A DNA stretch of 64,000 bases. Origin: Sphingomicrobium flavum. Lineage in GTDB: Bacteria > Pseudomonadota > Alphaproteobacteria > Sphingomonadales > Sphingomonadaceae. This document shows positions 1-64,000 of the stretch, piece by piece. The notes beneath the pieces were generated by a model that did not search any database, was not told where the DNA came from, and worked only from the letters and a program-made list of their open reading frames with translations. The stretch is from the NCBI RefSeq assembly GCF_024721605.1, contig NZ_CP102630.1, forward strand, positions 1,612,001 to 1,676,000, written 5' to 3'. Each line of letters opens with the position of its first letter. Position 1 is the first letter of the stretch. The translations under genes were made by a program, and so were the position numbers.

Positions 1-408
1 GGGATCCAATTGCCGCATGTAGAGTGGATTGCTGAAAAGGACTGGGAAGATTACGAATTTGATCAATATTCAGGTTTGAAAGTCGAGCCAGTTGCCAACG
101 ACAAGGGCAAGGAGGTGTATGACTTTTTTCTCAATGAAGACAATCTCTACCTCAAGAACCACCTTGCGGCGGCGAAAGACGACGCAGCACTAGTTCGTCG
201 TCAATACGAGGTAGCCATGGTGCTAGCGACGTTGGGAATTATTGGGAACTACAAGAAAGGTAAGATCGCACAGGGGGCGGAGGACATAGACCTCGTAGAT
301 TTGACTGCCCAAGCGTCCAGAGGATTGGCCTTGATGCTGATCCCGATCATGCAACAGGTTGGAAATCTCGACCCAACAACCGTTTCTGATGATTCTGGCG
401 AAGATTAG
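1..408 (+). CDS. 3' end of an unidentified gene, possibly a GHKL (HSP90-like) ATPase-type protein
   Basis: The reading frame is open to the left edge, so only about 135 C-terminal codons are present; the TTG at 10 need not be the start. The stop is TAG at 406-408. The piece is soluble and acidic, with a helical stretch (about residues 45-85 of the visible part) rich in Leu, Ala and Arg, and it ends in an acidic tail (DDSGED). There is no membrane segment. The pattern 'NEDNLYLKNHL' followed by a hydrophobic helix recalls the C-termini of large HATPase_c_3-type ATP-binding proteins found near restriction genes, but this is a weak memory-based inference. One hand-counted line is about 47% GC, well below the backbone. 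It converges on the methyltransferase, with 9 nt between the stop codons. Confidence 0.55.
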   Translation, partial: GIQLPHVEWIAEKDWEDYEFDQYSGLKVEPVANDKGKEVYDFFLNEDNLYLKNHLAAAKDDAALVRRQYEVAMVLATLGIIGNYKKGKIAQGAEDIDLVDLTAQASRGLALMLIPIMQQVGNLDPTTVSDDSGED

Positions 409-417
409 GCGGGCGGG

Positions 418-1587
418 CTAGTGTGCCAGCCGGTGCACCAATACCAACTCTTTCGAACTTGACTGGTTTGGCTGCATTTGCGCGTACCATTTTCTATTGG
501 GAACGTCGCGCCATAACCGATCCTGCTTATCCCAATGATCGATCTCAGCTAAACCTGCATTTTGCATAGCCTCTAGGTATTTCGGCAGCTGCCATTCTGG
601 CTGCGAAAAGGCGACCATTTGGACAATAATCGTATCTTGGTCGGCAATTTGCGCGACCGCTTTAAAGGACGCTGTGGCGTTATCAAAATACGTTGCCAGC
701 CCTTTTTCGTGGCGATTTCCTAAAGTGTAATATCGCTCTCCATCCCCATCCATTTTGTTGGCGATCCAATAGGGAGCGGGAGTTTCTCTGCGTCCGCCGA
801 TCTGCCATCGATGATAAAGGACATGCACGCCGGGATAAGGCGGCGAAGTCACAACCAATTTTGGAGCCCGACCCTGAAGCAATTTGCTTCGTGCCGCATC
901 TTGCGCTTTGCGCTTTGCGAGCGATACTGATCCTATACGGCCAACAGCAGCTAGCTCCTCTTCAAGGAACTCCAGATCCTGGAGCATTTCGATTGTGTTT
1001 GATTGCAGTTTGTCGCGAAATTGCTCAATCGTTGAAGGCTTCTTCTTCCCATCAAGCGCCACCTGCGCGGTCCTAAGCAAGGCACAACGCGCAAAATTTT
1101 GGGTCTTGGCGCGCTTCATTTCTGAGATGGAATCGAGCACCTGTTGAATGGCTTTCTGATGCCTCCAAGCACCGTGCACATTTAGATTTCGGAAATAGCC
1201 GTTCTCATCACGCCCCTCATCAAACACAACCTTTCTCTGAAGATTGATCAGAGTTGGAATTTCATTGGCCCAAGCCTTGAGCCGCACAATCTCAGTTCTG
1301 GGCAGCCTTGTTGTTTTCACCTCGCTCACGAAAAGAGCCAACTCATTGATATCAGTGCCGACAACATCCCGCCCCAAGCGCATAGCCTCGACGGCGGTCG
1401 TGCCGCCGCCCACGAATGGGTCAAATACAAGGTCGCCTGGCTTAGAAAATTGCTGGATCGCTGCATTGACGAATTGCGGGGAAAAGCGCGCTGGGTATCG
1501 ATAAAAGCGGTGCGTCGCGCCTTGTACACGGGATTGATCATGCGCGGCATTTGCCAAGCGATGAATGTCGGCGGCAACATGTTGCAT
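418..1587 (-). CDS. Site-specific DNA methyltransferase (N4-cytosine/N6-adenine type)
   Basis: Predicted S-adenosylmethionine-dependent methylation of an exocyclic amino group in DNA. Motif I, the cofactor-binding loop DPFVGGGTT, lies at residues 56-64 and follows a 'RYPARFSPQF' segment typical of the N4/N6 methylase family (Pfam N6_N4_Mtase). Motif IV, the catalytic TSPPY, lies at residues 247-251. Motif I therefore precedes motif IV by about 185 residues. The length of 389 aa suits a stand-alone methylase. The ATG at 1587 is preferred because a GGGGGT lies about 8 nt upstream; an in-frame ATG at 1617 has no ribosome binding site. GC is near 52% in a counted line, suggesting acquisition. No restriction endonuclease is visible. 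It could be an orphan methylase or part of a defence module with the gene at 1-408. Confidence 0.88.
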   Translation of the reverse strand: MQHVAADIHRLANAAHDQSRVQGATHRFYRYPARFSPQFVNAAIQQFSKPGDLVFDPFVGGGTTAVEAMRLGRDVVGTDINELALFVSEVKTTRLPRTEIVRLKAWANEIPTLINLQRKVVFDEGRDENGYFRNLNVHGAWRHQKAIQQVLDSISEMKRAKTQNFARCALLRTAQVALDGKKKPSTIEQFRDKLQSNTIEMLQDLEFLEEELAAVGRIGSVSLAKRKAQDAARSKLLQGRAPKLVVTSPPYPGVHVLYHRWQIGGRRETPAPYWIANKMDGDGERYYTLGNRHEKGLATYFDNATASFKAVAQIADQDTIIVQMVAFSQPEWQLPKYLEAMQNAGLAEIDHWDKQDRLWRDVPNRKWYAQMQPNQSSSKELVLVHRLAH

Positions 1588-2022
1588 GATACTCAACCCC
1601 CAAAACGCCAGAGCCATTGACTAGATTGCTGAAGAGTCCACCGTCAATCCGAGATGCGGTGAACCGAATCTGATACCAGGCAAGCCGTTAGCTTGGTGGG
1701 TCTTGCCCGTTCTGGACCAAGCCGCCTCCACCACCAAACCCAGCGCTCCACCACAGCCACCTCGGCGCCAAGGCCCGCACTCCCCCAGCATCACTCTATC
1801 GCGCGCCCTGCCCAACCCTCAATTCGAGATTGGTCCATTCTGGACCAAGCCATCTCTTCGCGCTTCGCTCCTTGCTGTCCCCCGGACAGCCCGCTTGCGT
1901 TTCGGCAGCCGAGGGACCGGCTGCCTCAATCTCCGGCGGACCCTCCCGAAAATATTGAGCACAAAAGAAAAGGGCGGCCCCGGATGGGACCGCCCTTTGC
2001 TTCTTGGTGATGTCGAAGCAGC
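1588..2022. other. Intergenic region with short repeats between methyltransferase and rpoA
   Basis: No convincing gene; the short frames here look like chance. It holds a 14-nt direct repeat (ttctggaccaagcc) at 1710-1723 and 1838-1851, and the second copy lies in a small palindrome, tggtcc-attc-tggacca (1831-1847). It also holds an 18-nt inverted copy of part of the rpoA 3' end (1942-1959) and the rpoA terminator (1961-1998). It looks like the scar zone between an acquired segment and the ribosomal operon. Confidence 0.5.
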
Positions 2023-2079
2023 TTAACCGAGCAGTTCCTGCTCAAGCTTCTTCGCCATTTCCTCAATATTTTCGGGAGG
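1942..2079. repeat. 18-bp perfect inverted repeat flanking the rpoA stop and terminator
   Basis: ctcaatattttcgggagg at 2062-2079, inside the rpoA 3' coding end, is found as its exact reverse complement at 1942-1959. The arms are 102 nt apart and bracket both the rpoA stop codon and the terminator hairpin. Eighteen identical bases this close are not expected by chance, so this is probably a short inverted duplication. Confidence 0.8.
1961..1998 (-). terminator. Rho-independent terminator of rpoA
   Basis: Read on the minus strand, a perfect 9-bp stem (AAAGGGCGG / CCGCCCTTT, 1990-1998 with 1969-1977) encloses a 12-nt loop and is followed by TTCTTTTGT. It lies 25 nt after the rpoA stop, and no rplQ follows. 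Confidence 0.88.
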
Positions 2080-3081
2080 CCAGCCCGGGATTTCCATGCC
2101 GAGGCGCAGGCCCATGCTCGCCAGCACTTCCTTGATTTCGTTCAAGGACTTGCGGCCGAAGTTCGGGGTGCGGAGCATTTCCGCTTCCGTCTTCTGCACC
2201 AGATCACCGATATAGATGATGTTGTCATTCTTCAGGCAGTTGGCGCTGCGCACCGACAGTTCAAGCTCGTCCACCTTCTTCAAAAGATAACGGTTGAGCT
2301 GGTTGGTGTCCTGGCCGCCTTCGCTGGCGCCGGCGCTGCCGCCCTGGGCGGGGGCAGGCGCGATGGCGCTGTCGTCGAAGTGGACGAACAGCTGCAGCTG
2401 ATCCTGAAGGATGCGCGCGGCATAGGCGGCGGCATCTTCGGGCGTCACCGTGCCATCGGTTTCGATGGTGAGGCTCAGCTTGTCATAGTCCAGATCCTGG
2501 CCGACGCGGGTGTTGTCCACCTTGTAGGCGACCTGCTTGATCGGGCTGAACAGGCTGTCGACGGGGATGAGGCCGATCGGGGCATCCGCCGGGCGGTTCA
2601 TCGCCGCGGGGACATAGCCCTTGCCGACATCCGCGGTCAGTTCCATGTTGAGCGTCGCGCCCTCGTCGAGGTGACAGATCACCAGGTCGGGGTTGGTCAC
2701 TTCGATGTCGCCCGGGCAGGCGATCTGGCCGGCGGTCACTTCGCCGGGGCCGGTGGCCGACAGCTGCAGCCGCTTGGGGCCTTCGCCTTCCATCTTCAGC
2801 GCGATCTGCTTCACGTTGATGACGATGTCGGTCACATCCTCCCGAACCCCCGCCAACGACGAGAATTCATGCAGGACGCCTTCGATCTTGATCGAGGTCA
2901 CGGCGGCACCTTGCAGCGAGCTCAGCAGCACGCGGCGGAGCGAGTTGCCCAGCGTCATGCCAAAGCCGCGCTCGAGCGGTTCGGCGACGAAGGTGGCCTT
3001 GCGCTTGGCGTCGGTGCCGGCCTTCTTGTCGAGGCCATTGGGCTTTTTCAGTTCCTGCCAATTCTTTGCGTTGATCGACAT
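2023..3081 (-). CDS. rpoA: DNA-directed RNA polymerase subunit alpha
   Basis: The alpha subunit nucleates RNA polymerase assembly and contacts UP elements and activators. The N-terminal dimerisation domain (about residues 25-235) has the hallmark [12 protein letters not shown], which contacts beta. A linker rich in Ala, Gly and Pro follows, then the C-terminal DNA-binding domain (about 265-345, with '[12 protein letters not shown]'). At 352 aa it is full length for alphaproteobacteria. It is the last gene of rpsM-rpsK-rpoA, starts 109 nt after rpsK, and ends in a strong terminator. Unusually, rplQ, which normally follows rpoA in alphaproteobacteria, is absent here. Near its 3' end lies one arm of an 18-bp inverted repeat. 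Confidence 0.98.
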
Positions 3082-3190
3082 AATGTTCCTTGCCCTACAG
3101 CAGGTCGTCCCCTGCTTTTTTCTATCAAATTTTCAGTCCGCCGGGGGGTGACGTCGGGTCCCCGGCGGGGGAAGCGGATCGCTGCGCGGG

Positions 3191-3580
3191 TTAGACGCGG
3201 CGACGCTTGGACGGGCGCACACCGTTGTGCGGGATCGGAGTCACGTCGCGGATCGAGGTGATGGTGAAGCCGACCGCCTGCAGCGCACGCAGCGCGCTTT
3301 CGCGGCCCGAGCCCGGACCCTTCACTTCGACTTCCAGCGTGCGGACGCCATGTTCCTGCGCCTTCTTGCCGGCATCTTCAGCGGCGACCTGCGCGGCGTA
3401 CGGGGTCGACTTGCGGCTGCCCTTGAAGCCCATCATGCCGGCCGAGGACCAGCTGATCGCATTGCCCTGCGCATCGGTGATGGTAATCATGGTATTGTTG
3501 AAGCTGGCATTCACATGAGCGACACCAGCAGTGATGTTTTTGCGTTCGCGGCGGCGAATACGCTGCGGTTCACGTGCCAT
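3191..3580 (-). CDS. rpsK: 30S ribosomal protein S11
   Basis: S11 lines the platform of the small subunit near the mRNA exit and binds 16S rRNA. At 129 aa it is the normal length. The basic N-terminus ([13 protein letters not shown]), the core '[20 protein letters not shown]' and the basic C-terminus ([13 protein letters not shown]) are diagnostic. It lies 48 nt after rpsM and 109 nt before rpoA, in one transcription unit. Confidence 0.98.
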
Positions 3581-3628
3581 TTCGAAATCTTCCTATCTAA
3601 ATAAGCTGAGAGAAGAGCGCCAAAGCGC

Positions 3629-3997
3629 TTACTTCTTCTTGCCGGCGATCGGCTTGGCCTTGCCCTTGCGGGTGCGCGCATTGGTATGCGTGCGCTGGCC
3701 GCGGACCGGGAGGCCCTTGCGGTGACGCAGGCCGCGATAGCAGGCCAAGTCCATGAGACGCTTGATGTTCATCGCGGTCTCACGGCGAAGGTCGCCTTCG
3801 ACGGTGTAATCCGCATCGATCGTCTCACGGATGTGGAGGATTTCCTGGTCCGTCAGATCGGCAACGCGGGTTTCCGGCTTGATCTTCAGCTTCTTGGTGA
3901 TTTCCTTGGCGGTCGTGTGACCGATACCATGGATGTAGGTCAGCGCGATTTCGACGCGCTTGTTGGTCGGGATGTTGACACCCGCAATACGTGCCAT
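3629..3997 (-). CDS. rpsM: 30S ribosomal protein S13
   Basis: S13 sits at the head of the 30S subunit and contacts the P-site tRNA and 50S (bridge B1). The gene encodes 122 aa from the ATG at 3997 ([14 protein letters not shown]), the universal S13 N-terminus; an upstream in-frame ATG at 4048 would add 17 unrelated residues. The helix-two-turn-helix region ([14 protein letters not shown]) and the basic tail ending in KPIAGKKK are typical. It is the first gene of the unit here, so adk and secY, its usual upstream neighbours, are not adjacent. Confidence 0.97.
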
Positions 3998-4135
3998 AAA
4001 AATTATACTCCTAAGCTCCACGGAACGTCGGGCACCCGGGCGTTCCATCTCAAAGCGTCAAAAACCCCGCAAAACAACGAAAAAATGGCGCGCGCACCAA
4101 GTGCGCCGCCGAATCCGTCCTTGCGGGATAGAGGC

Positions 4136-4164
4136 CATGTAGGTTTGACCTATGTTTGAGTCAA
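4136..4164 (-). promoter_or_regulatory. Possible promoter of the rpsM-rpsK-rpoA unit
   Basis: On the minus strand TTGACT (4159-4164) is followed after 17 nt by TACATG (4136-4141), a good -35 and a weak -10. TTGAC also occurs on the other strand (4144-4149), so the site is partly palindromic and could serve the divergent gene at 4232. The call is a consensus match only. Confidence 0.35.
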
Positions 4165-4231
4165 CCCTTCGCACCTGCGGCAATTGCCATATTCGATGGC
4201 CTTGGCTGACGCTTGGCAGTACAGCCACGCG

Positions 4232-5257
4232 ATGAGCGCATCCCCCTTTACCATTTACGGCGAGACAATCGCCAGCGGAAAGCGCGGCGTGGTGAATATC
4301 CCCGTCAGCCGCGATGCCGCCGATCGCTGGGTCTATCTGCCGGTGCGGGTCATTCATGGTGCTTCACCGGGGCCCGTCCTGTTCGTCAGCGCGGCAGTGC
4401 ATGGCGACGAGATTATCGGCGTGGAAATCATCCGCCGGCTTCTGAAGAAGATCAGCCCGTCAAAGCTGGCCGGCACGCTGATCGCCGTTCCTGTCGTCAA
4501 TGCCTACGGCTTTGTCGCCCATAGCCGTTACCTGCCCGACCGCCGCGATCTCAATCGCAGCTTCCCCGGGCGCGAGGAAGGATCACTGGCGGGGCGGCTG
4601 GCCTTTCTCTTCCGCAGCGAGATTGTGGAGCGGGCGGATTTTGGCATCGACCTGCATTCGGCCGCCGTGCACCGCTACAATCTGCCGCAAATCCGTGTCA
4701 GCCGCGAAAGCGAGCGCGCGCTTGAACTGGCCCGCGCTTTCGCCCCGCCGATCATCATGGCGTCCAATCTGCGCGAGGGGTCGCTGCGCGCCATGGCGCT
4801 GGAGAAGGGCGTGGAGATGATGCTGTATGAAGCGGGCGAAGCATTGCGGTTCGACCCGCTGTCCATCCGCATGGGGCTGAACGGCATCCTGCGCGTCATG
4901 GCCGAAATGGGGATGATCGAACTGAAGCGGGGCCGCGACATCGCGCCGTCACTGGAAGCATCGCGCAGCATCTGGCTGCGTGCGCCGCGCGGCGGGATCA
5001 GCGATATTCGCCGCCCATCGGGCAAGATTGTCTTCAAGGGCGATCTGCTTGCCATGGTCCGCAACCCGCTGGGCAATGAGGAAATGCCCATACGGGCGCC
5101 GATGGACGGGCTGGTGATCGGGCATAGCCGCATGGGCGCGGTGCATCGCGGCGATGCGCTGCTCCACGTCGCGCAGCTGGGCGATGGCGAAGGCCTGGAT
5201 CCGGAAACGGAAGAGCGGTTGAACGGACCGATGCTGGATGAACATGAGGTCGTCTAG
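4232..5257 (+). CDS. Succinylglutamate desuccinylase/aspartoacylase family zinc hydrolase
   Basis: A metallocarboxypeptidase-like amide hydrolase (AstE/AspA superfamily, M14-like) that removes an acyl group from an N-acyl amino acid; the substrate cannot be told. Visible zinc ligands are H57 and E60 in AAVHGDE and H142 in GIDLHSA, with the substrate-binding segment RRDLNRSFPG near 104-113. The C-terminal third is a beta-rich domain with a biotinyl/lipoyl-like 'IRAPMDGLVIGHSRMGAVHRGDALL', common in this family. The ATG at 4232 (MSASPFTIYG) is chosen over one at 4184. It encodes 341 aa and diverges from rpsM. Confidence 0.9.
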   Translation: MSASPFTIYGETIASGKRGVVNIPVSRDAADRWVYLPVRVIHGASPGPVLFVSAAVHGDEIIGVEIIRRLLKKISPSKLAGTLIAVPVVNAYGFVAHSRYLPDRRDLNRSFPGREEGSLAGRLAFLFRSEIVERADFGIDLHSAAVHRYNLPQIRVSRESERALELARAFAPPIIMASNLREGSLRAMALEKGVEMMLYEAGEALRFDPLSIRMGLNGILRVMAEMGMIELKRGRDIAPSLEASRSIWLRAPRGGISDIRRPSGKIVFKGDLLAMVRNPLGNEEMPIRAPMDGLVIGHSRMGAVHRGDALLHVAQLGDGEGLDPETEERLNGPMLDEHEVV

Positions 5258-5295
5258 AGGTTGCACCGCCCACGGCAGGCGTTAAGGCATTGGCG

Positions 5296-6234
5296 ATGCA
5301 GCGGCTCAGCCACACCGACCCTATCCCCGATGACCTTCGAGGCGCGATTTTTGCGCTGGGGAATTTCGACGGGTTTCACCTTGGCCACCAGGCGGTGGTG
5401 GGGCGTGCGGTGGCGCGGGCGGCGCATGAGGGCAGGAAGGCGATTGTCGCGACCTTCGATCCGCATCCGGTGCGGCACTTCCGGCCCGATGCCAAGCCCT
5501 TTCGCCTGACCGACCTGGACCAGCGCGAGGCGCTGTTCGCGGCGGCGGGGGCGGATGCGATGATGGTGTTCCGTTTTGGCGAGGAACTGGCCGGCACCAG
5601 CGCCGAGGATTTCGTGCGCCAGCTGCTGGGCGAGCAGCTGGGCGCAGCGGGCGTGGTGACGGGCGAAGATTTCACCTTCGGCAAAGCGCGCGGCGGCAAT
5701 GCTGCGGTGCTGCGCGAATTGGGCGCCGAGGCGGGCATTGGCGCCGAGACCGTGTCCGCGATCGAATTTAGCGAGGGCGTGGTGTCATCGAGCCGCATCC
5801 GCGAGGCGCTGCAATCGGGCGACCCGCATACCGCAACGAGACTGATGACGCGGCCCTTCGCGGTGCGCGGCGAAGTGGTGCATGGCGACAAGCGCGGGCG
5901 CGAGCTGGGCTGGCCCACGGCCAATATGGAAATGGGCCATTATGTGCGCCCGGCCTATGGCATCTATGTGGTGCGCGTGACGCTGCCCGACGGAAGCGAG
6001 CATGACGGGGTTGCCAATCTGGGCGTCAGGCCGATGTTCGACCCGCCCAAGGAATTGCTGGAAACCTATCTGTTCGATTTTGACGGCGACCTTTACGGCC
6101 AGCGCATCGAGGTCGCCCTGCTCCATTATATCCGCCCCGAGGCCGCCTTCCATGACCTGGACGCCTTGAAGCGCCAGATCGCCGAAGATGAAGCCGAAGC
6201 GCGACGGTTGTTGGCGGCGGGCACGACAAAATAG
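5296..6234 (+). CDS. ribF: Bifunctional riboflavin kinase / FAD synthetase
   Basis: Makes FMN from riboflavin and ATP, then FAD from FMN and ATP, in the cytoplasm. The N-terminal nucleotidyltransferase domain has the GNFDGFHLGH motif (HxGH at 28-31) and SSSRIREAL. The C-terminal flavokinase domain has the GRELGWPTANM loop. The ATG at 5296 gives 312 aa, the usual size; a TTG two codons upstream is less likely. It lies 38 nt after the hydrolase gene. Three palindromic repeats and a GIY-YIG gene separate it from ileS. The ribF-ileS-lspA order is common in proteobacteria and supports both calls. Confidence 0.96.
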   Translation: MQRLSHTDPIPDDLRGAIFALGNFDGFHLGHQAVVGRAVARAAHEGRKAIVATFDPHPVRHFRPDAKPFRLTDLDQREALFAAAGADAMMVFRFGEELAGTSAEDFVRQLLGEQLGAAGVVTGEDFTFGKARGGNAAVLRELGAEAGIGAETVSAIEFSEGVVSSSRIREALQSGDPHTATRLMTRPFAVRGEVVHGDKRGRELGWPTANMEMGHYVRPAYGIYVVRVTLPDGSEHDGVANLGVRPMFDPPKELLETYLFDFDGDLYGQRIEVALLHYIRPEAAFHDLDALKRQIAEDEAEARRLLAAGTTK

Positions 6235-6235
6235 C

Positions 6236-6266
6236 CGTCGCCCCTGCGACGGCAGGGGCCTATGCC
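6236..6266 (+). repeat. Palindromic REP-like repeat, copy A
   Basis: cgtcgCCCCTGCgacgGCAGGGGcc lies 3 nt after the ribF stop. Orientation is cgtcg-palindrome. Its core CCCCTGC..GCAGGGG is shared by four other copies around ileS. It could also act as a weak ribF terminator. Confidence 0.8.
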
Positions 6267-6344
6267 AACCCGCTTGCTTAGTGTTGGAGTTTATACTTCA
6301 TCAGCTTCGATTTCTTGCTATTCAACCTCCTGCCGGATCGCTGA

Positions 6345-6377
6345 CATGGGCCCCGGCCTGCGCAGGGGCGACGGGGT
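6345..6377 (-). repeat. Palindromic REP-like repeat, copy B
   Basis: Inverted relative to copy A (catgggccccggCCTGCGCAGGggcgacgggg). It ends three bases before the presumed start of the GIY-YIG gene, so it overlaps that gene's leader. The core is degenerate, with cggcctgcgcagg in place of cctgccttcgcagg. Confidence 0.7.
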
Positions 6378-6380
6378 ATT

Positions 6381-6668
6381 TTGGGCGGCTGGATCTACAT
6401 CATGACGAATGGACCGTTCGGGACGCTTTATGTCGGGGTGACTTCGGACATTGCAGGGCGGGTTTGGCAGCATCGGAGCGGCACCGGTTCTGAGTTTTGC
6501 CGGGAGCATGGGCTGACGCGGCTTGTCTATGCTGAGTATCATGAGAATATCGAGGATGCCATTGCACGTGAAAAGGCGATGAAACGGTGGAAGCGCAATT
6601 GGAAGCTGCGGCAAATCATGGAGGCGAACCCGGATTGGGAGGATCTTTACGAGACATTGAACCACTAG
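6381..6668 (+). CDS. Small GIY-YIG nuclease family protein
   Basis: A single GIY-YIG domain of 95 aa (UPF0213/YhbQ-like size). The GIY-like beta strand is 'WIYIM' (4-8), the YIG-like one 'YVGVT' (17-21). R27 and H31 in 'GRVWQH' are the expected catalytic-helix residues, and a basic 'AREKAMKRWKRNWK' helix follows. Proteins of this size have no separate DNA-binding domain; their function in cells is poorly defined. A TTG at 6381 is the only start upstream of the motif in this frame near the repeat; the next ATG (6402) would remove the first strand. The gene sits between palindromic repeats B and C, which suggests it moved with or acts on them. Confidence 0.85.
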   Translation: MGGWIYIMTNGPFGTLYVGVTSDIAGRVWQHRSGTGSEFCREHGLTRLVYAEYHENIEDAIAREKAMKRWKRNWKLRQIMEANPDWEDLYETLNH

Positions 6669-6735
6669 CCTTCGCTCATAGGCAGACGGGAGCCTAAGCC
6701 ACGCCTTCTCGAGTGCATCTTCCGATGCTCGATGG

Positions 6736-6768
6736 CATGGGCCCCTGCCTTCGCAGGGGCGACGGGGA
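6736..6768 (-). repeat. Palindromic REP-like repeat, copy C
   Basis: catgggCCCCTGCcttcGCAGGGGcgacgggg, same orientation as copy B, 67 nt after the GIY-YIG stop and about 70 nt before ileS. The core palindrome is perfect: CCCCTGC / GCAGGGG around ctt. Confidence 0.82.
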
Positions 6769-6840
6769 TCGGGTGTGGCGTGGACGTTGTGGAATGACGG
6801 TTGTGTGATGCATCACACATAGTTAAGCGCCAAAGCCGAT

Positions 6841-9810
6841 ATGTCCGACAAACCCAATTATAAAGACACGGTCTTTTTGCCCAAGACCGACTTCCCGATG
6901 AAAGCCGGCCTGCCCCAGAAGGAGCCGGAAATCCTGGCGCGCTGGCAGGCAGAAGATATCTATGCGCAGCTGCGCGAAGCGCGGGCGGGGCGTGAGAAGT
7001 TCATCCTTCATGACGGGCCGCCTTATGCCAATGGCGACATCCATATCGGCCATGCGCTCAACAAGACGCTGAAGGATATGGTGGTTCGCTCGCAGTCGCT
7101 GCTGGGCAAGGACGTGCCTTATGTGCCGGGCTGGGATTGCCACGGGCTGCCGATCGAGTGGAAGATCGAGGAGCTGTACCGCAAGAAGAAGCAGGACAAG
7201 AATAGCGTTCCGGCCAGGGAATTCCGCGCCGAATGCCGCGATTACGCCGCCAAATGGGTCAGCGTGCAGACCGAGCAGTTCCAGCGGCTGGGCAATATTG
7301 GCGATTATAAGCGCCCTTATCTGACCATGCGGCCCGAGGCCGAGGCGCAGATCGTTGGCGAGCTGTTCAAATTCGCCGAGACGGGCCAGCTCTATCGTGG
7401 CGCCAAGCCGGTGATGTGGTCGCCGGTCGAGGAAACCGCGCTGGCCGATGCCGAGGTCGAATATGAGGATCTGACCGACAGCCCGCAGATCGATGTTGCG
7501 TTCGAGATTGTCGAGAGCCGCGTGGAAGGCCTTGCTGGCGCAAAAGCTGTGATCTGGACGACCACGCCTTGGACAATCCCAGTCAACCAAGCTTTGGCCT
7601 TTGGTCCGGACATTGAATACGGGCTGTTCGAGCTAGAAGAAGCAGATCATCCGTCGGCAGGCGAAGAGGTTGACGAAAGCGCTTGGGTCTCAAAGGGCCG
7701 GTATCTCGTCGCTTTCGAATTGGGCCGCCAGCTTCTGGGACGACTAGTACCAGACGCAGAGAAGACCTTGCGTCTCTCCACCGTTTGGAAATGCGACGGC
7801 GCCGACCTTGCCGGCACCGTCGCCCGCCACCCGATGCACCATCTCGGCGGCTTTTACGCCAAGCCCCGCCCCTTCCTGGCGGGCGACTTCGTCACCACCG
7901 ATAGCGGCACCGGCCTTGTCCATATGGCACCCGATCATGGCGAGGACGATTTCGACCTGTGCAAGGCCAATGGCATCGATCCTGTCTTCGCCGTCATGGG
8001 GGATGGGCGCTACCGCGATGACTGGCTGTGGCTGGGCGGGGATGATGAGCGGCGGCGCAGCGTCATCAACAAGCCGTTCAATGCGCCCGACGGGCCGATC
8101 TGCAGCGATCTTTGCGAAGCGGGTGCCTTGCTATCCGCCAGCGCGGACTATGCGCATAGCTATCCCCATAGCTGGCGATCCAAGGCCAAGGTCATCTATA
8201 GGTGTACGCCTCAGTGGTTCATCGCGATTGACGAGCCTTTGCGCCTGCGCGCCTCGACTTCGCTCGGCACGAACGGAGAAGGGGGAAGCGCCAACAGTTC
8301 GTTCGTCCCGAGCGAAGTCGAGGGGCGTTCGCTGCGCCAGACTGCCTTGTCCGAGATCGACCGCGTCCGCTTTGTCCCGCCGCGCGGGCGCCGGCGCATC
8401 CAGTCGATGGTGGAAAGCCGCCCCGACTGGCTGATCAGCCGCCAGCGCGCCTGGGGCGTGCCGATTGCCTTGTTCGTCCACCGTGAAAGCGGCGAATTGC
8501 TGGTCGATGGCGAGGTCAATGCCCGCATCGTCGCGGCCATGCATGACGAGGGCGTGGATGCCTGGTCGGAAGACCGCGCAGGCGAATTTCTGGGCGCAGG
8601 CCGCAATCCCGACGACTATGAAATGGTCACCGACATTCTGGACGTCTGGTTCGACAGCGGTTCGACCCATGCCTTCGTGCTGGAGAGCGGTGACTGGCCC
8701 GAACAGCGCTGGCCCGCCGATCTCTACCTTGAAGGCTCGGACCAGCATCGCGGCTGGTTCCAGTCATCGCTGCTGGAAAGCTGCGGGACGCGCGGGCGCG
8801 CGCCTTATGATGCGGTGCTGACCCATGGCTTCACCATGGATGCCAAGGGCAAGAAGATGTCCAAGAGCGTCGGCAATACGGTCGACCCCTTGAAGGTGAT
8901 GGAGACCAGCGGGGCGGACATCATCCGCCTGTGGGCGCTGAGCGTCGATTATACCGAGGATCATCGCATCGGCGATGAGATCCTCAAGGGCGTGGGCGAC
9001 CAGTATCGCAAATTGCGCAATACTTTCCGCTATCTGCTCGGCGCGCTGGACGGCTTTACGGATGCCGAAAAGGTCGAGCCTGCCGAGATGCCCGAGCTTG
9101 AGCGCTATATGCTCGACCGGCTGAAGCGGCTGGACGGCACGATCCGTAAGGCCATCGATGATTTCGATTTCAATAGCTACACGCGTGCGCTGGTCGATTT
9201 CGCCAATGAAGATTTGTCGGCCTTCTTCTTCGATATCCGCAAGGATTGCCTCTATTGCGACGATCCGGCGGGGCTGAAACGGCGCAGCTATCGCACGGTG
9301 CTGGATACCTTGTTCGGCGCCCTGGTGCGCTACGCCGCGCCGATCCTGGTGTTCACCAGCGAAGAGGTTTGGGGCACGCGCTATCCCGATGCGGGCAGTG
9401 TGCATCTGCTGGAGCTGGAGGATTTGCCGGAGGCGTGGCTGGATGATGAGCTGGCGAACAAATGGAAAGTGCTGCGAGGGATAAGAAAGCTCGTCACTGA
9501 GCACGTCGAGTTCCTCCGCAAGGAAAAACTCGTCGGATCGGGTCTACAAACACTTGTCGAGGTCTGTTCGCCGAACAATGCGACGCGTGAAATTCTTTCA
9601 TCCGTGGATTTCGCTGAAATTGCGATCGTCGGTAAAGTAGTGATTGGCGATACGTTAAAGGCTGGCATGGTTGCGCCTGATGAGATCAAAGACGTCGGGG
9701 TGGCCACAGGGCGAATTGATTATGCGAAATGCGGGCGCTGCTGGCGGCATCTTCCCGAGGTCGAGGAAGATGGCCACTTGTGCGAACGTTGCGCGGAGGT
9801 GCTGTCTTGA
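6841..9810 (+). CDS. ileS: Isoleucyl-tRNA synthetase, with an in-frame palindromic insertion
   Basis: Charges tRNA-Ile. The class I signatures are HIGH (68-71, in NGDIHIGHALNK) and KMSKS (672-676). The CP1 editing domain lies between them, the anticodon-binding domain follows, and the C-terminus carries a zinc finger (CGRCW ... CERC). At 989 aa it is long for the family. Part of the excess is an approximately 28-residue stretch at about 470-498 (reading STSLGTNGEGG...FVPSEVEGRS), encoded by a palindromic element at 8248-8327. Two segments have atypical composition: about 7560-7800 in the editing domain (57% GC in one line) and 9481-9660 near the C-terminus (45-52% GC, against 62% just before). 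All catalytic motifs are intact, so the enzyme should work. lspA follows after two further repeats. Confidence 0.97.
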   Translation: MSDKPNYKDTVFLPKTDFPMKAGLPQKEPEILARWQAEDIYAQLREARAGREKFILHDGPPYANGDIHIGHALNKTLKDMVVRSQSLLGKDVPYVPGWDCHGLPIEWKIEELYRKKKQDKNSVPAREFRAECRDYAAKWVSVQTEQFQRLGNIGDYKRPYLTMRPEAEAQIVGELFKFAETGQLYRGAKPVMWSPVEETALADAEVEYEDLTDSPQIDVAFEIVESRVEGLAGAKAVIWTTTPWTIPVNQALAFGPDIEYGLFELEEADHPSAGEEVDESAWVSKGRYLVAFELGRQLLGRLVPDAEKTLRLSTVWKCDGADLAGTVARHPMHHLGGFYAKPRPFLAGDFVTTDSGTGLVHMAPDHGEDDFDLCKANGIDPVFAVMGDGRYRDDWLWLGGDDERRRSVINKPFNAPDGPICSDLCEAGALLSASADYAHSYPHSWRSKAKVIYRCTPQWFIAIDEPLRLRASTSLGTNGEGGSANSSFVPSEVEGRSLRQTALSEIDRVRFVPPRGRRRIQSMVESRPDWLISRQRAWGVPIALFVHRESGELLVDGEVNARIVAAMHDEGVDAWSEDRAGEFLGAGRNPDDYEMVTDILDVWFDSGSTHAFVLESGDWPEQRWPADLYLEGSDQHRGWFQSSLLESCGTRGRAPYDAVLTHGFTMDAKGKKMSKSVGNTVDPLKVMETSGADIIRLWALSVDYTEDHRIGDEILKGVGDQYRKLRNTFRYLLGALDGFTDAEKVEPAEMPELERYMLDRLKRLDGTIRKAIDDFDFNSYTRALVDFANEDLSAFFFDIRKDCLYCDDPAGLKRRSYRTVLDTLFGALVRYAAPILVFTSEEVWGTRYPDAGSVHLLELEDLPEAWLDDELANKWKVLRGIRKLVTEHVEFLRKEKLVGSGLQTLVEVCSPNNATREILSSVDFAEIAIVGKVVIGDTLKAGMVAPDEIKDVGVATGRIDYAKCGRCWRHLPEVEEDGHLCERCAEVLS
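8248..8327 (+). repeat. Palindromic element inserted in frame within ileS
   Basis: cctcgacttcgctcggcac (from 8252) and its near reverse complement ending at 8323 form a 23-nt inverted repeat (8252-8274 with 8301-8323) with one mismatch, around a 26-nt loop. A few more pairs extend outward. The element adds about 28 codons without a stop, between the DEPLRLR and RQTALSEIDR segments of IleS, where E. coli IleS has a short linker. Elements with this tcgacttcgctcg core are commonly intergenic in sphingomonads. Confidence 0.85.
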
Positions 9811-9821
9811 CCACCCTAAAC

Positions 9822-9848
9822 CGTCGCCCCTGCGAAGGCAGGGGCCCA
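9822..9848 (+). repeat. Palindromic REP-like repeat, copy D
   Basis: ccgtcgCCCCTGCgaagGCAGGGGccca, same orientation as copy A, 11 nt after the ileS stop. With copy E it forms an inverted pair in the ileS-lspA gap. Confidence 0.82.
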
Positions 9849-9889
9849 TTTCATCTCATTTGCGGCAATGTTGACGGGTTTCTCGCTGG

Positions 9890-9920
9890 CATGGATCCCT
9901 GCCTTCGCAGGGATGACGAG
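9890..9920 (-). repeat. Palindromic REP-like repeat, copy E
   Basis: catggatCCCTGCcttcGCAGGGatgacgag, opposite in orientation to copy D. It ends 14 nt before the lspA start. The ggat/atga flanks mark a subtype different from copies A-D (gggc/cgac). Confidence 0.82.
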
Positions 9921-9934
9921 CTGGGGGTGGCTCA

Positions 9935-10423
9935 GTGAAGAAGCTCAACGCCTATATCTTCGCCATCGCCATCTTCATCGCCGACCAGGTGACGAAATAT
10001 GCGATGCTGAACATCGCGCGCATTCGCGAGGTGCGGCAGATCGAGATCATTGAGATCTTCAACTTCACCTATGTCGAAAATCGCGGCATCAGCCTTGGCC
10101 TGTTGCAGGCCGAGGATGATCTGGGTCGCTGGCTGCTGGTCGGCGCGACTGCCGCGATTGCCGCCATCGTCGGCTGGTGGATGACGCGCGAAACGCAAAA
10201 ATGGGACCAGCTGGGCCTCGCCATGATTTTGGGCGGCGCGCTGGGGAATATCGTAGATAGGGTTCGCTTCGGCTATGTTGTCGACTTTCTCGACTTGCAT
10301 TTCGGTGACTTCCGGCCCTTTTATGTCTTTAACATTGCCGATGCGGCCATTAGCATCGGTGTCGTGATCTTATTGATAAGGGCGTTCTTTTTCGCGCCCG
10401 CTGAGGAGAATGAACATGCGTAA
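9935..10423 (+). CDS. lspA: Lipoprotein signal peptidase (signal peptidase II)
   Basis: An inner-membrane aspartyl protease that cleaves the signal peptide of diacylglyceryl-modified prolipoproteins. It has four predicted membrane helices in 162 aa. The catalytic aspartates lie in 'GNIVDRVRFGYVVDF' and 'FNIADAAISIG', and an N-terminal 'IADQVTK' motif is present. The start is GTG at 9935. The downstream lipoprotein gene starts inside its 3' end, so the two are translationally linked, and that product is a likely substrate. Confidence 0.96.
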   Translation: MKKLNAYIFAIAIFIADQVTKYAMLNIARIREVRQIEIIEIFNFTYVENRGISLGLLQAEDDLGRWLLVGATAAIAAIVGWWMTRETQKWDQLGLAMILGGALGNIVDRVRFGYVVDFLDLHFGDFRPFYVFNIADAAISIGVVILLIRAFFFAPAEENEHA

Positions 10424-10808
10424 GGCCCTATTCCTGCTGGCCGCACCGCTTGCCCTGAGTGCCTGTGGGGGCAGCGGGTCGCTCGATGAATTCGCGGTAA
10501 CGCGCAATGCGCCGCTGGTCATTCCGCCCGATTATACGCTGGAGCCGCCCGCGGCCGGCACCGTGTCATCGACCGCCGAAGCCAGCCAGAGCCAGGCGAT
10601 CGAAGCGCTGTTCGGCGGCCCGGCCCCGCGCAGCCCGGTCGAACGCGCCGTGATCGATGCCGCCGACGCCGGTAGCGGCACCATCGGCACTCGCTCCACC
10701 GCAGGCGATCCGCAGACCCGCGTTGTCGACAAGGGTGCGGAAACGACCGACATCATTGCCGCGCCGGAATCGGTCGGGCAGGATGCCAGCGCCGATACGC
10801 CGCAATAG
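10416..10808 (+). CDS. DUF3035-type lipoprotein
   Basis: A 130-aa predicted lipoprotein. The signal peptide ends in the lipobox LALSAC (lipidated Cys at about residue 17). The mature part has 'DEFAVTRNAPLVIPPDYTLEPP', the recognisable DUF3035 core, then a low-complexity Ala/Ser/Asp tail. The function of the family is unknown. GAGGAG at 10403-10408 lies 7 nt before the ATG at 10416 and only 1 nt before an alternative ATG at 10410, so 10416 is chosen. It overlaps lspA by 8 nt. Confidence 0.88.
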   Translation: MRKALFLLAAPLALSACGGSGSLDEFAVTRNAPLVIPPDYTLEPPAAGTVSSTAEASQSQAIEALFGGPAPRSPVERAVIDAADAGSGTIGTRSTAGDPQTRVVDKGAETTDIIAAPESVGQDASADTPQ

Positions 10809-10832
10809 GACGTAGCCGAACGGGGGACAGAC

Positions 10833-11372
10833 ATGGCGGGTAACAAGATTTCATCGCGGCTGGTCGATCTGGAGAGCCAGCTCGAACGCGCCAAGCGCCG
10901 TCTTGAAGACGGCCTGTCCCTCGTCGCCGATGCCCAGAAGGCGCTGGCCGACGTGCAATCGGCGATCATCGGGTCGCCCGCCGCGGCGGTGGACACCGAT
11001 AGCGATGAAGCCGCCTCCAAGCTGCTCGATAGCCTGAAGGCGCAGGGGCAGGACATGCCCGAGACGCTGTGCGACGGGCGCATGGCGGTCGATCCGGTGC
11101 AGCGCCTGATCCGTATCGATGGCAATCCCATCGGCATCACCGAGATGGAATATCGCGTGCTGGAGCTCTTGGCCTATGCCCGCAACAATGTCGTCACGCG
11201 CAACATGCTCTTGAAGCATCTCTATCGCCGCGCCGACGATCAGCCGCAGCCCAAGATCATCGATGTCTTCATTTCAAAGCTGCGGAAGAAGCTGCGCTCG
11301 GCCAGCGGCGGGGCGGAATTCATCGAGACGATCCCCCAGCGCGGCTGGATCCTGCGCGATAATCAGGGCTGA
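10833..11372 (+). CDS. Winged-helix DNA-binding protein of OmpR/CtrA type without receiver domain
   Basis: 179 aa. Residues 1-60 form a probable coiled coil (SRLVDLESQLERAKRRLEDG...), where a response regulator would carry its receiver domain. Residues 80-178 form a Trans_reg_C winged helix: 'GITEMEYRVLELLAYARNNVVTRNMLLKHLY', then 'KIIDVFISKLRKKLRSA' (recognition helix) and 'FIETIPQRGWILRD' (wing). This domain resembles that of CtrA, the alphaproteobacterial cell-cycle regulator, but there is no phospho-acceptor aspartate. It probably binds DNA constitutively or through a partner. It lies 24 nt after the lipoprotein gene. Its target sites are unknown. Confidence 0.82.
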   Translation: MAGNKISSRLVDLESQLERAKRRLEDGLSLVADAQKALADVQSAIIGSPAAAVDTDSDEAASKLLDSLKAQGQDMPETLCDGRMAVDPVQRLIRIDGNPIGITEMEYRVLELLAYARNNVVTRNMLLKHLYRRADDQPQPKIIDVFISKLRKKLRSASGGAEFIETIPQRGWILRDNQG

Positions 11373-11410
11373 TTCACGCTTTCTTTACCACGGGCCCTGA
11401 ATGTGGGTTC

Positions 11411-11764
11411 ATGATCTCGTTCCTAACCGACTCGCACGCCAGAAACCCCATCGGGGGCGAACCCTATGTCGAAGCGCTCGAACGCCTCGAGAGCCTGAAG
11501 CTCGCGATCGCCGCTGCCGAAGCGACCGGCGGGGTGGGCATCAGCCTCAACGAGGCCGCAGCGTCCTGGCCGCGCGTCAACAAGGCCGAGCGCCAGGCCT
11601 TTGCCGAACGCGCCGACGCGGTCGCCGATGCGGCGGTCGCGGGGCTGGCAGCGCTGAGCGCGGTGCAGCTTGCGGGCGCCGACAAGATCCATGCGGGCAT
11701 GGACGCGCTGGCGGCTGAATTGCGCAGCGGGATCGATGGCCTCGACGGGCTGCTGACGCTTTAG
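11411..11764 (+). CDS. Hypothetical helical protein
   Basis: 117 aa, Ala-rich, predicted all-helical and soluble, with no recognisable motif. It lies 38 nt after the winged-helix gene on the same strand, and its stop overlaps the 3' end of the convergent sulfurtransferase gene by 4 nt. Codon use (GCC, GGC, CTC rich) matches the backbone, which supports it being a real gene. Confidence 0.6.
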   Translation: MISFLTDSHARNPIGGEPYVEALERLESLKLAIAAAEATGGVGISLNEAAASWPRVNKAERQAFAERADAVADAAVAGLAALSAVQLAGADKIHAGMDALAAELRSGIDGLDGLLTL

Positions 11765-12588
11765 GAGCGTTCCTTCGGCGTTTCGGGGTCCGCGCCCCAT
11801 TCGGCCCAGCTTCCATCATAAAGAATGCCGCTGTCATGGCCCAATTGCCGTGCCGCGAAGATCAGCGCGCAGGCGGTGACGCCTGAGCCGCAGCTGGCGG
11901 TGAAGGGCTGGGCGGGGTCAACGCCCGCTTCGGCGAAGGCGGCGGCGAGGCCATCCTTGTCCTTGAAGGTGCCATCCTCGTTGTAAAGATCTGCGTAGGG
12001 CAGGTTTCTCGCACCTGGAATGTGGCCGGCTTCCAGACCTTCGCGCGGTTCGGGGCTGTTGCCGGCAAAGCGATCGGGACCCCGCGCATCAATGACAGGC
12101 GGCGTCTTGCCGGCCAGGATGTCCGCTTTGGCCGCGACTTCCATGTCGCCTTCAGTGGCACGGAATACGGTGTCGTGGATCGTGGGCGCGGCCGCATCGA
12201 CGGGGCGCCCTTCGGCCAGCCATTTCTGCAAGCCGCCATCGAGAATCGCGACTTGTCTCGCGCCAAAATGGCGGAGCATGAACCAGCCGCGGGCCGCGTT
12301 GTGGTGCGGGCTGTTGTCATAGACGATGATGCGGTCGTCGTGACCGATGCCGAGCTGGCGCATTTCTTCGGCAAAGCGGTGTGGGCGGGGCAGCATGTTG
12401 GGCGCTGGATGCGCGCTGTCGGCCACCCGCGATATATCCAGATAGACCGCACCCGGGATATGCGCCGCAGCATATTCTTCCCGCGCATCGCGCCCGCTGC
12501 CCGGCAGCAGGAATGTCGCATCGACGATGCGGATATCCTCGTCATCCAGATGGTCGGCCAGCCATTGGGTAGTCACCAGTTCGTCCAT
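11761..12588 (-). CDS. sseA: Thiosulfate/3-mercaptopyruvate sulfurtransferase
   Basis: A two-domain rhodanese that moves sulfane sulfur from mercaptopyruvate or thiosulfate to a thiol acceptor. The inactive N-terminal rhodanese domain (residues 1-140) is followed by the catalytic domain with the active-site loop '[13 protein letters not shown]'. The sequence CGSGVT matches mercaptopyruvate sulfurtransferases, whereas thiosulfate enzymes often have CRKGVT. AGGAGGT stands upstream of both a GTG (12597) and the ATG at 12588 (MDELVTTQW); the ATG has the better spacing. It encodes 275 aa and diverges from queF with 64 nt between. Confidence 0.92.
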
Positions 12589-12652
12589 CGCGCGCACCTC
12601 CTATTGCCAAAAGGATAGAAGCCTTGGCGCTGTCCTGCTAGGGGGCTGGCCC

Positions 12653-13099
12653 ATGGAACCGAAACATCTTGGCCAGACGAGCGCGCTGCCGGCATCGCCG
12701 GAACAGGCCGAGCTCGACTATGTGCCCAATCCGCGCGCGGGCGAGCTTTACCTGACCCGCTTCACCGCGCCCGAATTCACCTCGCTCTGCCCGGTCACGG
12801 GGCAGCCCGATTTCGCGCATCTGGTGATCGACTATGCGCCGGGCGAGACGATCGTGGAATCGAAGAGCCTGAAGCTGTTCCTCGGCAGCTTTCGCAACCA
12901 TGCCGCCTTCCATGAGGATTGCACGGTGGGCATCGGCAAGAGGCTGGCGGACGAGATGAAGCCCAAATGGCTTCGGATCGGCGGCTATTGGTATCCGCGC
13001 GGCGGCATTCCCATCGATGTTTTCTGGCAGACGGGCACGCCGCCCGAAGGACTGTGGATCCCCAACCAGGGGGTGCAGACCTATCGCGGGCGGGGCTAG
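12653..13099 (+). CDS. queF: NADPH-dependent 7-cyano-7-deazaguanine reductase
   Basis: Reduces preQ0 to preQ1 in queuosine biosynthesis. It is the short unimodular type (148 aa) with the T-fold. The nucleophilic Cys is in '[13 protein letters not shown]', the NADPH-binding QueF motif is '[15 protein letters not shown]', and an Asp follows in 'HEDCTVGI'. The ATG at 12653 (MEPKHLGQ) is the natural start. Its stop overlaps the convergent NTF2-like gene by 4 nt. No other queuosine gene is in the window. Confidence 0.96.
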
Positions 13100-13497
13100 T
13101 CGCCCAGATTGACCCCGGGAGGGACCGGCGATGAATGGCGGCGCACGACCTGCCAGTCGCCGTCGCCGCGCACCCAGACATCGGTGAGCAGCACGCGCTC
13201 GTCGATCACCTGGCCGAGGTAGCGGACCTCCCATTTGGCATCGACCGTGGCGACCAGCGTATTGTGGGTGCACACGCAATCCATGACGCGAACGTCAAGG
13301 CTGACCAGGTCCATGCGCTGCAGGGCTTCGATCCAGCCTTCCAGGTCGACCGCGATCGAGCCGGTCGAGCGGATGCCGACCAGTTTGAAATCGGGATGGA
13401 TCAGGCGGCGCAGTTCGCCTTCATCCTTGGAGAAAAGTGCATCACGCCACTCTGCCTCCAGCCTTTCAACGTCCGATGTACAGGGACTGTCAGCCAC
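13096..13497 (-). CDS. NTF2-like (DUF4440/SnoaL-type) protein
   Basis: 133 aa with the cone-shaped NTF2-like fold pattern: an N-terminal helix pair ('[25 protein letters not shown]'), then beta strands ending '[23 protein letters not shown]', typical of DUF4440. The family holds enzymes and ligand-binding proteins of unknown substrate. Its start overlaps the 3' end of the HerA-like gene by 8 nt, so it is the last gene of the hflK-hflC-htrA-herA-like series. Confidence 0.8.
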
Positions 13498-15013
13498 GCT
13501 TCATGCTCCCCAAGATGCCGCGCAATAGGGCATTGCCGATCTGGCGGCCGATCGAGCTGGCCATCGAACGGGTTGCCGAATTGATCGCTTTTTCAGTCGT
13601 CGACATGCGGCGACTGGACGAGCGGGAGGAACGCGATGCCCGTTCCTTTTCCTTGCGCGCCTTTTCCGCAGCCTCGGCCTCTTCTTCCGCCTTCTTGGCG
13701 GCGGCGGCATTTGCGGCGGCTTGCGAGGCGCGCTCGGCCAGCACTTCCTCGGCGCTGACGCGGTCGAGCAGCTGGTCATATTTGGATCCAACCTCGTCCG
13801 AGGCCATCATCACCTTGCGCTCCTCGGCGGTCAGCGGACCAGCTCTGGCGCGGGGGGGTTTCATCAGCACGCGTTCGACCGGGATGGGGGCACCCTTGCG
13901 GTCCAGGGTGGACACCAGCGCCTCCCCTACCCGCAATTCGGTGATGGCGGTGCCGACATCGACCGGGGGATTGACGCGGAAGGTTTCGGCAGCCGCCTTG
14001 ACCGCGCGCTGATCGCGCGGCGTGAAGGCGCGCAGGGCGTGCTGGACGCGATTGCCCAATTGGCCCGCCACCGTATCGGGAATATCGATGGGGTTCTGGG
14101 TGATGAAGAAGACGGATACGCCCTTGGAGCGGATGAGGCGCACCACCTGTTCCACCTTGTCCATCAGCGCCTTGGGCGCGTCATCGAACAGCAGATGGGC
14201 TTCATCGAAGAAGAAAACGAGCTTGGGCTTGTCCGGATCACCTACCTCGGGGAGCGTTTCGAACAGTTCGGACAGGAGCCAGAGGAGGAAGGTAGCATAG
14301 AGGCGCGGCGACTGCATCAACTGATCGGCGGCAAGGATATTGATGATGCCCTTGCCGTCTTCGGACGTGCCGATGAAATCTTCCAGCTTGAGCGCGGGTT
14401 CGCCGAAGAACATGTCGCCGCCCTGGCTCCTGAGCTGAAGGAGGCTGCGCTGAATCGCACCGATCGAGGCGGTGGAGACATTGCCATATTCGAGCGTCAG
14501 CTCCTTACGCCGTTCGCCGACATGGGTGAGCATCGACTGGAGATCATCGAGGTCCAGCAGCAGCAGCCCTTCCTTGTCCGCGACATGGAAGGTGATGGTC
14601 AGCACGCCTTCCTGCGTATCGGTGAGCTCCATCAGCCGCGAGAGCAGCAGCGGCCCCATTTCCGAGACGGTGGTGCGCACGGGATGGCCCTGCTTGCCGA
14701 ACAGGTCCCAGAACTGCACCGGGAACGCCTCATAGGCATAATCGTCATAGCCGATTTCCTTGGCCCGTTCGGTGAATGGCGTGTGCAATTTGTGGGTGAC
14801 CGAGCCCGGCATGGCGAGGCCCGACAGGTCGCCCTTCACATCGGAGACGAAGCACGGAACGCCAACCTGGGAGAAGCCTTCGGCAATGCCCTGCAGGCTG
14901 ATCGTCTTGCCGGTGCCGGTAGCGCCCGCGATCAGCCCGTGCCGGTTGGCCTTGTCGAGCCGCATATGTTGCGGCTGGCCATTGGCAGTGCCGAGAAAAA
15001 TGCCTTCTTCCAT
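13490..15013 (-). CDS. HerA-like helicase domain protein (DUF853/YjgR family)
   Basis: A predicted hexameric FtsK/HerA-type ATPase of about 507 aa. Walker A is 'GLIAGATGTGKTISLQG' near the N-terminus and Walker B 'KLVFFFDEAHLLFDD'; a sensor-like 'VFFITQNPIDIPD' and an arginine-rich region follow. The C-terminal 90 residues are a charged Ala/Glu/Lys/Arg coiled coil followed by a Ser/Arg-rich tail. The family's role is not established. The ATG at 15013 is preferred because GGGGAG lies 10 nt upstream, though an in-frame ATG at 15031 is possible. The Shine-Dalgarno sequence lies in a hairpin. It follows htrA by 67 nt. Confidence 0.88.
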   Translation of the reverse strand: MEEGIFLGTANGQPQHMRLDKANRHGLIAGATGTGKTISLQGIAEGFSQVGVPCFVSDVKGDLSGLAMPGSVTHKLHTPFTERAKEIGYDDYAYEAFPVQFWDLFGKQGHPVRTTVSEMGPLLLSRLMELTDTQEGVLTITFHVADKEGLLLLDLDDLQSMLTHVGERRKELTLEYGNVSTASIGAIQRSLLQLRSQGGDMFFGEPALKLEDFIGTSEDGKGIINILAADQLMQSPRLYATFLLWLLSELFETLPEVGDPDKPKLVFFFDEAHLLFDDAPKALMDKVEQVVRLIRSKGVSVFFITQNPIDIPDTVAGQLGNRVQHALRAFTPRDQRAVKAAAETFRVNPPVDVGTAITELRVGEALVSTLDRKGAPIPVERVLMKPPRARAGPLTAEERKVMMASDEVGSKYDQLLDRVSAEEVLAERASQAAANAAAAKKAEEEAEAAEKARKEKERASRSSRSSSRRMSTTEKAINSATRSMASSIGRQIGNALLRGILGSMKRG

Positions 15014-15019
15014 AAAGCT

Positions 15020-15052
15020 TAGGCTCCCCATCCTGAGTGGATGGAGAGCCTA
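15020..15052 (-). promoter_or_regulatory. Hairpin covering the ribosome binding site of the HerA-like gene
   Basis: A near-perfect inverted repeat (14 pairs with one mismatch, 5-nt loop) lies between htrA and the HerA-like gene. Its downstream arm contains the GGGGAG Shine-Dalgarno sequence and it ends about 6 nt before the ATG at 15013. There is no U-tract, so it is more likely a translation-control structure than a terminator. Confidence 0.5.
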
Positions 15053-15080
15053 GGCAATGTGACGGCAAGGCCGCAAGCGA

Positions 15081-16631
15081 TTAGTCGGTAATGCGGATCC
15101 CGATAAAGGCTGCGGGACTATTACCGCGCTTGATCAGCATCAGGACGCTGGAACGTCCCGCATCGCGCGCGGCCACAATGGTGGCTTCGAATTCTGCAGG
15201 GGTCGTCACTTCCTGACGGTTCACCGAGAGGATGATGTCACCGCGGCGCAGGCCCTTTTCAGCAGCATCGCTGCGCCGATCCACGCGGTTGATGATGACG
15301 CCCTGCACATCATCAGGCAGGCGAAGCGCATTTTTAATCCGCGGGGTGAGCGTTTCGACACCAAGGCCGATCTCGATCGTTTCGGCATTTTCCTCGTCCA
15401 TCATGCCGCCGGTCTGATCGTCATCTTCAGTGCCAATCTGCTGGGCGAGTTCCTCGTCGCTCGGCCGTTCGCCGACGGTCAGCTGGATAGTCTGGCGGCG
15501 GCCATCACGGATAATGACGATGGGCACGCGTGCACCCGGCGTCAGCCGCGAGGAAATATAGGATACGGATTCGCGCGGCGTGATGGTCTGTCCGTTGATG
15601 GACAGGATCACGTCACCCTGGCGCAGGCCGGCCGCCTGCGCCGGCGTACCGGACTGGACTTCGCGCACCAGTTCCCCGTCTTCGCTGTCCATGCCGAGGC
15701 TGGCAGCGATATCTTCATCGATGGGCTGGAGCTGGACACCCAGATAGCCGCGCTGCGGGCGTTCGCCGCGGCGCAGCGCCTCGATGATCGGGCGGGCCTG
15801 GTCGGCGGGGATGGCAAGACCGATGCCGATATTGGCGCCGTTGGGCGAAATGAGCGCGCTGTTCACACCCACGACATTGCCGGCCATGTCGAACATGGGG
15901 CCGCCCGAATTGCCGCGATTGATCGAGGCATCGGTCTGGATGTAGCGATTGCGCCCGGTATTGCCGCTGGCATCCTGCGGGACGCCGCGCTGGATTGCCG
16001 AGACGATGCCGGCGGTGACGGTGCCGTCGAGACCCAGGGGATTGCCGATGGCGATGACCCAGTCACCAACACGGACATTCTCGCTATTGCCCCAATCGAC
16101 ATAAGGCAGGTTGGCGCCATCAATCTTGAGCAGCGCCAGATCGCTGTCGATATCGCGCCCCACGATGCGCGCCTGATATTCGGTGCGATCAGTCAGCGTC
16201 ACGATCACTTCATCGACCGTACCGCGCGCTTCGGTGCGCGACTGGATGAGGTGATTGTTGGTGACGATATAGCCATCGGGCGAGATGATGAAGCCCGAGC
16301 CCAGCGAACCGGTTTCCTGCGTGCGCTCCTCCTCATCGCCTTCCTGCTGCTGCTGCGGCGCGCCGAAGCGGCGGAAGAAATCCTGGAAGGGATCGGACTG
16401 GCGGCGCACGGCGATGCGCTGGGTGGTCGAAATGTTGACGACGGCGGGGGAGAGACGTTCGGCGAGGTCGGCAAAGCTGGTCGGGGCGCCGGCGACCGGC
16501 ACGATCTGGTTCGAATTGGCCGCATTGCTGCCCAGCGCATTGCCGGTGGTCATCGAAAAGGCCGTTCCTCCAAGGAGAAGCGCTCCAGCAATTCCATAGG
16601 CATAGCGCACGGGTCGAAACTCCTTCAGCAT
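15081..16631 (-). CDS. degP: Do-family periplasmic serine protease (DegP/MucD type)
   Basis: A periplasmic protease and chaperone for misfolded envelope proteins. It has an N-terminal signal/anchor (residues about 8-28), a trypsin-like domain with H127 (TNNHLI), D164 (DSDLALLKI) and S242 (NRGNSGGPM), then two PDZ domains (about 290-380 and 415-510). Near 90-110 is the flexible Q-linker-like LA loop (APQQQQEGDEEE). The loop after the catalytic His is about 7 residues longer than usual (QSRTEARGTV). It encodes 516 aa. It lies 102 nt downstream of hflC, which groups envelope and membrane proteolysis functions. DegP, DegQ and MucD cannot be separated by sequence here. Confidence 0.95.
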   Translation of the reverse strand: MLKEFRPVRYAYGIAGALLLGGTAFSMTTGNALGSNAANSNQIVPVAGAPTSFADLAERLSPAVVNISTTQRIAVRRQSDPFQDFFRRFGAPQQQQEGDEEERTQETGSLGSGFIISPDGYIVTNNHLIQSRTEARGTVDEVIVTLTDRTEYQARIVGRDIDSDLALLKIDGANLPYVDWGNSENVRVGDWVIAIGNPLGLDGTVTAGIVSAIQRGVPQDASGNTGRNRYIQTDASINRGNSGGPMFDMAGNVVGVNSALISPNGANIGIGLAIPADQARPIIEALRRGERPQRGYLGVQLQPIDEDIAASLGMDSEDGELVREVQSGTPAQAAGLRQGDVILSINGQTITPRESVSYISSRLTPGARVPIVIIRDGRRQTIQLTVGERPSDEELAQQIGTEDDDQTGGMMDEENAETIEIGLGVETLTPRIKNALRLPDDVQGVIINRVDRRSDAAEKGLRRGDIILSVNRQEVTTPAEFEATIVAARDAGRSSVLMLIKRGNSPAAFIGIRITD

Positions 16632-16733
16632 TCTCTTCCTCTCAATACAAAATCCGTGAGGGCGAGGCTATCGCCATGGCATGAACGGCATTTGAATGAC
16701 GCCGTTCCTTCATCGAAGCCTCACGCCCGTTCG

Positions 16734-17597
16734 TCAGTTGCCGGTGAATTCCTTCAGATATTCATTGTCCGGCGACAGCACGATCGAGGTTTCGCCCTTA
16801 TCCTTGGCTTCCACGCCCGGCGCCACAAAGGTGGTGCGGTAGGATTGCATGGCACGGTAGAAATCGTAGAAGTCCGCATCCTTGTTGAAGGCCGCAGCAT
16901 AGGTCCGTGCGGCCTCGGCGTCGGCTTCGGCGCGGATGATGCGGGCCTGCTTGTCACCCTGGGCGCGGATGGCGCGCGCTTCCTGCTCACGCGCGGTGCG
17001 CATGCGGGTATAGGCCGATTGCAGCGGGGTGCCGTCGGGCAGGTCCGCTTTCTTGATGCGCACATCGACGATCTCGGCGCCATATTGGCGGGCGACGCGG
17101 TCGAGGCCGGCGCGGATATTCTCCATCACACCTTCGCGTTCGGGCGAGAGCAGGGAGGCGAAGGGCCGCTTGCCAAGCTCGTTACGAAGCTGCGAGCCGA
17201 GCACCGGCTCCAGCGCGCTTTCGAAGCTTTCGACATTGCCCGCCGCGACATAGAGGCGCAGCGGATCGACGATGCGATAGCGCGCGAACGCATCGACCTG
17301 GAGCCTGAGCTGGTCGGTCGAAAGGACCTGCTGCGGCACCATGTCGAGATCGCGCACGCGCTTGTCGATCATGACGAATTCCTCGACGAAGGGCAGCTTG
17401 ACGGCCACGCCCGCGCCATCGTCGCCGAAATTATCTTCGGCACGGAATTTGTTGATGGTGGCCACCGGCGCGCCGAGGCGAACCTTGATGCCTTGCTGGG
17501 TCTCATCGACGAAGCGCACGCTGGTGAGCAAGGTCGCGAGGATGAAGAAGCCGAGGATCAGCACGATCATCGGATGACGGCGGAAAAGCGCGCTCAT
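16734..17597 (-). CDS. hflC: FtsH protease modulator HflC
   Basis: A SPFH/band 7 protein that with HflK forms a cage around FtsH in the inner membrane. It has 287 aa: one N-terminal membrane helix (about 9-28, 'MIVLILGFFILATLLTSV'), the band 7 domain (about 30-190) and a C-terminal coiled coil rich in Ala/Glu/Arg ('IIRAEADAEAARTYAAAF'). Its start overlaps the hflK stop by 4 nt, so the two are co-translated. FtsH itself is encoded at 60939. Confidence 0.95.
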   Translation of the reverse strand: MSALFRRHPMIVLILGFFILATLLTSVRFVDETQQGIKVRLGAPVATINKFRAEDNFGDDGAGVAVKLPFVEEFVMIDKRVRDLDMVPQQVLSTDQLRLQVDAFARYRIVDPLRLYVAAGNVESFESALEPVLGSQLRNELGKRPFASLLSPEREGVMENIRAGLDRVARQYGAEIVDVRIKKADLPDGTPLQSAYTRMRTAREQEARAIRAQGDKQARIIRAEADAEAARTYAAAFNKDADFYDFYRAMQSYRTTFVAPGVEAKDKGETSIVLSPDNEYLKEFTGN

Positions 17598-18691
17598 TGC
17601 TGGGCTCCTTCGCTCGGCGTCTGGCGGGCACGGCGATTGACCTCGGGCAAGGGCAGATAGGGCGTCACGCCCGGTGCCTCGATGACGGTCTTGTCGACGC
17701 CCTGCAGCACGCTTTCCATCGTCTCATAATAGATACGGCGCTTGGTCACCTGGGGGGCGCGGCGATATTCTTCGTAGACCTTGTCGAAGGCCTCCGCCTC
17801 ACCCTGGGCCTGCGCAGTGACTTGCAGCGCATAGGCGCGAGCCTGGTTGATATAGCTTTGCGCATCCTGCTGCGCTGCGGTGACTTCCTTGAAGGCGTCG
17901 TTGACCTCGGCGGGGGGATCGGCCTGCTTGATGGCGACGCCCTGGATACGCACGCCGGCTTCATAGCCGTCGAGCGTTTCCTGCATCACCAGCTGGACCG
18001 CGGATTCGATCTCGCTACGGCCATCGCCGATTGCGTCCTGCAGGCTCGACTGGGCGATGACCTGGCGCATCGCGCTTTCGGCGACCTGGCGGATGGTTTC
18101 TTCCTGGTTGGCGATTTCAAATTCGAACTGTTCGGGATCGCGGATATTCCAGCGCACCTGATATTCGATATCGATGATATTCTCATCGCCCGTCAGCATC
18201 TGGGTTTCGTCCTCGCCGGCGCCCAGATTGATCTCGTGGATTTCCTCCACATTGACCTTGGTCACCGAAGCGAAAGGCGCGGGCAGCGTGAATTGCAGGC
18301 CGGGCATCAAGGTATTCTGGTAGCGGCCCATCTGCACCACCACGCCGCGTTCGGCCGGTGCGATGCGGTGAGTGGAAGTGAAGCCGATCCACAACAGCGC
18401 CAGGATGACGAAGCCCCACAGGAAGACATTGCCGTTGGGAAGATCGGGCAGCTGTGCACCGCCGCCGCCCTTGCCGCCGCCCCCGAAACGGCCACGGTTC
18501 TTGTTGAGCCAGTCATCGAGCGATGAGACGTTGGAGGGCCTGCCGCCCGGCTGTGGCTGGCCCTTCCACGGCCCCTTGGCAGGCTCGTCGCCCTTGCCGC
18601 CGTCATTGCCACCGCCCTTGGGACCACTGCCCCACGGACCCTTATTGTCGCTGAAAAGGCCCCATTTCTGGCCCCAGGAGAAAATGCTCAT
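17594..18691 (-). CDS. hflK: FtsH protease activity modulator HflK
   Basis: The larger band 7 partner of HflC. From the ATG at 18691 (MSIFSWGQKWG) it encodes 365 aa; an upstream in-frame start at 18763 would add 24 unlike residues. The N-terminal 80 residues are Gly/Pro/Lys-rich (WGSGPKGGGNDGGKG), the signature of HflK. A membrane helix follows (about 93-112, 'VFLWGFVILALLWIGFTST'), then the band 7 domain and a coiled coil. It diverges from mrp with a 70-nt gap that must hold both promoters, and heads the hflK-hflC-degP-herA-like group. Confidence 0.95.
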   Translation of the reverse strand: MSIFSWGQKWGLFSDNKGPWGSGPKGGGNDGGKGDEPAKGPWKGQPQPGGRPSNVSSLDDWLNKNRGRFGGGGKGGGGAQLPDLPNGNVFLWGFVILALLWIGFTSTHRIAPAERGVVVQMGRYQNTLMPGLQFTLPAPFASVTKVNVEEIHEINLGAGEDETQMLTGDENIIDIEYQVRWNIRDPEQFEFEIANQEETIRQVAESAMRQVIAQSSLQDAIGDGRSEIESAVQLVMQETLDGYEAGVRIQGVAIKQADPPAEVNDAFKEVTAAQQDAQSYINQARAYALQVTAQAQGEAEAFDKVYEEYRRAPQVTKRRIYYETMESVLQGVDKTVIEAPGVTPYLPLPEVNRRARQTPSEGAQQ

Positions 18692-18761
18692 GCATTCTTT
18701 ATAGGGAGCCTCCGCGCAAAAAGAAGTGGCGTTCATCGAATTCGTCCCTATCTCCGCCCTC

Positions 18762-19727
18762 ATGAACGACGAGACCGCACCGCTTCACTTGCTCGACAGC
18801 CATCCCGACGGCGGGCGCATCCGTTCGCGCCGCTTCAAGGATGGTGCCGCGATGCTGGTGGTGGAAGCGAGCGGGCTGGACGCCGAAGGGCGCGAGGCGC
18901 TGGAGGCAAGGCTGCGCGAGGCGGCGCTTGCCATCCCCGAAGTCAATAGCGTGCAGGTGGCGATGAGCGTCTCCAAGCCGCAGCGCACGCTGATCGCGAT
19001 CGGCTCGGGCAAGGGCGGCGTGGGCAAATCGACGCTGACCGCCAATCTGGCCGTGGCGATGGCGCGGATGGGCCGGAAGGTCGGCGTGATCGATGCCGAC
19101 ATCTATGGCCCGTCGCAGCCGACATTGCTGGGCGCGAAGGACAAGCCCAAGGCCAGGGACAAGCAGTTGATCCCGGTCGAGGCGCAGGGGTTGAAGCTCC
19201 TTTCGGTCGGGCAGTTGGTCGCCGAAGGCCAGGCACTGGCCTGGCGCGGGCCGATGGCGGCGGGGGCGCTGAACCAGTTGGTTGAGGGCGACTGGGGGGA
19301 TTGCGAAATCCTGCTGATTGACCTGCCGCCCGGAACGGGAGACGTCCAATTGTCGCTGGTCCAGAAAGCGCGGCCCGATGGGGCGGTCATCGTATCCACC
19401 CCGCAGGACCTGTCGCTGATCGATGCGACCCGCGCGATCGACCTGTTCGGAAAGACTGGTGTGCCGGTCATCGGCCTGATTGAAAATATGGCGGGTTACC
19501 AATGCCCGCATTGCGGCGAGGAAAGCGATCCCTTTGGATCGGGCGGGGCGGAGGCTTCGGCCAAATCGCTGGACGTGCCCTTCCTCGGGCGGCTGCCGCT
19601 CAGCCTGGCGCTGCGCGAGGCGTCCGATGCGGGCATGCCGCCAGCGGCGGGTGACGGGCCGGCGGCCGAGGCCTTTGCCGAGCTCGCCAAGGCGGTGCTG
19701 GCCGGGTTGGAGAAAGCAGGAGCCTAG
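18762..19727 (+). CDS. apbC: Mrp/ApbC-type iron-sulfur cluster carrier ATPase
   Basis: A P-loop ATPase that carries and transfers [4Fe-4S] clusters to apoproteins. A short N-terminal DUF59-like region is followed by the deviant Walker A 'GSGKGGVGKSTLTANLA' and by 'IDLPPGTGDVQL' (Walker B/switch). The CxxC bridging-cluster motif is in 'YQCPHCGEESDPFG'. The ATG at 18762 (MNDETAPLH) is chosen over a GTG at 18726; both frames are open. It encodes 321 aa. It is followed by a CoA-binding protein gene after 27 nt. Confidence 0.93.
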   Translation: MNDETAPLHLLDSHPDGGRIRSRRFKDGAAMLVVEASGLDAEGREALEARLREAALAIPEVNSVQVAMSVSKPQRTLIAIGSGKGGVGKSTLTANLAVAMARMGRKVGVIDADIYGPSQPTLLGAKDKPKARDKQLIPVEAQGLKLLSVGQLVAEGQALAWRGPMAAGALNQLVEGDWGDCEILLIDLPPGTGDVQLSLVQKARPDGAVIVSTPQDLSLIDATRAIDLFGKTGVPVIGLIENMAGYQCPHCGEESDPFGSGGAEASAKSLDVPFLGRLPLSLALREASDAGMPPAAGDGPAAEAFAELAKAVLAGLEKAGA

Positions 19728-19754
19728 CGCGTTGGTGCGGCAAAGGAGACTGCC

Positions 19755-20186
19755 ATGCCGCTGACCAGCGATGACGAGATTGCCGACCTGCTGAAGGAAA
19801 CCCGCACCATCGCGATGGTGGGCGCGTCCGACAATCCGGCGCGCGCAGCCTATGGCGTTATGCACTACCTCCAAGAACGCGGCTATCGCGTGCTGCCGGT
19901 CAATCCGCGCATCACGGGCGAGCATGTGCATGGCGAATATGTCTGGCGCGAGCTCGACCAGATCGGCGTGCCGATCGACATGGTCGATTGCTTCGTCAAT
20001 TCCTCGCGCGTCGGCGAAGTGGTGGACCAGGCCATTGCGGCGGGCGCCAAATCGATCTGGATGCAGCTTGGCGTTATCGACGAGGCGGCGGCCGAGCGGG
20101 CCGAAGCGGCGGGCCTCAAGGTGGTGATGGATCGATGCCCCAAGATCGAAATCCCGCGCCTCTCCATTCCCAAAATCGAAGACTAG
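19755..20186 (+). CDS. CoA-binding domain protein (YccU type)
   Basis: 143 aa, one Rossmann-like CoA_binding_2 domain. The signature is 'RTIAMVGASDNPARAAYGVMHYL' near residues 15-37, with 'YRVLPVNPRI' and 'SIWMQLGVIDEAAAERAEAAGL' after it, as in succinyl-CoA synthetase alpha and YccU. Small family members have no proven function. It follows mrp closely on the same strand and overlaps the convergent pmbA 3' end by 4 nt. Confidence 0.92.
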   Translation: MPLTSDDEIADLLKETRTIAMVGASDNPARAAYGVMHYLQERGYRVLPVNPRITGEHVHGEYVWRELDQIGVPIDMVDCFVNSSRVGEVVDQAIAAGAKSIWMQLGVIDEAAAERAEAAGLKVVMDRCPKIEIPRLSIPKIED

Positions 20187-21526
20187 GCGCTGCCCACCGT
20201 CATTTCGGGGATGAGGATGGTCGGTGCGTCGATCCCGCGGCAAAATTCGAGATCGCTGCCGGGCTCGAGGCTTGCGAACATCTGAATGAGGTTGGAAGCG
20301 ACGGTGATTTCGCTGACCGGGTGGATGATCTCGCCATGTTCGACAAGGAAGCCTGCGGCGCCCCGCGAATAGTCGCCGGTGACGCCGTTAATGCCCTGCC
20401 CGATCAGTTCGGTGACCAACAGGCAGCGCGGATGAGCGGCGAGCAGTTCGGCGCGGCTGCGCGTGCCCGCTTCGATATAAAAATTGCTGGGCGCAGCGCC
20501 CGGCGATCCGCTGCCGCGCACGGCATGGCCGGTGGGGCTGATGCCCAATTGTTTTGCCGCGGCGCTGGCGGCGAACCAGCTTTTGAGCACGCCATCTTCG
20601 ACCATCGCCATCTTTGCGACGGGCAGGCCCTCGCCATCGAAGCCATGGCTCCTGAGACCGCGCAGGCGCAGCGGGTCGTCGATGATATTGATGCCTTCGG
20701 CAAAGATGCGTTCGCCCATCTTTTCCTGAAGGAAGCTGGTGCGGCGCGCGACGGCAGCGCCGTTGATCGCTCCCGATAGATGGCTGAGCAGGCTGGTGGC
20801 GACGCGGGGATCGTAGAGGACGGGCATCACTCCCTTGCCGATCTTTTTCGGCCCGACACGCGCGGCGGCGCGTTCGCCCGCTTCGCGCCCGACCTGAGCA
20901 GGGCTTTCCAGATCGTCGAAATGGTGGGCGCTGTGCCAATAGCTGTCGCGCTCCATGGCGCTCCCCTCACCTGCAATCGCGCCGGCGGCAACGCTATGGC
21001 CGCTGCTATTGTGGGTGCCGGAAAAGCCGTGGCTGGTGGCGATGGCGGTGACGCTGCTGGAGGTCGATGCGCTAGCGCCAGTCGATTTGGCGACGCCGCT
21101 GACCGCAACGGCTGCGGCCTCTGCATCCAGCGCGCGTTCTTTCAGCAAAGCCGGGTCAACTTGGCGACTATCATTGAGGTCGAGATCGGGCGGCGTCTCT
21201 TTGAGCAGCATATCCTGCGGGGCCAGCCCGGCATAAGGATCTTCAGGCGCTTCGGCAGCCATTGCCATCAGCCGGTCGATTAGTTCGCGCTGGTCATCAG
21301 CGCTGAAGGCGGAGGCCGAAACGCTGGCGCTTTTCTGGCCGATGAAGAGGCGGATGCCGATCTTTTCACCTTCCGATCGGCTGACATCTTCCAGCGCCCC
21401 GTCGCGGATTTCCACTTCGGTCGATTGCTTGGCGACATAAGCGGCATCGGCGGCATCGGCACCGGCCTTGAGGGCGCGGTCGACCAGGCTTTCCGCCAGA
21501 TTGCGGGCATCTTGGGGGCTTTTCAT
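20183..21526 (-). CDS. pmbA: Metalloprotease PmbA/TldE family protein
   Basis: A homologue of TldE, which with TldD forms a heterodimeric protease acting on unfolded peptides and on some modified-peptide precursors. PmbA/TldE itself lacks the zinc site, which lies in TldD. From the ATG at 21526 (MKSPQDARNL) it encodes 447 aa; an upstream in-frame ATG at 21634 is less likely because it overlaps ubiA. Family landmarks are 'EVEIRDGALEDVSRSEGEKIGIRLF' in the N-terminal domain, and 'NGVTGDYSRGAAGFLVEHGEI' and 'SDLEFCRGIDAPTILIPEMTV' at the C-terminus. It lies 10 nt downstream of ubiA. TldD is not in the window. Confidence 0.93.
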   Translation of the reverse strand: MKSPQDARNLAESLVDRALKAGADAADAAYVAKQSTEVEIRDGALEDVSRSEGEKIGIRLFIGQKSASVSASAFSADDQRELIDRLMAMAAEAPEDPYAGLAPQDMLLKETPPDLDLNDSRQVDPALLKERALDAEAAAVAVSGVAKSTGASASTSSSVTAIATSHGFSGTHNSSGHSVAAGAIAGEGSAMERDSYWHSAHHFDDLESPAQVGREAGERAAARVGPKKIGKGVMPVLYDPRVATSLLSHLSGAINGAAVARRTSFLQEKMGERIFAEGINIIDDPLRLRGLRSHGFDGEGLPVAKMAMVEDGVLKSWFAASAAAKQLGISPTGHAVRGSGSPGAAPSNFYIEAGTRSRAELLAAHPRCLLVTELIGQGINGVTGDYSRGAAGFLVEHGEIIHPVSEITVASNLIQMFASLEPGSDLEFCRGIDAPTILIPEMTVGSA

Positions 21527-21536
21527 GGAAGGCGAC

Positions 21537-22442
21537 CTAGGAAGCGGCGAGGCCGACGACAAGGCATGCGGCGAAAATGAGCAGCCCTGTAAAACGATTG
21601 GAGCGGAAAAGCATGAGCGCCCCTGCCCCGTCATCGGGGTCGGCCTTCATCACCTGATGCGCGAGGTGCAGCGCGGCGGGCAGCAGCGCCAGCGGCGCAA
21701 GCCAGGTCGGCTTCAACTGCCACAGCGCCGCGCTCCACAGGATGAGGGCGAGGAGATAGAAGATCGCCACCCCACCTGCTGCCCGTTGGCCTAGCGCGCG
21801 GGCGGAGGATTTGACCCCGACCAGCGCATCATCCTCGATATCCTGTATGGCGTAGAGCGTATCATAGCCGATCACCCAGAAGATGGTCCCCGCCCACAGC
21901 AGCAGCGGCGCCAGCGCCATGCTGCCTGTCACCGCCGGCCACCCCACCAGCGCTCCCCAGCTGAAGACGAGGCCGAGCCAGGCCTGCGGCCACCAGGTGA
22001 TGCGCTTCATGAAAGGATAGGCCGCAACCAAGGCGAGGCTGCCGAGCGCGACCAGCTGCGCGGTGGTGCGCAGCTGGAGAAGGACGATGAGGCCGATCAG
22101 GCAAAGGCTGATAACCAGCGCCCAGGCGGCCTTCAGTGAAACCCTGCCATTGGCGAGCGGGCGCAGCCTCGTGCGCTCCACCTTCCGGTCGAGATCGCGA
22201 TCGACGATATCGTTATAGGCGCATCCCGCCGAGCGCATCACGAACGCACCCAGCAAGAACCATGCGAACAGTGCCCAGCGCCCCTGCACCCCGGCCAGCG
22301 CCACGCTCCACGCGCAGGGCCAGAAGAGCAGCCATGTACCGATCGGTCGATCCAGCCGCATCAGCGAGGCAAAGGGTCGCGACGCCGCCGGCAGCGCGCC
22401 GATCAGGCCTCTTCGTTCACTGTCAGGGACAAGATACTGCAT
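21537..22442 (-). CDS. ubiA: 4-hydroxybenzoate polyprenyltransferase
   Basis: An inner-membrane enzyme that attaches the polyprenyl tail to 4-hydroxybenzoate in ubiquinone biosynthesis. From the ATG at 22442 (MQYLVPDSERRG) it encodes 301 aa with eight or nine membrane helices. The first Asp-rich motif is 'YNDIVDRDLDRKVERTRLRP'; the second is 'YDTLYAIQDIEDD'. ubiG at 51950 belongs to the same pathway but is far away. It is transcribed with pmbA. Confidence 0.95.
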   Translation of the reverse strand: MQYLVPDSERRGLIGALPAASRPFASLMRLDRPIGTWLLFWPCAWSVALAGVQGRWALFAWFLLGAFVMRSAGCAYNDIVDRDLDRKVERTRLRPLANGRVSLKAAWALVISLCLIGLIVLLQLRTTAQLVALGSLALVAAYPFMKRITWWPQAWLGLVFSWGALVGWPAVTGSMALAPLLLWAGTIFWVIGYDTLYAIQDIEDDALVGVKSSARALGQRAAGGVAIFYLLALILWSAALWQLKPTWLAPLALLPAALHLAHQVMKADPDDGAGALMLFRSNRFTGLLIFAACLVVGLAAS

Positions 22443-22509
22443 CCGATCAGCCTTGGCAGCCGTAGCAATTGATGTCGAGCACATGATCGGAGACAGGGAA
22501 GGACTTGCT

Positions 22510-22599
22510 ATGATGGGACAGTTTGTGAAGGATTTTGCCCTGGTGGGTGGTTTACTGCTGCTAGCCCTAGTGACACTTTATACAGCCATTACCCTGTAG
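22510..22599 (+). CDS. Small hydrophobic ORF, 29 aa, possible membrane microprotein
   Basis: ATG at 22510 with GGGAAGGA (22494-22501) about 8 nt upstream, and stop TAG at 22597-22599. The product is MMGQFVKDF, then a run of about 19 hydrophobic residues that ends at the stop, so it is one predicted membrane helix. It lies between the divergent ubiA start and the 3' end of the phospholipase D-type gene, and its stop abuts that gene's stop exactly. No family is recognised. The good ribosome binding site and the clean hydrophobic segment support translation, but the length makes chance possible. Confidence 0.5.
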   Translation: MMGQFVKDFALVGGLLLLALVTLYTAITL

Positions 22600-24099
22600 T
22601 TAGCTTTTTCTACGCTCGAACACGTCGCGTAGCCGCTTGCGACTACGGCGCCAGCGTTGAGTGAGCGTTTTGCGCGCCATCGGTTCGAACATCTCGCTGG
22701 TCGATTCCGGATCGAGCAACTCATGTTCGGCGATGAAATGATCGACGCCCGTCAGCGGATCGGGAGCCAGCAGGGTCAGCCGCTTGCCCGGCGCGCTGGT
22801 ATAACGCTCGACCAAATCGATCAGCCCGCAGCCTTCCTCTTCGGCCATGGCGATATTGAGGGGTTTCTCGTTCAGATGCTCGGCCATCAGCCGCTGGCGC
22901 AGTGCGCGGATCTGCGGCTCGGTGCCGTGATTGGCTTCCAGCGCGCTGTCGATGATGACATCGCATTCACTATCCAGCCCCATCGAGCGGTTATTGAGGT
23001 TGGAGGAGCCAACGCGCAGAAAACGGTCGTCGACGATCGCGACCTTGGCGTGGACATAGATGTCGTTGCTGGCGTCGTTGACCGGCACATAGATTTTGAA
23101 CTTGTCGCCATGTTCGAGGCGCTGGATGGCCTGCATCAATTTCTGGCGCGTGCCGTCCATCGCCACAGATTCCAGCCAGCCATCGGCACTACGCGGCATG
23201 ACCATGACGATTTCCGGCGGGTCGGGTTCGTTGAGGCGCGAGGCGATGGCGGCGGCGATCTTGGCCGAGGTGAAATATTGGTTTTCGATGTAGATGAAGC
23301 GTTTGGCGGCGCAGATCATGTCGATCACGAGCTGCTCGCTTTCGCGGACTTCCTCGACATCATTATATTCAGCGCGGGTGCGCGCGATGGCGACATCGAC
23401 ATCGGTGAAGTCGGTGTCGAGATCGTCGGGCCAGTCATCTTCCAGTTCCTCGACCGGGTCGATCTCGCTCGAGGTAGCGATCTTCCAGCGTTCGCGCCCC
23501 AGCTCGCCCAATGCCTTTGCGATGGGCCCGCGCATCAGCATGCTGACATCGTGCCAGGGCATATAGTCGTTGCCGTTGGGGGTCTTGCGCCGTTCGTCAT
23601 CGGCCTTGTGCTCGCTGGTGTCCCAGCGGCGGCTGGAAATATCGATGCCCCCGCAGGCGGCCAGCGATTCATCGATGACGACGATCTTCTGGTGATGGCT
23701 GCAGCCCACCGGGTGCGAGCTGTCGAACTTCATGTTGATCTGGTCTTCCCACCACCAGCGAATCAACCAGTAGATGGCGCGGATCGAGGTGAACTGCTTC
23801 AGCGCGCCGAAATTCCATTTCAGCACGTCGATCTCGAGATCCTTGTTGCGGCGCGTCAGTTCGATGAAAAAATGGCCGAGCGACTTGCCATAGGCATGGT
23901 CGTCCTCGGGATCGAGGCTGATGCGGGTGTCGAAATCCCAGCCGACGATGAAGATGCGCTCCTTGGCCGCCTTCATGGCCTTGCCGATGATGCGATAATA
24001 GTCGCAGGCATCGACGATCATCGAGGCTTCATTGGCGCGCTCGATGCGCCAGACATTCTTGCCAGGTTCGACGATGGGCTTGAGGGACGCGCTTTCCAT
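22600..24099 (-). CDS. Phospholipase D/cardiolipin synthase-like protein
   Basis: 499 aa from the ATG at 24099. It carries two HKD motifs of the phospholipase D superfamily: 'CSHHQKIVVIDESLAACGGIDI' in an HxKxxxxD pattern near the middle, and 'YVHAKVAIVDDRFLRVGSSN' in the second half. The N-terminal segment 'DACDYYRIIGKAMKAAKERIFIVGWDFDTRISL' is typical of the PLD-like proteins called phospholipase D or transphosphatidylase in proteobacteria. There is no membrane helix or signal peptide. The reaction is phosphodiester hydrolysis or transfer; the substrate is uncertain. A basic C-terminus (RWRRSRKRLRDVFERRKS) may bind membrane or nucleic acid. Confidence 0.92.
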   Translation of the reverse strand: MESASLKPIVEPGKNVWRIERANEASMIVDACDYYRIIGKAMKAAKERIFIVGWDFDTRISLDPEDDHAYGKSLGHFFIELTRRNKDLEIDVLKWNFGALKQFTSIRAIYWLIRWWWEDQINMKFDSSHPVGCSHHQKIVVIDESLAACGGIDISSRRWDTSEHKADDERRKTPNGNDYMPWHDVSMLMRGPIAKALGELGRERWKIATSSEIDPVEELEDDWPDDLDTDFTDVDVAIARTRAEYNDVEEVRESEQLVIDMICAAKRFIYIENQYFTSAKIAAAIASRLNEPDPPEIVMVMPRSADGWLESVAMDGTRQKLMQAIQRLEHGDKFKIYVPVNDASNDIYVHAKVAIVDDRFLRVGSSNLNNRSMGLDSECDVIIDSALEANHGTEPQIRALRQRLMAEHLNEKPLNIAMAEEEGCGLIDLVERYTSAPGKRLTLLAPDPLTGVDHFIAEHELLDPESTSEMFEPMARKTLTQRWRRSRKRLRDVFERRKS

Positions 24100-24154
24100 A
24101 GGGTCATCAAAGCTTGATGGTGACGCCCGTTCCATCGCGGGTTAAACGGCGCAG

Positions 24155-24892
24155 ATGCCCGCTACTCCCGCCTGGCCGCCCAAATCGCTTCCGCGTCTCT
24201 ATGTCGAGATGCCATTGAGCGCTGGCGCGATGGTCGCGCTGGACAAGGCGCAGGCCAATTATCTGGGCAATGTGATGCGGCTGGGCGAAGGCGATGCGGC
24301 CTTGCTGTTCGACGGGATGAATGGCGAATGGCGCGCTTCGGTGACCGAGGCGGGCAAGAAACGCATGATCCTGCGCGCCGAAGAGCAGACAAGCGCGCAG
24401 GAGCAGGTGCCCGACGTCACGCTGGCCTTCGCGCCGATCAAGAAAGGGCGGATCGACTGGCTGGTCGAAAAGGCGGTAGAGCTGGGCGTGGCGCGGCTGC
24501 AGCCTGTCATTACCGACCGGACCATCGTGCGTGATGTGAAGGTGGAGCGCATGCGCGCGCACATCATCGAGGCTGCCGAACAATGCGGGCGCACTGCGCT
24601 GGCCCGCCTGGAAGCACCAATGAAGCTGGAGTCCTTCCTTGCCGCGCGCGACGGCAGCCCGCTTTATTTTGCCGACGAAACTGGCGGCGCTGCGGCGGGG
24701 AAAAGCTTCACCGCCCCGCCTGCCACCATCCTCATCGGTCCCGAAGGCGGCTTCACCGATGCCGAACGCGCAGCGATCCGCGCGGCAGAGGGCACAGTCG
24801 CGATCAGCCTTGGCCCGCGCATCCTGCGCGCCGAGACGGCGGCGCTGGCAGCCTTGGCCGCCTATATGACCGAAGCCGGCGACTGGATTTGA
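24155..24892 (+). CDS. rsmE: 16S rRNA (uracil(1498)-N(3))-methyltransferase
   Basis: A SPOUT-class methylase that modifies U1498 of 16S rRNA. It has 245 aa: an N-terminal PUA-like domain ('ALDKAQANYLGNVMRLGEGDAALLFDGMNGEW') and a C-terminal trefoil-knot domain with 'ATILIGPEGGFTDAERAAI' and 'ISLGPRILRAETAALAALA', the SAM-binding knot. It diverges from the PLD-type gene and lies 37 nt before gshA, a pairing seen in many alphaproteobacteria. Confidence 0.96.
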   Translation: MPATPAWPPKSLPRLYVEMPLSAGAMVALDKAQANYLGNVMRLGEGDAALLFDGMNGEWRASVTEAGKKRMILRAEEQTSAQEQVPDVTLAFAPIKKGRIDWLVEKAVELGVARLQPVITDRTIVRDVKVERMRAHIIEAAEQCGRTALARLEAPMKLESFLAARDGSPLYFADETGGAAAGKSFTAPPATILIGPEGGFTDAERAAIRAAEGTVAISLGPRILRAETAALAALAAYMTEAGDWI

Positions 24893-24929
24893 CTTTTCGT
24901 TGCATCAAGCAACGGTTATGGGCGCTGAT

Positions 24930-26300
24930 ATGACGACGCGCACCGACCTGAGCGAGAGCCCCCCGATCGAAGGTCGAGGCGACCTCCTTTCCGTCTTCAC
25001 AAAGGGCGAAAAGCCGCGCGAAAACTGGCGCATCGGCACCGAGCATGAGAAGTTCGTCTATCGCTGCGAAGATCACCGCGCGCCAAGCTGGGAAGAAGAA
25101 GGCGGCATTCGTGACCTTCTCTCCAGCCTCACCGACTTTGGCTGGTCGCCGGTCGAGGAGGAGGGCAAGGTCATCGCTTTGTCCGGGCCCGACGGCACGG
25201 TCAGCCTGGAGCCGGCGGGACAGCTGGAATTGTCGGGCGCGGCGCTGGAATGTCTGCACGATACCTGCGCCGAAGCCGGGCGGCATCTCAAGCAGGTGAA
25301 AGCAGTCGGCGAGAAGCTTGGTTTGGGCTTCCTCGGCGTCGGCATGTGGCCCGACAAGACGCGCGACGAGCTGCCCTGGATGCCTAAGGGGCGCTACGGG
25401 ATCATGCGCCGCTATATGCCTTTAAAGGGTAATCTTGGCCTCGACATGATGCAGCGCACCTGCACCATCCAGACCAACCTCGATTATTCGGCCGAAGCCG
25501 ACATGGTGCTGAAATTCCGCGCCAGCCTCGCGCTGCAGCCGGTGGCCACCGCCCTGTTCGCCAATTCCCCATTCCTGGAAGGTAAGCCCAACGGCTACAA
25601 AAGCTTCCGCAGCCATGTCTGGGAAGATACCGATCCCGACCGAACCGGCATGCTGCCCTTCGTGTTCGAAGATGGCTTCGGCTATGAACGCTGGTGCGAC
25701 TATGTGCTCGACGTGCCGATGTATTTTGTCTTCCGTGACGGCATCTATCACGATGTGGCGGGCAAGAGCTTTCGCGATTTCCTCGATGGCCGGCTGGAAG
25801 GCTTCGAAGGCCAGGTGCCGACCATGGCGGACTGGACCGACCATATGTCGACCCCCTTCCCCGAGGTTCGGCTGAAAAGCTTCCTGGAAATGCGCGGCGC
25901 CGATGGGGGCCCGTGGAACCGTATCTGCGCCCTGCCTGCCCTGTGGGTCGGGCTGCTCTATGACCAGAATGCGCTCGAGGCGGCGTGGGACCTTTGCAAG
26001 GACTGGTCGATTGAGGAGCGCGAGCGGCTGCGCGTTGAGGTGCCCAAACTAGCATTGGAAACACGCATGCCGGACGGGCGGAGCATGAAGGATTTTGCCG
26101 CCGATGTGCTGCAAATCGCCGCCGCCGGGCTGGCCGCGCGCGGCAGGCTGAATGGTGCCGGCGATAATGAAACCGGCTTCCTCGATCCTTTGTGGGAGAC
26201 GGTCGAAAGCGGGATGAGTCCCGCCGACCGGCTGCTGGAGGCCTATCATGGCCGCTGGAACGGCGATGTCAGCCCCATCTATGACGAGCAAAGCTTCTGA
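24930..26300 (+). CDS. gshA: Glutamate-cysteine ligase (plant/alphaproteobacterial type)
   Basis: The first step of glutathione synthesis, ATP-dependent joining of glutamate and cysteine. It belongs to the GCS2 group: 'RIGTEHEKFVYR' near the N-terminus (glutamate/Mg binding), 'VSLEPAGQLELSGA', and 'CTIQTNLDYSAEADM'. In-frame starts are TTG 24900, ATG 24918 and ATG 24930; the last gives the usual MTTRTD N-terminus and 456 aa. A GCGGTG/CACCGC hairpin follows the stop (26319-26340) and overlaps the Pho-box-like sequence of the next gene. Confidence 0.95.
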   Translation: MTTRTDLSESPPIEGRGDLLSVFTKGEKPRENWRIGTEHEKFVYRCEDHRAPSWEEEGGIRDLLSSLTDFGWSPVEEEGKVIALSGPDGTVSLEPAGQLELSGAALECLHDTCAEAGRHLKQVKAVGEKLGLGFLGVGMWPDKTRDELPWMPKGRYGIMRRYMPLKGNLGLDMMQRTCTIQTNLDYSAEADMVLKFRASLALQPVATALFANSPFLEGKPNGYKSFRSHVWEDTDPDRTGMLPFVFEDGFGYERWCDYVLDVPMYFVFRDGIYHDVAGKSFRDFLDGRLEGFEGQVPTMADWTDHMSTPFPEVRLKSFLEMRGADGGPWNRICALPALWVGLLYDQNALEAAWDLCKDWSIEERERLRVEVPKLALETRMPDGRSMKDFAADVLQIAAAGLAARGRLNGAGDNETGFLDPLWETVESGMSPADRLLEAYHGRWNGDVSPIYDEQSF

Positions 26301-26328
26301 TTTTGCGCGCCTTTCCGCGGCGGTGAGA

Positions 26329-26357
26329 ATTTCACACCGCTGTCACAAAGATTGACT
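26329..26357 (+). promoter_or_regulatory. Pho-box-like sequence upstream of the TonB-dependent receptor
   Basis: Three heptamers at 11-bp spacing: ATTTCAC (26329), CTGTCAC (26340) and ATTGACT (26351). The middle one matches the PhoB half-site CTGTCAT in 6 of 7 positions; the outer two are weaker. The site lies about 85 nt before the start codon. PhoB and a clear Pho box are encoded in the same window. Consensus reading only. Confidence 0.5.
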
Positions 26358-26439
26358 CTTTGGCCAGTCTGATTAGAGCGCGCGAAGCATCGGGAGCGGG
26401 CACCGGGGCCCCTCCATCCAGAACAAGGAATTTGGATCG

Positions 26440-28719
26440 ATGCGCATCACCACGCAGCTCGTATCGCTTACCGCCATGGCCGCCGCCACGGCCTTTGCCA
26501 CCCCTGCTTTCGCGCAGGCGACCTCCGACACCGATACCGCCGTGCAGGATGCCGACGAGGGCGTCGAAGCCATCGTCATCACCGCGCAGCGCCGCGAACA
26601 GAATCTGCAGGACGTGCCGCTGTCGGTCGCGACCGTGGACGATGACACGCTGGCCGCGATCAACACGGGCGGCGCGGACATTCGCGGACTGTCGGGCCGC
26701 GTACCCAGCCTCAACATCGAAAGCTCCTTCGGTCGTACCTTCCCGCGCTTCTATATTCGCGGCCTCGGCAACACCGATTTCGACCTCAATGCCTCGCAGC
26801 CGGTCAGCCTCGTCTATGACGAAGTCGTGCTGGAAAATCCGATCCTGAAGGGTTTCCCTGTTTTCGACATCGACCGCATCGAAGTGCTGCGCGGTCCGCA
26901 GGGCACGCTGTTTGGCCGCAACACGCCGGCCGGCATCGTCAAGTTCGACACTGCAAAGCCGGGCAGCGGCGCTGGCAATTTCGCGCGGTTGAGCTGGGGC
27001 AGCTTCAACACGCTCAATGTCGAAGCCGGCATGGGCGCAGACCTCGGCGACAAGCTCTCTTTCCGCCTGTCGGGCCTGTACCAGCATCGCGATGACTGGG
27101 TCGACAATCTGGACGAGAGCGGCAGCAAGGATCTGGAAGGCTATGACGATCTCGCGCTGCGCGCCCAGCTGCAGTTCGAGGATGGCAACACGACGCTGCG
27201 TTTCGTTGGCCAGTATCGTGACCAGGAAGGCTCGGCACGTGTTTTCCGCGCCAACAGCTTCGCCACCGGTTCGAACCAGCTGATCGGTGCCGATGGCGGC
27301 GATTTCGAGCGCGACGAAGTGCGCGCCGACGGCCTCAACTTCCAGGAGCTGACGACCTACAATATCGGCGCGCACCTCGAAGTCGATATGGGCGCGGTCA
27401 CGCTCTACGGTGTCACCAGCTACTGGAATGGCGAGCTGGAAAGCCGCGGCGATATCGATGGCGGCTTCGGCAATGCCTTCGCCCCTGAAATGGGCCCGGG
27501 CTTCATCCCCTTCTCGGCGCAGAGCCAGGACAATGTCCCCGGCCTCGACCAGTTCACTGCCGAAGTGCGGATCGCCTCCAACAATAGTGGCGGCCTCGGC
27601 TACCAGGCTGGCCTTTTCTACTTCAGCGAGCAGTTGGAGATTTCCAGCTTCGACTTCGGCACGCCCACTGACACGACGCCGGCCGCGATCGCACTGCAGG
27701 AGCAGGATAGCGATGCGCTCGGCATCTTCGGTTCGGTCAACTATGCCTTCGACAATGGACTGACGCTTCAGGCCGGCATGCGCTGGAACAAGGACGAACG
27801 CGATTTCACAGCTTCGCGTCCGACCGACAACCGCCCGGGATTCCTCGGCTTTGGCGGCCCGGTCGACCCGATCTCGACCAGCGTCGATGACGAAGTCATC
27901 ACCTGGGACGCGGCAGCGACCTATGAACTCAACAGCGACGTCAATCTCTATGCCCGCGTCGCCAAGGGCTATCGCGCCCCGTCAATCCAGGGTCGCCTGC
28001 TGTTCGGCCGCGACCTTTCGGTCGCCGACAGCGAAACGACGATGAGCTATGAAGCCGGGATCAAGACCGAGCTTCTCGACCGCAAGCTGCGCTTCAACCT
28101 TGGTGCCTATTATTTCGTCACCGACGATCTGCAGCTCACTGCCGTCGGCGGCGGCAACAACTTCACCACGTTGATCAACGCCGAGGAAGTGACCGGCCAG
28201 GGCTTCGAGGCTGAACTGACGGCAGCGCCGACGCGCGGCCTGACGCTGACCGCCGGTCTTTCCTACAACGATACCGAGATCAACGATCCGGGCCTTGGCG
28301 TTGCCGGTTGCGGCGCGCCGTGCACCATCAACGATCCGGTGCTGGTCCCGGCGGCGGGCTTTGCCCCGGCAATCTACGAGATTGACGGAAACGTCCTGCC
28401 GCAGGCACCCAAGTGGACGCTGAACTGGACCGCCGGCTATGAACTGCCCTTGGGCAGCGGCGATCTCTACGTCTTCACCGACTGGTATTATCGCTCCAAG
28501 ATCCAGTTCTTCCTCTATGACTCGGTCGAGTTCACGGACGACAAACTGCTCGAGGGCGGTCTTCGCGTCGGCTATCGCACCAACAGTGTCGATATCGCCG
28601 CATTCGTGCGCAACATCACCAATGATGAAAGCGCCGTGGGCGGCATCGACTTCAACAATCTGACCGGTTTCGTCAACGAACCGCGCATCTATGGTGTTGA
28701 ACTGGGCGTGCGCTTCTAA
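26440..28719 (+). CDS. TonB-dependent outer-membrane receptor
   Basis: A 22-stranded outer-membrane transporter powered by TonB-ExbBD. It has 759 aa. The signal peptide (1-26) ends 'ATPAFAQ'. A TonB-box-like 'EAIVITAQRREQNLQDVPLS' (about 45-64) is followed by the plug domain with 'FYIRGLGNTDFDLN' and 'IDRIEVLRGPQGTLFGRNTPAG', then the barrel, ending 'YGVELGVRF' with the required terminal Phe. The substrate cannot be deduced; the plug resembles the large sphingomonad group annotated as siderophore or carbohydrate receptors. A cysteine pair in 'AGCGAPC' lies in an outer loop. The Pho-box-like sequence upstream suggests induction by phosphate starvation. It is monocistronic, with a terminator behind. 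Confidence 0.95.
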   Translation: MRITTQLVSLTAMAAATAFATPAFAQATSDTDTAVQDADEGVEAIVITAQRREQNLQDVPLSVATVDDDTLAAINTGGADIRGLSGRVPSLNIESSFGRTFPRFYIRGLGNTDFDLNASQPVSLVYDEVVLENPILKGFPVFDIDRIEVLRGPQGTLFGRNTPAGIVKFDTAKPGSGAGNFARLSWGSFNTLNVEAGMGADLGDKLSFRLSGLYQHRDDWVDNLDESGSKDLEGYDDLALRAQLQFEDGNTTLRFVGQYRDQEGSARVFRANSFATGSNQLIGADGGDFERDEVRADGLNFQELTTYNIGAHLEVDMGAVTLYGVTSYWNGELESRGDIDGGFGNAFAPEMGPGFIPFSAQSQDNVPGLDQFTAEVRIASNNSGGLGYQAGLFYFSEQLEISSFDFGTPTDTTPAAIALQEQDSDALGIFGSVNYAFDNGLTLQAGMRWNKDERDFTASRPTDNRPGFLGFGGPVDPISTSVDDEVITWDAAATYELNSDVNLYARVAKGYRAPSIQGRLLFGRDLSVADSETTMSYEAGIKTELLDRKLRFNLGAYYFVTDDLQLTAVGGGNNFTTLINAEEVTGQGFEAELTAAPTRGLTLTAGLSYNDTEINDPGLGVAGCGAPCTINDPVLVPAAGFAPAIYEIDGNVLPQAPKWTLNWTAGYELPLGSGDLYVFTDWYYRSKIQFFLYDSVEFTDDKLLEGGLRVGYRTNSVDIAAFVRNITNDESAVGGIDFNNLTGFVNEPRIYGVELGVRF

Positions 28720-28742
28720 GCGGCAAAGCTTTTTGCTGCACA

Positions 28743-28786
28743 AAAGGGCGGCGGGTGCGTTAGGCAGCCGTCGCCCTTTCCTTTTC
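28743..28786 (+). terminator. Rho-independent terminator after the TonB-dependent receptor
   Basis: AAAGGGCGGCGG (28743-28754) pairs with CCGTCGCCCTTT (28768-28779), 12 bp with one G-U pair, 13-nt loop, followed by CCTTTTCC. It lies 24 nt after the receptor stop. Confidence 0.8.
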
Positions 28787-28797
28787 CGGAGCCCTAT

Positions 28798-29751
28798 ATG
28801 ACCGAACGCCGCACCTTCTACCCGCCGATCGAACCCTATGAGAGCGGGCATCTCGATGTGGGCGACGGGCATAGCATCTATTGGGAGCGGGTCGGGACGC
28901 CGGGCGCCAAGCCGGCAGTGTTCCTGCATGGCGGGCCGGGCGGCGGGTTCGGCGCGGATAATCGGCGCTGCTGGGACCCGGACAAATATGACGTGCTCTT
29001 GTTCGAACAGCGCGGCTGCGGGCGCTCGACGCCTTTTGCCAGCCTTGAAGACAATACGACCCAGCACCTCATCGCCGATATCGAAAAATTGCGCGCAATG
29101 TGCGGGCACGAGAAGTGGCAGGTTTTTGGCGGCAGCTGGGGCTCGACCCTCAGCCTTGCCTACAGCCAGGCGCATCCCGAGCGCGCCACCGAGATCATCC
29201 TGCGCGGCATCTTCTTTGGCGACCAATATGAATATGAGTGGCTCTTCAAGCATGGCGCGAGCGAAATCTATCCCGACGAATTCGAGAAGTTCCTGGCCAT
29301 CCTGCCCGAAGAGGGTCGCGACAATCCGATCGAGGCCTTCCACCGCATTTTGACTGGCGAGGACGAGCATCTGAAATTGCAGGCGGCGCGGGCCTGGTCG
29401 CGCTGGGAAGGCGTCACCGTCACGCTGCTCCCCTCCGAAGCAACGCTGGCTCATTTCGATGATGCCAAGCAGGCGCTCGCCATGGCGCGGATCGAAAATC
29501 ACTATATGCGCCATGGCTGCTTCCTCGATGAAGGCCAACTGCTCGCCAATGTGGATAGGATTCGCCACATTCCTTGCGTGATCGTGCAGGGTCGCCACGA
29601 TAGCTGCACCCCGCCGCGATCTGCCTGGGAACTGAAACAGGCCTGGCCCGAAGCCGATTTGCAAATCGTCCCCGATGGTGGTCATTTGTTCAACGAGCCG
29701 GGCATCCTTGACGGGCTGATCCGCGCGACCGACCGATTTGCAGGAGACTAA
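28798..29751 (+). CDS. pip: Prolyl aminopeptidase (proline iminopeptidase)
   Basis: An alpha/beta hydrolase (peptidase family S33) that releases N-terminal proline. It has 317 aa. The oxyanion segment is 'HGGPGGGFG', the nucleophile elbow 'GGSWGSTLSLAY' (GxSxG), the acid 'GRHDSCTP' and the catalytic His 'DGGHLFNEPG'. There is no signal peptide, so it is cytoplasmic. It starts just behind the receptor terminator and is followed after 3 nt by the small tail-anchored gene. Confidence 0.95.
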   Translation: MTERRTFYPPIEPYESGHLDVGDGHSIYWERVGTPGAKPAVFLHGGPGGGFGADNRRCWDPDKYDVLLFEQRGCGRSTPFASLEDNTTQHLIADIEKLRAMCGHEKWQVFGGSWGSTLSLAYSQAHPERATEIILRGIFFGDQYEYEWLFKHGASEIYPDEFEKFLAILPEEGRDNPIEAFHRILTGEDEHLKLQAARAWSRWEGVTVTLLPSEATLAHFDDAKQALAMARIENHYMRHGCFLDEGQLLANVDRIRHIPCVIVQGRHDSCTPPRSAWELKQAWPEADLQIVPDGGHLFNEPGILDGLIRATDRFAGD

Positions 29752-29754
29752 GAC

Positions 29755-30102
29755 GTGAGTGCTGCCGCCGCCGCCGGAGGAGCCGCCGCTGCCGCTGCCG
29801 CTGCTTCGCATGCAGAAGAAAATCGCAAGCTGCTGGCACTGCTAAAGGACCGCGGCGCCGACCGACCTTCGCGTGCGGAGGCGCTTACGGAACTCGAGAA
29901 GAAGGATCGCAAGCGCGTCGATGCATTGCTCGAAAAGGGCATGTTGGCCAAGGGGCCGGACGGGCGCATCTACCTGACCGCCAAGGGGATCGAGGCGAGC
30001 AGAAAGCCCGAAGTCAATGGCGGGCAGGTGATGCTGATCATGCTGGTGACCTTCAGCCTGATCGCCAGCATCGTGGCGATCGTGTTCGCGGTGGCCGATT
30101 GA
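29755..30102 (+). CDS. Small tail-anchored protein with winged-helix-like middle
   Basis: 115 aa from a GTG at 29755, 3 nt after pip. The N-terminus is low-complexity (Ala/Gly, residues 2-18). Residues 20-75 ('ALTELEKKDRKRVDALLEKGMLAKGPDGRIYLTAKGI') look like a small winged helix: helix-turn-helix followed by a beta wing. Residues 90-113 ('VMLIMLVTFSLIASIVAIVFAVAD') form a single membrane helix at the extreme C-terminus. No named family is recognised. A membrane-tethered regulator is a possible reading, not shown. Confidence 0.7.
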   Translation: MSAAAAAGGAAAAAAAASHAEENRKLLALLKDRGADRPSRAEALTELEKKDRKRVDALLEKGMLAKGPDGRIYLTAKGIEASRKPEVNGGQVMLIMLVTFSLIASIVAIVFAVAD

Positions 30103-30156
30103 ACGATATTGACCGACAGGGCCCGATGATGGCACAGGCCCGGCTCGCGCCGATGG

Positions 30157-30230
30157 GCGGGTATAGTTCAATGGTAGAACATTAGCCTTCCAAGCTAAAT
30201 ATGCGGGTTCGATTCCCGCTACCCGCTCCA
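30157..30230 (+). tRNA. tRNA-Gly (anticodon TCC)
   Basis: 74 nt including an encoded CCA. The acceptor stem GCGGGTA (30157-30163) pairs with TACCCGC (30220-30226), discriminator T. The anticodon stem is TTAGC/GCTAA with loop CTTCCAA and anticodon TCC at 30189-30191. The T arm is GCGGG-TTCGATT-CCCGC. The 3' end lies inside a 12-bp palindrome (30226-30256). Confidence 0.96.
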
Positions 30231-30256
30231 ATCATTCCGCAGCCGAATGATTGGAG
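30226..30256 (+). repeat. Perfect palindrome overlapping the tRNA-Gly 3' end
   Basis: CTCCAATCATTC (30226-30237) and GAATGATTGGAG (30245-30256) form a 12-bp perfect stem around a 7-nt loop. The first five bases of the upstream arm are the last five of the mature tRNA (C-T-CCA). There is no U-tract, so it is an atypical terminator at best; it may end transcription or be a processing signal. Confidence 0.75.
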
Positions 30257-30354
30257 CGCTGCCGAGATGGAGCCAGTCCGGGGGATTGGCGGCGGCAGGC
30301 GACACCCTGATTGGCGCTTCCCCTGAAACCCGGCTTTCCCTAAGGGCGAAGGCG

Positions 30355-31728
30355 ATGATCAGCGCACTCGACCTTTTCCGCATCGGCATTGGCCCGTCCA
30401 GCTCCCACACCGTGGGGCCGATCCGGATCGTGCGTGATTTCCTCGAGCGGCTGGGCGATGACCTGGGCAAGGTCGCGCGTGTCCGCATCGAACTGCTGGG
30501 CTCGCTCGCGCTGACGGGCGAGGGGCATGGTACCCCCGATGCCTGCATCATCGGCCTGCTGGGACATGTCCCGCACAAGATCGACTGCGAGAGCGCCTAT
30601 GCCGAAGTGGCCGAGGTGCGCGCGACCGGTCGTGTCCGCCTGCTCGGCCAGTACGAGATTGCTTTCGATCCCGCCCAGGACCTCATCATGAATGGCGAGA
30701 CCATTCCGGCGCTGCACCCCAACGGAATGGTGATCACCGCGTTCGACAGCGCGGGCGCCAAGCTGCGCATTCGCGAATATTATTCGACCGGCGGCGGTTT
30801 TTTCGCGACGCGCAAGCAATTGCTGCAAAAGGACGAGCGCGACCTTATTTCGTCGGGGCGCGAGGTTGCTTATCCTTTTGGTTCGGCGGCACAATTGCTC
30901 GAACTTTGCGAGAAGCATGGGCTGGGCATCTCGGACCTGGTGCTGGCCAATGAGGCCGCTTACCGCAGCGAGGAAAAGACGCTGGCCGGGCTCGACCGGA
31001 TCGCGCAGGCGATGATGGATTGCATCGATGCCGGACTGACCAAGACGGGGCATCTGCCGGGCGACCTCAAGGTACGCCGGCGTGCCCATGGCATCTATGA
31101 AAAGATGAAGGGTGGGCAGCGCGCCAACGAACCTGAAAATTTGATGGACTGGCTCAACCTGTTCGCCATGGCGGTGAATGAGGAGAATGCCGCGGGCGGC
31201 CGCGTCGTGACGGCGCCAACCAATGGCGCAGCCGGGATCCTGCCCGCGGTCATGCGCCATTATTGCGCCGAAGAAGGCGTGCCGGTGGCCGCCAAGGCGC
31301 AGCGCTTCCTGCTAACCGCGGCGGGCATCGGCCTGCTCTACAAACAGCGCGCGTCCATTTCAGGCGCGGAGATGGGCTGCCAGGGCGAAGTCGGCGTGGC
31401 CTGTTCGATGGCCGCAGGCGGACTGGCGGCGGTGTGGGGCGGGACGCCCCAGCAGGTTTGCGCGGCGGCAGAGATCGGCATGGAACATAATCTCGGCCTC
31501 ACCTGCGATCCGGTCGGCGGGCTGGTGCAGATCCCCTGTATCGAGCGCAATGCGATCGCGTCGGTCAAGGCGGTCAATGCCGCAAGGCTCGCGCTGCACA
31601 GCGATGAAGTGCCGCGCGTCTCGCTCGACCAGGTGATCGAAACCATGCGCCAGACCGGGCTCGACATGCACAACAAATATAAGGAAACCAGCCTTGGCGG
31701 GCTGGCCGCGAATGTGGTCGCCTGCTGA
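30355..31728 (+). CDS. sdaA: L-serine ammonia-lyase (iron-sulfur type)
   Basis: Deaminates L-serine to pyruvate and ammonia using a [4Fe-4S] cluster. It is the single-chain type, with the beta domain N-terminal ('[20 protein letters not shown]') and the alpha domain C-terminal. Cluster-ligand candidates are the cysteines in '[19 protein letters not shown]', '[18 protein letters not shown]'. The ATG at 30355 gives 457 aa, the usual length; an upstream start at 30247 would put translated sequence into the tRNA-Gly palindrome. It is followed by tRNA-Tyr. Confidence 0.96.
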
Positions 31729-31753
31729 GCGCGATTTTTGGCTGTATTGACGG

Positions 31754-31782
31754 TTGACACAGGCGGCATCGCCCGCCATTTG
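31754..31782 (+). promoter_or_regulatory. Possible promoter of tRNA-Tyr
   Basis: A perfect TTGACA (31754-31759) lies 45 nt before the tRNA, with CATTTG at the -10 distance (17-nt spacer), which is a poor -10. Consensus match only. Confidence 0.35.
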
Positions 31783-31803
31783 GCGCGCCTGCCTTACATC
31801 TGT

Positions 31804-31889
31804 GGACAGGTGGCCGAGTGGTTAAAGGCAGCAGACTGTAAATCTGCCCGCGCAAGCGTACGCTGGTTCGAATCCAGCCCTGTCCACCA
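31804..31889 (+). tRNA. tRNA-Tyr (anticodon GTA)
   Basis: 86 nt with encoded CCA. The acceptor stem GGACAGG (31804-31810) pairs with CCTGTCC (31879-31885), discriminator A. The anticodon stem is GCAGA/TCTGC with loop CTGTAAA and anticodon GTA at 31838-31840. A long variable arm (class II) follows, then the T arm CTGG-TTCGAAT-CCAG. Confidence 0.96.
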
Positions 31890-32164
31890 CCTTCCCCCCC
31901 CCCCTCACATCGATCCGGACGGCAATGTCGGTCGCGCGACTCTTCAGCGAATTTTTCATTCAAACTTGAACTTCTTGCCGAGAGCCGCGAAGCATATTTG
32001 CAATTGTCGACAAAATTTGGCTGAACTCGCGCCCTATTTCATCCATTATGGTTAATGTGCCGTGGTGGTTTGTTGCTTCAAATTAGAGTAAAACCAGTTG
32101 TGGAAAACCAGAGATGAACTGGCAGTCCGATGACGTTGCGTAAGATTCGAGAGTGGGGCGTAAG
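31890..32164 (+). other. Gene-free region after tRNA-Tyr, with an 11-nt C run
   Basis: The run of eleven C residues at 31894-31904 starts 5 nt after the tRNA. The rest is more AT-rich than the backbone (several A/T tracts between 31950 and 32110) and presumably carries the promoter of the LuxR-type gene. No gene or clear -10/-35 pair is recognised. Confidence 0.4.
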
Positions 32165-32725
32165 ATGAATGCGAGCGTGCAAGCGATGCCAGAGGATAAG
32201 GATCTTGCGGATCGAGTCGAGCGCCTGACCGACGGCCAGCTCGATTGCCTGCGGCTGGTGCAGCAGCATCTGTCCTCCAAGGAAATCGCTGCCGCGCTCG
32301 ATATTTCACCGCACACGGTCGACCAGCGCATCCGCATTTCGCTGCAGACACTGGGCGTTGCCACCCGCAAGGAGGCCGCGCGTCTCCTGGCCGAAGCCGA
32401 AGACCCATATCAGCGCTTGATACATCAACCGCCGTACATTCCCGACGTTGAACAATCCGGACAAACCGATGTCGCGGTCAGCAATCAGATTCGGCACGCT
32501 GACCGTGCAGGGAGTTCCGGATGGGCGGAGCCTAAAACCGAGCAGGGCGTCGCTGGACGCCGGTTCTCCCTGCCAATGCCGTTCGCAACCGGGAGACAGC
32601 CTCGCAACGAGATGGGCGTCGGTTTCCGACTGCTCTGGATTGTCCTGATCGCCATCGGCGCTACCTTTTCCGCCGGCATGTATCTCGCCGGCCTTGAAAG
32701 TCTCAGTCGCCTCCTCAATGGCTAG
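32165..32725 (+). CDS. LuxR-type HTH regulator with a C-terminal membrane anchor
   Basis: 186 aa from the ATG at 32165. Residues 16-70 are a LuxR/GerE helix-turn-helix: 'LTDGQLDCLRLVQQHLSSKEIAAALDIS' and then 'HTVDQRIRISLQTLGVATRKEAARLL'. A polar linker of about 75 residues follows, and then one membrane helix near the C-terminus ('LLWIVLIAIGATFSAGMYLAGL'). No receiver or ligand-binding domain precedes the HTH, unlike classical LuxR or NarL proteins. The architecture implies a membrane-tethered transcription factor. It is followed after 67 nt by a small helical protein gene. Confidence 0.88.
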   Translation: MNASVQAMPEDKDLADRVERLTDGQLDCLRLVQQHLSSKEIAAALDISPHTVDQRIRISLQTLGVATRKEAARLLAEAEDPYQRLIHQPPYIPDVEQSGQTDVAVSNQIRHADRAGSSGWAEPKTEQGVAGRRFSLPMPFATGRQPRNEMGVGFRLLWIVLIAIGATFSAGMYLAGLESLSRLLNG

Positions 32726-32792
32726 GGCCAGTGACGTTTCGAGCGAGCATACTCCCGACCGCGCCCGCCGCGGAGTTTAAAGGAGTAGATAG

Positions 32793-33143
32793 ATGCGCCG
32801 CCAGATGATCCAACAAGCCGCTTATGACGTCGGTCTCCAGGTCCGCCTGGTCGAAGACAAGATCGAAACCGCGCTCGAAGAGCTTGCCGAACTGCAAAAA
32901 CTGATGATCCGCGCCCGCGCTACCGCAGGTGTCGCCACCGCGACCGGGCACCAGGCCCTCGAACAGGTTGCCGAATCCCTTCAGGGCATGGTCGCCGCAC
33001 GCGGTAATGTCGCGATGGCGCACGCTATTCTGAAGGAAACCGCCCAGCACGTCCCCGGCCTACGCGACACCGTGATGTTCGGCGATGAAAGCGACACGCC
33101 CAAGCCGACCGAGGGTCACGCCGACCTTCGCATCGTCGCCTAA
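32793..33143 (+). CDS. Hypothetical helical protein next to the LuxR-type regulator
   Basis: 116 aa, predicted largely alpha-helical ('VRLVEDKIETALEELAELQKLMIRARAT...'), with no membrane segment and no recognised family. AAGGAG (32780-32785) lies 7 nt before the ATG at 32793. Its backbone-like codon use and position behind the regulator support a real gene; co-transcription with it is likely. Confidence 0.7.
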   Translation: MRRQMIQQAAYDVGLQVRLVEDKIETALEELAELQKLMIRARATAGVATATGHQALEQVAESLQGMVAARGNVAMAHAILKETAQHVPGLRDTVMFGDESDTPKPTEGHADLRIVA

Positions 33144-33165
33144 TGCAAAGCGGGTAGTAAGGCAT

Positions 33166-33612
33166 ATGCTCCCCTCACTCTTCTGGACCTTGTTGCTGGG
33201 GATTTGGGTATATGCCTTTGCCCGCGGCGCGATCGAGCATCGCATCGCCGCAGCGGGCTGTGTTGTCGCTACGCTGGCAACCAGCTTGTTGCGGTCGCCG
33301 CACGAAACAAAATATGAGCATGTCGAACTTGGGGTTCTTGCCGTCGATGTTCTGCTGTTCGCCTTGTTCCTGGCCATTGCGCTTCGTTCCCAGCGCTTCT
33401 GGCCGTTATGGGTGGCAGGTTTTCATTTGGTCACCGTCACCGCCCATGCCATTCGCGCGCTGAAATTTGACCTGATCCCGGCAGCCTATGCCGTTGCGGT
33501 CCAGTTCTGGAGCTATCCGGTTCTGCTTTGTATCGGCATTGCCGTCTGGCGCTATCGCCGCCGCCTTCTTCTGGGCGTAGAGCAGGCGAACCCACCGCCA
33601 GCCTCCATCTAG
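33166..33612 (+). CDS. Hypothetical multi-pass membrane protein
   Basis: 148 aa with about four membrane helices (starting 'LPSLFWTLLLGIWVYAFARGA', then near 33-47, 57-75, 80-100 and 110-130). The ATG at 33166 begins the hydrophobic part; an earlier frame start at 33085 overlaps the upstream gene and adds polar residues. The C-terminus is basic and cytoplasmic-looking (WRYRRRLLLG). It lies 21 nt before phoR, which itself lacks a membrane domain, so a link to PhoR is possible but not shown. Confidence 0.75.
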   Translation: MLPSLFWTLLLGIWVYAFARGAIEHRIAAAGCVVATLATSLLRSPHETKYEHVELGVLAVDVLLFALFLAIALRSQRFWPLWVAGFHLVTVTAHAIRALKFDLIPAAYAVAVQFWSYPVLLCIGIAVWRYRRRLLLGVEQANPPPASI

Positions 33613-33633
33613 TCTTGGCGCCAGCGCACCGCT

Positions 33634-34641
33634 ATGCGCACGGGCATGAGCGATATTGCCCCGCTTCTCGATGCCATCGATGAACCCGCGATCCTGATCG
33701 AGGGACATCAGCTCGTCGCCGCCAACCGCGCCGCGCGGACGGTCTTCGCACGCCGTTTGGCGCATAATGACATTCGTATGGTGATCCGTCATCCGGCGGT
33801 GCTGGCGGCCGTCGATGGCGGCAGCGAGGCGACGCTCGACGTCGAGGGGATTGGCGGGGTGGACCGGCCCTGGCAGGTGCGCATGACCCCGCTCGGCGAA
33901 GGGCGGATGCTGATCCGCCTGATCGACCGTGCTGCCGCGCGCGCCGCCGAAAAGATGCGGGTCGATTTCGTCGCTAATGCGAGCCACGAACTGCGCACTC
34001 CGCTGGCCACCATCCTTGGCTATGCCGAGACGCTGGCCGACGAGGATGCGCCCCCCGAGGAAATGCGTCGGAAATTCGCCGGTACGGTGCGCAGCGAGGC
34101 CAAGCGCATGCTGCAGATCGTCGAGGATCTGATGGCCTTGTCGCGCATCGAGGCCGATCGCTTCGTCGAACCCAAGGCGGATGTCGATATCGGCCAGCTG
34201 GTACGCGAGGCCATCACCGCGATCGGGCCCTATGCCGAGCAGCGCTGCGCCGAACTGAACTTCGATATCGAAGGCGACCTGCCGTTCATTCGTGGTGACA
34301 AGGCCCAGATCCGCCAGCTGATCGACAATCTGATCGGCAACGCCATCCGCTATGGCTGCAACCGTACCAGCTGCACGGTGGACATCAGGCTGGGGAAGAC
34401 TCGCGATCGCATCCGGCTGGAAGTGCGCGACCATGGCGACGGGATCGCCGCCGAGCACCTGCCCCGCTTGACCGAACGGTTCTACCGCGTCGATCCGGGC
34501 CGCAGCCGCAATAGCGGGGGGACCGGTCTTGGCCTCGCCATCGTCAAGCATATCGCCGAACGGCACCGCGCGCGGCTCGATATCGCTTCTGCACTTGGCA
34601 AGGGAACGCGGGTCATAGTGGACTTTCCGCTGGCGGACTGA
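33634..34641 (+). CDS. phoR: Phosphate regulon-type sensor histidine kinase, no membrane domain
   Basis: 335 aa: an N-terminal PAS-like domain (about 8-105, 'LLDAIDEPAILIEGHQLVAANRAAR'), HisKA with the phospho-accepting His in 'NASHELRTPLATILGY', and HATPase_c with N box 'NLIGNAIRY', G1 'VRDHGDGI' and G2 'GGTGLGLAIVKHI'. Its place directly before pstS-pstCAB-phoU-phoB identifies it as PhoR. Classical PhoR has N-terminal membrane helices; none are visible here from either ATG (33634 or 33646). Upstream is a separate small membrane protein gene. It is assumed to phosphorylate PhoB. Confidence 0.9.
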   Translation: MRTGMSDIAPLLDAIDEPAILIEGHQLVAANRAARTVFARRLAHNDIRMVIRHPAVLAAVDGGSEATLDVEGIGGVDRPWQVRMTPLGEGRMLIRLIDRAAARAAEKMRVDFVANASHELRTPLATILGYAETLADEDAPPEEMRRKFAGTVRSEAKRMLQIVEDLMALSRIEADRFVEPKADVDIGQLVREAITAIGPYAEQRCAELNFDIEGDLPFIRGDKAQIRQLIDNLIGNAIRYGCNRTSCTVDIRLGKTRDRIRLEVRDHGDGIAAEHLPRLTERFYRVDPGRSRNSGGTGLGLAIVKHIAERHRARLDIASALGKGTRVIVDFPLAD

Positions 34642-34654
34642 CTTTTCTTGAAGG

Positions 34655-34683
34655 CTGTCACGAAACTGTAATTCGCCCGTCAC
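34655..34683 (+). promoter_or_regulatory. Pho box upstream of pstS
   Basis: Three PhoB half-sites spaced 11 bp apart: CTGTCAC (34655), CTGTAAT (34666) and CCGTCAC (34677), with A/T-containing spacers, as in the E. coli Pho box. It lies in the 117-nt phoR-pstS gap, about 75 nt before the pstS start, and is expected to activate pst under phosphate limitation. Confidence 0.82.
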
Positions 34684-34758
34684 AAAGAGACGCGGAATCG
34701 CCTGTAGGGCGGCGCCATGGCCGCGGGGGGAACCCGGCCGATATATGGAGTTTATGAA

Positions 34759-35787
34759 ATGAAGAATTTTCTCGTCGCCCTGCCGCTGGCAGCGCTGGTT
34801 GCCGCATGCGGCAGCAACAGCGGCTCGTCCGGCACCAGCGAAATCAACATCGTCGGTTCGTCGACGGTCTATCCGTTCACGACCGCCGTTGCCGAACAGT
34901 TCGAACGCGCCAATCCCGGCACCCGCGTGAAGGTCGAATCGACCGGCACGGGTTCGGGCATGAAGCTGTTCTGCGCCGGTGTCGGCCAGCAGCATCCTGA
35001 CGTCGTCAACGCCTCGCGCCGCATGAAGAAGAGCGAATTCGACATGTGCGTCGAAGCCGGCGTGACCGACATCATCGAACTCGCCGTTGGCATCGATGGC
35101 CTGACCCTCATCCAGGCTGCCGGCCAGCCCCCGCTCGACCTCACCGTCGAGGATGTCTACGCCGCGCTTGCCGCCAACCCTTATGGCAAGGAACAGACGG
35201 CGGTGACCTGGGCCGACGTGCGTTCGGACCTGCCGGCGATCAAGATCGACGTCATGGGCCCGCCGCCGACCAGCGGCACGCGCGACAGCTTTGCCGAACT
35301 GATCCTGGAAGCCGGCTGCAAGTCGAATGCCGACATGAAGGCGCTCAAGGATAGCGACGAAGAAGCCTACAAGACGACCTGCACCAAGATCCGCGAAGAC
35401 GGTGCCTTCGTGGAAGCCGGTGAAAACGACAACCTCCTCGTCCAGAAGGTGTCGGAAACCGCCGGCCGCCTTGGCGTGCTGGGCTACAGCTTCCTGGAAG
35501 AAAATGCCGACAAGGTTTCGGCCGTTTCAATCAGCGGCGTGACCCCGACCGAAGACACGATCAGCTCGCTCGCTTATCCGGGTGCGCGACTGCTCTACAT
35601 CTATGTGAAGAAGCAGCATGCCGACGTGAAGCCGGCGCTGGCCGACTTCGTTGCCGCCTATCAGGCCGGCATGGGCAAGGGCGGCATGCTCTCGACCAAG
35701 GGCCTGGTGCCGCTCGGCGCAGAGGACATGGCCAAGTCCAATGACGCAGCGTCCAACATGACGGTGCTTGACGGCTCGCAGCTGTAA
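34759..35787 (+). CDS. pstS: Phosphate ABC transporter substrate-binding lipoprotein PstS
   Basis: The periplasmic phosphate receptor of the Pst transporter. It has 342 aa from the ATG at 34759 (MKNFLVALPLAA). Unlike E. coli PstS it carries a lipobox (LVAACGS), so it is probably a membrane-anchored lipoprotein. Phosphate-binding landmarks are 'NIVGSSTVYPFT', 'ESTGTGSGMKLFCAG' and 'PPPTSGTRDSFAEL'. It lies directly behind the Pho box and 19 nt before pstC. Confidence 0.95.
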   Translation: MKNFLVALPLAALVAACGSNSGSSGTSEINIVGSSTVYPFTTAVAEQFERANPGTRVKVESTGTGSGMKLFCAGVGQQHPDVVNASRRMKKSEFDMCVEAGVTDIIELAVGIDGLTLIQAAGQPPLDLTVEDVYAALAANPYGKEQTAVTWADVRSDLPAIKIDVMGPPPTSGTRDSFAELILEAGCKSNADMKALKDSDEEAYKTTCTKIREDGAFVEAGENDNLLVQKVSETAGRLGVLGYSFLEENADKVSAVSISGVTPTEDTISSLAYPGARLLYIYVKKQHADVKPALADFVAAYQAGMGKGGMLSTKGLVPLGAEDMAKSNDAASNMTVLDGSQL

Positions 35788-35806
35788 CGCAAAGGGCGAC
35801 GACTGA

Positions 35807-37189
35807 ATGTCTCTCACATTATTTTTCGTCGCCATCTTGGGCGTCGCCGTCCTGGCCGGCCTGTTCGCGCGTAATCGCGCGAAGGGGCTCCGCCGGGGCG
35901 GCGCGCGCCTCAACAGCCTGCCCAATTATCACGCTTTCTACGCCTTCATCTGGACCGCCATCCCCGCGCTACTGTTCCTTGCCATCTGGGCCCCGGTCCA
36001 GAGCGGCCTGGTCGAGCAGGCGGTGCTGGCGACCCCCGAAGGCATGGCGCTTCCCGATTTCGATATCCAGCGCAACCAGATCCTCGCCGAAGCACGCGAT
36101 ATCGCGACCGGCGCGGTCGAGGCGGGCTATAACAGCCAGTCGAGCGCGCTGGCGCCCATCTACGGCGCGGCGCTATCGCGCTTCTCGCTGATCGGTGGCG
36201 GCATCGCCTTGCTGATCGCGCTGAGCGGCGCCTTCTTTTCCTTCAAGCGCATGGGCGTGGAATTTCGCGCCCGCACCGGCGTTGAACGCTGGGTCATGGG
36301 GCTGCTGGTTGCTGCCTCGCTGATCGCGATCCTGACCACGCTCGGCATCGTGCTGTCGCTGATGTTTGAGACGCTGCGCTTCTTCCAGATGGTGAGCCCG
36401 ACCGAGTTTATCTTCGGCACCCAATGGAGCCCGCAAATGGCGATCCGCGCCGACCAGGCGGGTTCGTCGGGCGCCTTCGGTTCGATCCCGCTATTCTGGG
36501 GCACCATCTTCATCGGCGCCATCATCGCGATGATCGTGGCCATCCCGCTGGGCCTGATGAGCGCCATCTTCCTGACCCAATATGCGCCGGCCCGCCTGCG
36601 CGCCTGGCTCAAGCCCATCCTCGAAATCCTCGCCGGCGTGCCGACGGTCGTCTACGGCTATTTCGCCGCGCTGACGGTCGCCCCCGCCGTGCGCGATTTC
36701 GCCATGGCGATTGGCATTTCCAGCGCCTCCTCGGAAAGCGCGCTGGCCGCCGGTCTGGTCATGGGCATCATGATCATCCCGTTCGTCTCCTCCATGGCCG
36801 ACGACAGCATCGCTGCCGTGCCGCAGGCGATGAATGACGGCTCGCTAGCGCTGGGCGCCACCAAGTCCGAAACCATCAAGAAGGTCGTCCTGCCCGCCGC
36901 GCTGCCCGGCGTGGTCGGCGGCGTATTGCTGGCCGTCAGCCGCGCCATTGGCGAGACGATGATCGTGGTGATGGCAGCTGGCCTTGCCGCGAACCTCACC
37001 GCCAACCCGTTCGACAGCGTCACCACCGTGACGACGCAGATTGTCCAGCTGCTGACGGGTGACCAGGAATTCAACAGCGCCAAGACGCTGGCCGCCTTTG
37101 CGCTGGGCCTGCTGCTCTTCATCGTGACGCTGATCCTCAACCTCTACGCCTTGCGCGTCGTGCGCAAATATCGGGAAGCTTATGAGTAA
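35807..37189 (+). CDS. pstC: Phosphate ABC transporter permease PstC
   Basis: An inner-membrane permease half with the MetI-like BPD_transp_1 domain (about residues 230-455). It has 460 aa against about 320 in E. coli. The extra N-terminal 200 residues carry two or three further membrane helices and a periplasmic segment ('QSGLVEQAVLATPEGMALPDFDIQRN'), as seen in alphaproteobacterial PstC. The EAA-like coupling loop is near 'SLALGATKSETIKKVVLPAALPG'. Its 3' end overlaps pstA by 8 nt. Confidence 0.95.
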   Translation: MSLTLFFVAILGVAVLAGLFARNRAKGLRRGGARLNSLPNYHAFYAFIWTAIPALLFLAIWAPVQSGLVEQAVLATPEGMALPDFDIQRNQILAEARDIATGAVEAGYNSQSSALAPIYGAALSRFSLIGGGIALLIALSGAFFSFKRMGVEFRARTGVERWVMGLLVAASLIAILTTLGIVLSLMFETLRFFQMVSPTEFIFGTQWSPQMAIRADQAGSSGAFGSIPLFWGTIFIGAIIAMIVAIPLGLMSAIFLTQYAPARLRAWLKPILEILAGVPTVVYGYFAALTVAPAVRDFAMAIGISSASSESALAAGLVMGIMIIPFVSSMADDSIAAVPQAMNDGSLALGATKSETIKKVVLPAALPGVVGGVLLAVSRAIGETMIVVMAAGLAANLTANPFDSVTTVTTQIVQLLTGDQEFNSAKTLAAFALGLLLFIVTLILNLYALRVVRKYREAYE

Positions 37190-38519
37190 CGAACGCGATA
37201 CGGACGGCGTGGTCGCCGCAGGCAACGCGGCCGTTGCGATGCACACGCCCCTGGCCGTGCCCGACGCACCGGTCGGCCCCAGCCGCTGGACCGACGGGTC
37301 GATGTCGACACGCCTCAAGAAGCGCTATGCCGCCGAAAAGCGCTTCCGCGCATTCGGCTTTGCCGCCGTTGCGGTGTCGGTATTGTTCCTGGCCTTCCTC
37401 TTGTTCACCATGGCTTCGAAGGGCCTTGGCGGCTTCTCTCAATATGAAGCGCCCGTCACCATCAATTTCCCGGCGAGCGACATTGTCATCGATCCGCGCA
37501 GCCTCGAAGACGAGACCGCCGCCATCGGCGTGGTCGCGAGTGCCAATCTCCTGGCCACCATCCGCGAGGCTGCGGTCGCGCAATATGGCGAGGACGGCGA
37601 AAAGCTGTTTACCGCGGGCGCCGACCGCGCGCTGGGCGACCTGCTGATCGATGATCCGACCATGCTGTCGCGCACGGTCACGGTCGACCTGCCGGTTTCC
37701 TCCAAGGTGGAAATCGCCGCCAAGGGCGAAGGCGACGCCGAGAGCGAGGCATTGGTCGCGCTGGCCAAGGCCAAGGGCGAGCTCAACCTCAGCTTCAACA
37801 GCGGCTTCCTGTCCGCGTCCGATGCGACCGATCCCAGCGCCGTGGGCGTCTGGGGCGCGCTCAAGGGCAGCTTCCTCACCATCATCGTGACGATGCTGCT
37901 GGCCTTCCCGATCGGCGTCTTGAGCGCCATCTATCTGGAAGAATTTGCGCCGCGCAATCGCTGGACCGACATGGTCGAGGTCTCGATCAACAATCTCGCC
38001 GCAGTGCCATCGATCATCTTCGGCCTGCTGGGCCTGGCAGTATTTCTGAACTTCATGCACCTGCCGCGATCGGCGCCGCTGGTCGGCGGCCTGACGCTGG
38101 CGCTGATGACCATGCCGGTGATCGTCATTGCCGGACGCAACGCTATCAAGGCGGTGCCGCCCTCGATCCGCGATGCGGCGCTGGGCGTGGGCGCGTCCAA
38201 GATGCAGGTAGTGTTCCACCATGTGCTGCCGCTCGCGCTGCCGGGCATCCTGACGGGCACCATCATCGGGCTGGCCCGTGCGCTGGGCGAGACTGCTCCG
38301 CTGCTATTGATCGGCATGCGAGCCTTCATCACCTCGCCGCCGCAGGGGATCACCGATCCCGCCAGCGTGCTGCCGGTGCAGATCTTCCTCTGGTCCGATG
38401 AAGTCGATCGCGGCTTTGTCGAGAAGACCAGTGCCGCCATCATCGTCCTGCTCATCTTCATGCTGTTGATGAACGGGCTCGCCATTTATCTTCGCAACCG
38501 CTTCGAACAGCGCTGGTAG
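37182..38519 (+). CDS. pstA: Phosphate ABC transporter permease PstA
   Basis: The second permease half. It has 445 aa against about 296 in E. coli. After a cytoplasmic N-terminus and one membrane helix comes a periplasmic region of about 130 residues ('[18 protein letters not shown]...', the DUF3333-like insert of alphaproteobacterial PstA), then the BPD_transp_1 domain with the coupling loop '[26 protein letters not shown]'. It overlaps pstC by 8 nt and precedes pstB by 11 nt. Confidence 0.95.
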
Positions 38520-38530
38520 GCTATATAGCT

Positions 38531-39370
38531 ATGAACGACACCCAGACCCCCGACATCGAAAAAGCCGCAGCGGCGCCCGCCGCCATGCCGGTTCAGGATG
38601 TGGACGCCGGCCGCACGCCCAAGATGCGCGCCGAGGGCATCAACGTCTATTATGGCGAGAAGCAGGCCATCAACGATGTGTCGATCAACATTTTCGACGA
38701 CAAGGTCACCGCCTTCATCGGCCCGTCGGGCTGCGGCAAGTCGACCTTCCTGCGCACGCTCAATCGCATGAATGACACCATCCCCTCGGCCCGCGTCGAG
38801 GGGCTGATCGAGCTGGACGGCAAGGATATCAACGCGCCCGAAATGGACGTGGTGCAGCTGCGCGCCCGGGTCGGCATGGTGTTCCAGAAGCCCAACCCCT
38901 TCCCCAAGTCGATCTATGAAAACATTGCCTATGGCCCGCGCATTCACGGCCTCACCGAAGGCAAGACCGAGATGGACGAGATCGTCGAAAAATCGCTGAA
39001 GCGCGCCGGCCTGTGGGACGAGGTCAAGGACCGCCTCGAAGAAAGCGGCACCGCCTTGTCGGGCGGCCAGCAGCAGCGCCTGTGCATCGCGCGCGCCATC
39101 GCGGTCGATCCCGAAGTCATCCTGATGGACGAACCCTGCTCGGCGCTCGATCCCATCGCGACTGCCAAGATCGAGGAACTGATCCACGAACTGCGCGGCC
39201 GCTATGCCATCGCCATCGTCACCCACAATATGCAGCAGGCGGCCCGCGTGTCGCAGCGCACCGCCTTTTTCCACCTGGGGGAAATGGTCGAATATGGTCG
39301 CACCAGCGAGATGTTCACCAACCCGCAACAGCAGCGCACCCAGGATTATATCACCGGCCGTTACGGCTGA
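38531..39370 (+). CDS. pstB: Phosphate ABC transporter ATP-binding protein PstB
   Basis: The ATPase of the Pst importer. It has 279 aa with a PstB-specific Walker A '[19 protein letters not shown]', Q-loop '[18 protein letters not shown]', signature '[16 protein letters not shown]', Walker B '[13 protein letters not shown]' and H-loop '[15 protein letters not shown]'. The first 30 residues are a non-conserved Ala/Pro/Asp extension. It precedes phoU by 12 nt. Confidence 0.97.
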
Positions 39371-39382
39371 TCGGAGACGCAC

Positions 39383-40087
39383 ATGAACGAAGAATCCGGC
39401 CATACGCTCAAAGCCTTCGACGACGATCTCAATCGCCTGCGCGCGCTCATCAGCCAGATGGGCGGCCTGGCCGAACATGCCATCCGCGAGGCCATTCGCT
39501 GCCTGCAGACGCATGACCTGGAAGCCGCCCGGCAGATCGTCGAGAATGACGTCAAACTCGACGCGCTCGAACTGGAAACCGAAAAGCGCGCGATCCAGCT
39601 GATCGCGCTGCGCGCGCCGATGGCGGGCGACCTTCGCGATGTCGTCGCGGCGCTGAAGATTTCCGCCGTGGTCGAGCGCATCGGCGATTACGCCAAGAAT
39701 ATCGCCAAGCGCGTGCCCAAGCTGGAGCAGAGCCGCGATATCGAGCCGCTCTCGCTGATGCCCGAAATGGCGCGCATCGCGACCGAGATGGTGCATGACG
39801 TGCTGAACGCCTTTGTCGAGCGCGATGCCGAAGCGGCGATCCGCGTCTATGAGCGCGACCAGGCGGTCGACGATTTCTACAATTCGATCTTCCGCACGCT
39901 GCTGACCCACATGATGGAGAACCAGCACAACATCACCCAGGCTGCCCACCTGCTCTTCATCGCCAAGAATATCGAGCGGGTTGGCGATCACGCCACCAAC
40001 ATTGCGGAAATGGTCTATTATGCGGCCACCGGCGACAACCTTCCCGAAAAGATCGCCAAGGTCGAGGAAGGCGAGGCAGATAATTGA
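39383..40087 (+). CDS. phoU: Phosphate signalling complex protein PhoU
   Basis: Links Pst transport state to PhoR and restrains the Pho response when phosphate is sufficient. It has 234 aa with two copies of the three-helix PhoU domain (about 12-100 and 115-205), each with an acidic metal-binding motif: 'ERIGDYAKNIAKR' and 'ERVGDHATNIAEMVYY'. Its TGA stop overlaps the phoB ATG (TGATG). Confidence 0.96.
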   Translation: MNEESGHTLKAFDDDLNRLRALISQMGGLAEHAIREAIRCLQTHDLEAARQIVENDVKLDALELETEKRAIQLIALRAPMAGDLRDVVAALKISAVVERIGDYAKNIAKRVPKLEQSRDIEPLSLMPEMARIATEMVHDVLNAFVERDAEAAIRVYERDQAVDDFYNSIFRTLLTHMMENQHNITQAAHLLFIAKNIERVGDHATNIAEMVYYAATGDNLPEKIAKVEEGEADN

Positions 40088-40812
40088 TGGCACCCGCAGG
40101 CGAAGCGTCCAACATGCAGCGAAAGCGCGTCCTCCTCGTCGAGGATGACCGCCCGCTGGCCGACCTCATCACCTATCATTTCGAAAAAGCGGATTATGAA
40201 ATCACGCGCACGGGTGATGGCGAGGAAGCGCTGATCCTGGTCGACGAGATCGATCCCGATCTCGTCCTGCTCGACTGGATGATCGAGGGGATCAGCGGCA
40301 TCGAAGTGTGCCGCCGCCTGCGCCGCAAGGGCGCGACCGCCAATATGCCGATCATCATGCTGACCGCACGCGGCGAGGAAGATGATCGCATTCGGGGCCT
40401 GGAAACCGGCGCCGATGATTATATCACCAAGCCGTTCAGCCCCAAGGAATTGGTCGCCCGCGCCGGCGCCGTCCTGCGCCGCGTGCGCCCTGCCCTGGCC
40501 GCTGAACAGATCGATTATGGCGGCGTGGAAATGGATCTGGCCGCGCACCGCGTGAAGCGCGATGGCAAGCCGGTGCAACTGGGCCCGACCGAATATCGCC
40601 TGCTGCGCCATTTCCTGGAAAATCCCGGCCGCGTCTTCTCGCGCCAGCAGCTGCTCGAAAGCGTGTGGCCACATAGCGAGGATATCGAGCTTCGCACCGT
40701 AGACGTCCATATCCGCCGCCTGCGCATGGCGCTCGGCGAACATGGCGGCGGGGATATTATTCGTACCGTGCGGAGTGCGGGTTATGCGCTGGATGCGGAG
40801 ACGGTGCGTTAG
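40087..40812 (+). CDS. phoB: Phosphate regulon response regulator PhoB
   Basis: The transcription activator of the Pho regulon. It has 241 aa from the ATG at 40087; an internal ATG at 40114 (MQRKRVLLVEDD) also fits PhoB and would remove ten residues. The receiver domain has acidic 'VEDDRPLADL', the phospho-acceptor Asp in 'LVLLDWMIEG' and Lys in 'ITKPFSPKELVAR'. The C-terminal winged helix contains 'LGPTEYRLLRHFLENPGRVF' and 'VDVHIRRLRMAL'. It is co-translated with phoU. It presumably binds the Pho box at 34655 and possibly the one at 26329. Confidence 0.96.
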   Translation: MAPAGEASNMQRKRVLLVEDDRPLADLITYHFEKADYEITRTGDGEEALILVDEIDPDLVLLDWMIEGISGIEVCRRLRRKGATANMPIIMLTARGEEDDRIRGLETGADDYITKPFSPKELVARAGAVLRRVRPALAAEQIDYGGVEMDLAAHRVKRDGKPVQLGPTEYRLLRHFLENPGRVFSRQQLLESVWPHSEDIELRTVDVHIRRLRMALGEHGGGDIIRTVRSAGYALDAETVR

Positions 40813-40828
40813 TGCTAACGCCTGTGGC

Positions 40829-41368
40829 ATGACCGAAAAAACTGTGCTCATCTTCGAAAACAGCGAAGATGAAGATTTGAAATTCCGGATACAGCCATCC
40901 GATCGCGATTTTGTCATCCCACCACTAGGTCGATTGGGTTTGCGGTTCTCACGAAAGAGTGACGAGCAGCAAACGGATCGACACCACATCGACTGGAGCA
41001 GGCATGGCCTGTCAATCTGGTGCGACGATCAGGATTTGGAAATCGACATTGTCGCGCCAACGGCCTTCGAGCGTGTGTCTTGGCTCGTTTGCGTGGCTTA
41101 TGGATGGTGCGGTTCCTTCTTCGACGGGAAGATGCAAAAGGCGGAAGACTATCTTCCTAAGACCGGCGTAGTAACTGCCCAGGATTATCAAGCCGCAGTT
41201 TTCAAGGCGGAAGGCGCCAGCCTAGATGGCGAGCCGTTCGAAGGCGATGCCAAGCTCAAATCTGATGGTAGCTACATTATCGATCTATTCCGCAAGGAAT
41301 TCGGCAGTGACGCTGTGCCAGCAGAAGAAATCCATAATGGGAGCGGACGACCATTTGATGTGAGGTGA
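40829..41368 (+). CDS. Hypothetical protein, low GC, inserted after phoB
   Basis: 179 aa from the ATG at 40829. No family is recognised. It is a soluble protein with a beta-rich first half ('LKFRIQPSDRDFVIPPLGRLGLRF') and no signal peptide or helix anchor. Two hand-counted lines are 47% and 55% GC, clearly below neighbouring phoB and rlmB, which suggests horizontal acquisition. It lies 16 nt after phoB and 46 nt before rlmB, so it may simply be read with them. Confidence 0.7.
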   Translation: MTEKTVLIFENSEDEDLKFRIQPSDRDFVIPPLGRLGLRFSRKSDEQQTDRHHIDWSRHGLSIWCDDQDLEIDIVAPTAFERVSWLVCVAYGWCGSFFDGKMQKAEDYLPKTGVVTAQDYQAAVFKAEGASLDGEPFEGDAKLKSDGSYIIDLFRKEFGSDAVPAEEIHNGSGRPFDVR

Positions 41369-41414
41369 ATTGCTCGTGATAGACTTCCCGCATCCCCGTC
41401 TCTAAGCAGCCACC

Positions 41415-42155
41415 ATGGCACGCAAACGCAAATCTAAAGGGGGTTCTAACCCCAATCGGCCCCGTTTCTGGGGCAAGCATGCTGTCGCGGCGGCGCTCGA
41501 TAATCCGGATCGCACGGTCCTGAAGGCATGGACGACGCGTGAGGCGGCGAACTTCATGCAATTTCCGCCCGAGGTGCAGGTGGTGATGGCCGAGGCGCCC
41601 GATCTTGGCCGCCTCGTCCCCTCCGATGCGCCGCATCAGGGGGTGGTGATCGAGTGCGAGCCGCTGGAAGATATCTGGCTGGGCGATGTGCTGGCCGAAG
41701 CGCCCAAGAAATCCGTCATCCTAGTCCTCGACCAGGTCACCGATCCGCATAATGTCGGCGCCATCCTGCGTTCGGCAGCGGCCTTCGATGCCATCGCCAT
41801 CGTGACGCAGGATCGCCATGCCCCGCCAGAAGGCGGCGTGCTGGCCAAGGCGGCATCAGGCGCACTGGAAACGGTGCCCTGGGTGCGCGTCGTCAATTTA
41901 TCGCGCGCGCTGGAAGCAATGGCCGAAGCCGGTTTCTGGCGCATCGGCCTTGCCGGGGAAGCCGATACGACGCTGGCCGAGGCGCTGGGGCCGGACCGGG
42001 TCGCGCTGGTGCTGGGCGCGGAAGGGCCCGGCATGCGCGCCAATGTGCGCGATCATTGCGATGCGTTGGCCAAGCTGCCCATTTCGGATGCGATGGAGAG
42101 CCTCAACGTGTCCAACGCGGCAGCGATCAGCCTTTACGCCGCCAGCATCGCCTGA
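41415..42155 (+). CDS. rlmB: 23S rRNA (guanosine(2251)-2'-O)-methyltransferase
   Basis: A SPOUT methylase that modifies G2251 in the ribosomal P site. It has 246 aa: a substrate-binding N-terminal domain ('GKHAVAAALDNPDRTVLKAW', typical 'G.haV.aaL'), and the knot domain with 'LVLDQVTDPHNVGAILRSAAAFDA', 'VALVLGAEGPGMR' and 'ISDAMESLNVSNAAAISLY'. The start region is very basic (ARKRKSKGG). Its stop overlaps the glycosylase ATG (TGATG). Confidence 0.94.
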   Translation: MARKRKSKGGSNPNRPRFWGKHAVAAALDNPDRTVLKAWTTREAANFMQFPPEVQVVMAEAPDLGRLVPSDAPHQGVVIECEPLEDIWLGDVLAEAPKKSVILVLDQVTDPHNVGAILRSAAAFDAIAIVTQDRHAPPEGGVLAKAASGALETVPWVRVVNLSRALEAMAEAGFWRIGLAGEADTTLAEALGPDRVALVLGAEGPGMRANVRDHCDALAKLPISDAMESLNVSNAAAISLYAASIA

Positions 42156-42775
42156 TGGTCGCGACCCAGGAAAGCCTCGATGTGCATCTCGATGCGCTCG
42201 CGGCGATCGAGCCTGCCTTTGCGCGCACCATGGAAATCTATGGCCGTCCCGCGCCCCGGCTGCGCCCGACCGGCCATGTCACCATGCTGCGCACCATCGT
42301 GGGCCAACAGGTCAGCGTGGCCGCAGCCAATTCGATGTGGGCCAAGCTGGAAAATTGCTTCGGCGCGGATCCCGACCTCGATGCGATGATCGCCGCCGAT
42401 GACGACAAGATGCGCAGCGCCGGCCTGTCGCGGCAGAAAGCCGGTTACTGCCGCAGCCTAGCGGGGCTGGTGCAGGCGGGCGAGGTCTGTTTCGACAGCC
42501 TTCCCAAGGATGACGAGGAAGCCATCGCCGATCTCATCAAGATCAAGGGCATCGGTCGCTGGTCGGCCGAAATCTACCTGCTCTTTTCCGAAGGGCGGCC
42601 CGATGTCTTTCCCGCAGGCGACCTTGCCGTGCAGATCGAACTAGGCCGCATCCTAGAGTGCGAGGAGCGGCCGCCCGAAAAACTGGTGCGCCAATGGGCC
42701 GAGCCCTGGTCGCCCCATCGCGGCGCCGCTGCCATCCTGTCCTGGCACAGCTACCAGGCCGAGCCGCTGGGCTAG
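42155..42775 (+). CDS. alkA: DNA-3-methyladenine glycosylase II (AlkA family)
   Basis: A helix-hairpin-helix GPD glycosylase that removes alkylated bases. It has 206 aa. 'LRTIVGQQVSVAAANSMWAKL' and the HhH 'LIKIKGIGRWSAEIYLLFSEG' precede the catalytic Asp in 'PAGDLAVQ'. It lacks the extra N-terminal domain of E. coli AlkA, as do most short bacterial members. The ATG at 42155 overlaps the rlmB stop, so the two are co-translated. It overlaps the convergent proline-rich gene by 4 nt. Confidence 0.93.
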   Translation: MVATQESLDVHLDALAAIEPAFARTMEIYGRPAPRLRPTGHVTMLRTIVGQQVSVAAANSMWAKLENCFGADPDLDAMIAADDDKMRSAGLSRQKAGYCRSLAGLVQAGEVCFDSLPKDDEEAIADLIKIKGIGRWSAEIYLLFSEGRPDVFPAGDLAVQIELGRILECEERPPEKLVRQWAEPWSPHRGAAAILSWHSYQAEPLG

Positions 42776-43983
42776 GCCTTGCGCGCTTCCAGGTCGCGCC
42801 AAGTGCGCTGCCCCAGATCGGCGCGCATCGGCGCAAGCTTGTCGCCTTGGGTAGGCTTGCGGCCGATGACGAAGCGATGCGGGGTACCGCGCCCGCCGAC
42901 AAATCGGGGATAGAGCACGACCGTCGGCATGATGAGCTGGCGGCCCTCAAGCTGGACGATGGTCATCTGCGCAAGCGGAACCCGCAGCGTGCCGCGCATC
43001 TGCGCCTGGCCGAAGCTGTTGAGCATCTCGATCATCGCCGGGCCGTCCGCTGGCGGATGGGCAAGGAATTGCGCGATCTTCTGTTCCTGTTCGGGCCCCG
43101 CCATGATCATCGCGGTATCGACGCCGAGCTTGCGCGCCGGGCCATTTCCGCGATTGGCGATCTGCAGCGCATAATCGATCGCAAATTCCTGCTCGGTCAA
43201 CATTGCGCGCAGCGGGGTGAGATCGAGCAAGAGTTCGGGCGCCATCTTGATCGAGACGGTGTCCGATGCCGGTGCAGGCGGCGGTGGCGGCGGGGCGACC
43301 GGCGGGCTGGGCGCAGCCGGTTCGGCTGCTGGCGTGCGCGGGCTTGCCGGCACGGGCCTCGCCACTGGCGCGGTGGCTTGCGGCGCATTGGCCGGGACCG
43401 GCGATGCCGCGGCCTTGCGGCGCTGACGCACGAAGGCAAAACCGGCCAGGCCGGCGAGCAGTGCGGCCAGCGCCCAATACCATGGTGAAACCCCCTCGCT
43501 CGTTGCCGTGCCGGGCAAGGGCGGGCTGGACAGTGGCGGCGCCGTGGTGACGGGCGGCGAAGCCTGCACCGATGGCGGGGCCCCGGTTGCATCGACGACA
43601 TCATCCACCAGCGGCGGCGGCGAAATTTCGACATCGGGCGGCAGCGTTCGCGGCGCAGGCGCATCAGTAGGCGCCCGGGTTGTCGGCGCAGGTTGCTGGC
43701 GCGTTGGCGCAGGCGCGGTCGAAGGTTGGGTGGTTCGCGGCGTTGGCGTTGGTTGCGCTTGGGGTTGCGCCTGGGCCGGAGGCTGAGCCTGCGGCCGTTC
43801 GGCGGGTGGCCGCGCGGGTTGCTCACCGATCGTGAAATCGCGCAGCTCTTCGGGCCCCACCGGCCGCAGGTCCGCATTGCCCGGCGGAATCGCCTCGACA
43901 TTGCGCGGCGGCGTTGCGAGCGCTGCCGTGCAGATCATCATCGCGGCCAGCAGGCCGGCACCAAGTTTCCCACCCCGAATCAT
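42772..43983 (-). CDS. Proline-rich secreted/membrane protein of unknown function
   Basis: 403 aa. A signal peptide (1-23, 'LAAMMICTAALA') is followed by about 140 residues very rich in Pro, Ala, Gln and Thr. A membrane helix lies at about 165-185 ('WYWALAALLAGLAGFAFV'), with a second Pro/Ala linker after it. A conserved-looking folded domain of about 160 residues closes the protein ('MAPELLLDLTPLRAMLTEQEFAIDYALQIANRGNGPARKLGVDT' and beyond). The layout predicts a periplasmic spacer and a cytoplasmic domain. No family is recognised. Confidence 0.75.
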   Translation of the reverse strand: MIRGGKLGAGLLAAMMICTAALATPPRNVEAIPPGNADLRPVGPEELRDFTIGEQPARPPAERPQAQPPAQAQPQAQPTPTPRTTQPSTAPAPTRQQPAPTTRAPTDAPAPRTLPPDVEISPPPLVDDVVDATGAPPSVQASPPVTTAPPLSSPPLPGTATSEGVSPWYWALAALLAGLAGFAFVRQRRKAAASPVPANAPQATAPVARPVPASPRTPAAEPAAPSPPVAPPPPPPAPASDTVSIKMAPELLLDLTPLRAMLTEQEFAIDYALQIANRGNGPARKLGVDTAMIMAGPEQEQKIAQFLAHPPADGPAMIEMLNSFGQAQMRGTLRVPLAQMTIVQLEGRQLIMPTVVLYPRFVGGRGTPHRFVIGRKPTQGDKLAPMRADLGQRTWRDLEARKA

Positions 43984-44032
43984 GGGCGGAAGCGGAAGCC
44001 CAGCTTTGCGCTGCGGTCAAGCATCATGCGGC

Positions 44033-44722
44033 CTATCGTGCATCGACGAGCACGAGTTCCACATCCTCCATGGCCTCGACCTGGATCTGCTCCTCACCGG
44101 TGATGGCCACTCCGTCGCGCGCTTCCGCTTCTTTCCCGTTCACGCGCACGCGCGCCGAAGGAACCAGATAGAGGTGGCGATCGGGGCTGGCATCATAGGT
44201 CACGCTGTCACCCGCCTTGACCGAAGCCCCGAGGATGCGCGCATCGGCGTGGATCGAAAGCGCGCCGTCATCACCGCCGCTCGCCAAAAGCTGGAAGGCG
44301 CCCTGGCGCGCTTCCTTGGGAAAGGGCTTCATGCCCCATTGCGGCTGGGCGCCGGGCTTGTCGGTTTCGATCCAAATCTGGAACAGCGTGGTTTCCTCAT
44401 CCTCCAGATTATATTCGGCATGCATCACGCCGGTGCCCGCGCTCATCACCTGCACGTCGCCTGCGCCGGTGCGGCCGACATTGCCCATGCTATCCTTGTG
44501 GCTGATCGCACCGCTGCGGACATAGGTGACGATTTCCATGTCGCGGTGGGGATGCGGGGGAAAGCCGCTCTTGGCCGCAATGCGGTCATCGTTCCACACG
44601 CGAATACGGCCCCAGGCCATGCGGTCAGGGTCATGATATTGGGCAAAGCTGAAATGGTGGCGGGCATCGAGCCAGCCATGGTCGGCATGGCCGAGCGAGG
44701 CAAAGGGACGGATATCGATCAT
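44033..44722 (-). CDS. Pirin family protein
   Basis: A bicupin of 229 aa from the ATG at 44722 (MIDIRPFASLGHADHGWL). The N-terminal metal-binding motif is 'FPPHPHRDMEIVTYVRSGAISHKDSMG', with His ligands and a Glu, then 'SAGTGVMHAEYN'. Bacterial pirins of this kind (YhhW/YhaK type) include quercetin dioxygenases, but the substrate here is unknown. It lies 45 nt downstream of the carbonic anhydrase gene on the same strand. Confidence 0.92.
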   Translation of the reverse strand: MIDIRPFASLGHADHGWLDARHHFSFAQYHDPDRMAWGRIRVWNDDRIAAKSGFPPHPHRDMEIVTYVRSGAISHKDSMGNVGRTGAGDVQVMSAGTGVMHAEYNLEDEETTLFQIWIETDKPGAQPQWGMKPFPKEARQGAFQLLASGGDDGALSIHADARILGASVKAGDSVTYDASPDRHLYLVPSARVRVNGKEAEARDGVAITGEEQIQVEAMEDVELVLVDAR

Positions 44723-44767
44723 GAAAAACAGATGGGGTCGCCCCCCACTTGCTTTCAAGACGCGTGC

Positions 44768-45292
44768 CTAATCCAGCCTTTTCAGGCCCTTGGCATAATG
44801 AGCCGCCTTGTCGGCATAGAGCTTTGCCGAGGCGCGCAGCATCTCGACCGAATCATCATCCAGACTGCGGATGACGCGGGCGGGCGACCCCACGATCAGG
44901 CTGCGCGCGGGGAAACTTTTCCCCTCGGTCACCAGCGCGCCCGCGCCAACGATCGACTGCGCGCCGATGGTTGTGCCGTTCAAGATACGCGCGCCCATGC
45001 CGATCAGCGCTTCATCTTCCACAATGCAGCCGTGCAGGATCGCCTGGTGGCCGACGGTCACCCGCGCGCCGATGGTCAGCGGGGCGCCCGGATCGCTATG
45101 CCCGATGGCGCCATCCTGGAAATTGGTCTCTTCGCCAAGGATGATCGGCGTGTTGTCGGCGCGCACCACCGCGCCGAACCAGACGCTTGCACGCGCCCCC
45201 AACCGGACATCGCCGATAAGGTCGGCGCTGGGCGCGACCCAGGCGCCATCGGCCAGTGAGGGGCGCAGGTCATCGAGCGAATAAAGCGTCAT
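44768..45292 (-). CDS. Gamma-class carbonic anhydrase family protein
   Basis: A left-handed beta-helix (hexapeptide repeat) protein of 174 aa, of the YrdA/PaaY/CaiE group. Zinc ligands are expected in 'AIGHSDPGAPLTIGARVTVGHQAILHGC' (three His). The strands repeat in [LIV]Gxxxx units. Activity may be carbonic anhydrase or acyltransferase-like scaffolding and cannot be fixed by sequence. It is the first gene of a minus-strand pair with pirin. Confidence 0.93.
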   Translation of the reverse strand: MTLYSLDDLRPSLADGAWVAPSADLIGDVRLGARASVWFGAVVRADNTPIILGEETNFQDGAIGHSDPGAPLTIGARVTVGHQAILHGCIVEDEALIGMGARILNGTTIGAQSIVGAGALVTEGKSFPARSLIVGSPARVIRSLDDDSVEMLRASAKLYADKAAHYAKGLKRLD

Positions 45293-45693
45293 GATTCGGG
45301 TCTAGCGGCTTGTTTGGGGCGCGTCGACGGTGCGATTTCGCGTATTATTCTGTCGCACGAAGGCAACAGTTTGTCGCTGTAAGCCGCCCGATTGCCCCAT
45401 TTCGGCGAAAACCATTCCGGCGTCGGACGGACAGCCAATCGCGAAAATCCGGACCATCTGCTCGGCTTATGCTGCACCTGCTAAATGACGAAAAACCAAC
45501 ATATTTTGTCTTTTTCGCGAGAAGAAGGGAACGGCTATACGTCGCCAAGGTGTCGCTCTTCCGACACACAACATCCGCCAAAATTCAACAATTTTTAAAC
45601 ATCGGGACCCTATCGCCTCATCGTTAGTTAGGGTTGCTCGACATAATTGCTTATGTTAGGCCGATGAGAACTCGAAGAAGAGGGGTTTTAGTA
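45293..45693. other. Long AT-richer intergenic region upstream of the secreted small protein
   Basis: About 400 nt with no supportable gene. It is noticeably more AT-rich than the backbone from 45480 on. It contains an inverted repeat CGAAAAA...TTTTTCG (about 45488-45517). The leader and promoter of the gene at 45694 must lie in its right part, but no clear consensus promoter was found. Confidence 0.4.
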
Positions 45694-45954
45694 ATGATTT
45701 TGAAGACGACGCTTTCTGCCGCTGCTGCGGCCGCGCTAATCGCTGCTCCGGTGGGTGCTGCTACCCGTCCGGCCGCTGCGGTTCCGACCATGACCACGAC
45801 CGCCACCACGGCTGCTCTGCAGGACGATGACGGTTACGGCATGGACGCCGGCACCATCGTGGTTGGCATCCTGGCTGCCGGTCTCATCGTGTGGGGCATC
45901 ATCACGCTGCTCGACGACGGTGACGACGAAACGCTGCCGATCAGCCTCGCCTAA
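45694..45954 (+). CDS. Small secreted membrane protein of unknown function
   Basis: 86 aa from the ATG at 45694, preceded by GAAGAGGGG about 11 nt upstream. The signal peptide (1-24) ends 'AAPVGAA', a Thr/Ala-rich stretch follows, then an acidic 'QDDDGYGMDAG'. One C-terminal membrane helix ('TIVVGILAAGLIVWGIITLL') precedes an acidic tail. It has its own long leader and a strong terminator (46032-46071). This suggests a separately controlled, well-expressed gene. It precedes the polysaccharide export gene. Confidence 0.78.
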   Translation: MILKTTLSAAAAAALIAAPVGAATRPAAAVPTMTTTATTAALQDDDGYGMDAGTIVVGILAAGLIVWGIITLLDDGDDETLPISLA

Positions 45955-46031
45955 GCTTTAGGCTGGCATATCGACGCGCGATGCCGGGCGGCTCGTTCGC
46001 TCATGCTTCGCGTTAGTTGATGGCAAACTTT

Positions 46032-46071
46032 AAAGGGGGCCGGGAATTCATTTTCCCGGCTCCCTTTTTCT
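46032..46071 (+). terminator. Strong Rho-independent terminator
   Basis: A 15-bp stem with one G-U pair (46032-46046 with 46053-46067; GGGGGCCGGGAA pairing with TTCCCGGCTCCC) and a 6-nt loop, followed by TTCTTT. It lies about 78 nt after the stop of the small secreted protein. Confidence 0.88.
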
Positions 46072-46175
46072 TTGCGCTTGATAGGGGTTACGACTGGCCC
46101 TTACAGTGCGATGCAGATGGGCGATCGCCGATGACAAGGCGGGACACGCCCGATGGCCCGGTTGGCCATGGTCAA

Positions 46176-46889
46176 ATGGAGTATCCTGACGTGCTGAAGA
46201 AAACGCTGCCTCTCGCCCTGATCGTCTCGCTCGGCGCCTGCGCCGGCCATGGCGGCCTAGATTCCAATTCCTCTGCCGTGACGGTCGCGGATCGCCTGCC
46301 GCCCCCCGATGTGGAATCGATGACCCGCAATTTCGCCGACTATCGCATGGGCGTGAACGACGAGATCGAGGTGCAGGTCTTCGGGGTCGAGGAAATGACC
46401 CGGCGCGGCACCATCGATTCGGCGGGCTATTTCGCCATGCCGCTGGCAGGATCGGTGCTGGCGGGCGGCAAGACCCCGGCCGAACTGGCCACGCTGGTCG
46501 AAGACCGGCTACGCGGGCGCTATCTCAAGGATCCCAAGGTTTCGGTCAACATCGTCGAGGCGCGCGCCAACACGGTGACCGTTGATGGCGCGGTGCGCCA
46601 GCCAGGCATCTACCCGATCGTCGGCACGCTGACGCTGCAGCAGGCGGTGGCGATGGCCCGCGGCGCGGATGAAACCGCCAATCTCGGCAAGATCGTCGTG
46701 TTCCGCCGTTCGGGCGGCCAGCAGATGGCGGCGATGTTCGACCTCAAGGATATTCGCGAAGGCAAATATGAAGATCCGGTGATCTTCGCCAGCGACATCG
46801 TCGTCGTCGGCGAAAGCGCGACCCGCCGCTTCCTCAAGGACCTGCGCACCACCATCCCGACAGTCGGCCAGTTCACGCCGATCCTTTAG
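46176..46889 (+). CDS. Polysaccharide export outer-membrane lipoprotein (Wza/GumB type)
   Basis: 237 aa from the ATG at 46176. The lipobox is VSLGAC (Cys near 21). The Poly_export domain is 'MGVNDEIEVQVFGVEEMTRRGTIDSAGYFAMPLAGSV' and so on, followed by one SLBB domain ('NTVTVDGAVRQPGIYPIVGTLTLQQAVAMA'). It forms the outer-membrane channel or adaptor for capsule or exopolysaccharide export. The usual partners (Wzc-type kinase, glycosyltransferases) are not adjacent here. It begins about 105 nt after the preceding terminator, so it has its own promoter. Confidence 0.92.
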   Translation: MEYPDVLKKTLPLALIVSLGACAGHGGLDSNSSAVTVADRLPPPDVESMTRNFADYRMGVNDEIEVQVFGVEEMTRRGTIDSAGYFAMPLAGSVLAGGKTPAELATLVEDRLRGRYLKDPKVSVNIVEARANTVTVDGAVRQPGIYPIVGTLTLQQAVAMARGADETANLGKIVVFRRSGGQQMAAMFDLKDIREGKYEDPVIFASDIVVVGESATRRFLKDLRTTIPTVGQFTPIL

Positions 46890-47161
46890 GCCGCGCGCTG
46901 CAAGTCTGCGCGTCGGGCCTGCTGGGCACAAGCGACGACCGTGAGCCGTTGCAGACTGAGCGTCGGGCCTCCGGCCCGTCGGTCCTGGCTGATGGATTTA
47001 TCTTGCCTGTCTTCGTCAACGCGTAAGACGTCATCGTCATCATTTACCGTTGGCACGGCCTCGGAAGCAGCACTTCCCCACCCGTTCGGCCGGCTCGCGC
47101 GAACGCACAGCGGCGCAACAGGCAGTGACAATAGAGACCGATACGGATAAAGCTAAGGAAA
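46890..47161. other. Intergenic stretch between export gene and tRNA-Leu
   Basis: Nothing gene-like. It holds two imperfect copies of a sequence ending gcgtcgggcct (about 46908-46919 and 46960-46970). The second is followed by a short CGTCGGGCC-tc-CGGCCCGTCG palindrome that could end the export gene's transcript, though no U-tract follows. Confidence 0.35.
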
Positions 47162-47248
47162 TGGTGCCCAGGAGAGGACTCGAACCTCCACGCCCTTACG
47201 AGCGCCGCCACCTGAAGACGGTGCGTCTACCAATTCCGCCACCTGGGC
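47162..47248 (-). tRNA. tRNA-Leu (anticodon CAG)
   Basis: 87 nt with encoded CCA. On the minus strand the acceptor GCCCAGG pairs with CCTGGGC, discriminator A. The anticodon stem CCGTC/GGCGG encloses loop TTCAGGT, giving anticodon CAG for the CTG codon. The D arm GGTAGACGC and a long variable arm are typical of class II tRNA-Leu. Confidence 0.96.
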
Positions 47249-47454
47249 ACATTCACGTCGGTGCGTGGTAGGCCGCGGCGCTTAGAAGAGGTAGCGGCGG
47301 CCTGTCAACAGATAGTGTGGATCGCGCCGCAGATTCCCGCTGCAAGGTGAAATCATCGCTAAATTTCCATTTACCCATTCCTTTTAACGCCCCTTCATGG
47401 AAGGTGAGTTAATTTCCTTCTGCTCGAACGACAGGAGGAATGAGGAACTGAGCC

Positions 47455-47769
47455 ATGGAGACCGTGATGGACGACAATAAAGGACGATCGCAGGAACGGC
47501 GTGCCCTGTCGGGAACCGTCCGTTCGCGCCATAGCGGAACCAAGGCTTATCCTTCCGACATTCTCGATCTGTCGCCGGGCGGTTGCCGGGTGGAACTCAG
47601 CTATACGCCGCGGGTCGGCGAAATTATCTGGATCACCCTGCCCGGCATCGAATCCATCGAAAGCAAGATTTGCTGGGTCGACGGGTTCAAGGCGGGCGTG
47701 GCGTTCACCAAACCCCTTTATCCGTCGGTGTTCGATTTGATCGCCCAAAGGATCGAGCAGGGCCGCTAA
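47455..47769 (+). CDS. PilZ domain protein (c-di-GMP receptor)
   Basis: A single PilZ domain of 104 aa. The two c-di-GMP binding motifs are visible: RSQER (RxxxR) near residues 11-15 and DLSPGG (DxSxGG) near 38-43. The rest fits the PilZ beta barrel ('YTPRVGEIIWITLPGIESIESKICWV'). It probably changes the activity of a partner in motility or polysaccharide output. GAGGAAC lies just upstream of the ATG at 47455. It stands alone between tRNA-Leu and the SDR gene. Confidence 0.92.
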   Translation: METVMDDNKGRSQERRALSGTVRSRHSGTKAYPSDILDLSPGGCRVELSYTPRVGEIIWITLPGIESIESKICWVDGFKAGVAFTKPLYPSVFDLIAQRIEQGR

Positions 47770-47910
47770 AAAAGCCTCATCATATCCCCTCGAGGACGGC
47801 CCTGCTCTTTCCTGCCTTGCCCGCCAAGCCAAACCACCCCCTTGCCAAGCCCCCGCCCCTTGCCCCAAGGGATGCGCCAACAGTCCCATGATGCGTGATT
47901 GGCGAGACGG

Positions 47911-48855
47911 ATGAGCGATCCCAACAAGACGAAAATCGTAACGGTGTTCGGTGGCGGCGGCTTTGTCGGCCGCTATGCCTGTGAGAAATTGCTGAAACAT
48001 GATGTGCGCCTGCGCGTGGCCGAGCGCCACCCCAATAGCGCGCATCGCCTGCAGCCTTTGGGCGGGGTCGGCCAGGTCGCGTTGATGGCGGCCGACCTCA
48101 CGCGCCCCGATACGGTCAAGCGCGCGGTCGAGGGCGCGGATGCGGTCATCAACCTGGTCGGCGTTTTCAACGGCGATCTCAACGCCATCCATGTCGAGGG
48201 CGCGCGCACTGCGGCGATGGCTGCCAGGGAAGCGGGCGCCAGTGCCTTTGTGCAGGTGTCCGCCATCGGCGCCGATCCGCAATCTGAATCGCGCTATGGC
48301 CGCACCAAGGGTGAGGGCGAGGATGCGGTCAAGAAAGCCTTCAAGGGCGCCACCATCCTGCGCCCCAGCGTGGTCTTCGGTCAGGAGGATGATTTTACCA
48401 ATCGTTTCGCCCAGCTGGCAGGACTGCCGTTCCTGCCGGTGATGAAGCCCGAAACCAAATTCCAGCCGGTTTTTGCCGGCGATCTTGGCAAGGCGATTGC
48501 CGCTGCCGCGCTCGACCCCGCCAGCCATGGCGGCAAGACTTATGAGATTGGCGGACCCGAAGTCATGACGATGCGTGAATTGAATGCCCGCATTGCCGCG
48601 ATGGCGGGGCGCGATCCCGAGATGTTCGACCTGCCCGATTTCGTCGGCGACATGATGAGCCGGCTGGGTTTCCTGCCGGGCGCGCCGATTACCCGCGACC
48701 AGTGGATCATGCTGCAGTCCGACAATGTGGTCGGCAAGGGCAAACCGGGGCTCGCCAAGCTTGGCGTCGATGCCACTGCGCTTGGTCAGGTCGCGCCCGA
48801 ATGGCTGGGCCGTTATCGCAAGGGCGGCCGTTTCGCCGCGGGGGCGAGCGCCTAG
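47911..48855 (+). CDS. NDUFA9-like atypical short-chain dehydrogenase
   Basis: 314 aa from the ATG at 47911. The NAD(P)-binding Rossmann motif is 'VTVFGGGGFVGRYACEKLL' at the N-terminus. 'SESRYGRTKGEGEDAVKKAF' carries the YxxxK of extended SDRs. The protein resembles the complex I NDUFA9 family common in alphaproteobacteria. A quinone-biosynthesis or complex I assembly role is suggested for the family but not proven. It lies 3 nt before uppP, and the pair is likely one operon. Confidence 0.9.
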   Translation: MSDPNKTKIVTVFGGGGFVGRYACEKLLKHDVRLRVAERHPNSAHRLQPLGGVGQVALMAADLTRPDTVKRAVEGADAVINLVGVFNGDLNAIHVEGARTAAMAAREAGASAFVQVSAIGADPQSESRYGRTKGEGEDAVKKAFKGATILRPSVVFGQEDDFTNRFAQLAGLPFLPVMKPETKFQPVFAGDLGKAIAAAALDPASHGGKTYEIGGPEVMTMRELNARIAAMAGRDPEMFDLPDFVGDMMSRLGFLPGAPITRDQWIMLQSDNVVGKGKPGLAKLGVDATALGQVAPEWLGRYRKGGRFAAGASA

Positions 48856-48858
48856 ACC

Positions 48859-49686
48859 ATGCCCATTCTCTGGCTCGTCATCATCCTCGGCATCGTCGAG
48901 GGGCTCACCGAATATCTGCCCGTCTCCTCCACCGGCCACCTGATCCTCGCCACCGAGCTGATGGGGTTCGATGCCGAAGACTGGGCGGTCTTCAACGTCG
49001 CCATTCAGCCGGGCGCGATCCTGGCAGTGGTCATCCTTTACTGGAACACCTTCTGGGGCGTGCTGAAAGGCCTGTTCGAGCGCAGCAAGCATGCCATGGA
49101 CTTCACCCGAAACCTGATCGTCGCCTTCCTGCCCGCAGTGATCCTGGGCGTGCTTTTGGGCGATTGGCTCGACCTGCTGCTTGCCAATGCGGTGGTGGTG
49201 GCCTGGGCGCTGATCATCGGTGGCATCGCCATCCTGATCATCGAGAAATGGGCCAACCCGCCCGCGCGCCCCGACATCCCCGAAGACCAGATCGGCGGGG
49301 CGGTTGCTACGCTGGGCTTCAAGCGATCGCTGTTGATCGGCATCGTCCAGTGCCTGGCCATGATCCCCGGTGTCAGCCGTTCGGGCGCCACCATCATGGG
49401 GGCGATGGCGCTGGGCGTCGATCGCCGCACCGCCGCTGAATTCAGCTTCTTCCTGGCCGTCCCCACGCTGACCGGCGCGACCGCCTACCAGCTGTTTCGC
49501 GAGCGCGAGAACCTGATCGCCGACGATATGGGCTGGATCGTACTCGGCGCCTTCGTCAGCTTCATTGTCGCTTATGTCGTCGTCAAAGCCTTTATCGCTA
49601 TCGTGACGCGTTACGGATTTGCACCATTCGCCTGGTATCGCATCGTCGTGGGTGCCGCCGCGCTTGTGTGGCTCGGCGCAATCTGA
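48859..49686 (+). CDS. uppP: Undecaprenyl-diphosphatase
   Basis: An integral membrane phosphatase (BacA family) that recycles undecaprenyl pyrophosphate to the carrier for peptidoglycan and polysaccharide synthesis. It has 275 aa and about eight membrane helices. The catalytic signatures are 'IVEGLTEYLPVSSTGHLIL' (E/Q-rich motif near 10-28) and 'PGVSRSGATIMGAMALG' (Arg/Ser motif). It follows the SDR gene by 3 nt. Confidence 0.97.
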   Translation: MPILWLVIILGIVEGLTEYLPVSSTGHLILATELMGFDAEDWAVFNVAIQPGAILAVVILYWNTFWGVLKGLFERSKHAMDFTRNLIVAFLPAVILGVLLGDWLDLLLANAVVVAWALIIGGIAILIIEKWANPPARPDIPEDQIGGAVATLGFKRSLLIGIVQCLAMIPGVSRSGATIMGAMALGVDRRTAAEFSFFLAVPTLTGATAYQLFRERENLIADDMGWIVLGAFVSFIVAYVVVKAFIAIVTRYGFAPFAWYRIVVGAAALVWLGAI

Positions 49687-49744
49687 TTGAGTGCGATAGC
49701 GTTACAGGAAATTCCAACTACCATCCCGGGGGGGGACCAACATC

Positions 49745-50686
49745 ATGCGTATCGTCAACATCAGCCTCGCCGCGCTCGCCATGGGCATGGCAAGCCCGGC
49801 ATTGGCAGCCGACACCGAAGTCGCCACCATCGAAGCCAGCCAGCCCAGCGAAGAGCGCATGGCGCTCGCGCTTGAGGCGGTCGACCTGCTGTGGCCCGAA
49901 GGCCAGGGCGTGGACATGGTCAATTTCTTCACCGGCGAATTTGCTAACATGATGCTCGACACGCCGATTGCCGAACTGGCGCGTGATTTCGGCATGGAGG
50001 AAATGGTCGCCACTTTCGCCGGCATCGAAGGGGCGTTGAAGGAAGAAGGCGTCGCCGAAGAAGATATGCCGAGCGCCGATGAGATGAAGGCGACGGCCGA
50101 TTTCCTGCTGGCGATGCTGGGCGACAAGACGCTGCGCGAAATGGCGGTCGGTGAAGACGAGCATTTCAACGAGCGCGTCACCATCATTCGCGCCGTGCTG
50201 GCCGAAGAATTGCCGCCGATCATGAATGCCGCCGAACCCAAGATGCGTGCCATCATGGCCCAAATGTTCGCCAAGAAGTTCAGCGATCAGGAATTGCGCG
50301 AAATCGGCGCATTCGCCGACACCGCGGCCGGGCAGAAATATGTCGATCTCTATTGGACGATGGGGTTCCAGCCCGAATATTATCGCTCGATCATCGCCGC
50401 GATGCCCGAATTCGTGAAGGGCTTTCCCGAGCTTGGCAAGGCGATGGAAGCGCGCATGGCGCACCTGCCCCCAATGTTCCCCGAGCCTGCGGCCGAAACC
50501 AGCTGCGAGACCAATGACGAGGGCGAGGAAGTTTGCGTCGAGGCCGCGATCGAACCGGTCGAGGACGAGGAAAGCTATACCGAGACGCCCGAAGAGCTGG
50601 ACGAGCTGGCGGCCTATTACGAGGAGGAAGCGGCAGAATATCGCCGCCAGGCCGCCGAGCGTCGCGCCGCTGCTGAAGCGGAATAA
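49745..50686 (+). CDS. Secreted helical protein, DUF2059-like
   Basis: 313 aa. The signal peptide (1-21) ends 'ASPALA'. The mature protein is acidic and helical. A DUF2059-like segment at about 165-205 ('MFAKKFSDQELREIGAFADTAAGQKYVD') is recognisable. The C-terminal 60 residues are a Glu/Ala/Arg coiled coil ('YYEEEAAEYRRQAAERRAAAEAE'). The function is unknown, with a periplasmic location expected. A run of eight G residues just precedes the start region. A second secreted helical protein follows. Confidence 0.8.
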   Translation: MRIVNISLAALAMGMASPALAADTEVATIEASQPSEERMALALEAVDLLWPEGQGVDMVNFFTGEFANMMLDTPIAELARDFGMEEMVATFAGIEGALKEEGVAEEDMPSADEMKATADFLLAMLGDKTLREMAVGEDEHFNERVTIIRAVLAEELPPIMNAAEPKMRAIMAQMFAKKFSDQELREIGAFADTAAGQKYVDLYWTMGFQPEYYRSIIAAMPEFVKGFPELGKAMEARMAHLPPMFPEPAAETSCETNDEGEEVCVEAAIEPVEDEESYTETPEELDELAAYYEEEAAEYRRQAAERRAAAEAE

Positions 50687-50763
50687 CCGCTTATTCAGCG
50701 TGACTTAAGGCAGGACGGGATAGACGCAGCATTCATTTTGTTTCCTTCAAGAGGAATTTGTCG

Positions 50764-51201
50764 ATGCTGAGTCTGTCCCTTCCCGTCGCGCTGGCGCTGG
50801 CCAGCACTGCCGATCAGCCCCAGCCGCCGGCTGACGAACCCCTGGTCGCCGCCGCCGAGGATGCCGAGGCGCAGATCGATCGCCTGCTGTCCGATCCTGC
50901 CATGCCCGAGCGCCTGTCGCGCATGACCGCGGTGATGGCCGAAATGATGGAAGCCCTGCCTGTCGGCAGCCTCAAGGCCGCGGTCGAGGGCCGTGATCCC
51001 ACCCCGCAGGAGCAGCAGGAGCGGCTCGGCGACACCATCGACATCGATGGCGAGCAGATGGGCGAGGAACTGGCTGCGACCTTCACCGACAATCGAGAGC
51101 GCATGCGCGACAGCATGAACGTGCTGGTCCGCAACATGCCCACCCTGATCGCGGCGATGGAGCAGCTGACCCGCGAACTGGAAGAAACGGTCGCCCGCTA
51201 G
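50764..51201 (+). CDS. Small secreted helical protein
   Basis: 145 aa from the ATG at 50764, with AGAGGAA 8-10 nt upstream (a TTG at 50758 is less likely). The signal peptide is about 1-20 ('LSLSLPVALALASTA'). The mature part is helical and Met-rich ('RMTAVMAEMMEALPVGSLKAAVEG', 'MRDSMNVLVRNMPTLIAAMEQL'). It resembles the upstream DUF2059-like protein in style, so the pair may act together. No family is named. Confidence 0.72.
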   Translation: MLSLSLPVALALASTADQPQPPADEPLVAAAEDAEAQIDRLLSDPAMPERLSRMTAVMAEMMEALPVGSLKAAVEGRDPTPQEQQERLGDTIDIDGEQMGEELAATFTDNRERMRDSMNVLVRNMPTLIAAMEQLTRELEETVAR

Positions 51202-51281
51202 CACCGCCCAAGCGAAAAGATGGGGATAAGTGGCGCAGCCCGCTGGACGCCGCCCCGCGCTTTTCTTAGAGCCACCCTAGC

Positions 51282-51953
51282 ATGTGGCAACTTTTCCAAT
51301 TTCCGCTCTGTCCCTTTTCGCGCAAGGTCCGCCTGGTCCTGGGCGAAAAGGGCGTGCCGCATGAGCTGGTGCGCGAAAATCCCTGGGAAAAGCGCGACGA
51401 ATTCATCGACATGAACCCGGCGGGCGAAACCCCGGTCATCGTCGAGGTCGACAGCAAAACCATCCTCATCGGTTCTCAGCCGATTGTCGAATATTTCGAA
51501 GAGGAAGTGGACAAGGCGCCGATGCTGGACGGTTCGGCCCGCGCCCGCGCCGAAATCCGCCGCCTCACCGGCTTCTTCGACGAGCGACTCTATGGCGATG
51601 TCGTCGCACCGCTGATGCATGAGCGTATGATGAAAAGGCTGGTGAGCCGCGAAGCCCCCGATACCGGCGCGCTGCGCCAGGCCATGCGGGTCGCGAACAA
51701 TTATATAGACTATCTCGATTACCTGCTCGACACGCGCCGCTGGCTGGCTGGCAACAGCCTGAGCCTGGCCGACTTCACCGCCGCCGCGCATCTGAGCGTG
51801 ATCGACTATCTCGGCGCCCTCGACTGGCGCGGGCATCAGCAGACCAAGGATTGGTACAGCGTCATGAAGTCGCGTCCCTGCTTCGCGCCGCTGCTGGGCG
51901 AACGCATGGAAGGCATCGCGCCGCCCAGTCATTACGACAAGGTCGACTTTTAG
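51282..51953 (+). CDS. Glutathione S-transferase family protein
   Basis: 223 aa. The N-terminal thioredoxin-like domain has 'FPLCPFSRKVRLVLGEKGVPHELV' with a CPFS active-site motif, the cis-Pro 'GETPVIVEVD' and the GSH-binding 'LIGSQPIVEYFEE'. The C-terminal domain is helical ('LADFTAAAHLSVIDYLG'). The class and substrate are uncertain. It overlaps the convergent ubiG by 4 nt. GSH is made by GshA (24930). Confidence 0.93.
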   Translation: MWQLFQFPLCPFSRKVRLVLGEKGVPHELVRENPWEKRDEFIDMNPAGETPVIVEVDSKTILIGSQPIVEYFEEEVDKAPMLDGSARARAEIRRLTGFFDERLYGDVVAPLMHERMMKRLVSREAPDTGALRQAMRVANNYIDYLDYLLDTRRWLAGNSLSLADFTAAAHLSVIDYLGALDWRGHQQTKDWYSVMKSRPCFAPLLGERMEGIAPPSHYDKVDF

Positions 51954-52669
51954 CGCTTGGCGCTGATCAAATAATTGAGCTTCGTATCGTCGCTGAGATG
52001 CAGGCCCTTCATCGGGCTCATCGCGATGCCGGTGACGTCCATCATCTTCATCCCCGCAGCGGCCAGCATCGCTTCCAAATCTTCGGGCGGGATGAATTGG
52101 TCGTAATCGTGGGTGCCCTTGGGGATGCGGCCCATGCCTTCAGCCAGCGTGATGGTCAGCAGCTTGGACCAGGCCGTCTTGTTGGGCGTGGACATGATGA
52201 GCAGGCCGCCGGGCGCCAGCCGCTCGGCCAGCGCGGCGACGAAGGCAGCGGGATCGGCGACATGTTCGACCACTTCCATCGCCGTTATAAGGTCGTAGCT
52301 GCCCTCCAGCTCCTCCACCCCGCCGGCATGATAGGCGATGTCGAGCCCCTGCCCCGCGGCATGGGCGCGCGCCACCTCGATCACCTCGGCGGCAGCATCG
52401 ACGCCGGTCACCTTAGCGCCCAGCCGCGCCAACGGTTCGGCGAGCAGGCCGGCGCCGCAGCCGACATCGAGCGCGCTTTTGCCCTCGAGCGGGCGAAACT
52501 TGCATTCGTCGCAATCGAAATGCTGATCGATCCGGTCGCGAATATATTGGAGCCGCACGGGGTTGAGCTTGTGCAGCATGGCGCTGTCGCCCTTGGGGTC
52601 CCACCAATCTGCTGCCAATCCGCCGAAATGGGCGGCTTCCGATGCGAGGATGCTGCTTGCCTTGACCAT
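51950..52669 (-). CDS. ubiG: Bifunctional ubiquinone O-methyltransferase UbiG
   Basis: Carries out both O-methylation steps of ubiquinone biosynthesis. It has 239 aa with the class I SAM motif 'ALDVGCGAGLLAEPLARLGAKVTGVDAA', the post-motif 'VEELEGSYDLITAMEVVEHVADP' and the N-terminal 'HFGGLAADWWDPKGDSAMLHKLNPVRL' that marks UbiG. It diverges from lysC with only 27 nt between the starts. Confidence 0.96.
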   Translation of the reverse strand: MVKASSILASEAAHFGGLAADWWDPKGDSAMLHKLNPVRLQYIRDRIDQHFDCDECKFRPLEGKSALDVGCGAGLLAEPLARLGAKVTGVDAAAEVIEVARAHAAGQGLDIAYHAGGVEELEGSYDLITAMEVVEHVADPAAFVAALAERLAPGGLLIMSTPNKTAWSKLLTITLAEGMGRIPKGTHDYDQFIPPEDLEAMLAAAGMKMMDVTGIAMSPMKGLHLSDDTKLNYLISAKR

Positions 52670-52696
52670 GCGCGCTCCCTACCAGCTTGAACCGTT

Positions 52697-53926
52697 ATGG
52701 GCGAGCCTCAACGCATCGTGATGAAATTTGGCGGCACCTCGATGGCCGGCATCGAGCGTATCCGCCATGTCGCTGCCCTTGTGTCGCGCGAGGCGGCGGC
52801 GGGGCACCAGGTGCTGGTGGTCGTATCCGCCATGGCGGGCGAGACGGACCGGCTGGTGCAATTGTGCAAGGAAGCCGCCGCGCTGCATGATCCGCGCGAA
52901 TATGACGTGGTCGTCGCCAGCGGCGAACAGGTGACCAGCGGGCTGCTCGCCATGACACTGCAAAATCTGGGGCTCGATGCGCGCAGCTTCATGGGCTGGC
53001 AATTGGTCAAGGCGTCGGGCGTGCATGGCAATGCCCGGGTCGAAAAGGTCGAATCGGGCCTGCTCGATGAAGCGCTCTCTTCGGGCCAAGTCTGTGTCAT
53101 CCCCGGCTTCCAGGGCATCAGCGAGGATGGCCGCGTCGCGACGCTGGGCCGCGGCGGTTCCGATACCAGCGCGGTCGCCATTGCCGCTGGCGTCAAGGCC
53201 GATCGCTGCGACATCTATACCGATGTGGACGGTGTCTACACCACTGACCCCCGCATCGTGCCCAAGGCGCGCAAATTGAATCAGGTCACTTTCGAAGAGA
53301 TGCTCGAACTGGCTGGCGCCGGGGCCAAGGTGCTGCAGGTTCGCAGCGTTGGTCTGGCCATGCGCGAAAATATGCCGCTGCGCGTCGTATCCGCCTTCGA
53401 GGATCTGCCGGGCACCGAAATCGTCGCCGAATTGGGAGAGGAAATGGAACGCACCGCCATCGCCGGCATCGCCGCCGACCGCAACGAGGCGCGCATCACG
53501 CTGACCGGGATCAAGGACCGCTCGGGCTCGCTCGCCGATGCCACGCGCCCGCTGGCCGAAGCCGGCATCCCCATTGACATGATCGTCCATGCCGCCACCG
53601 AAGGCGCAGGGCAGAGCGACCTCAATTTCACCGTACCGCGCCCTTCGCTGGCGCAGGCGCTGGCGCTGCTGGAAGCCGCCAAGGATGCGATCGGCTATGG
53701 CGAGCTCAAGAGCGACAATGCCATCGCCAAGATTTCGATTGTCGGGGTGGGCATTCGTTCCGATCCCGCGCTGTCGAGCCGCATGTTCGACACGCTGGCC
53801 GACCGGCAGATCAATGTGCTCGCCGCCAATGCCACCGAAATTCGCGTTTCGGTGCTGATCGGCGAGGATGATGTGGACACCGCCGTCCGCGCGCTGCACA
53901 GCGCCTTCGGACTGGACGATCAATAG
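52697..53926 (+). CDS. lysC: Aspartate kinase
   Basis: The first step of the Lys/Thr/Met pathway, phosphorylation of aspartate. It has 409 aa. The kinase domain has the signature 'VMKFGGTSMAGIERIRHVA' near the N-terminus and 'LGRGGSDTSAVAIAAGVKAD'. Two C-terminal ACT domains (about 265-405) carry feedback control. Its codon use is strongly backbone-like. The nitronate monooxygenase gene follows after 9 nt. Confidence 0.97.
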   Translation: MGEPQRIVMKFGGTSMAGIERIRHVAALVSREAAAGHQVLVVVSAMAGETDRLVQLCKEAAALHDPREYDVVVASGEQVTSGLLAMTLQNLGLDARSFMGWQLVKASGVHGNARVEKVESGLLDEALSSGQVCVIPGFQGISEDGRVATLGRGGSDTSAVAIAAGVKADRCDIYTDVDGVYTTDPRIVPKARKLNQVTFEEMLELAGAGAKVLQVRSVGLAMRENMPLRVVSAFEDLPGTEIVAELGEEMERTAIAGIAADRNEARITLTGIKDRSGSLADATRPLAEAGIPIDMIVHAATEGAGQSDLNFTVPRPSLAQALALLEAAKDAIGYGELKSDNAIAKISIVGVGIRSDPALSSRMFDTLADRQINVLAANATEIRVSVLIGEDDVDTAVRALHSAFGLDDQ

Positions 53927-53935
53927 GGGATTATC

Positions 53936-54994
53936 ATGAGCGGCGAAGGCCTGATTAGCGAAACGCGCGCCATGCCGGGCAGCGGTGGGCATATGAAGCT
54001 GCAATCGCTGATGCAGCGCGGCACCGATTTCCTCGGCTGCGACTATGCCATCATGGGCGGCGCGATGAGCTGGATTTCCGAGCGAAACCTGGTCAGCGCC
54101 ATTTCCAATGCTGGCGGCTTTGGGGTGATCGCCTGCGGGGCGATGCCGCCTGACCTGCTCGACAAGGAAATCGCAGCCACCAAGGCGATGACCGACAAGC
54201 CGTTCGGCGTGAACCTCATCACCATGCATCCCGATCTCGACCAGCTGATCGACATCTGCATCGAACATGATGTCAGCCATATCGTGCTGGCGGGCGGCCT
54301 GCCCTCGGGCAAGGCGATCGAACGGATCAAAGCGGGCGGCGCCAAGCTGATCGCCTTCGCCCCCGCGCTGGCGTTGGCCAAGAAATTGAAGCGCTCTGGC
54401 GTCGATGCGCTGGTGGTCGAAGGGATGGAAGCGGGCGGCCATATCGGCCCGGTTTCTACCAGTGTGCTGGCCCAGGAAATCCTCCCCACTATGGCTGAGG
54501 AAATGCCCGTCTTCGTCGCTGGCGGCATTGGCCGGGGCGAGGCGATTGCAGCTTACCTCGAAATGGGCGCCGTCGGCGTGCAGCTTGGCACGCGCTTCGT
54601 CTGCGCCACCGAATGTATCGCGCACGAAAATTTCAAAAAGATGTTCATCCGCGCTTCGGCGCGCGATGCCATCCCCTCGGTCCAGATCGATCCGCGCTTG
54701 CCGGTCATTCCCGTGCGCGCGCTGAAGAATAGGGAAATGGAAAATTTCGCCGCCAAGCAGCGCGAAGTGGCGGGCCTGCTCGACAGCGGCTCGGTCGAGA
54801 TGTCCGAGGCGCAGCTCCAGATCGAACATTATTGGGCGGGTGCCTTGAAGCGCGCGGTCATCGACGGCGATGTCGAAAGCGGCAGCGTTATGGCCGGCCA
54901 GTCGGTCGGCATGGTCAAGAAGGAAGAGCCGGTCGCCGACATCATCACCGAATTGGTCGATGAAGCCGCCTCCGCGCTGGGTGGGCGCGCCTAG
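53936..54994 (+). CDS. Nitronate monooxygenase family FMN protein
   Basis: A TIM-barrel flavoprotein of 352 aa. Landmarks are 'YAIMGGAMSWISERNLVSAISNAGGFGVIA' (FMN phosphate region), 'GMEAGGHIGP' with the catalytic His, and 'VFVAGGIGRGEAIAAYLEMGAVGVQLGTRF'. It may oxidise propionate-3-nitronate or be a 2-nitropropane dioxygenase-like or FabK-like enzyme. It lies 9 nt after lysC and overlaps the convergent hemerythrin gene by 4 nt. Confidence 0.9.
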   Translation: MSGEGLISETRAMPGSGGHMKLQSLMQRGTDFLGCDYAIMGGAMSWISERNLVSAISNAGGFGVIACGAMPPDLLDKEIAATKAMTDKPFGVNLITMHPDLDQLIDICIEHDVSHIVLAGGLPSGKAIERIKAGGAKLIAFAPALALAKKLKRSGVDALVVEGMEAGGHIGPVSTSVLAQEILPTMAEEMPVFVAGGIGRGEAIAAYLEMGAVGVQLGTRFVCATECIAHENFKKMFIRASARDAIPSVQIDPRLPVIPVRALKNREMENFAAKQREVAGLLDSGSVEMSEAQLQIEHYWAGALKRAVIDGDVESGSVMAGQSVGMVKKEEPVADIITELVDEAASALGGRA

Positions 54995-55434
54995 GCGGCC
55001 TGATTGCGGCCCCTATCGACCGTGCGCGCGGCCAGCGGAAACAGCTCGTTATTCTCGCGCTTGATCCGTTCGGCGAGCAGGCCGATCAGCCGGTAGAGCG
55101 ACTGGCGGAAGCCGGGATAGTCGGCCTGGATTTCGCGACTGGTGCGATAGGTCTCCGCAAAACGCTCCATGTCGGCAGCGAGACGCCCCATCTCATCGAA
55201 GAAACGACGCGCAGTCTGCGCCACCGCAGGCTGCTCGTGCGCCATCATGCGGGGGTAGAGATAACGGTCCTCCTGGCGCAGATGCGCGCGCAGATGGCTG
55301 AGAAAGCGCGAAAGCTTGATACTGATCGCATAGCCATCGCCATGATCGGCGAAGCGCTCGGTCTCCCCCAGCAGGTCGGCGGCATATTCCTCAAGGGCAT
55401 CATGCTGACAGCGCAGCAAGGCGATATTGGGCAT
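54991..55434 (-). CDS. Hemerythrin domain protein
   Basis: 147 aa from the ATG at 55434 (MPNIALLRCQHDALEEYA); the frame is open further upstream to 55503, but that part is polar and unlike the family. A four-helix bundle with candidate diiron ligands: His in 'RCQHDALEE', then 'SHLRAHLRQEDRYLYPRM' (HxxxE), and 'IKRENNELFPLAARTV'. It probably senses or scavenges oxygen, NO or oxidative stress; a role is not established here. Confidence 0.85.
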   Translation of the reverse strand: MPNIALLRCQHDALEEYAADLLGETERFADHGDGYAISIKLSRFLSHLRAHLRQEDRYLYPRMMAHEQPAVAQTARRFFDEMGRLAADMERFAETYRTSREIQADYPGFRQSLYRLIGLLAERIKRENNELFPLAARTVDRGRNQAA

Positions 55435-55554
55435 GACGCGCATCCTCCTGACAAGAGCGATATGGAAGACAAACTCCTGCCCGCGTGAAAATGTCGCATC
55501 CATATCGGATCAAGCCTCGAGCCGCTTTCTTCTGCCGCTGGCCTCTGCTAGCCC

Positions 55555-57825
55555 ATGGCCATGCCAACAAGCGCCGCCTCTGCTGCTCGTGAAATCCTGA
55601 CCGGCCTTCACGAAGTGATGGCGCGGCGCGGGTCGACCCAGGCCAAGCTCGACCAGGTCGTCGATCTCATCGCCGAGAAGATGTCGAGCGAGGTCTGCTC
55701 CATCTATGTGCGGCGCGACGGCGCGCTCGAACTGTATGCCACTTTCGGCCTCAACAAGGCCGCGGTCCATGTGACGCGGCTGAGGCTGGGCGAGGGTCTT
55801 GTCGGCACGATCGCGGATGAAGGGCGCATCCTCAACCTCGATGAAGCCTCGAGCCATCCGCAATATGCCTATCGTCCCGAAACCGGCGAAGAGGATTTCC
55901 ACAGTTTTGCCGGCGTCCCCATCGTGCGGCGCGAGGAGCCCATCGGCGTCCTCACCGTACAGCATGAAGACAGCCGCAAATATGAGGATGTCGAGATCGA
56001 GGCGCTGCAGACGGTGGCCATGGTGCTGTCCGAGCTGCTCGCCAATGCCGGCATTGCCGATGGCACGCGCGGGCGGCGGCGCGAGACGGGCGCACAGCGG
56101 CTGGAAGGGCTCAAGCTGGTCACCGGCATGGCCAAGGGCAAGGCGGTGTTCCACCAGCCCAAGGTGACGGTCGAACATACGGTGGCCGAAGATACCGAAG
56201 CCGAGCGCGCCCGCGTCTTCGCGGCGTTCCGCAAGATGCGCGAACAGATCGACACGATGACGCGCGAGGCCGAGTTCGGGGTCGGCGGCGAGCATGAGGA
56301 GATCCTCGAGACCTACAAGATGTTCGCTTATGACGAAGGTTGGGCGCGGCGCATCAACGAGGCGATCGACAGCGGCCTGACCGCCGAGGCCGCGATCGAG
56401 CGCGTGCAGCAGCATACGCGCGCACGGATGCAGGAAATCGACGATCCGCTGCTGGCCGAGCGGATGCACGACCTCGAGGACCTCTCCAACCGCTTGCTGC
56501 GCATCGTCGCCGGGCGTGTAGGCACTGCGGCGCAGGCGGGCCTGCAGGACGACTCGATCCTGATCGCGCGCAATCTGGGTCCGGCCGAACTGCTCGATTA
56601 TGACAAGAGGCGGCTCAAGGGCGTGGTGCTCGAGGAAGGCTCGCTCACCGCCCACGTCACCATCGTCGCGCGCGCCATGGGCGTACCGGTGGTCGGCCGC
56701 GTCGACGATATCCGCCATATTGCCGCCGAAGGCGAAACCATCCTGGTCGATGGCGACAATGGCTCGATCATCGTGCGCCCCAATCGCTCGCTTGCGGCAA
56801 GCTTCCAGCAGCGCATGGCAACCAGCCAGAAGCGCCGCGCCGAATATGCCGCCATCAAGAACAAGCCCGCAGAAACCAAGGATGGCCGGCGCGTGTCGCT
56901 GATGGTCAATGCCGGGCTGGCCGAAGATGCTGCCACGCTCGATGTCTCGGGCGCCGAAGGCATCGGCCTGTTCCGCACCGAATTCCAGTTCCTCGTCGCG
57001 GCCACGCTGCCGGGGCGCGAGACGCAGCTGAAGCTCTACCGCCAGGTGCTCGACGCCGTCGGCGACAAGCCGGTGGTGTTCCGCACGCTCGACATTGGCG
57101 GGGACAAGGCACTGCCTTACCTCACTGATCACAAGGACGAGGCGGAAAACCCCGCCATGGGCTGGCGCGCGCTACGCCTCAGCCTCGACCGCGCTGCGCT
57201 GATGAAGGCACAGGCCCGCGCACTGATCGAGGCGGCGGGCGGACGCACGCTCAAGGTCATGTTCCCGATGGTCAGCGAGCCATGGGAATATGAAGAAGCG
57301 CGCGCCTTGTTCGAGGAGCAGGTGGATTGGTGCCGCAAGCGCAAGCGGATGCTGCCCAGCGTGATCGAATATGGTTGCATGCTCGAAGTGCCGAGCCTTG
57401 CGGAAATGCTCGATGAATTGCTGCCGCGCGTCGATTTCCTGTCGATCGGCACCAATGATCTCACCCAGTTCCTGTTCGCTGCCGACCGCGCCGAGCCGCG
57501 GCTGGCCGAACGCTATGACTGGCTCAGCCCTGCCATCCTGCGCTTCCTCAAGCGCATTGCAGACCAGTGCGCGGCGCATGGCGTCCCGGTGCGCGTATGC
57601 GGGGAGATGGGCGGGCGACCGCTGGAATGCATGGCGCTGATCGGCATCGGCATCGAGAATTTCTCGATTACGCCCGCCGGCATGGGCCCGATCAAGTCGA
57701 TGGTGCGCTCCTTGAACGGCGAGGACGTGCGCAAGAAGGTCGCGCGATTGCTGGCCAAGCCGCCGCGCGGCCTGCGCCGGTCGCTGGAAACATGGGCAAA
57801 GCGACAGAAAGTCGACCTTGGCTAG
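55555..57825 (+). CDS. ptsP: Phosphoenolpyruvate-protein phosphotransferase, nitrogen PTS enzyme I
   Basis: The first component of PTS-Ntr; it transfers phosphate from PEP to NPr. It has 756 aa. The N-terminal GAF domain (about 18-160) distinguishes it from the sugar PTS enzyme I and may sense glutamine. The NPr-binding and phosphohistidine domain follows, with catalytic His at about 367 in 'GSLTAHVTIVARAMG'. The C-terminal TIM barrel has 'FRTEFQFLVA', 'SIGTNDLTQFLFAADR' and 'VRVCGEMGGRP'. ATGs at 55555 and 55561 are both possible. It lies near lysC, as in many alphaproteobacteria. NPr and EIIA are not in the window. Confidence 0.96.
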   Translation: MAMPTSAASAAREILTGLHEVMARRGSTQAKLDQVVDLIAEKMSSEVCSIYVRRDGALELYATFGLNKAAVHVTRLRLGEGLVGTIADEGRILNLDEASSHPQYAYRPETGEEDFHSFAGVPIVRREEPIGVLTVQHEDSRKYEDVEIEALQTVAMVLSELLANAGIADGTRGRRRETGAQRLEGLKLVTGMAKGKAVFHQPKVTVEHTVAEDTEAERARVFAAFRKMREQIDTMTREAEFGVGGEHEEILETYKMFAYDEGWARRINEAIDSGLTAEAAIERVQQHTRARMQEIDDPLLAERMHDLEDLSNRLLRIVAGRVGTAAQAGLQDDSILIARNLGPAELLDYDKRRLKGVVLEEGSLTAHVTIVARAMGVPVVGRVDDIRHIAAEGETILVDGDNGSIIVRPNRSLAASFQQRMATSQKRRAEYAAIKNKPAETKDGRRVSLMVNAGLAEDAATLDVSGAEGIGLFRTEFQFLVAATLPGRETQLKLYRQVLDAVGDKPVVFRTLDIGGDKALPYLTDHKDEAENPAMGWRALRLSLDRAALMKAQARALIEAAGGRTLKVMFPMVSEPWEYEEARALFEEQVDWCRKRKRMLPSVIEYGCMLEVPSLAEMLDELLPRVDFLSIGTNDLTQFLFAADRAEPRLAERYDWLSPAILRFLKRIADQCAAHGVPVRVCGEMGGRPLECMALIGIGIENFSITPAGMGPIKSMVRSLNGEDVRKKVARLLAKPPRGLRRSLETWAKRQKVDLG

Positions 57826-57897
57826 CGATTTCACTTTCTCCCCATTGACTGTGGTGGGCGGGAAGGAAAGAGTGAGCGCAAGGTGTTGGAGTGGGCA

Positions 57898-58890
57898 ATG
57901 GACGAAGAAGTTGAACAGGTGGAACTGCCGGGGGTGACCCCGATCGGCGTGCGGCTGCGCGAAGCACGCGAGGCCAAGGGACTGTCGCTGGAAGACATCG
58001 CGTCGACCACGCGGATCCCCAAGCGCCATCTGGAAAATCTGGAGAGGGGCGATTTTGCGCGGCTTCCCGCGCCGACCTATACGATGGGCTTCGTCAAATC
58101 CTATGCCGGTCAGGTCGGCATCGACCGCGAAGAGGCGGCCGCCCAATTGCGCGAGGAAATGGACGGCTTCCCCTCCCCGCACGATGCGCCGCCGGGTTAC
58201 GAGCCGACCGATCCCAAGCGCGCGATGCCCGGCTGGCTGGTATGGGGCGCCTTGTTCCTGCTGGTCGCCGCGATCGCCTTTTTCATCTGGTATAATGAGC
58301 GTCAGCTGGCCGATGGCGGCGATGTCGATCCCCCCGCCCTCACCACCATTGGCGAGGAGAATGCGGACACCCCCGCCATCGTGAGCGCCAACAATGTCGT
58401 CATCATCGCCGAACAGCCCGCCTGGATCCGTGTCACCGATGGCAACCGCGTGTTGATCGCGCGCGAACTGGCCTTGGGCGAAAGCTTCGTCATTCCTGCC
58501 GATGCTGCCTCGCCCCAGCTGGAAACCTCACGCCCCGAAGCGCTGCGCATCACTGTGGGCACCAGCGATGCCCCACAGATCGGCCCCGACGGCACGCGCG
58601 TCACCGGCGTGAGCCTCGACGGCGAAGCGCTGCTGCGTGGCCCCGCCGGCGAGCAGGCCGCCGCCACGACGCCGGTCCCGACACCCCCCACCTTGCCGCG
58701 CCGGACGGAGCCGGCACCGCGCCCTGCCCCCACCCCGGCACGTTCGACGCCGACGCCGACACCTGCGGCAACGCCCCCGGCGCCAACACAGCAGACCGCT
58801 CCGGCGCCGGTGACGCAGGCGCCCGCCCCGCCGACGCCCGCGCCGCAATCCCCCGCGCAAGGCGATAGTGAAGCTGCGGACGCGGAATGA
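57898..58890 (+). CDS. RodZ-like HTH membrane protein
   Basis: 330 aa from the ATG at 57898. The N-terminal HTH_25 domain (about 12-80, 'RLREAREAKGLSLEDIASTTRIPKRHLENLERGD') is followed by a membrane helix (about 122-140, 'LVWGALFLLVAAIAFFIW'). A periplasmic DUF4115 beta domain (about 175-245, 'PAWIRVTDGNRVLIARELALGESFVIP') comes next, then a long Pro/Thr/Ala tail. This is the architecture of RodZ, the MreB-binding cell-shape protein. It lies 72 nt after ptsP. Confidence 0.88.
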   Translation: MDEEVEQVELPGVTPIGVRLREAREAKGLSLEDIASTTRIPKRHLENLERGDFARLPAPTYTMGFVKSYAGQVGIDREEAAAQLREEMDGFPSPHDAPPGYEPTDPKRAMPGWLVWGALFLLVAAIAFFIWYNERQLADGGDVDPPALTTIGEENADTPAIVSANNVVIIAEQPAWIRVTDGNRVLIARELALGESFVIPADAASPQLETSRPEALRITVGTSDAPQIGPDGTRVTGVSLDGEALLRGPAGEQAAATTPVPTPPTLPRRTEPAPRPAPTPARSTPTPTPAATPPAPTQQTAPAPVTQAPAPPTPAPQSPAQGDSEAADAE

Positions 58891-58957
58891 TATTCAGCCG
58901 CGCTTCAGGCGCGCGCTCCTTAATCTGACAATGATCATCACCAGAACGAGATTTCCG

Positions 58958-59869
58958 ATGCGACTTCCCACCATGATGAGCCTGTTGATGGCGCTCACCC
59001 TCCTTTTCTCCACGGCGGCCAATGCCCAGGATCGCGATCGTGAGCGCGAGCGCGAAAATCGCGACCGGATCGAGCGGCTGGAAAAGCAGGTCCGCCAGAT
59101 GCAGCGCAAGGTCTATCCCGACGGCCAGCCGGCCAGCACCGCTGGTTTTTATGACGAGCCCGTCGCTACCCGTTCGTCGGTCGATGTCATGACCGGCCGC
59201 GTCGAAGCACTCGAGCGGCAGATGACCACGCTCATCCGCAATAGCGAAGAAGCGCAATTCCGCCTCGGCCAGATGGAGACCGAAATCGCCCGCCTGCGCG
59301 GCGCGCTGGAAACCGCCAATCGCCGCCCCGACCCCGTCGAGGACGTCGTCGACGAGGCGCCTGCACTGATCTCGACCCCGCGCTACGAGGACGGGCCGAG
59401 CGAGGCCGAAACCTCCGAACCCGTGCCCGATCCTCAACCCGCTGCCACGCCCGTGGCGTCCAACGATCCCAACTTCGAAGCGGCGGGCGAGGATGCCTAT
59501 AGCGAGGGCTACCGGCTGTGGAATTCGGGCAATAATGCACAGGCCATCACCGTGCTGCGCGCCATGGAGAGCTCCTTTCCCGGCCATCGCCGCGTCAGCT
59601 GGGCACGCAACCTGATCGGCCGAGCCTTGCTCGACAGCGGCCAGCCGCGCGCGGCCGCCGAGGCCCTGCTCGCCAATTATCGCGGCGACCCCGATGGCGA
59701 GCGCGCCGCCGACAGCCTCTATTTCCTCGGCCAGTCGCTGATGGAGCTCAACCAGCCCGGCCAGGCCTGCAAGGCGTATGAGGAACTGCAGGATGTATAT
59801 GGCAGCACCATGCGCGACTATCTGCGCGAACGACTGCCGCGCGCCATGGCCGACGCGAACTGCAACTAA
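58958..59869 (+). CDS. cpoB: Tol-Pal system-type periplasmic protein CpoB/YbgF
   Basis: 303 aa from the ATG at 58958. The signal peptide ends 'FSTAANAQ'. A highly charged coiled coil (about 27-55, 'DRDRERERENRDRIERLEKQVRQM') is followed by a second coil, and then by a C-terminal TPR domain with 'AYSEGYRLWNSGNNAQAITVLRAM' and 'DSLYFLGQSLMELNQPGQACKAYEEL', typical of YbgF. It coordinates outer-membrane constriction with peptidoglycan synthesis in known systems. tolQRAB-pal are not in the window. It lies 5 nt before tilS. Confidence 0.9.
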   Translation: MRLPTMMSLLMALTLLFSTAANAQDRDRERERENRDRIERLEKQVRQMQRKVYPDGQPASTAGFYDEPVATRSSVDVMTGRVEALERQMTTLIRNSEEAQFRLGQMETEIARLRGALETANRRPDPVEDVVDEAPALISTPRYEDGPSEAETSEPVPDPQPAATPVASNDPNFEAAGEDAYSEGYRLWNSGNNAQAITVLRAMESSFPGHRRVSWARNLIGRALLDSGQPRAAAEALLANYRGDPDGERAADSLYFLGQSLMELNQPGQACKAYEELQDVYGSTMRDYLRERLPRAMADANCN

Positions 59870-59874
59870 AGCCG

Positions 59875-60849
59875 ATGCCCGACGAGCGACTGGCCCTCGA
59901 CAAGGCCGCGCTCACGCGCTTTGCGGCCGAGCTCGATCGGCTGGTGCCGCGCACCTCGACGCTTGGCGTTGCGGTGTCGGGCGGCGGCGACAGCATGGCG
60001 CTGATGCTGCTGGCCGCCAAGGCGCGCCCGGGATCAGTTCATGCCATCACCGTCGATCATCGCATCCGAGAGGGCAGCACCGCCGAGGCCGCTCTGGTCG
60101 GCAGCATCGCCCGGCGGCTCGATATCCCACACGAGACGGTCACGCTCGACTGGCCCGAAGGCACGCCGTCGAGCAATTTGGAGGCAATTGCGCGCCGCGA
60201 GCGTTATGACGCGATCGAGCAATGGGCGGCGCGTCACGGCATCCGCTTCTGCGCCACTGCGCACCATGCCGATGACCAGGCCGAAACCATGCTGATGCGG
60301 CTCGCGCGCGGCGCCGGCCTTGCGGGGCTGGCCGGCATCCGCCAGTCCCGTGCGCAAGGCAGCCGGCTGACTATCGTGCGCCCACTGCTCGACTGGGACA
60401 AGGCCCTGCTGCTCGCGCTGGTCATGACGGTTGGGTTGCCGATCGTCGATGACCCCATGAACCATGACAGCGATTATGACCGCGCGCGCATGCGCGAGGC
60501 GCTGCGCGAGGCAGGATTCGGCTGGTCGCACCAATATGCCGCCAGCGCGCGCCACCTGGCCGAGGCCGAGGACGGTTTGCGCTGGGCCGCCAACATCCTG
60601 TTCCCCCACCGCGTCGCCGAGGGCAATGGCGTGATGGCCTTCGATCCGCGCGCTTTGCCGCGCGATATCCAGCGCCGCATCCTGATCGCCATCTTTGAGC
60701 GGCTGGGCAGGCCGGCGCCGCGCGGCCCCGACCTTGCCCGCGCGATGGAGGCGCTCGAACAGGGGCGCCAGTCGGTGCTGGCCGACCTTTTGCTGTCGCG
60801 CGACGGCCATGTCTGGAAAGTCGCGCCCGCCCCCCCCCGGACGCGCTGA
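59875..60849 (+). CDS. tilS: tRNA(Ile)-lysidine synthase
   Basis: Converts C34 of tRNA-Ile(CAU) to lysidine with ATP and lysine. It has 324 aa with the PP-loop motif 'VAVSGGGDSMALMLLA' near residues 30-45, then 'ITVDHRIREGS' and 'ATAHHADDQAETMLMRLARG', all diagnostic. It lacks the long C-terminal domain of E. coli TilS, like many alphaproteobacterial forms. It is 5 nt after cpoB and 89 nt before ftsH; tilS-ftsH order is conserved in bacteria. Confidence 0.95.
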   Translation: MPDERLALDKAALTRFAAELDRLVPRTSTLGVAVSGGGDSMALMLLAAKARPGSVHAITVDHRIREGSTAEAALVGSIARRLDIPHETVTLDWPEGTPSSNLEAIARRERYDAIEQWAARHGIRFCATAHHADDQAETMLMRLARGAGLAGLAGIRQSRAQGSRLTIVRPLLDWDKALLLALVMTVGLPIVDDPMNHDSDYDRARMREALREAGFGWSHQYAASARHLAEAEDGLRWAANILFPHRVAEGNGVMAFDPRALPRDIQRRILIAIFERLGRPAPRGPDLARAMEALEQGRQSVLADLLLSRDGHVWKVAPAPPRTR

Positions 60850-60872
60850 TCGGCCCATTGACCCTGTGGACA

Positions 60873-60901
60873 TTGTAGCGCAGCCTTTCGCACCCTATCT
60901 T
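60873..60901 (+). promoter_or_regulatory. Possible ftsH promoter
   Basis: TTGTAG (60873-60878) is followed after 16-17 nt by CTATCTT (60895-60901). The pair fits either a weak housekeeping promoter or a heat-shock (RpoH-like) promoter with a CCTAT-type -10. It lies about 38 nt before the ftsH start. Consensus match only. Confidence 0.35.
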
Positions 60902-60938
60902 AGGGCAACTTCAAGCTTTTTGCCGGATTAGAAGACAT

Positions 60939-62893
<1,955 letters not shown>

Positions 62894-62897
<4 letters not shown>

Positions 62898-63979
62898 TCC
62901 TGCGCGTCGCGCGCCGCGCGTTGCATTCGATAGATGGTCGCGGCCTGATCGGGGCCCAGCCCGATCATGACATCCAGCTCGGCGGCCTGTTCAACACAGT
63001 TGCGATAGGTCTGGGCATAGTTGGTTGGCGCCCCCGCCGGTGATGACGGCGTCGGATGCGCAGCCAGCAATGCCTCAAACACCTCCTCGCGTTTCGCCAG
63101 GAATTCGCTCGCCTCAGGAAGCTCGGCATCCTGCCGCTCCGCCTCATCGACCGGCCCGGCGGCGACGAGGCGCAGCGTCTGGCGAATCCATTCCTGACGC
63201 AGCTCATGGGGCATCTTGCCGTCGATCTCGAGGCCGCCCGTTGCGCAGCTGGCCGAAGACCGCCCCAGATCCTCGCGCAGCACGTCAAGGCGCATCGCCA
63301 GATAAGCATGCACCTGCTGGTTCGACGTCAGCGGCATCAGGCGCATCGCCTCGTCCTGCACGATCTCGTCAATGCGGTCGGCCACCCACCAGCGCGACTT
63401 GTCATTGTCCAGTTCGGCCAGCAGCGCATCGACCTGGCCGTAAAATTCGGGGTTGCTGGCCTGCATTTCGCGCATCAGCGCATGGGCATCGAGCGGCATA
63501 CGGCCAAGATCGCTGCTTTCGCTCAATCGCGTTTCCACGATGGCATCGCCCGCGGTGCCGATGCGGGCGTTGGCGCCATCCCTGTCCCCCAGCATCGAAA
63601 CCATCAAGAGGTTGGCGCCGACCAGCCCCAGCGCGACCACCAGGGGCAATAGCGCGCGATAGGTAAAATGCGAGATACCAAGCGCGGCAATCACGGCGAA
63701 TACGCTGACCACCTTACCAAGATGATCGCTGGCACCAAACCAGCCAAAGGCGAGATAGGCCGCCGCAATGGCCGCCAGCAGGAAGCTGCCCCGATCATTG
63801 GTGATCCGATCGAAGGCCACGCCCAGCATGGGGCGAAGTTTGGGAAGATTGGCGATCAGAAGCCATCCGACCGCGACCAGCATGGCGAGCTTTTCTAGCC
63901 CCATCTGCTTGCTACCCATGAGCAGGAAGGCCGTAGCGCCCAGCCCCAGCAGCGTGGTTGTAAAGCGATCGGGCGGCAC
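62894..63979 (-). CDS. Hypothetical membrane protein, start uncertain at window edge
   Basis: 361 aa from a GTG at 63979, but the frame stays open to the window edge, so the true start may lie outside. The N-terminal 130 residues hold four or five membrane helices ('[17 protein letters not shown]', '[17 protein letters not shown]', '[22 protein letters not shown]'). The C-terminal 230 residues are a soluble helical domain with cysteines in 'SASCATGG' and '[10 protein letters not shown]'. No family is recognised. Its 3' end overlaps the ftsH stop by 4 nt. Confidence 0.7.
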
Positions 63980-64000
63980 CCCACTTTGTGATGCCGTGGC

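Follow-up and report, generated by a model that had tools for sequence, protein, structure and literature searches.

The ileS gene of this genome harbors an inverted pair of a dispersed 28-nt repeat, termed type A, inserted in frame at 8248..8327 (+ strand) of the window, the 64-kb stretch of DNA that was analysed. We consider it quite probable that this pair replaced a native loop of isoleucyl-tRNA synthetase (IleRS) and is translated, that palindromes landed in this loop independently many times, and that a small orphan GIY-YIG nuclease of clade I is the best candidate for the agent that spreads type A. Intragenic palindromes in sphingomonads have already been published: the available portions of a 2013 survey of CGTC-tagged REPs by Di Nocera et al. 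(PMC3733652) describe intragenic repeats in E. 'lithoralis' and S. alaskensis, some of them within genes for tRNA synthetases, so the preliminary description of this DNA was wrong to regard such insertions as undescribed. The present analysis further reveals the recapture of one loop and the flanking of GIY-YIG genes by repeats.

The ileS open reading frame (6841..9810, + strand) is uninterrupted and encodes 989 residues, as supported by a profile match and a structure alignment. Six IleRS matches were counted in this genome; among those listed, ileS is the only full-length one, and two others are 26-30% identical. The insert, with the translation RASTSLGTNGEGGSANSSFVPSEVEGR, was defined by inverted-repeat search, loop alignment, shuffling and folding. 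It consists of a left arm (8248..8275, - strand), a 24-nt spacer (8276..8299) that varies among species with the same arms, and a right arm (8300..8327, + strand), with 26 of the 28 nucleotides of each arm paired (93% complementary). The palindrome in frame in an essential tRNA synthetase is real and lies exactly where the preliminary description had placed it, with arms longer than the 23 nt (22 paired) reported there. Its inverted-repeat score of 22 exceeds those of 200 synonymous-codon shuffles of the gene (maximum 17, mean 10.2), and as DNA it folds with a z of -7.9, which 0 of 200 shuffles equalled or bettered. The window contains four inverted repeats with a score of at least 14, compared to none in a block-shuffled copy. 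A known RNA element was rejected as the identity of the insert, since positions 5000-11000 gave no hit to Rfam at E values of up to 0.1.

The segment between two anchors around the insert has 66 residues in the window, compared to 67-68 in the closest ileS relatives (L018, L019, L047). Because the native loop of these relatives is nearly as long as the insert-bearing one, the palindrome must have replaced a native segment; the roughly 28 codons described previously are indeed in frame, yet they took the place of a similar stretch rather than simply lengthening the enzyme. A MITE is defined by terminal inverted repeats together with a target-site duplication; the insert has inverted arms, and owing to the replacement the sister species offer no clean empty site against which a duplication could be read. 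In the predicted structure, residues 471-492 have a pLDDT below 50 and are flanked by a strand (458-461) and a helix (498-508), in agreement with the loop location suggested earlier. The loop is nearly missing in the solved IleRS 1ffy, where residues 417 and 419 align to residues 464 and 498 of the window protein. The palindrome probably sits in a surface loop of IleRS, which the model predicts to be disordered.

Comparison across the genus showed that this loop is a recurrent landing site, which different palindromes have entered independently many times. Strong inverted repeats (score of at least 14) occur in 11 of the 54 readable genus ileS loops, and the remaining 43 score at most 11; by eye, the 11 loops carry at least three kinds of repeat. 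The background is much lower, with 10 inverted repeats in 400 kb from four genomes, four of them within crude ORFs, giving an expectation of 0.12 for 54 loops. On a tree built without the loop, the palindrome label requires 10 changes, at least 9 of which are forced by starred branches. Among 127 distinct loops of at least 50 residues, 26 score at least 14, and 25 of these 26 are unmatched by any of 60 synonymous resamplings. Unreadable loops were left out of these comparisons (4/58 genus loci, 8/80 named loci, 1/27 and 4/79 family loci), and the named loci comprise the 80 top-ranked ones out of 592. Repeated entry of this kind was invisible in the single sequence on which the preliminary description was based.

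The inserts vary in kind, exact position and length within the loop, and two loops (L056, L057) keep an intact native loop alongside. In the related IleS proteins that were read, the residues and the palindrome occur together, and in two loops with a decayed peptide the palindrome has decayed as well (L093, score 9; L276, score 11). The idea that native loops in general are fossil palindromes is unsupported: the 101 long loops scoring below 14 lie near the synonymous null (mean 7.98 vs 7.52). For nine of the 101, no more than 3 of 60 resamplings attain the observed score, and L086, L092 and L108 among these nine are recognisable decayed repeats.

The type A arm is found at eight places in this 2.34-Mb genome at up to three mismatches, compared to none for the reversed pattern, which bears out the earlier view that the insert was built from a genomic repeat with further copies. 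Neither of the two outcomes that the preliminary description named as refuting it was thus encountered. Copies number 8 to 190 in 11 of the 14 genomes searched, which were picked mostly as insert carriers. In the three closest relatives tested (G034, G018, G001), the arm has no copies and the native loop is present in each. A single arm shows no stand-alone folding (z of +0.5 for one strand and +1.5 for the other), and contains CGTC 4 nt inward from the arm end. We infer that type A is a non-autonomous element.

The linker of carA resembles the IleRS loop as a landing site, and carA of this genome likewise has a type A pair in frame. The counts for carA (7/39) and valS (1/41) do not represent random samples, given that they include 9 carA and 11 valS loci added mostly for their long or broken look. 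In both the ileS and carA loops the arms are arranged in the order (-,+), compared to (+,-) in 19 of 20 other pairs, which were picked from the matches listed outside these loops (13 from G109, 4 from G078, 2 from G028 and 1 from G009). Our best explanation accounts in no way for the order found in the two loops.

A rival reading is ordinary neutral insertion: repeats would arrive in genomes at random, few places could take an insert in frame without lethal effect, and the ileS loop and the carA linker would be two of these, with neither targeting nor function. We regard this as quite probable too. The diversity of the inserts, their presence beside intact native loops and the two decayed copies all fit it, and the survey, in the portions available, argues that a linker or loop may accommodate inserts neutrally, while also speculating on effects on repair proteins (PMC3733652). 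Little speaks against neutral insertion, which equals the first half of our preferred explanation, except that alone it leaves the uniform arm order in both loops unaccounted for.

The second half of the preferred explanation concerns the agent of spread. About 170 nt upstream of ileS lies an orphan GIY-YIG nuclease gene (6381..6668, + strand; PF01541, E 1.9e-12) of 95 residues, with a TTG start as read from the sequence, on which the preliminary description was silent. It belongs to clade II and is surrounded by CGTC-tagged repeats, two on the left (6236..6259, + strand, and 6350..6373, - strand; inverted-repeat search and flank comparison) and one on the right (6741..6764, - strand; flank comparison). 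A further partnered pair identified by inverted-repeat search occupies the gap between ileS and lspA (9822..9845, + strand, and 9895..9918, - strand).

Orphan GIY-YIG genes are associated with flanking repeats. Matched repeats on both flanks were found at 36 of 44 sampled loci (14/15 in the genus and 22/29 in other genera), in contrast to 2 of 93 small-gene controls and to uvrC (1/11, the loci with enough flank out of 15), valS (1/30), carA (0/30) and ileS (2/29). The sample comprises the best 30 matches per search with a locus; within the genus, it covers 15 of the 19 matches that were taken as orphans for their open frame below 300 residues, and one further 243-residue frame was assigned to uvrC by match. 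One locus at a contig edge (L395), whose gene is not at the assumed position, was scored as a miss in the flank comparison and is excluded from the labels. The repeats are inverted at some loci and direct at others. The repeat label follows the clade: all 16 loci with A or A2 repeats belong to clade I, and all 20 CGTC-tagged loci, several labelled from one flank only, belong to clade II, with 8 of the 44 unclassified; one clade I locus (L387) has a single CGTC unit in its flank besides A2 repeats. The underlying tree has 74 columns and, besides the two-clade split, one starred fork. Only 26 of the 44 domains fit a crude motif for the catalytic Glu.

The association itself is plainly observed, and from these sequences we infer that the GIY-YIG nucleases may mobilise their flanking repeats. 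A clade I gene and type A copies occur together in G000, G007, G009, G015, G020 and G078, and both are absent from G001 and G018. This genome has a clade I gene near carA; in a comparison of coordinates read by eye, a GIY-YIG gene close to carA was found in 4 of 7 cases with a carA insert and 0 of 14 without (p 0.006), where the four positives may represent one shared old insertion and G012, with the gene and carA on different contigs, was scored as non-adjacent. A GIY-YIG gene beside ileS was rejected as a general cause of the ileS insert, because the neighbor in the window is of clade II and none adjoins ileS in the five other insert species (G007, G008, G009, G019, G021) among 21 genomes. 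That the adjoining gene falls outside the type A-associated clade is a point against the proposed mechanism. So is G109, a type A-rich genome with 32 copies, whose two PF01541 matches include no clade I gene: the first is of UvrC length and the second is clade II-like and lies beside a CGTC repeat.

A competing explanation, which we regard as rather unlikely, takes the GIY-YIG genes as homing-type genes that inserted into existing repeat pairs, with the ileS repeats stemming from another mechanism. Flanking and clade specificity would fit equally well, as would the type A copies of G109, and homing endonucleases cut uninterrupted targets without recognising the mobile DNA to which they themselves belong, according to the available parts of PMC1564403. 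Against it, this explanation names no spreading agent. A RAYT as mover was ruled out by the lack of any Y1_Tnp (PF01797) match in this genome, in a search whose control was positive in 5 of 14 known genomes, and the 2013 survey, as far as its available portions go, presents the CGTC repeats as having no dedicated transposase (PMC3733652).

The reading frame of the inserts bears on their fate. All six frames of the type A arm are open; nevertheless, all 13 loops that have both arms read the left one in the STSLGTN frame, as this peptide or one close to it (p 2e-6 if frames are equally likely), and 12 of the 13 read the right one in the FVPSEV frame (p 5e-5 on the same basis). Such uniformity despite six open frames suggests that the insert is probably translated and has passed a selective filter, and the strong statistical bias points to selection on the protein as what filters the frames. 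The conserved frame could also reflect a functional insert, acting either through a strong mRNA hairpin that slows or regulates the synthesis of IleRS or through a peptide that alters binding of tRNA or a partner, and the insert as RNA does fold well (z -4.9; 0 of 200 shuffles equal or better). We consider such a function improbable, as sister species lack the insert, peptides encoded by repeats of different kinds have no sequence in common by eye, and the palindrome is weak in the decayed copies. Removal or skipping of the insert before or during translation, as for the bypass palindromes known from mitochondria of a yeast (PMC6649704, in part), is hardly credible, given that inserts in frame, stop-free and, for type A, in a preferred frame point to translation.

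We therefore return to the explanation set out at the beginning. We propose that an inverted pair of type A entered ileS in frame, displaced the native length-variable loop and is probably translated into roughly 27 disordered residues. This part of IleRS, which links the strand after TPQWF to the helix that comes next, would tolerate many hydrophilic peptides, and the survivors would be those insertions that leave the frame intact and whose own frame gives a soluble peptide; in consequence, different palindromes have landed in the loop repeatedly. The best candidate for the spread of type A is a small orphan GIY-YIG endonuclease from the clade that has type A repeats beside its genes. More broadly, and with slightly less than even confidence, we suggest that type A and the CGTC palindromes of Alphaproteobacteria are non-autonomous mobile elements that small orphan GIY-YIG endonucleases spread, with a separate repeat family for each clade. 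If true, GIY-YIG nucleases would constitute a second, unrelated class of palindrome mobilisers beside RAYT transposases, and the palindromes they spread would repeatedly write new in-frame loops into essential proteins, IleRS and CarA among them. Repeated capture of one loop in an essential enzyme provides natural replicates of selfish DNA turning into protein sequence, and the repeat-flanked orphan genes are a concrete, directly testable candidate for the agent that moves CGTC repeats, which was still missing in 2013.

Literature searches gave no match for the type A letters or insert peptides, nor for intragenic REPs combined with tRNA synthetases, and no report of GIY-YIG association with REP, RAYT or palindromes among the papers listed; the term GIY-YIG has 0 occurrences in PMC3733652. 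CGTC-tagged REPs are short palindromes common in Alphaproteobacteria and often form inverted dimers; some are intragenic and encode 20-30 residues, and among the genes compared about the same insertion site was shared only for recB of two Xanthomonas (PMC3733652, available portions). Type A resembles them in its multiple copies and frequent inverted pairs, of which 20 were read. These REPs are defined by an 8-9 bp stem and a 4-5 nt loop per unit, a hairpin that the single type A arm lacks, and by an unpaired CGTC tag at one end. The window repeats at 9826-9852 and 9893-9919, overlapping the pair in the ileS-lspA gap, do fold alone (z -4.2 and -4.9, respectively).

The ileS insert shares with the Rickettsia palindromic elements (RPE) its position as an in-frame palindrome inside a conserved protein gene; the host differs, and the RPE sequence probably differs from type A as well. 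RPE are translated in conserved genes, with enzyme activity retained in one tested case, and capture of one loop by different repeats is not among the features found in the available parts of that report (PMC2229807). Clade I proteins match E. coli yhbQ and B. subtilis yazA with 36-41% identity, whereas two control loci of the YhbQ/YazA type have no matched flanking repeats (score 8 each). Similar to the RAYT/REP systems (REPtron, REPIN), as described in the available part of PMC2817692, a small nuclease gene lies between two inverted copies of a palindrome dispersed in the genome; the nuclease here is of the GIY-YIG type instead of the Y1 (HuH) transposase, and its flanking repeats may be either direct or inverted.

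The ileS gene (6841-9810, 989 codons) holds in frame an inverted repeat at 8248-8327, with 28-nt arms that are 93% complementary and separated by 24 nt. As the preliminary description had claimed, this is a palindrome inside the coding sequence: its repeat score is 22, compared to a maximum of 17 in 200 synonymous shuffles of ileS, none of which was as high. The insert strand folded as DNA with a z-score of -7.9, and the insert plus slightly more flank folded as RNA with a z-score of -4.9. Further copies exist in the genome, and their absence would have counted against that description: the arm (hereafter type A) was found at eight places with up to three mismatches, against none for the reversed control. 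Copies in this genome sit in ileS, in an ORF passing the CarA family cut-off, at the end of a GIY-YIG ORF and in intergenic gaps, and two further ORFs with copies lie at 1120985-1121863 and 1608312-1609127 (minus strand). IleS similarity places the organism among the sphingomonads, its best named matches, at about 65%, coming from genera such as Altererythrobacter, Qipengyuania and Aurantiacibacter. The insert is real, and it is very probably translated.

In the predicted IleRS structure (mean pLDDT 80.9, pTM 0.76), residues 471-492 have a pLDDT below 50 and connect the strand 458-461 to the helix 498-508. The best PDB matches of the model are IleRS structures, the first seven with TM-scores of about 0.65-0.73 and an rmsd of 9-10, which makes the domain orientation in the model uncertain. 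Compared to 1ffy, presumably the S. aureus IleRS, the window IleRS has 33 residues in place of one (464 aligned to 417, 498 to 419).

This tolerant IleRS loop has captured palindromic repeats independently many times, the insert being one such case. An IleRS match was found in all 61 genomes of the genus sample; 58 ileS loci were taken, and the loop from TPQWF to RPDW was readable in 54. Strong inverted repeats (score 14-24) are present in 11 of these loops, the other 43 scoring 11 or less. Twenty 20-kb background stretches from four genomes (400 kb) contain 10 such repeats, four of them within crude ORFs, and two of these four resemble genomic repeats in their peptides; at this four-genome rate, and with relatedness ignored, 0.12 would be expected in the 54 loops against the 11 observed. 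Judged by eye, the 11 inserts represent several repeat kinds. Type A occurs in the window and in loci L027 and L036, with different spacers in all three; the L031 insert is a CTGAGCCTGTCGAAG repeat related to type A; the other seven are GC-rich hairpin repeats of CCCTCCCGC, TCTCCCC or CCCCTCCCC type. The native loop is retained beside the insert in L056 and L057, partly retained in L055, and absent in the other insert loci. On a loop-free tree of 62 rows the insert label requires 10 changes, at least nine of them forced by starred branches, and clusters no better than shuffled labels (mean 10.4). Sister species L018 and L047, like the next relative L019, have retained the native loop, and the type A arm was not found in their genomes. 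Copies of the CCTCCCGCNNGCGGGAGG pattern, counted on one strand against a reversed control in seven genomes, number 61/2 in G019, 26/2 in G036, 25/0 in G039, 14/4 in G042 and 7/4 in G008, in addition to 3/3 in G021 and 3/0 in G016, where the insert has another sequence. Thus the non-type A inserts are clearly genomic repeats as well in about four of the seven genomes.

Similar loops were found further afield. Among the best 80 of 592 named loci, 72 were readable and six score 14 or more (L094, L097, L098 of Sphingomonas changbaiensis, L100 of Sphingobium fontiphilum, L110, and L112 of a Qipengyuania), and a decayed type A copy can still be made out at the peptide level in Sphingobium boeckii (L093). 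Taking a single genome from each of 80 genera gave 79 loci and 75 loops, nine with strong repeats; 27 further best-matching family loci gave 26 loops and four strong repeats, one in a genome already counted. Pooling without these 27 loci yielded 198 distinct loops, 127 of them 50 residues or longer; 26 of the 127 score 14 or more, and in 25 of the 26 the observed score lies above all 60 synonymous resamplings. From L120 on, where the loci are mostly outside Sphingomonadales by title, the readable loops have 36-47 residues and no strong repeat, except Devosia L153. This locus of Devosia oryzisoli (301-3231), outside Sphingomonadales, has a 62-residue loop that looks repeat-derived by eye (SPSSGPAGHLLPEGEK).

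Other sites also take up such repeats. In ileS, strong, in-frame CGTC-like palindromes also occur at a second site, near residue 877, in three of 39 readable genus loci, and the scan added a fourth case, L051 (L036 1781-1834, L051 392-461, L065 2694-2792, L074 1173-1273); none was found there in the 14 named and 8 family loci with a readable site. Among control genes, strong repeats occur in 1/41 valS and 7/39 carA loci, to which extra loci were added mostly for length; the 30 best-scoring loci alone give 0 and 1, respectively. A valS insert in G019 (L355) is palindromic and in frame, and the same species has one in ileS. Expanded carA genes (match length at least 1155 nt, usually about 1115) make up 11 of 53 in the genus. 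In 24 readable linkers, usually 11-12 residues long, the inserts precede what we take to be the glutaminase domain.

The type A arm has no stop in any of its six frames (PSTSLGTNG, PRLRSGRTG, LDFARDER, PRSSRAKSR, PVRPERSRG and PFVPSEVE), four of them arginine-rich or of mixed charge, and these are mostly the unused ones. Thirteen ileS and carA loops have both arms. The left arm encodes STSLGTN or a close variant in all of them, and the right arm encodes FVPSEV or a variant in 12, the exception being carA of the window genome. With equally likely frames, agreement this close would have a probability of about 2e-6 for the left arm and 5e-5 for the right; merging the similar L350 and L351 gives 12/12 and 6e-6. 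Two weak matches were excluded from this count: L201, which by eye is no repeat, and the longer variant L347, in which the right arm was not found. Other type A frames do occur in ORFs elsewhere in the genomes. The frame preference in the ileS and carA loops is best explained by selection on the translated peptide. The arm order is (-,+) in 13/13 of these loops and (+,-) in 19/20 other pairs read among those listed (L365-L384).

About 170 nt upstream of ileS, the ribF-ileS gap contains an orphan GIY-YIG gene (6381-6668; PF01541, E 1.9e-12), around which CGTC-tagged repeats lie at 6236-6259, 6350-6373 and 6741-6764; its flanks have a common repeat scoring 27. The gap is 609 nt, compared to 16 nt in L018 and 20 nt in L019, and exceeds 1 kb in five of 25 cases measured. 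An inverted pair of CGTC-tagged repeats also occupies the ileS-lspA gap (9822-9845 and 9895-9918). Comparing two 350-nt flanks per PF01541 locus (best shared repeat of 14 or more), we found matched repeats at 14/15 orphan loci in the genus and 22/29 in other genera (36/44 together, window excluded), versus 1/11 for uvrC, 1/30 for valS, 0/30 for carA, 2/29 for ileS and 2/93 for small genes in random stretches. With explicit repeat definitions, which are lax (they pick out 46 units in the 400 kb of background and 14 in the window, some of them plainly intragenic), both sides are occupied in 13/14 orphan, 0/15 uvrC, 1/30 valS, 0/30 carA and 0/29 ileS loci, and at least one side in 13/14, 0/15, 7/30, 3/30 and 2/29, respectively.

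The GIY-YIG domain tree (44 rows, with the window and without L395) splits into clade I (21 rows; 11 type A, 5 A2, 5 unclassified) and clade II (23 rows; 16 CGTC-1-like, of which seven are based on a single flank, 4 TGAACTTGTTTCAG, 3 unclassified). The main labels never cross clades, with 11 changes compared to a shuffled mean of 24.3 and none of 200 shuffles as low; A2 labels alone showed no clustering within clade I. One row of clade I, L387, has a single CGTC unit, and the L430 flanks carry CGTC repeats of both kinds. All 44 domains match a simple Y...Y-x-G...R...H pattern and 26 a crude C-terminal Glu pattern.

From 64 matches listed in the named plasmid collection, 18 loci were taken. Among 12 matches of a clade II query, matched repeats occur in 9/10 from Alphaproteobacteria, including one located between sufB and sufC of Azospirillum lipoferum; in three of the nine the stretch common to both flanks is long and may be a larger duplication. 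None were found for the Photobacterium and Spirosoma matches or at the E. coli and B. subtilis control loci, and two of four clade I matches have them. Some Sphingobium plasmid records (H5, H6, H8) name such matches ‘excinuclease ABC subunit C’, probably misnamed orphan GIY-YIG genes.

Type A arms surround a clade I gene near carA (L076 1515-1898, G000:826814-827197; L345), and this carA has an in-frame type A pair. A GIY-YIG gene near carA goes with a carA insert (4/7 vs 0/14, p 0.006), although the four cases, at a similar place, may be one old event. The flanking could instead arise because the GIY-YIG gene homes into repeat pairs; consistent with this, G109 has 32 type A copies, but neither of its two PF01541 matches, with clade assigned by eye, belongs to clade I. 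The matched genes are candidate mobilisers of the repeats.

A search of the genome gave no match to a Y1 transposase, and PMC3733652 concludes for CGTC elements that they ‘seem lacking a dedicated transposase’. A single type A arm folded alone has z-scores of +0.5 and +1.5, whereas the CGTC-tagged repeats of the window have -4.2 and -4.9; as the arm fails to fold alone, type A lacks a defining feature of CGTC REPs, in which a single unit does. The suggestion that in-frame palindromes in essential genes were undescribed in sphingomonads does not stand: the same paper describes intragenic CGTC and GTAG repeats from many species, with tRNA synthetase genes among those hit in X. oryzae, E. ‘lithoralis’ and S. 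alaskensis. Of the genes it compared, only recB, in two Xanthomonas, has the repeat at about the same site. The kind of event, a palindromic repeat within a gene, is thus already known from that source. The loop captures extend it, and newest among the findings are the orphan GIY-YIG genes with their matched repeats.
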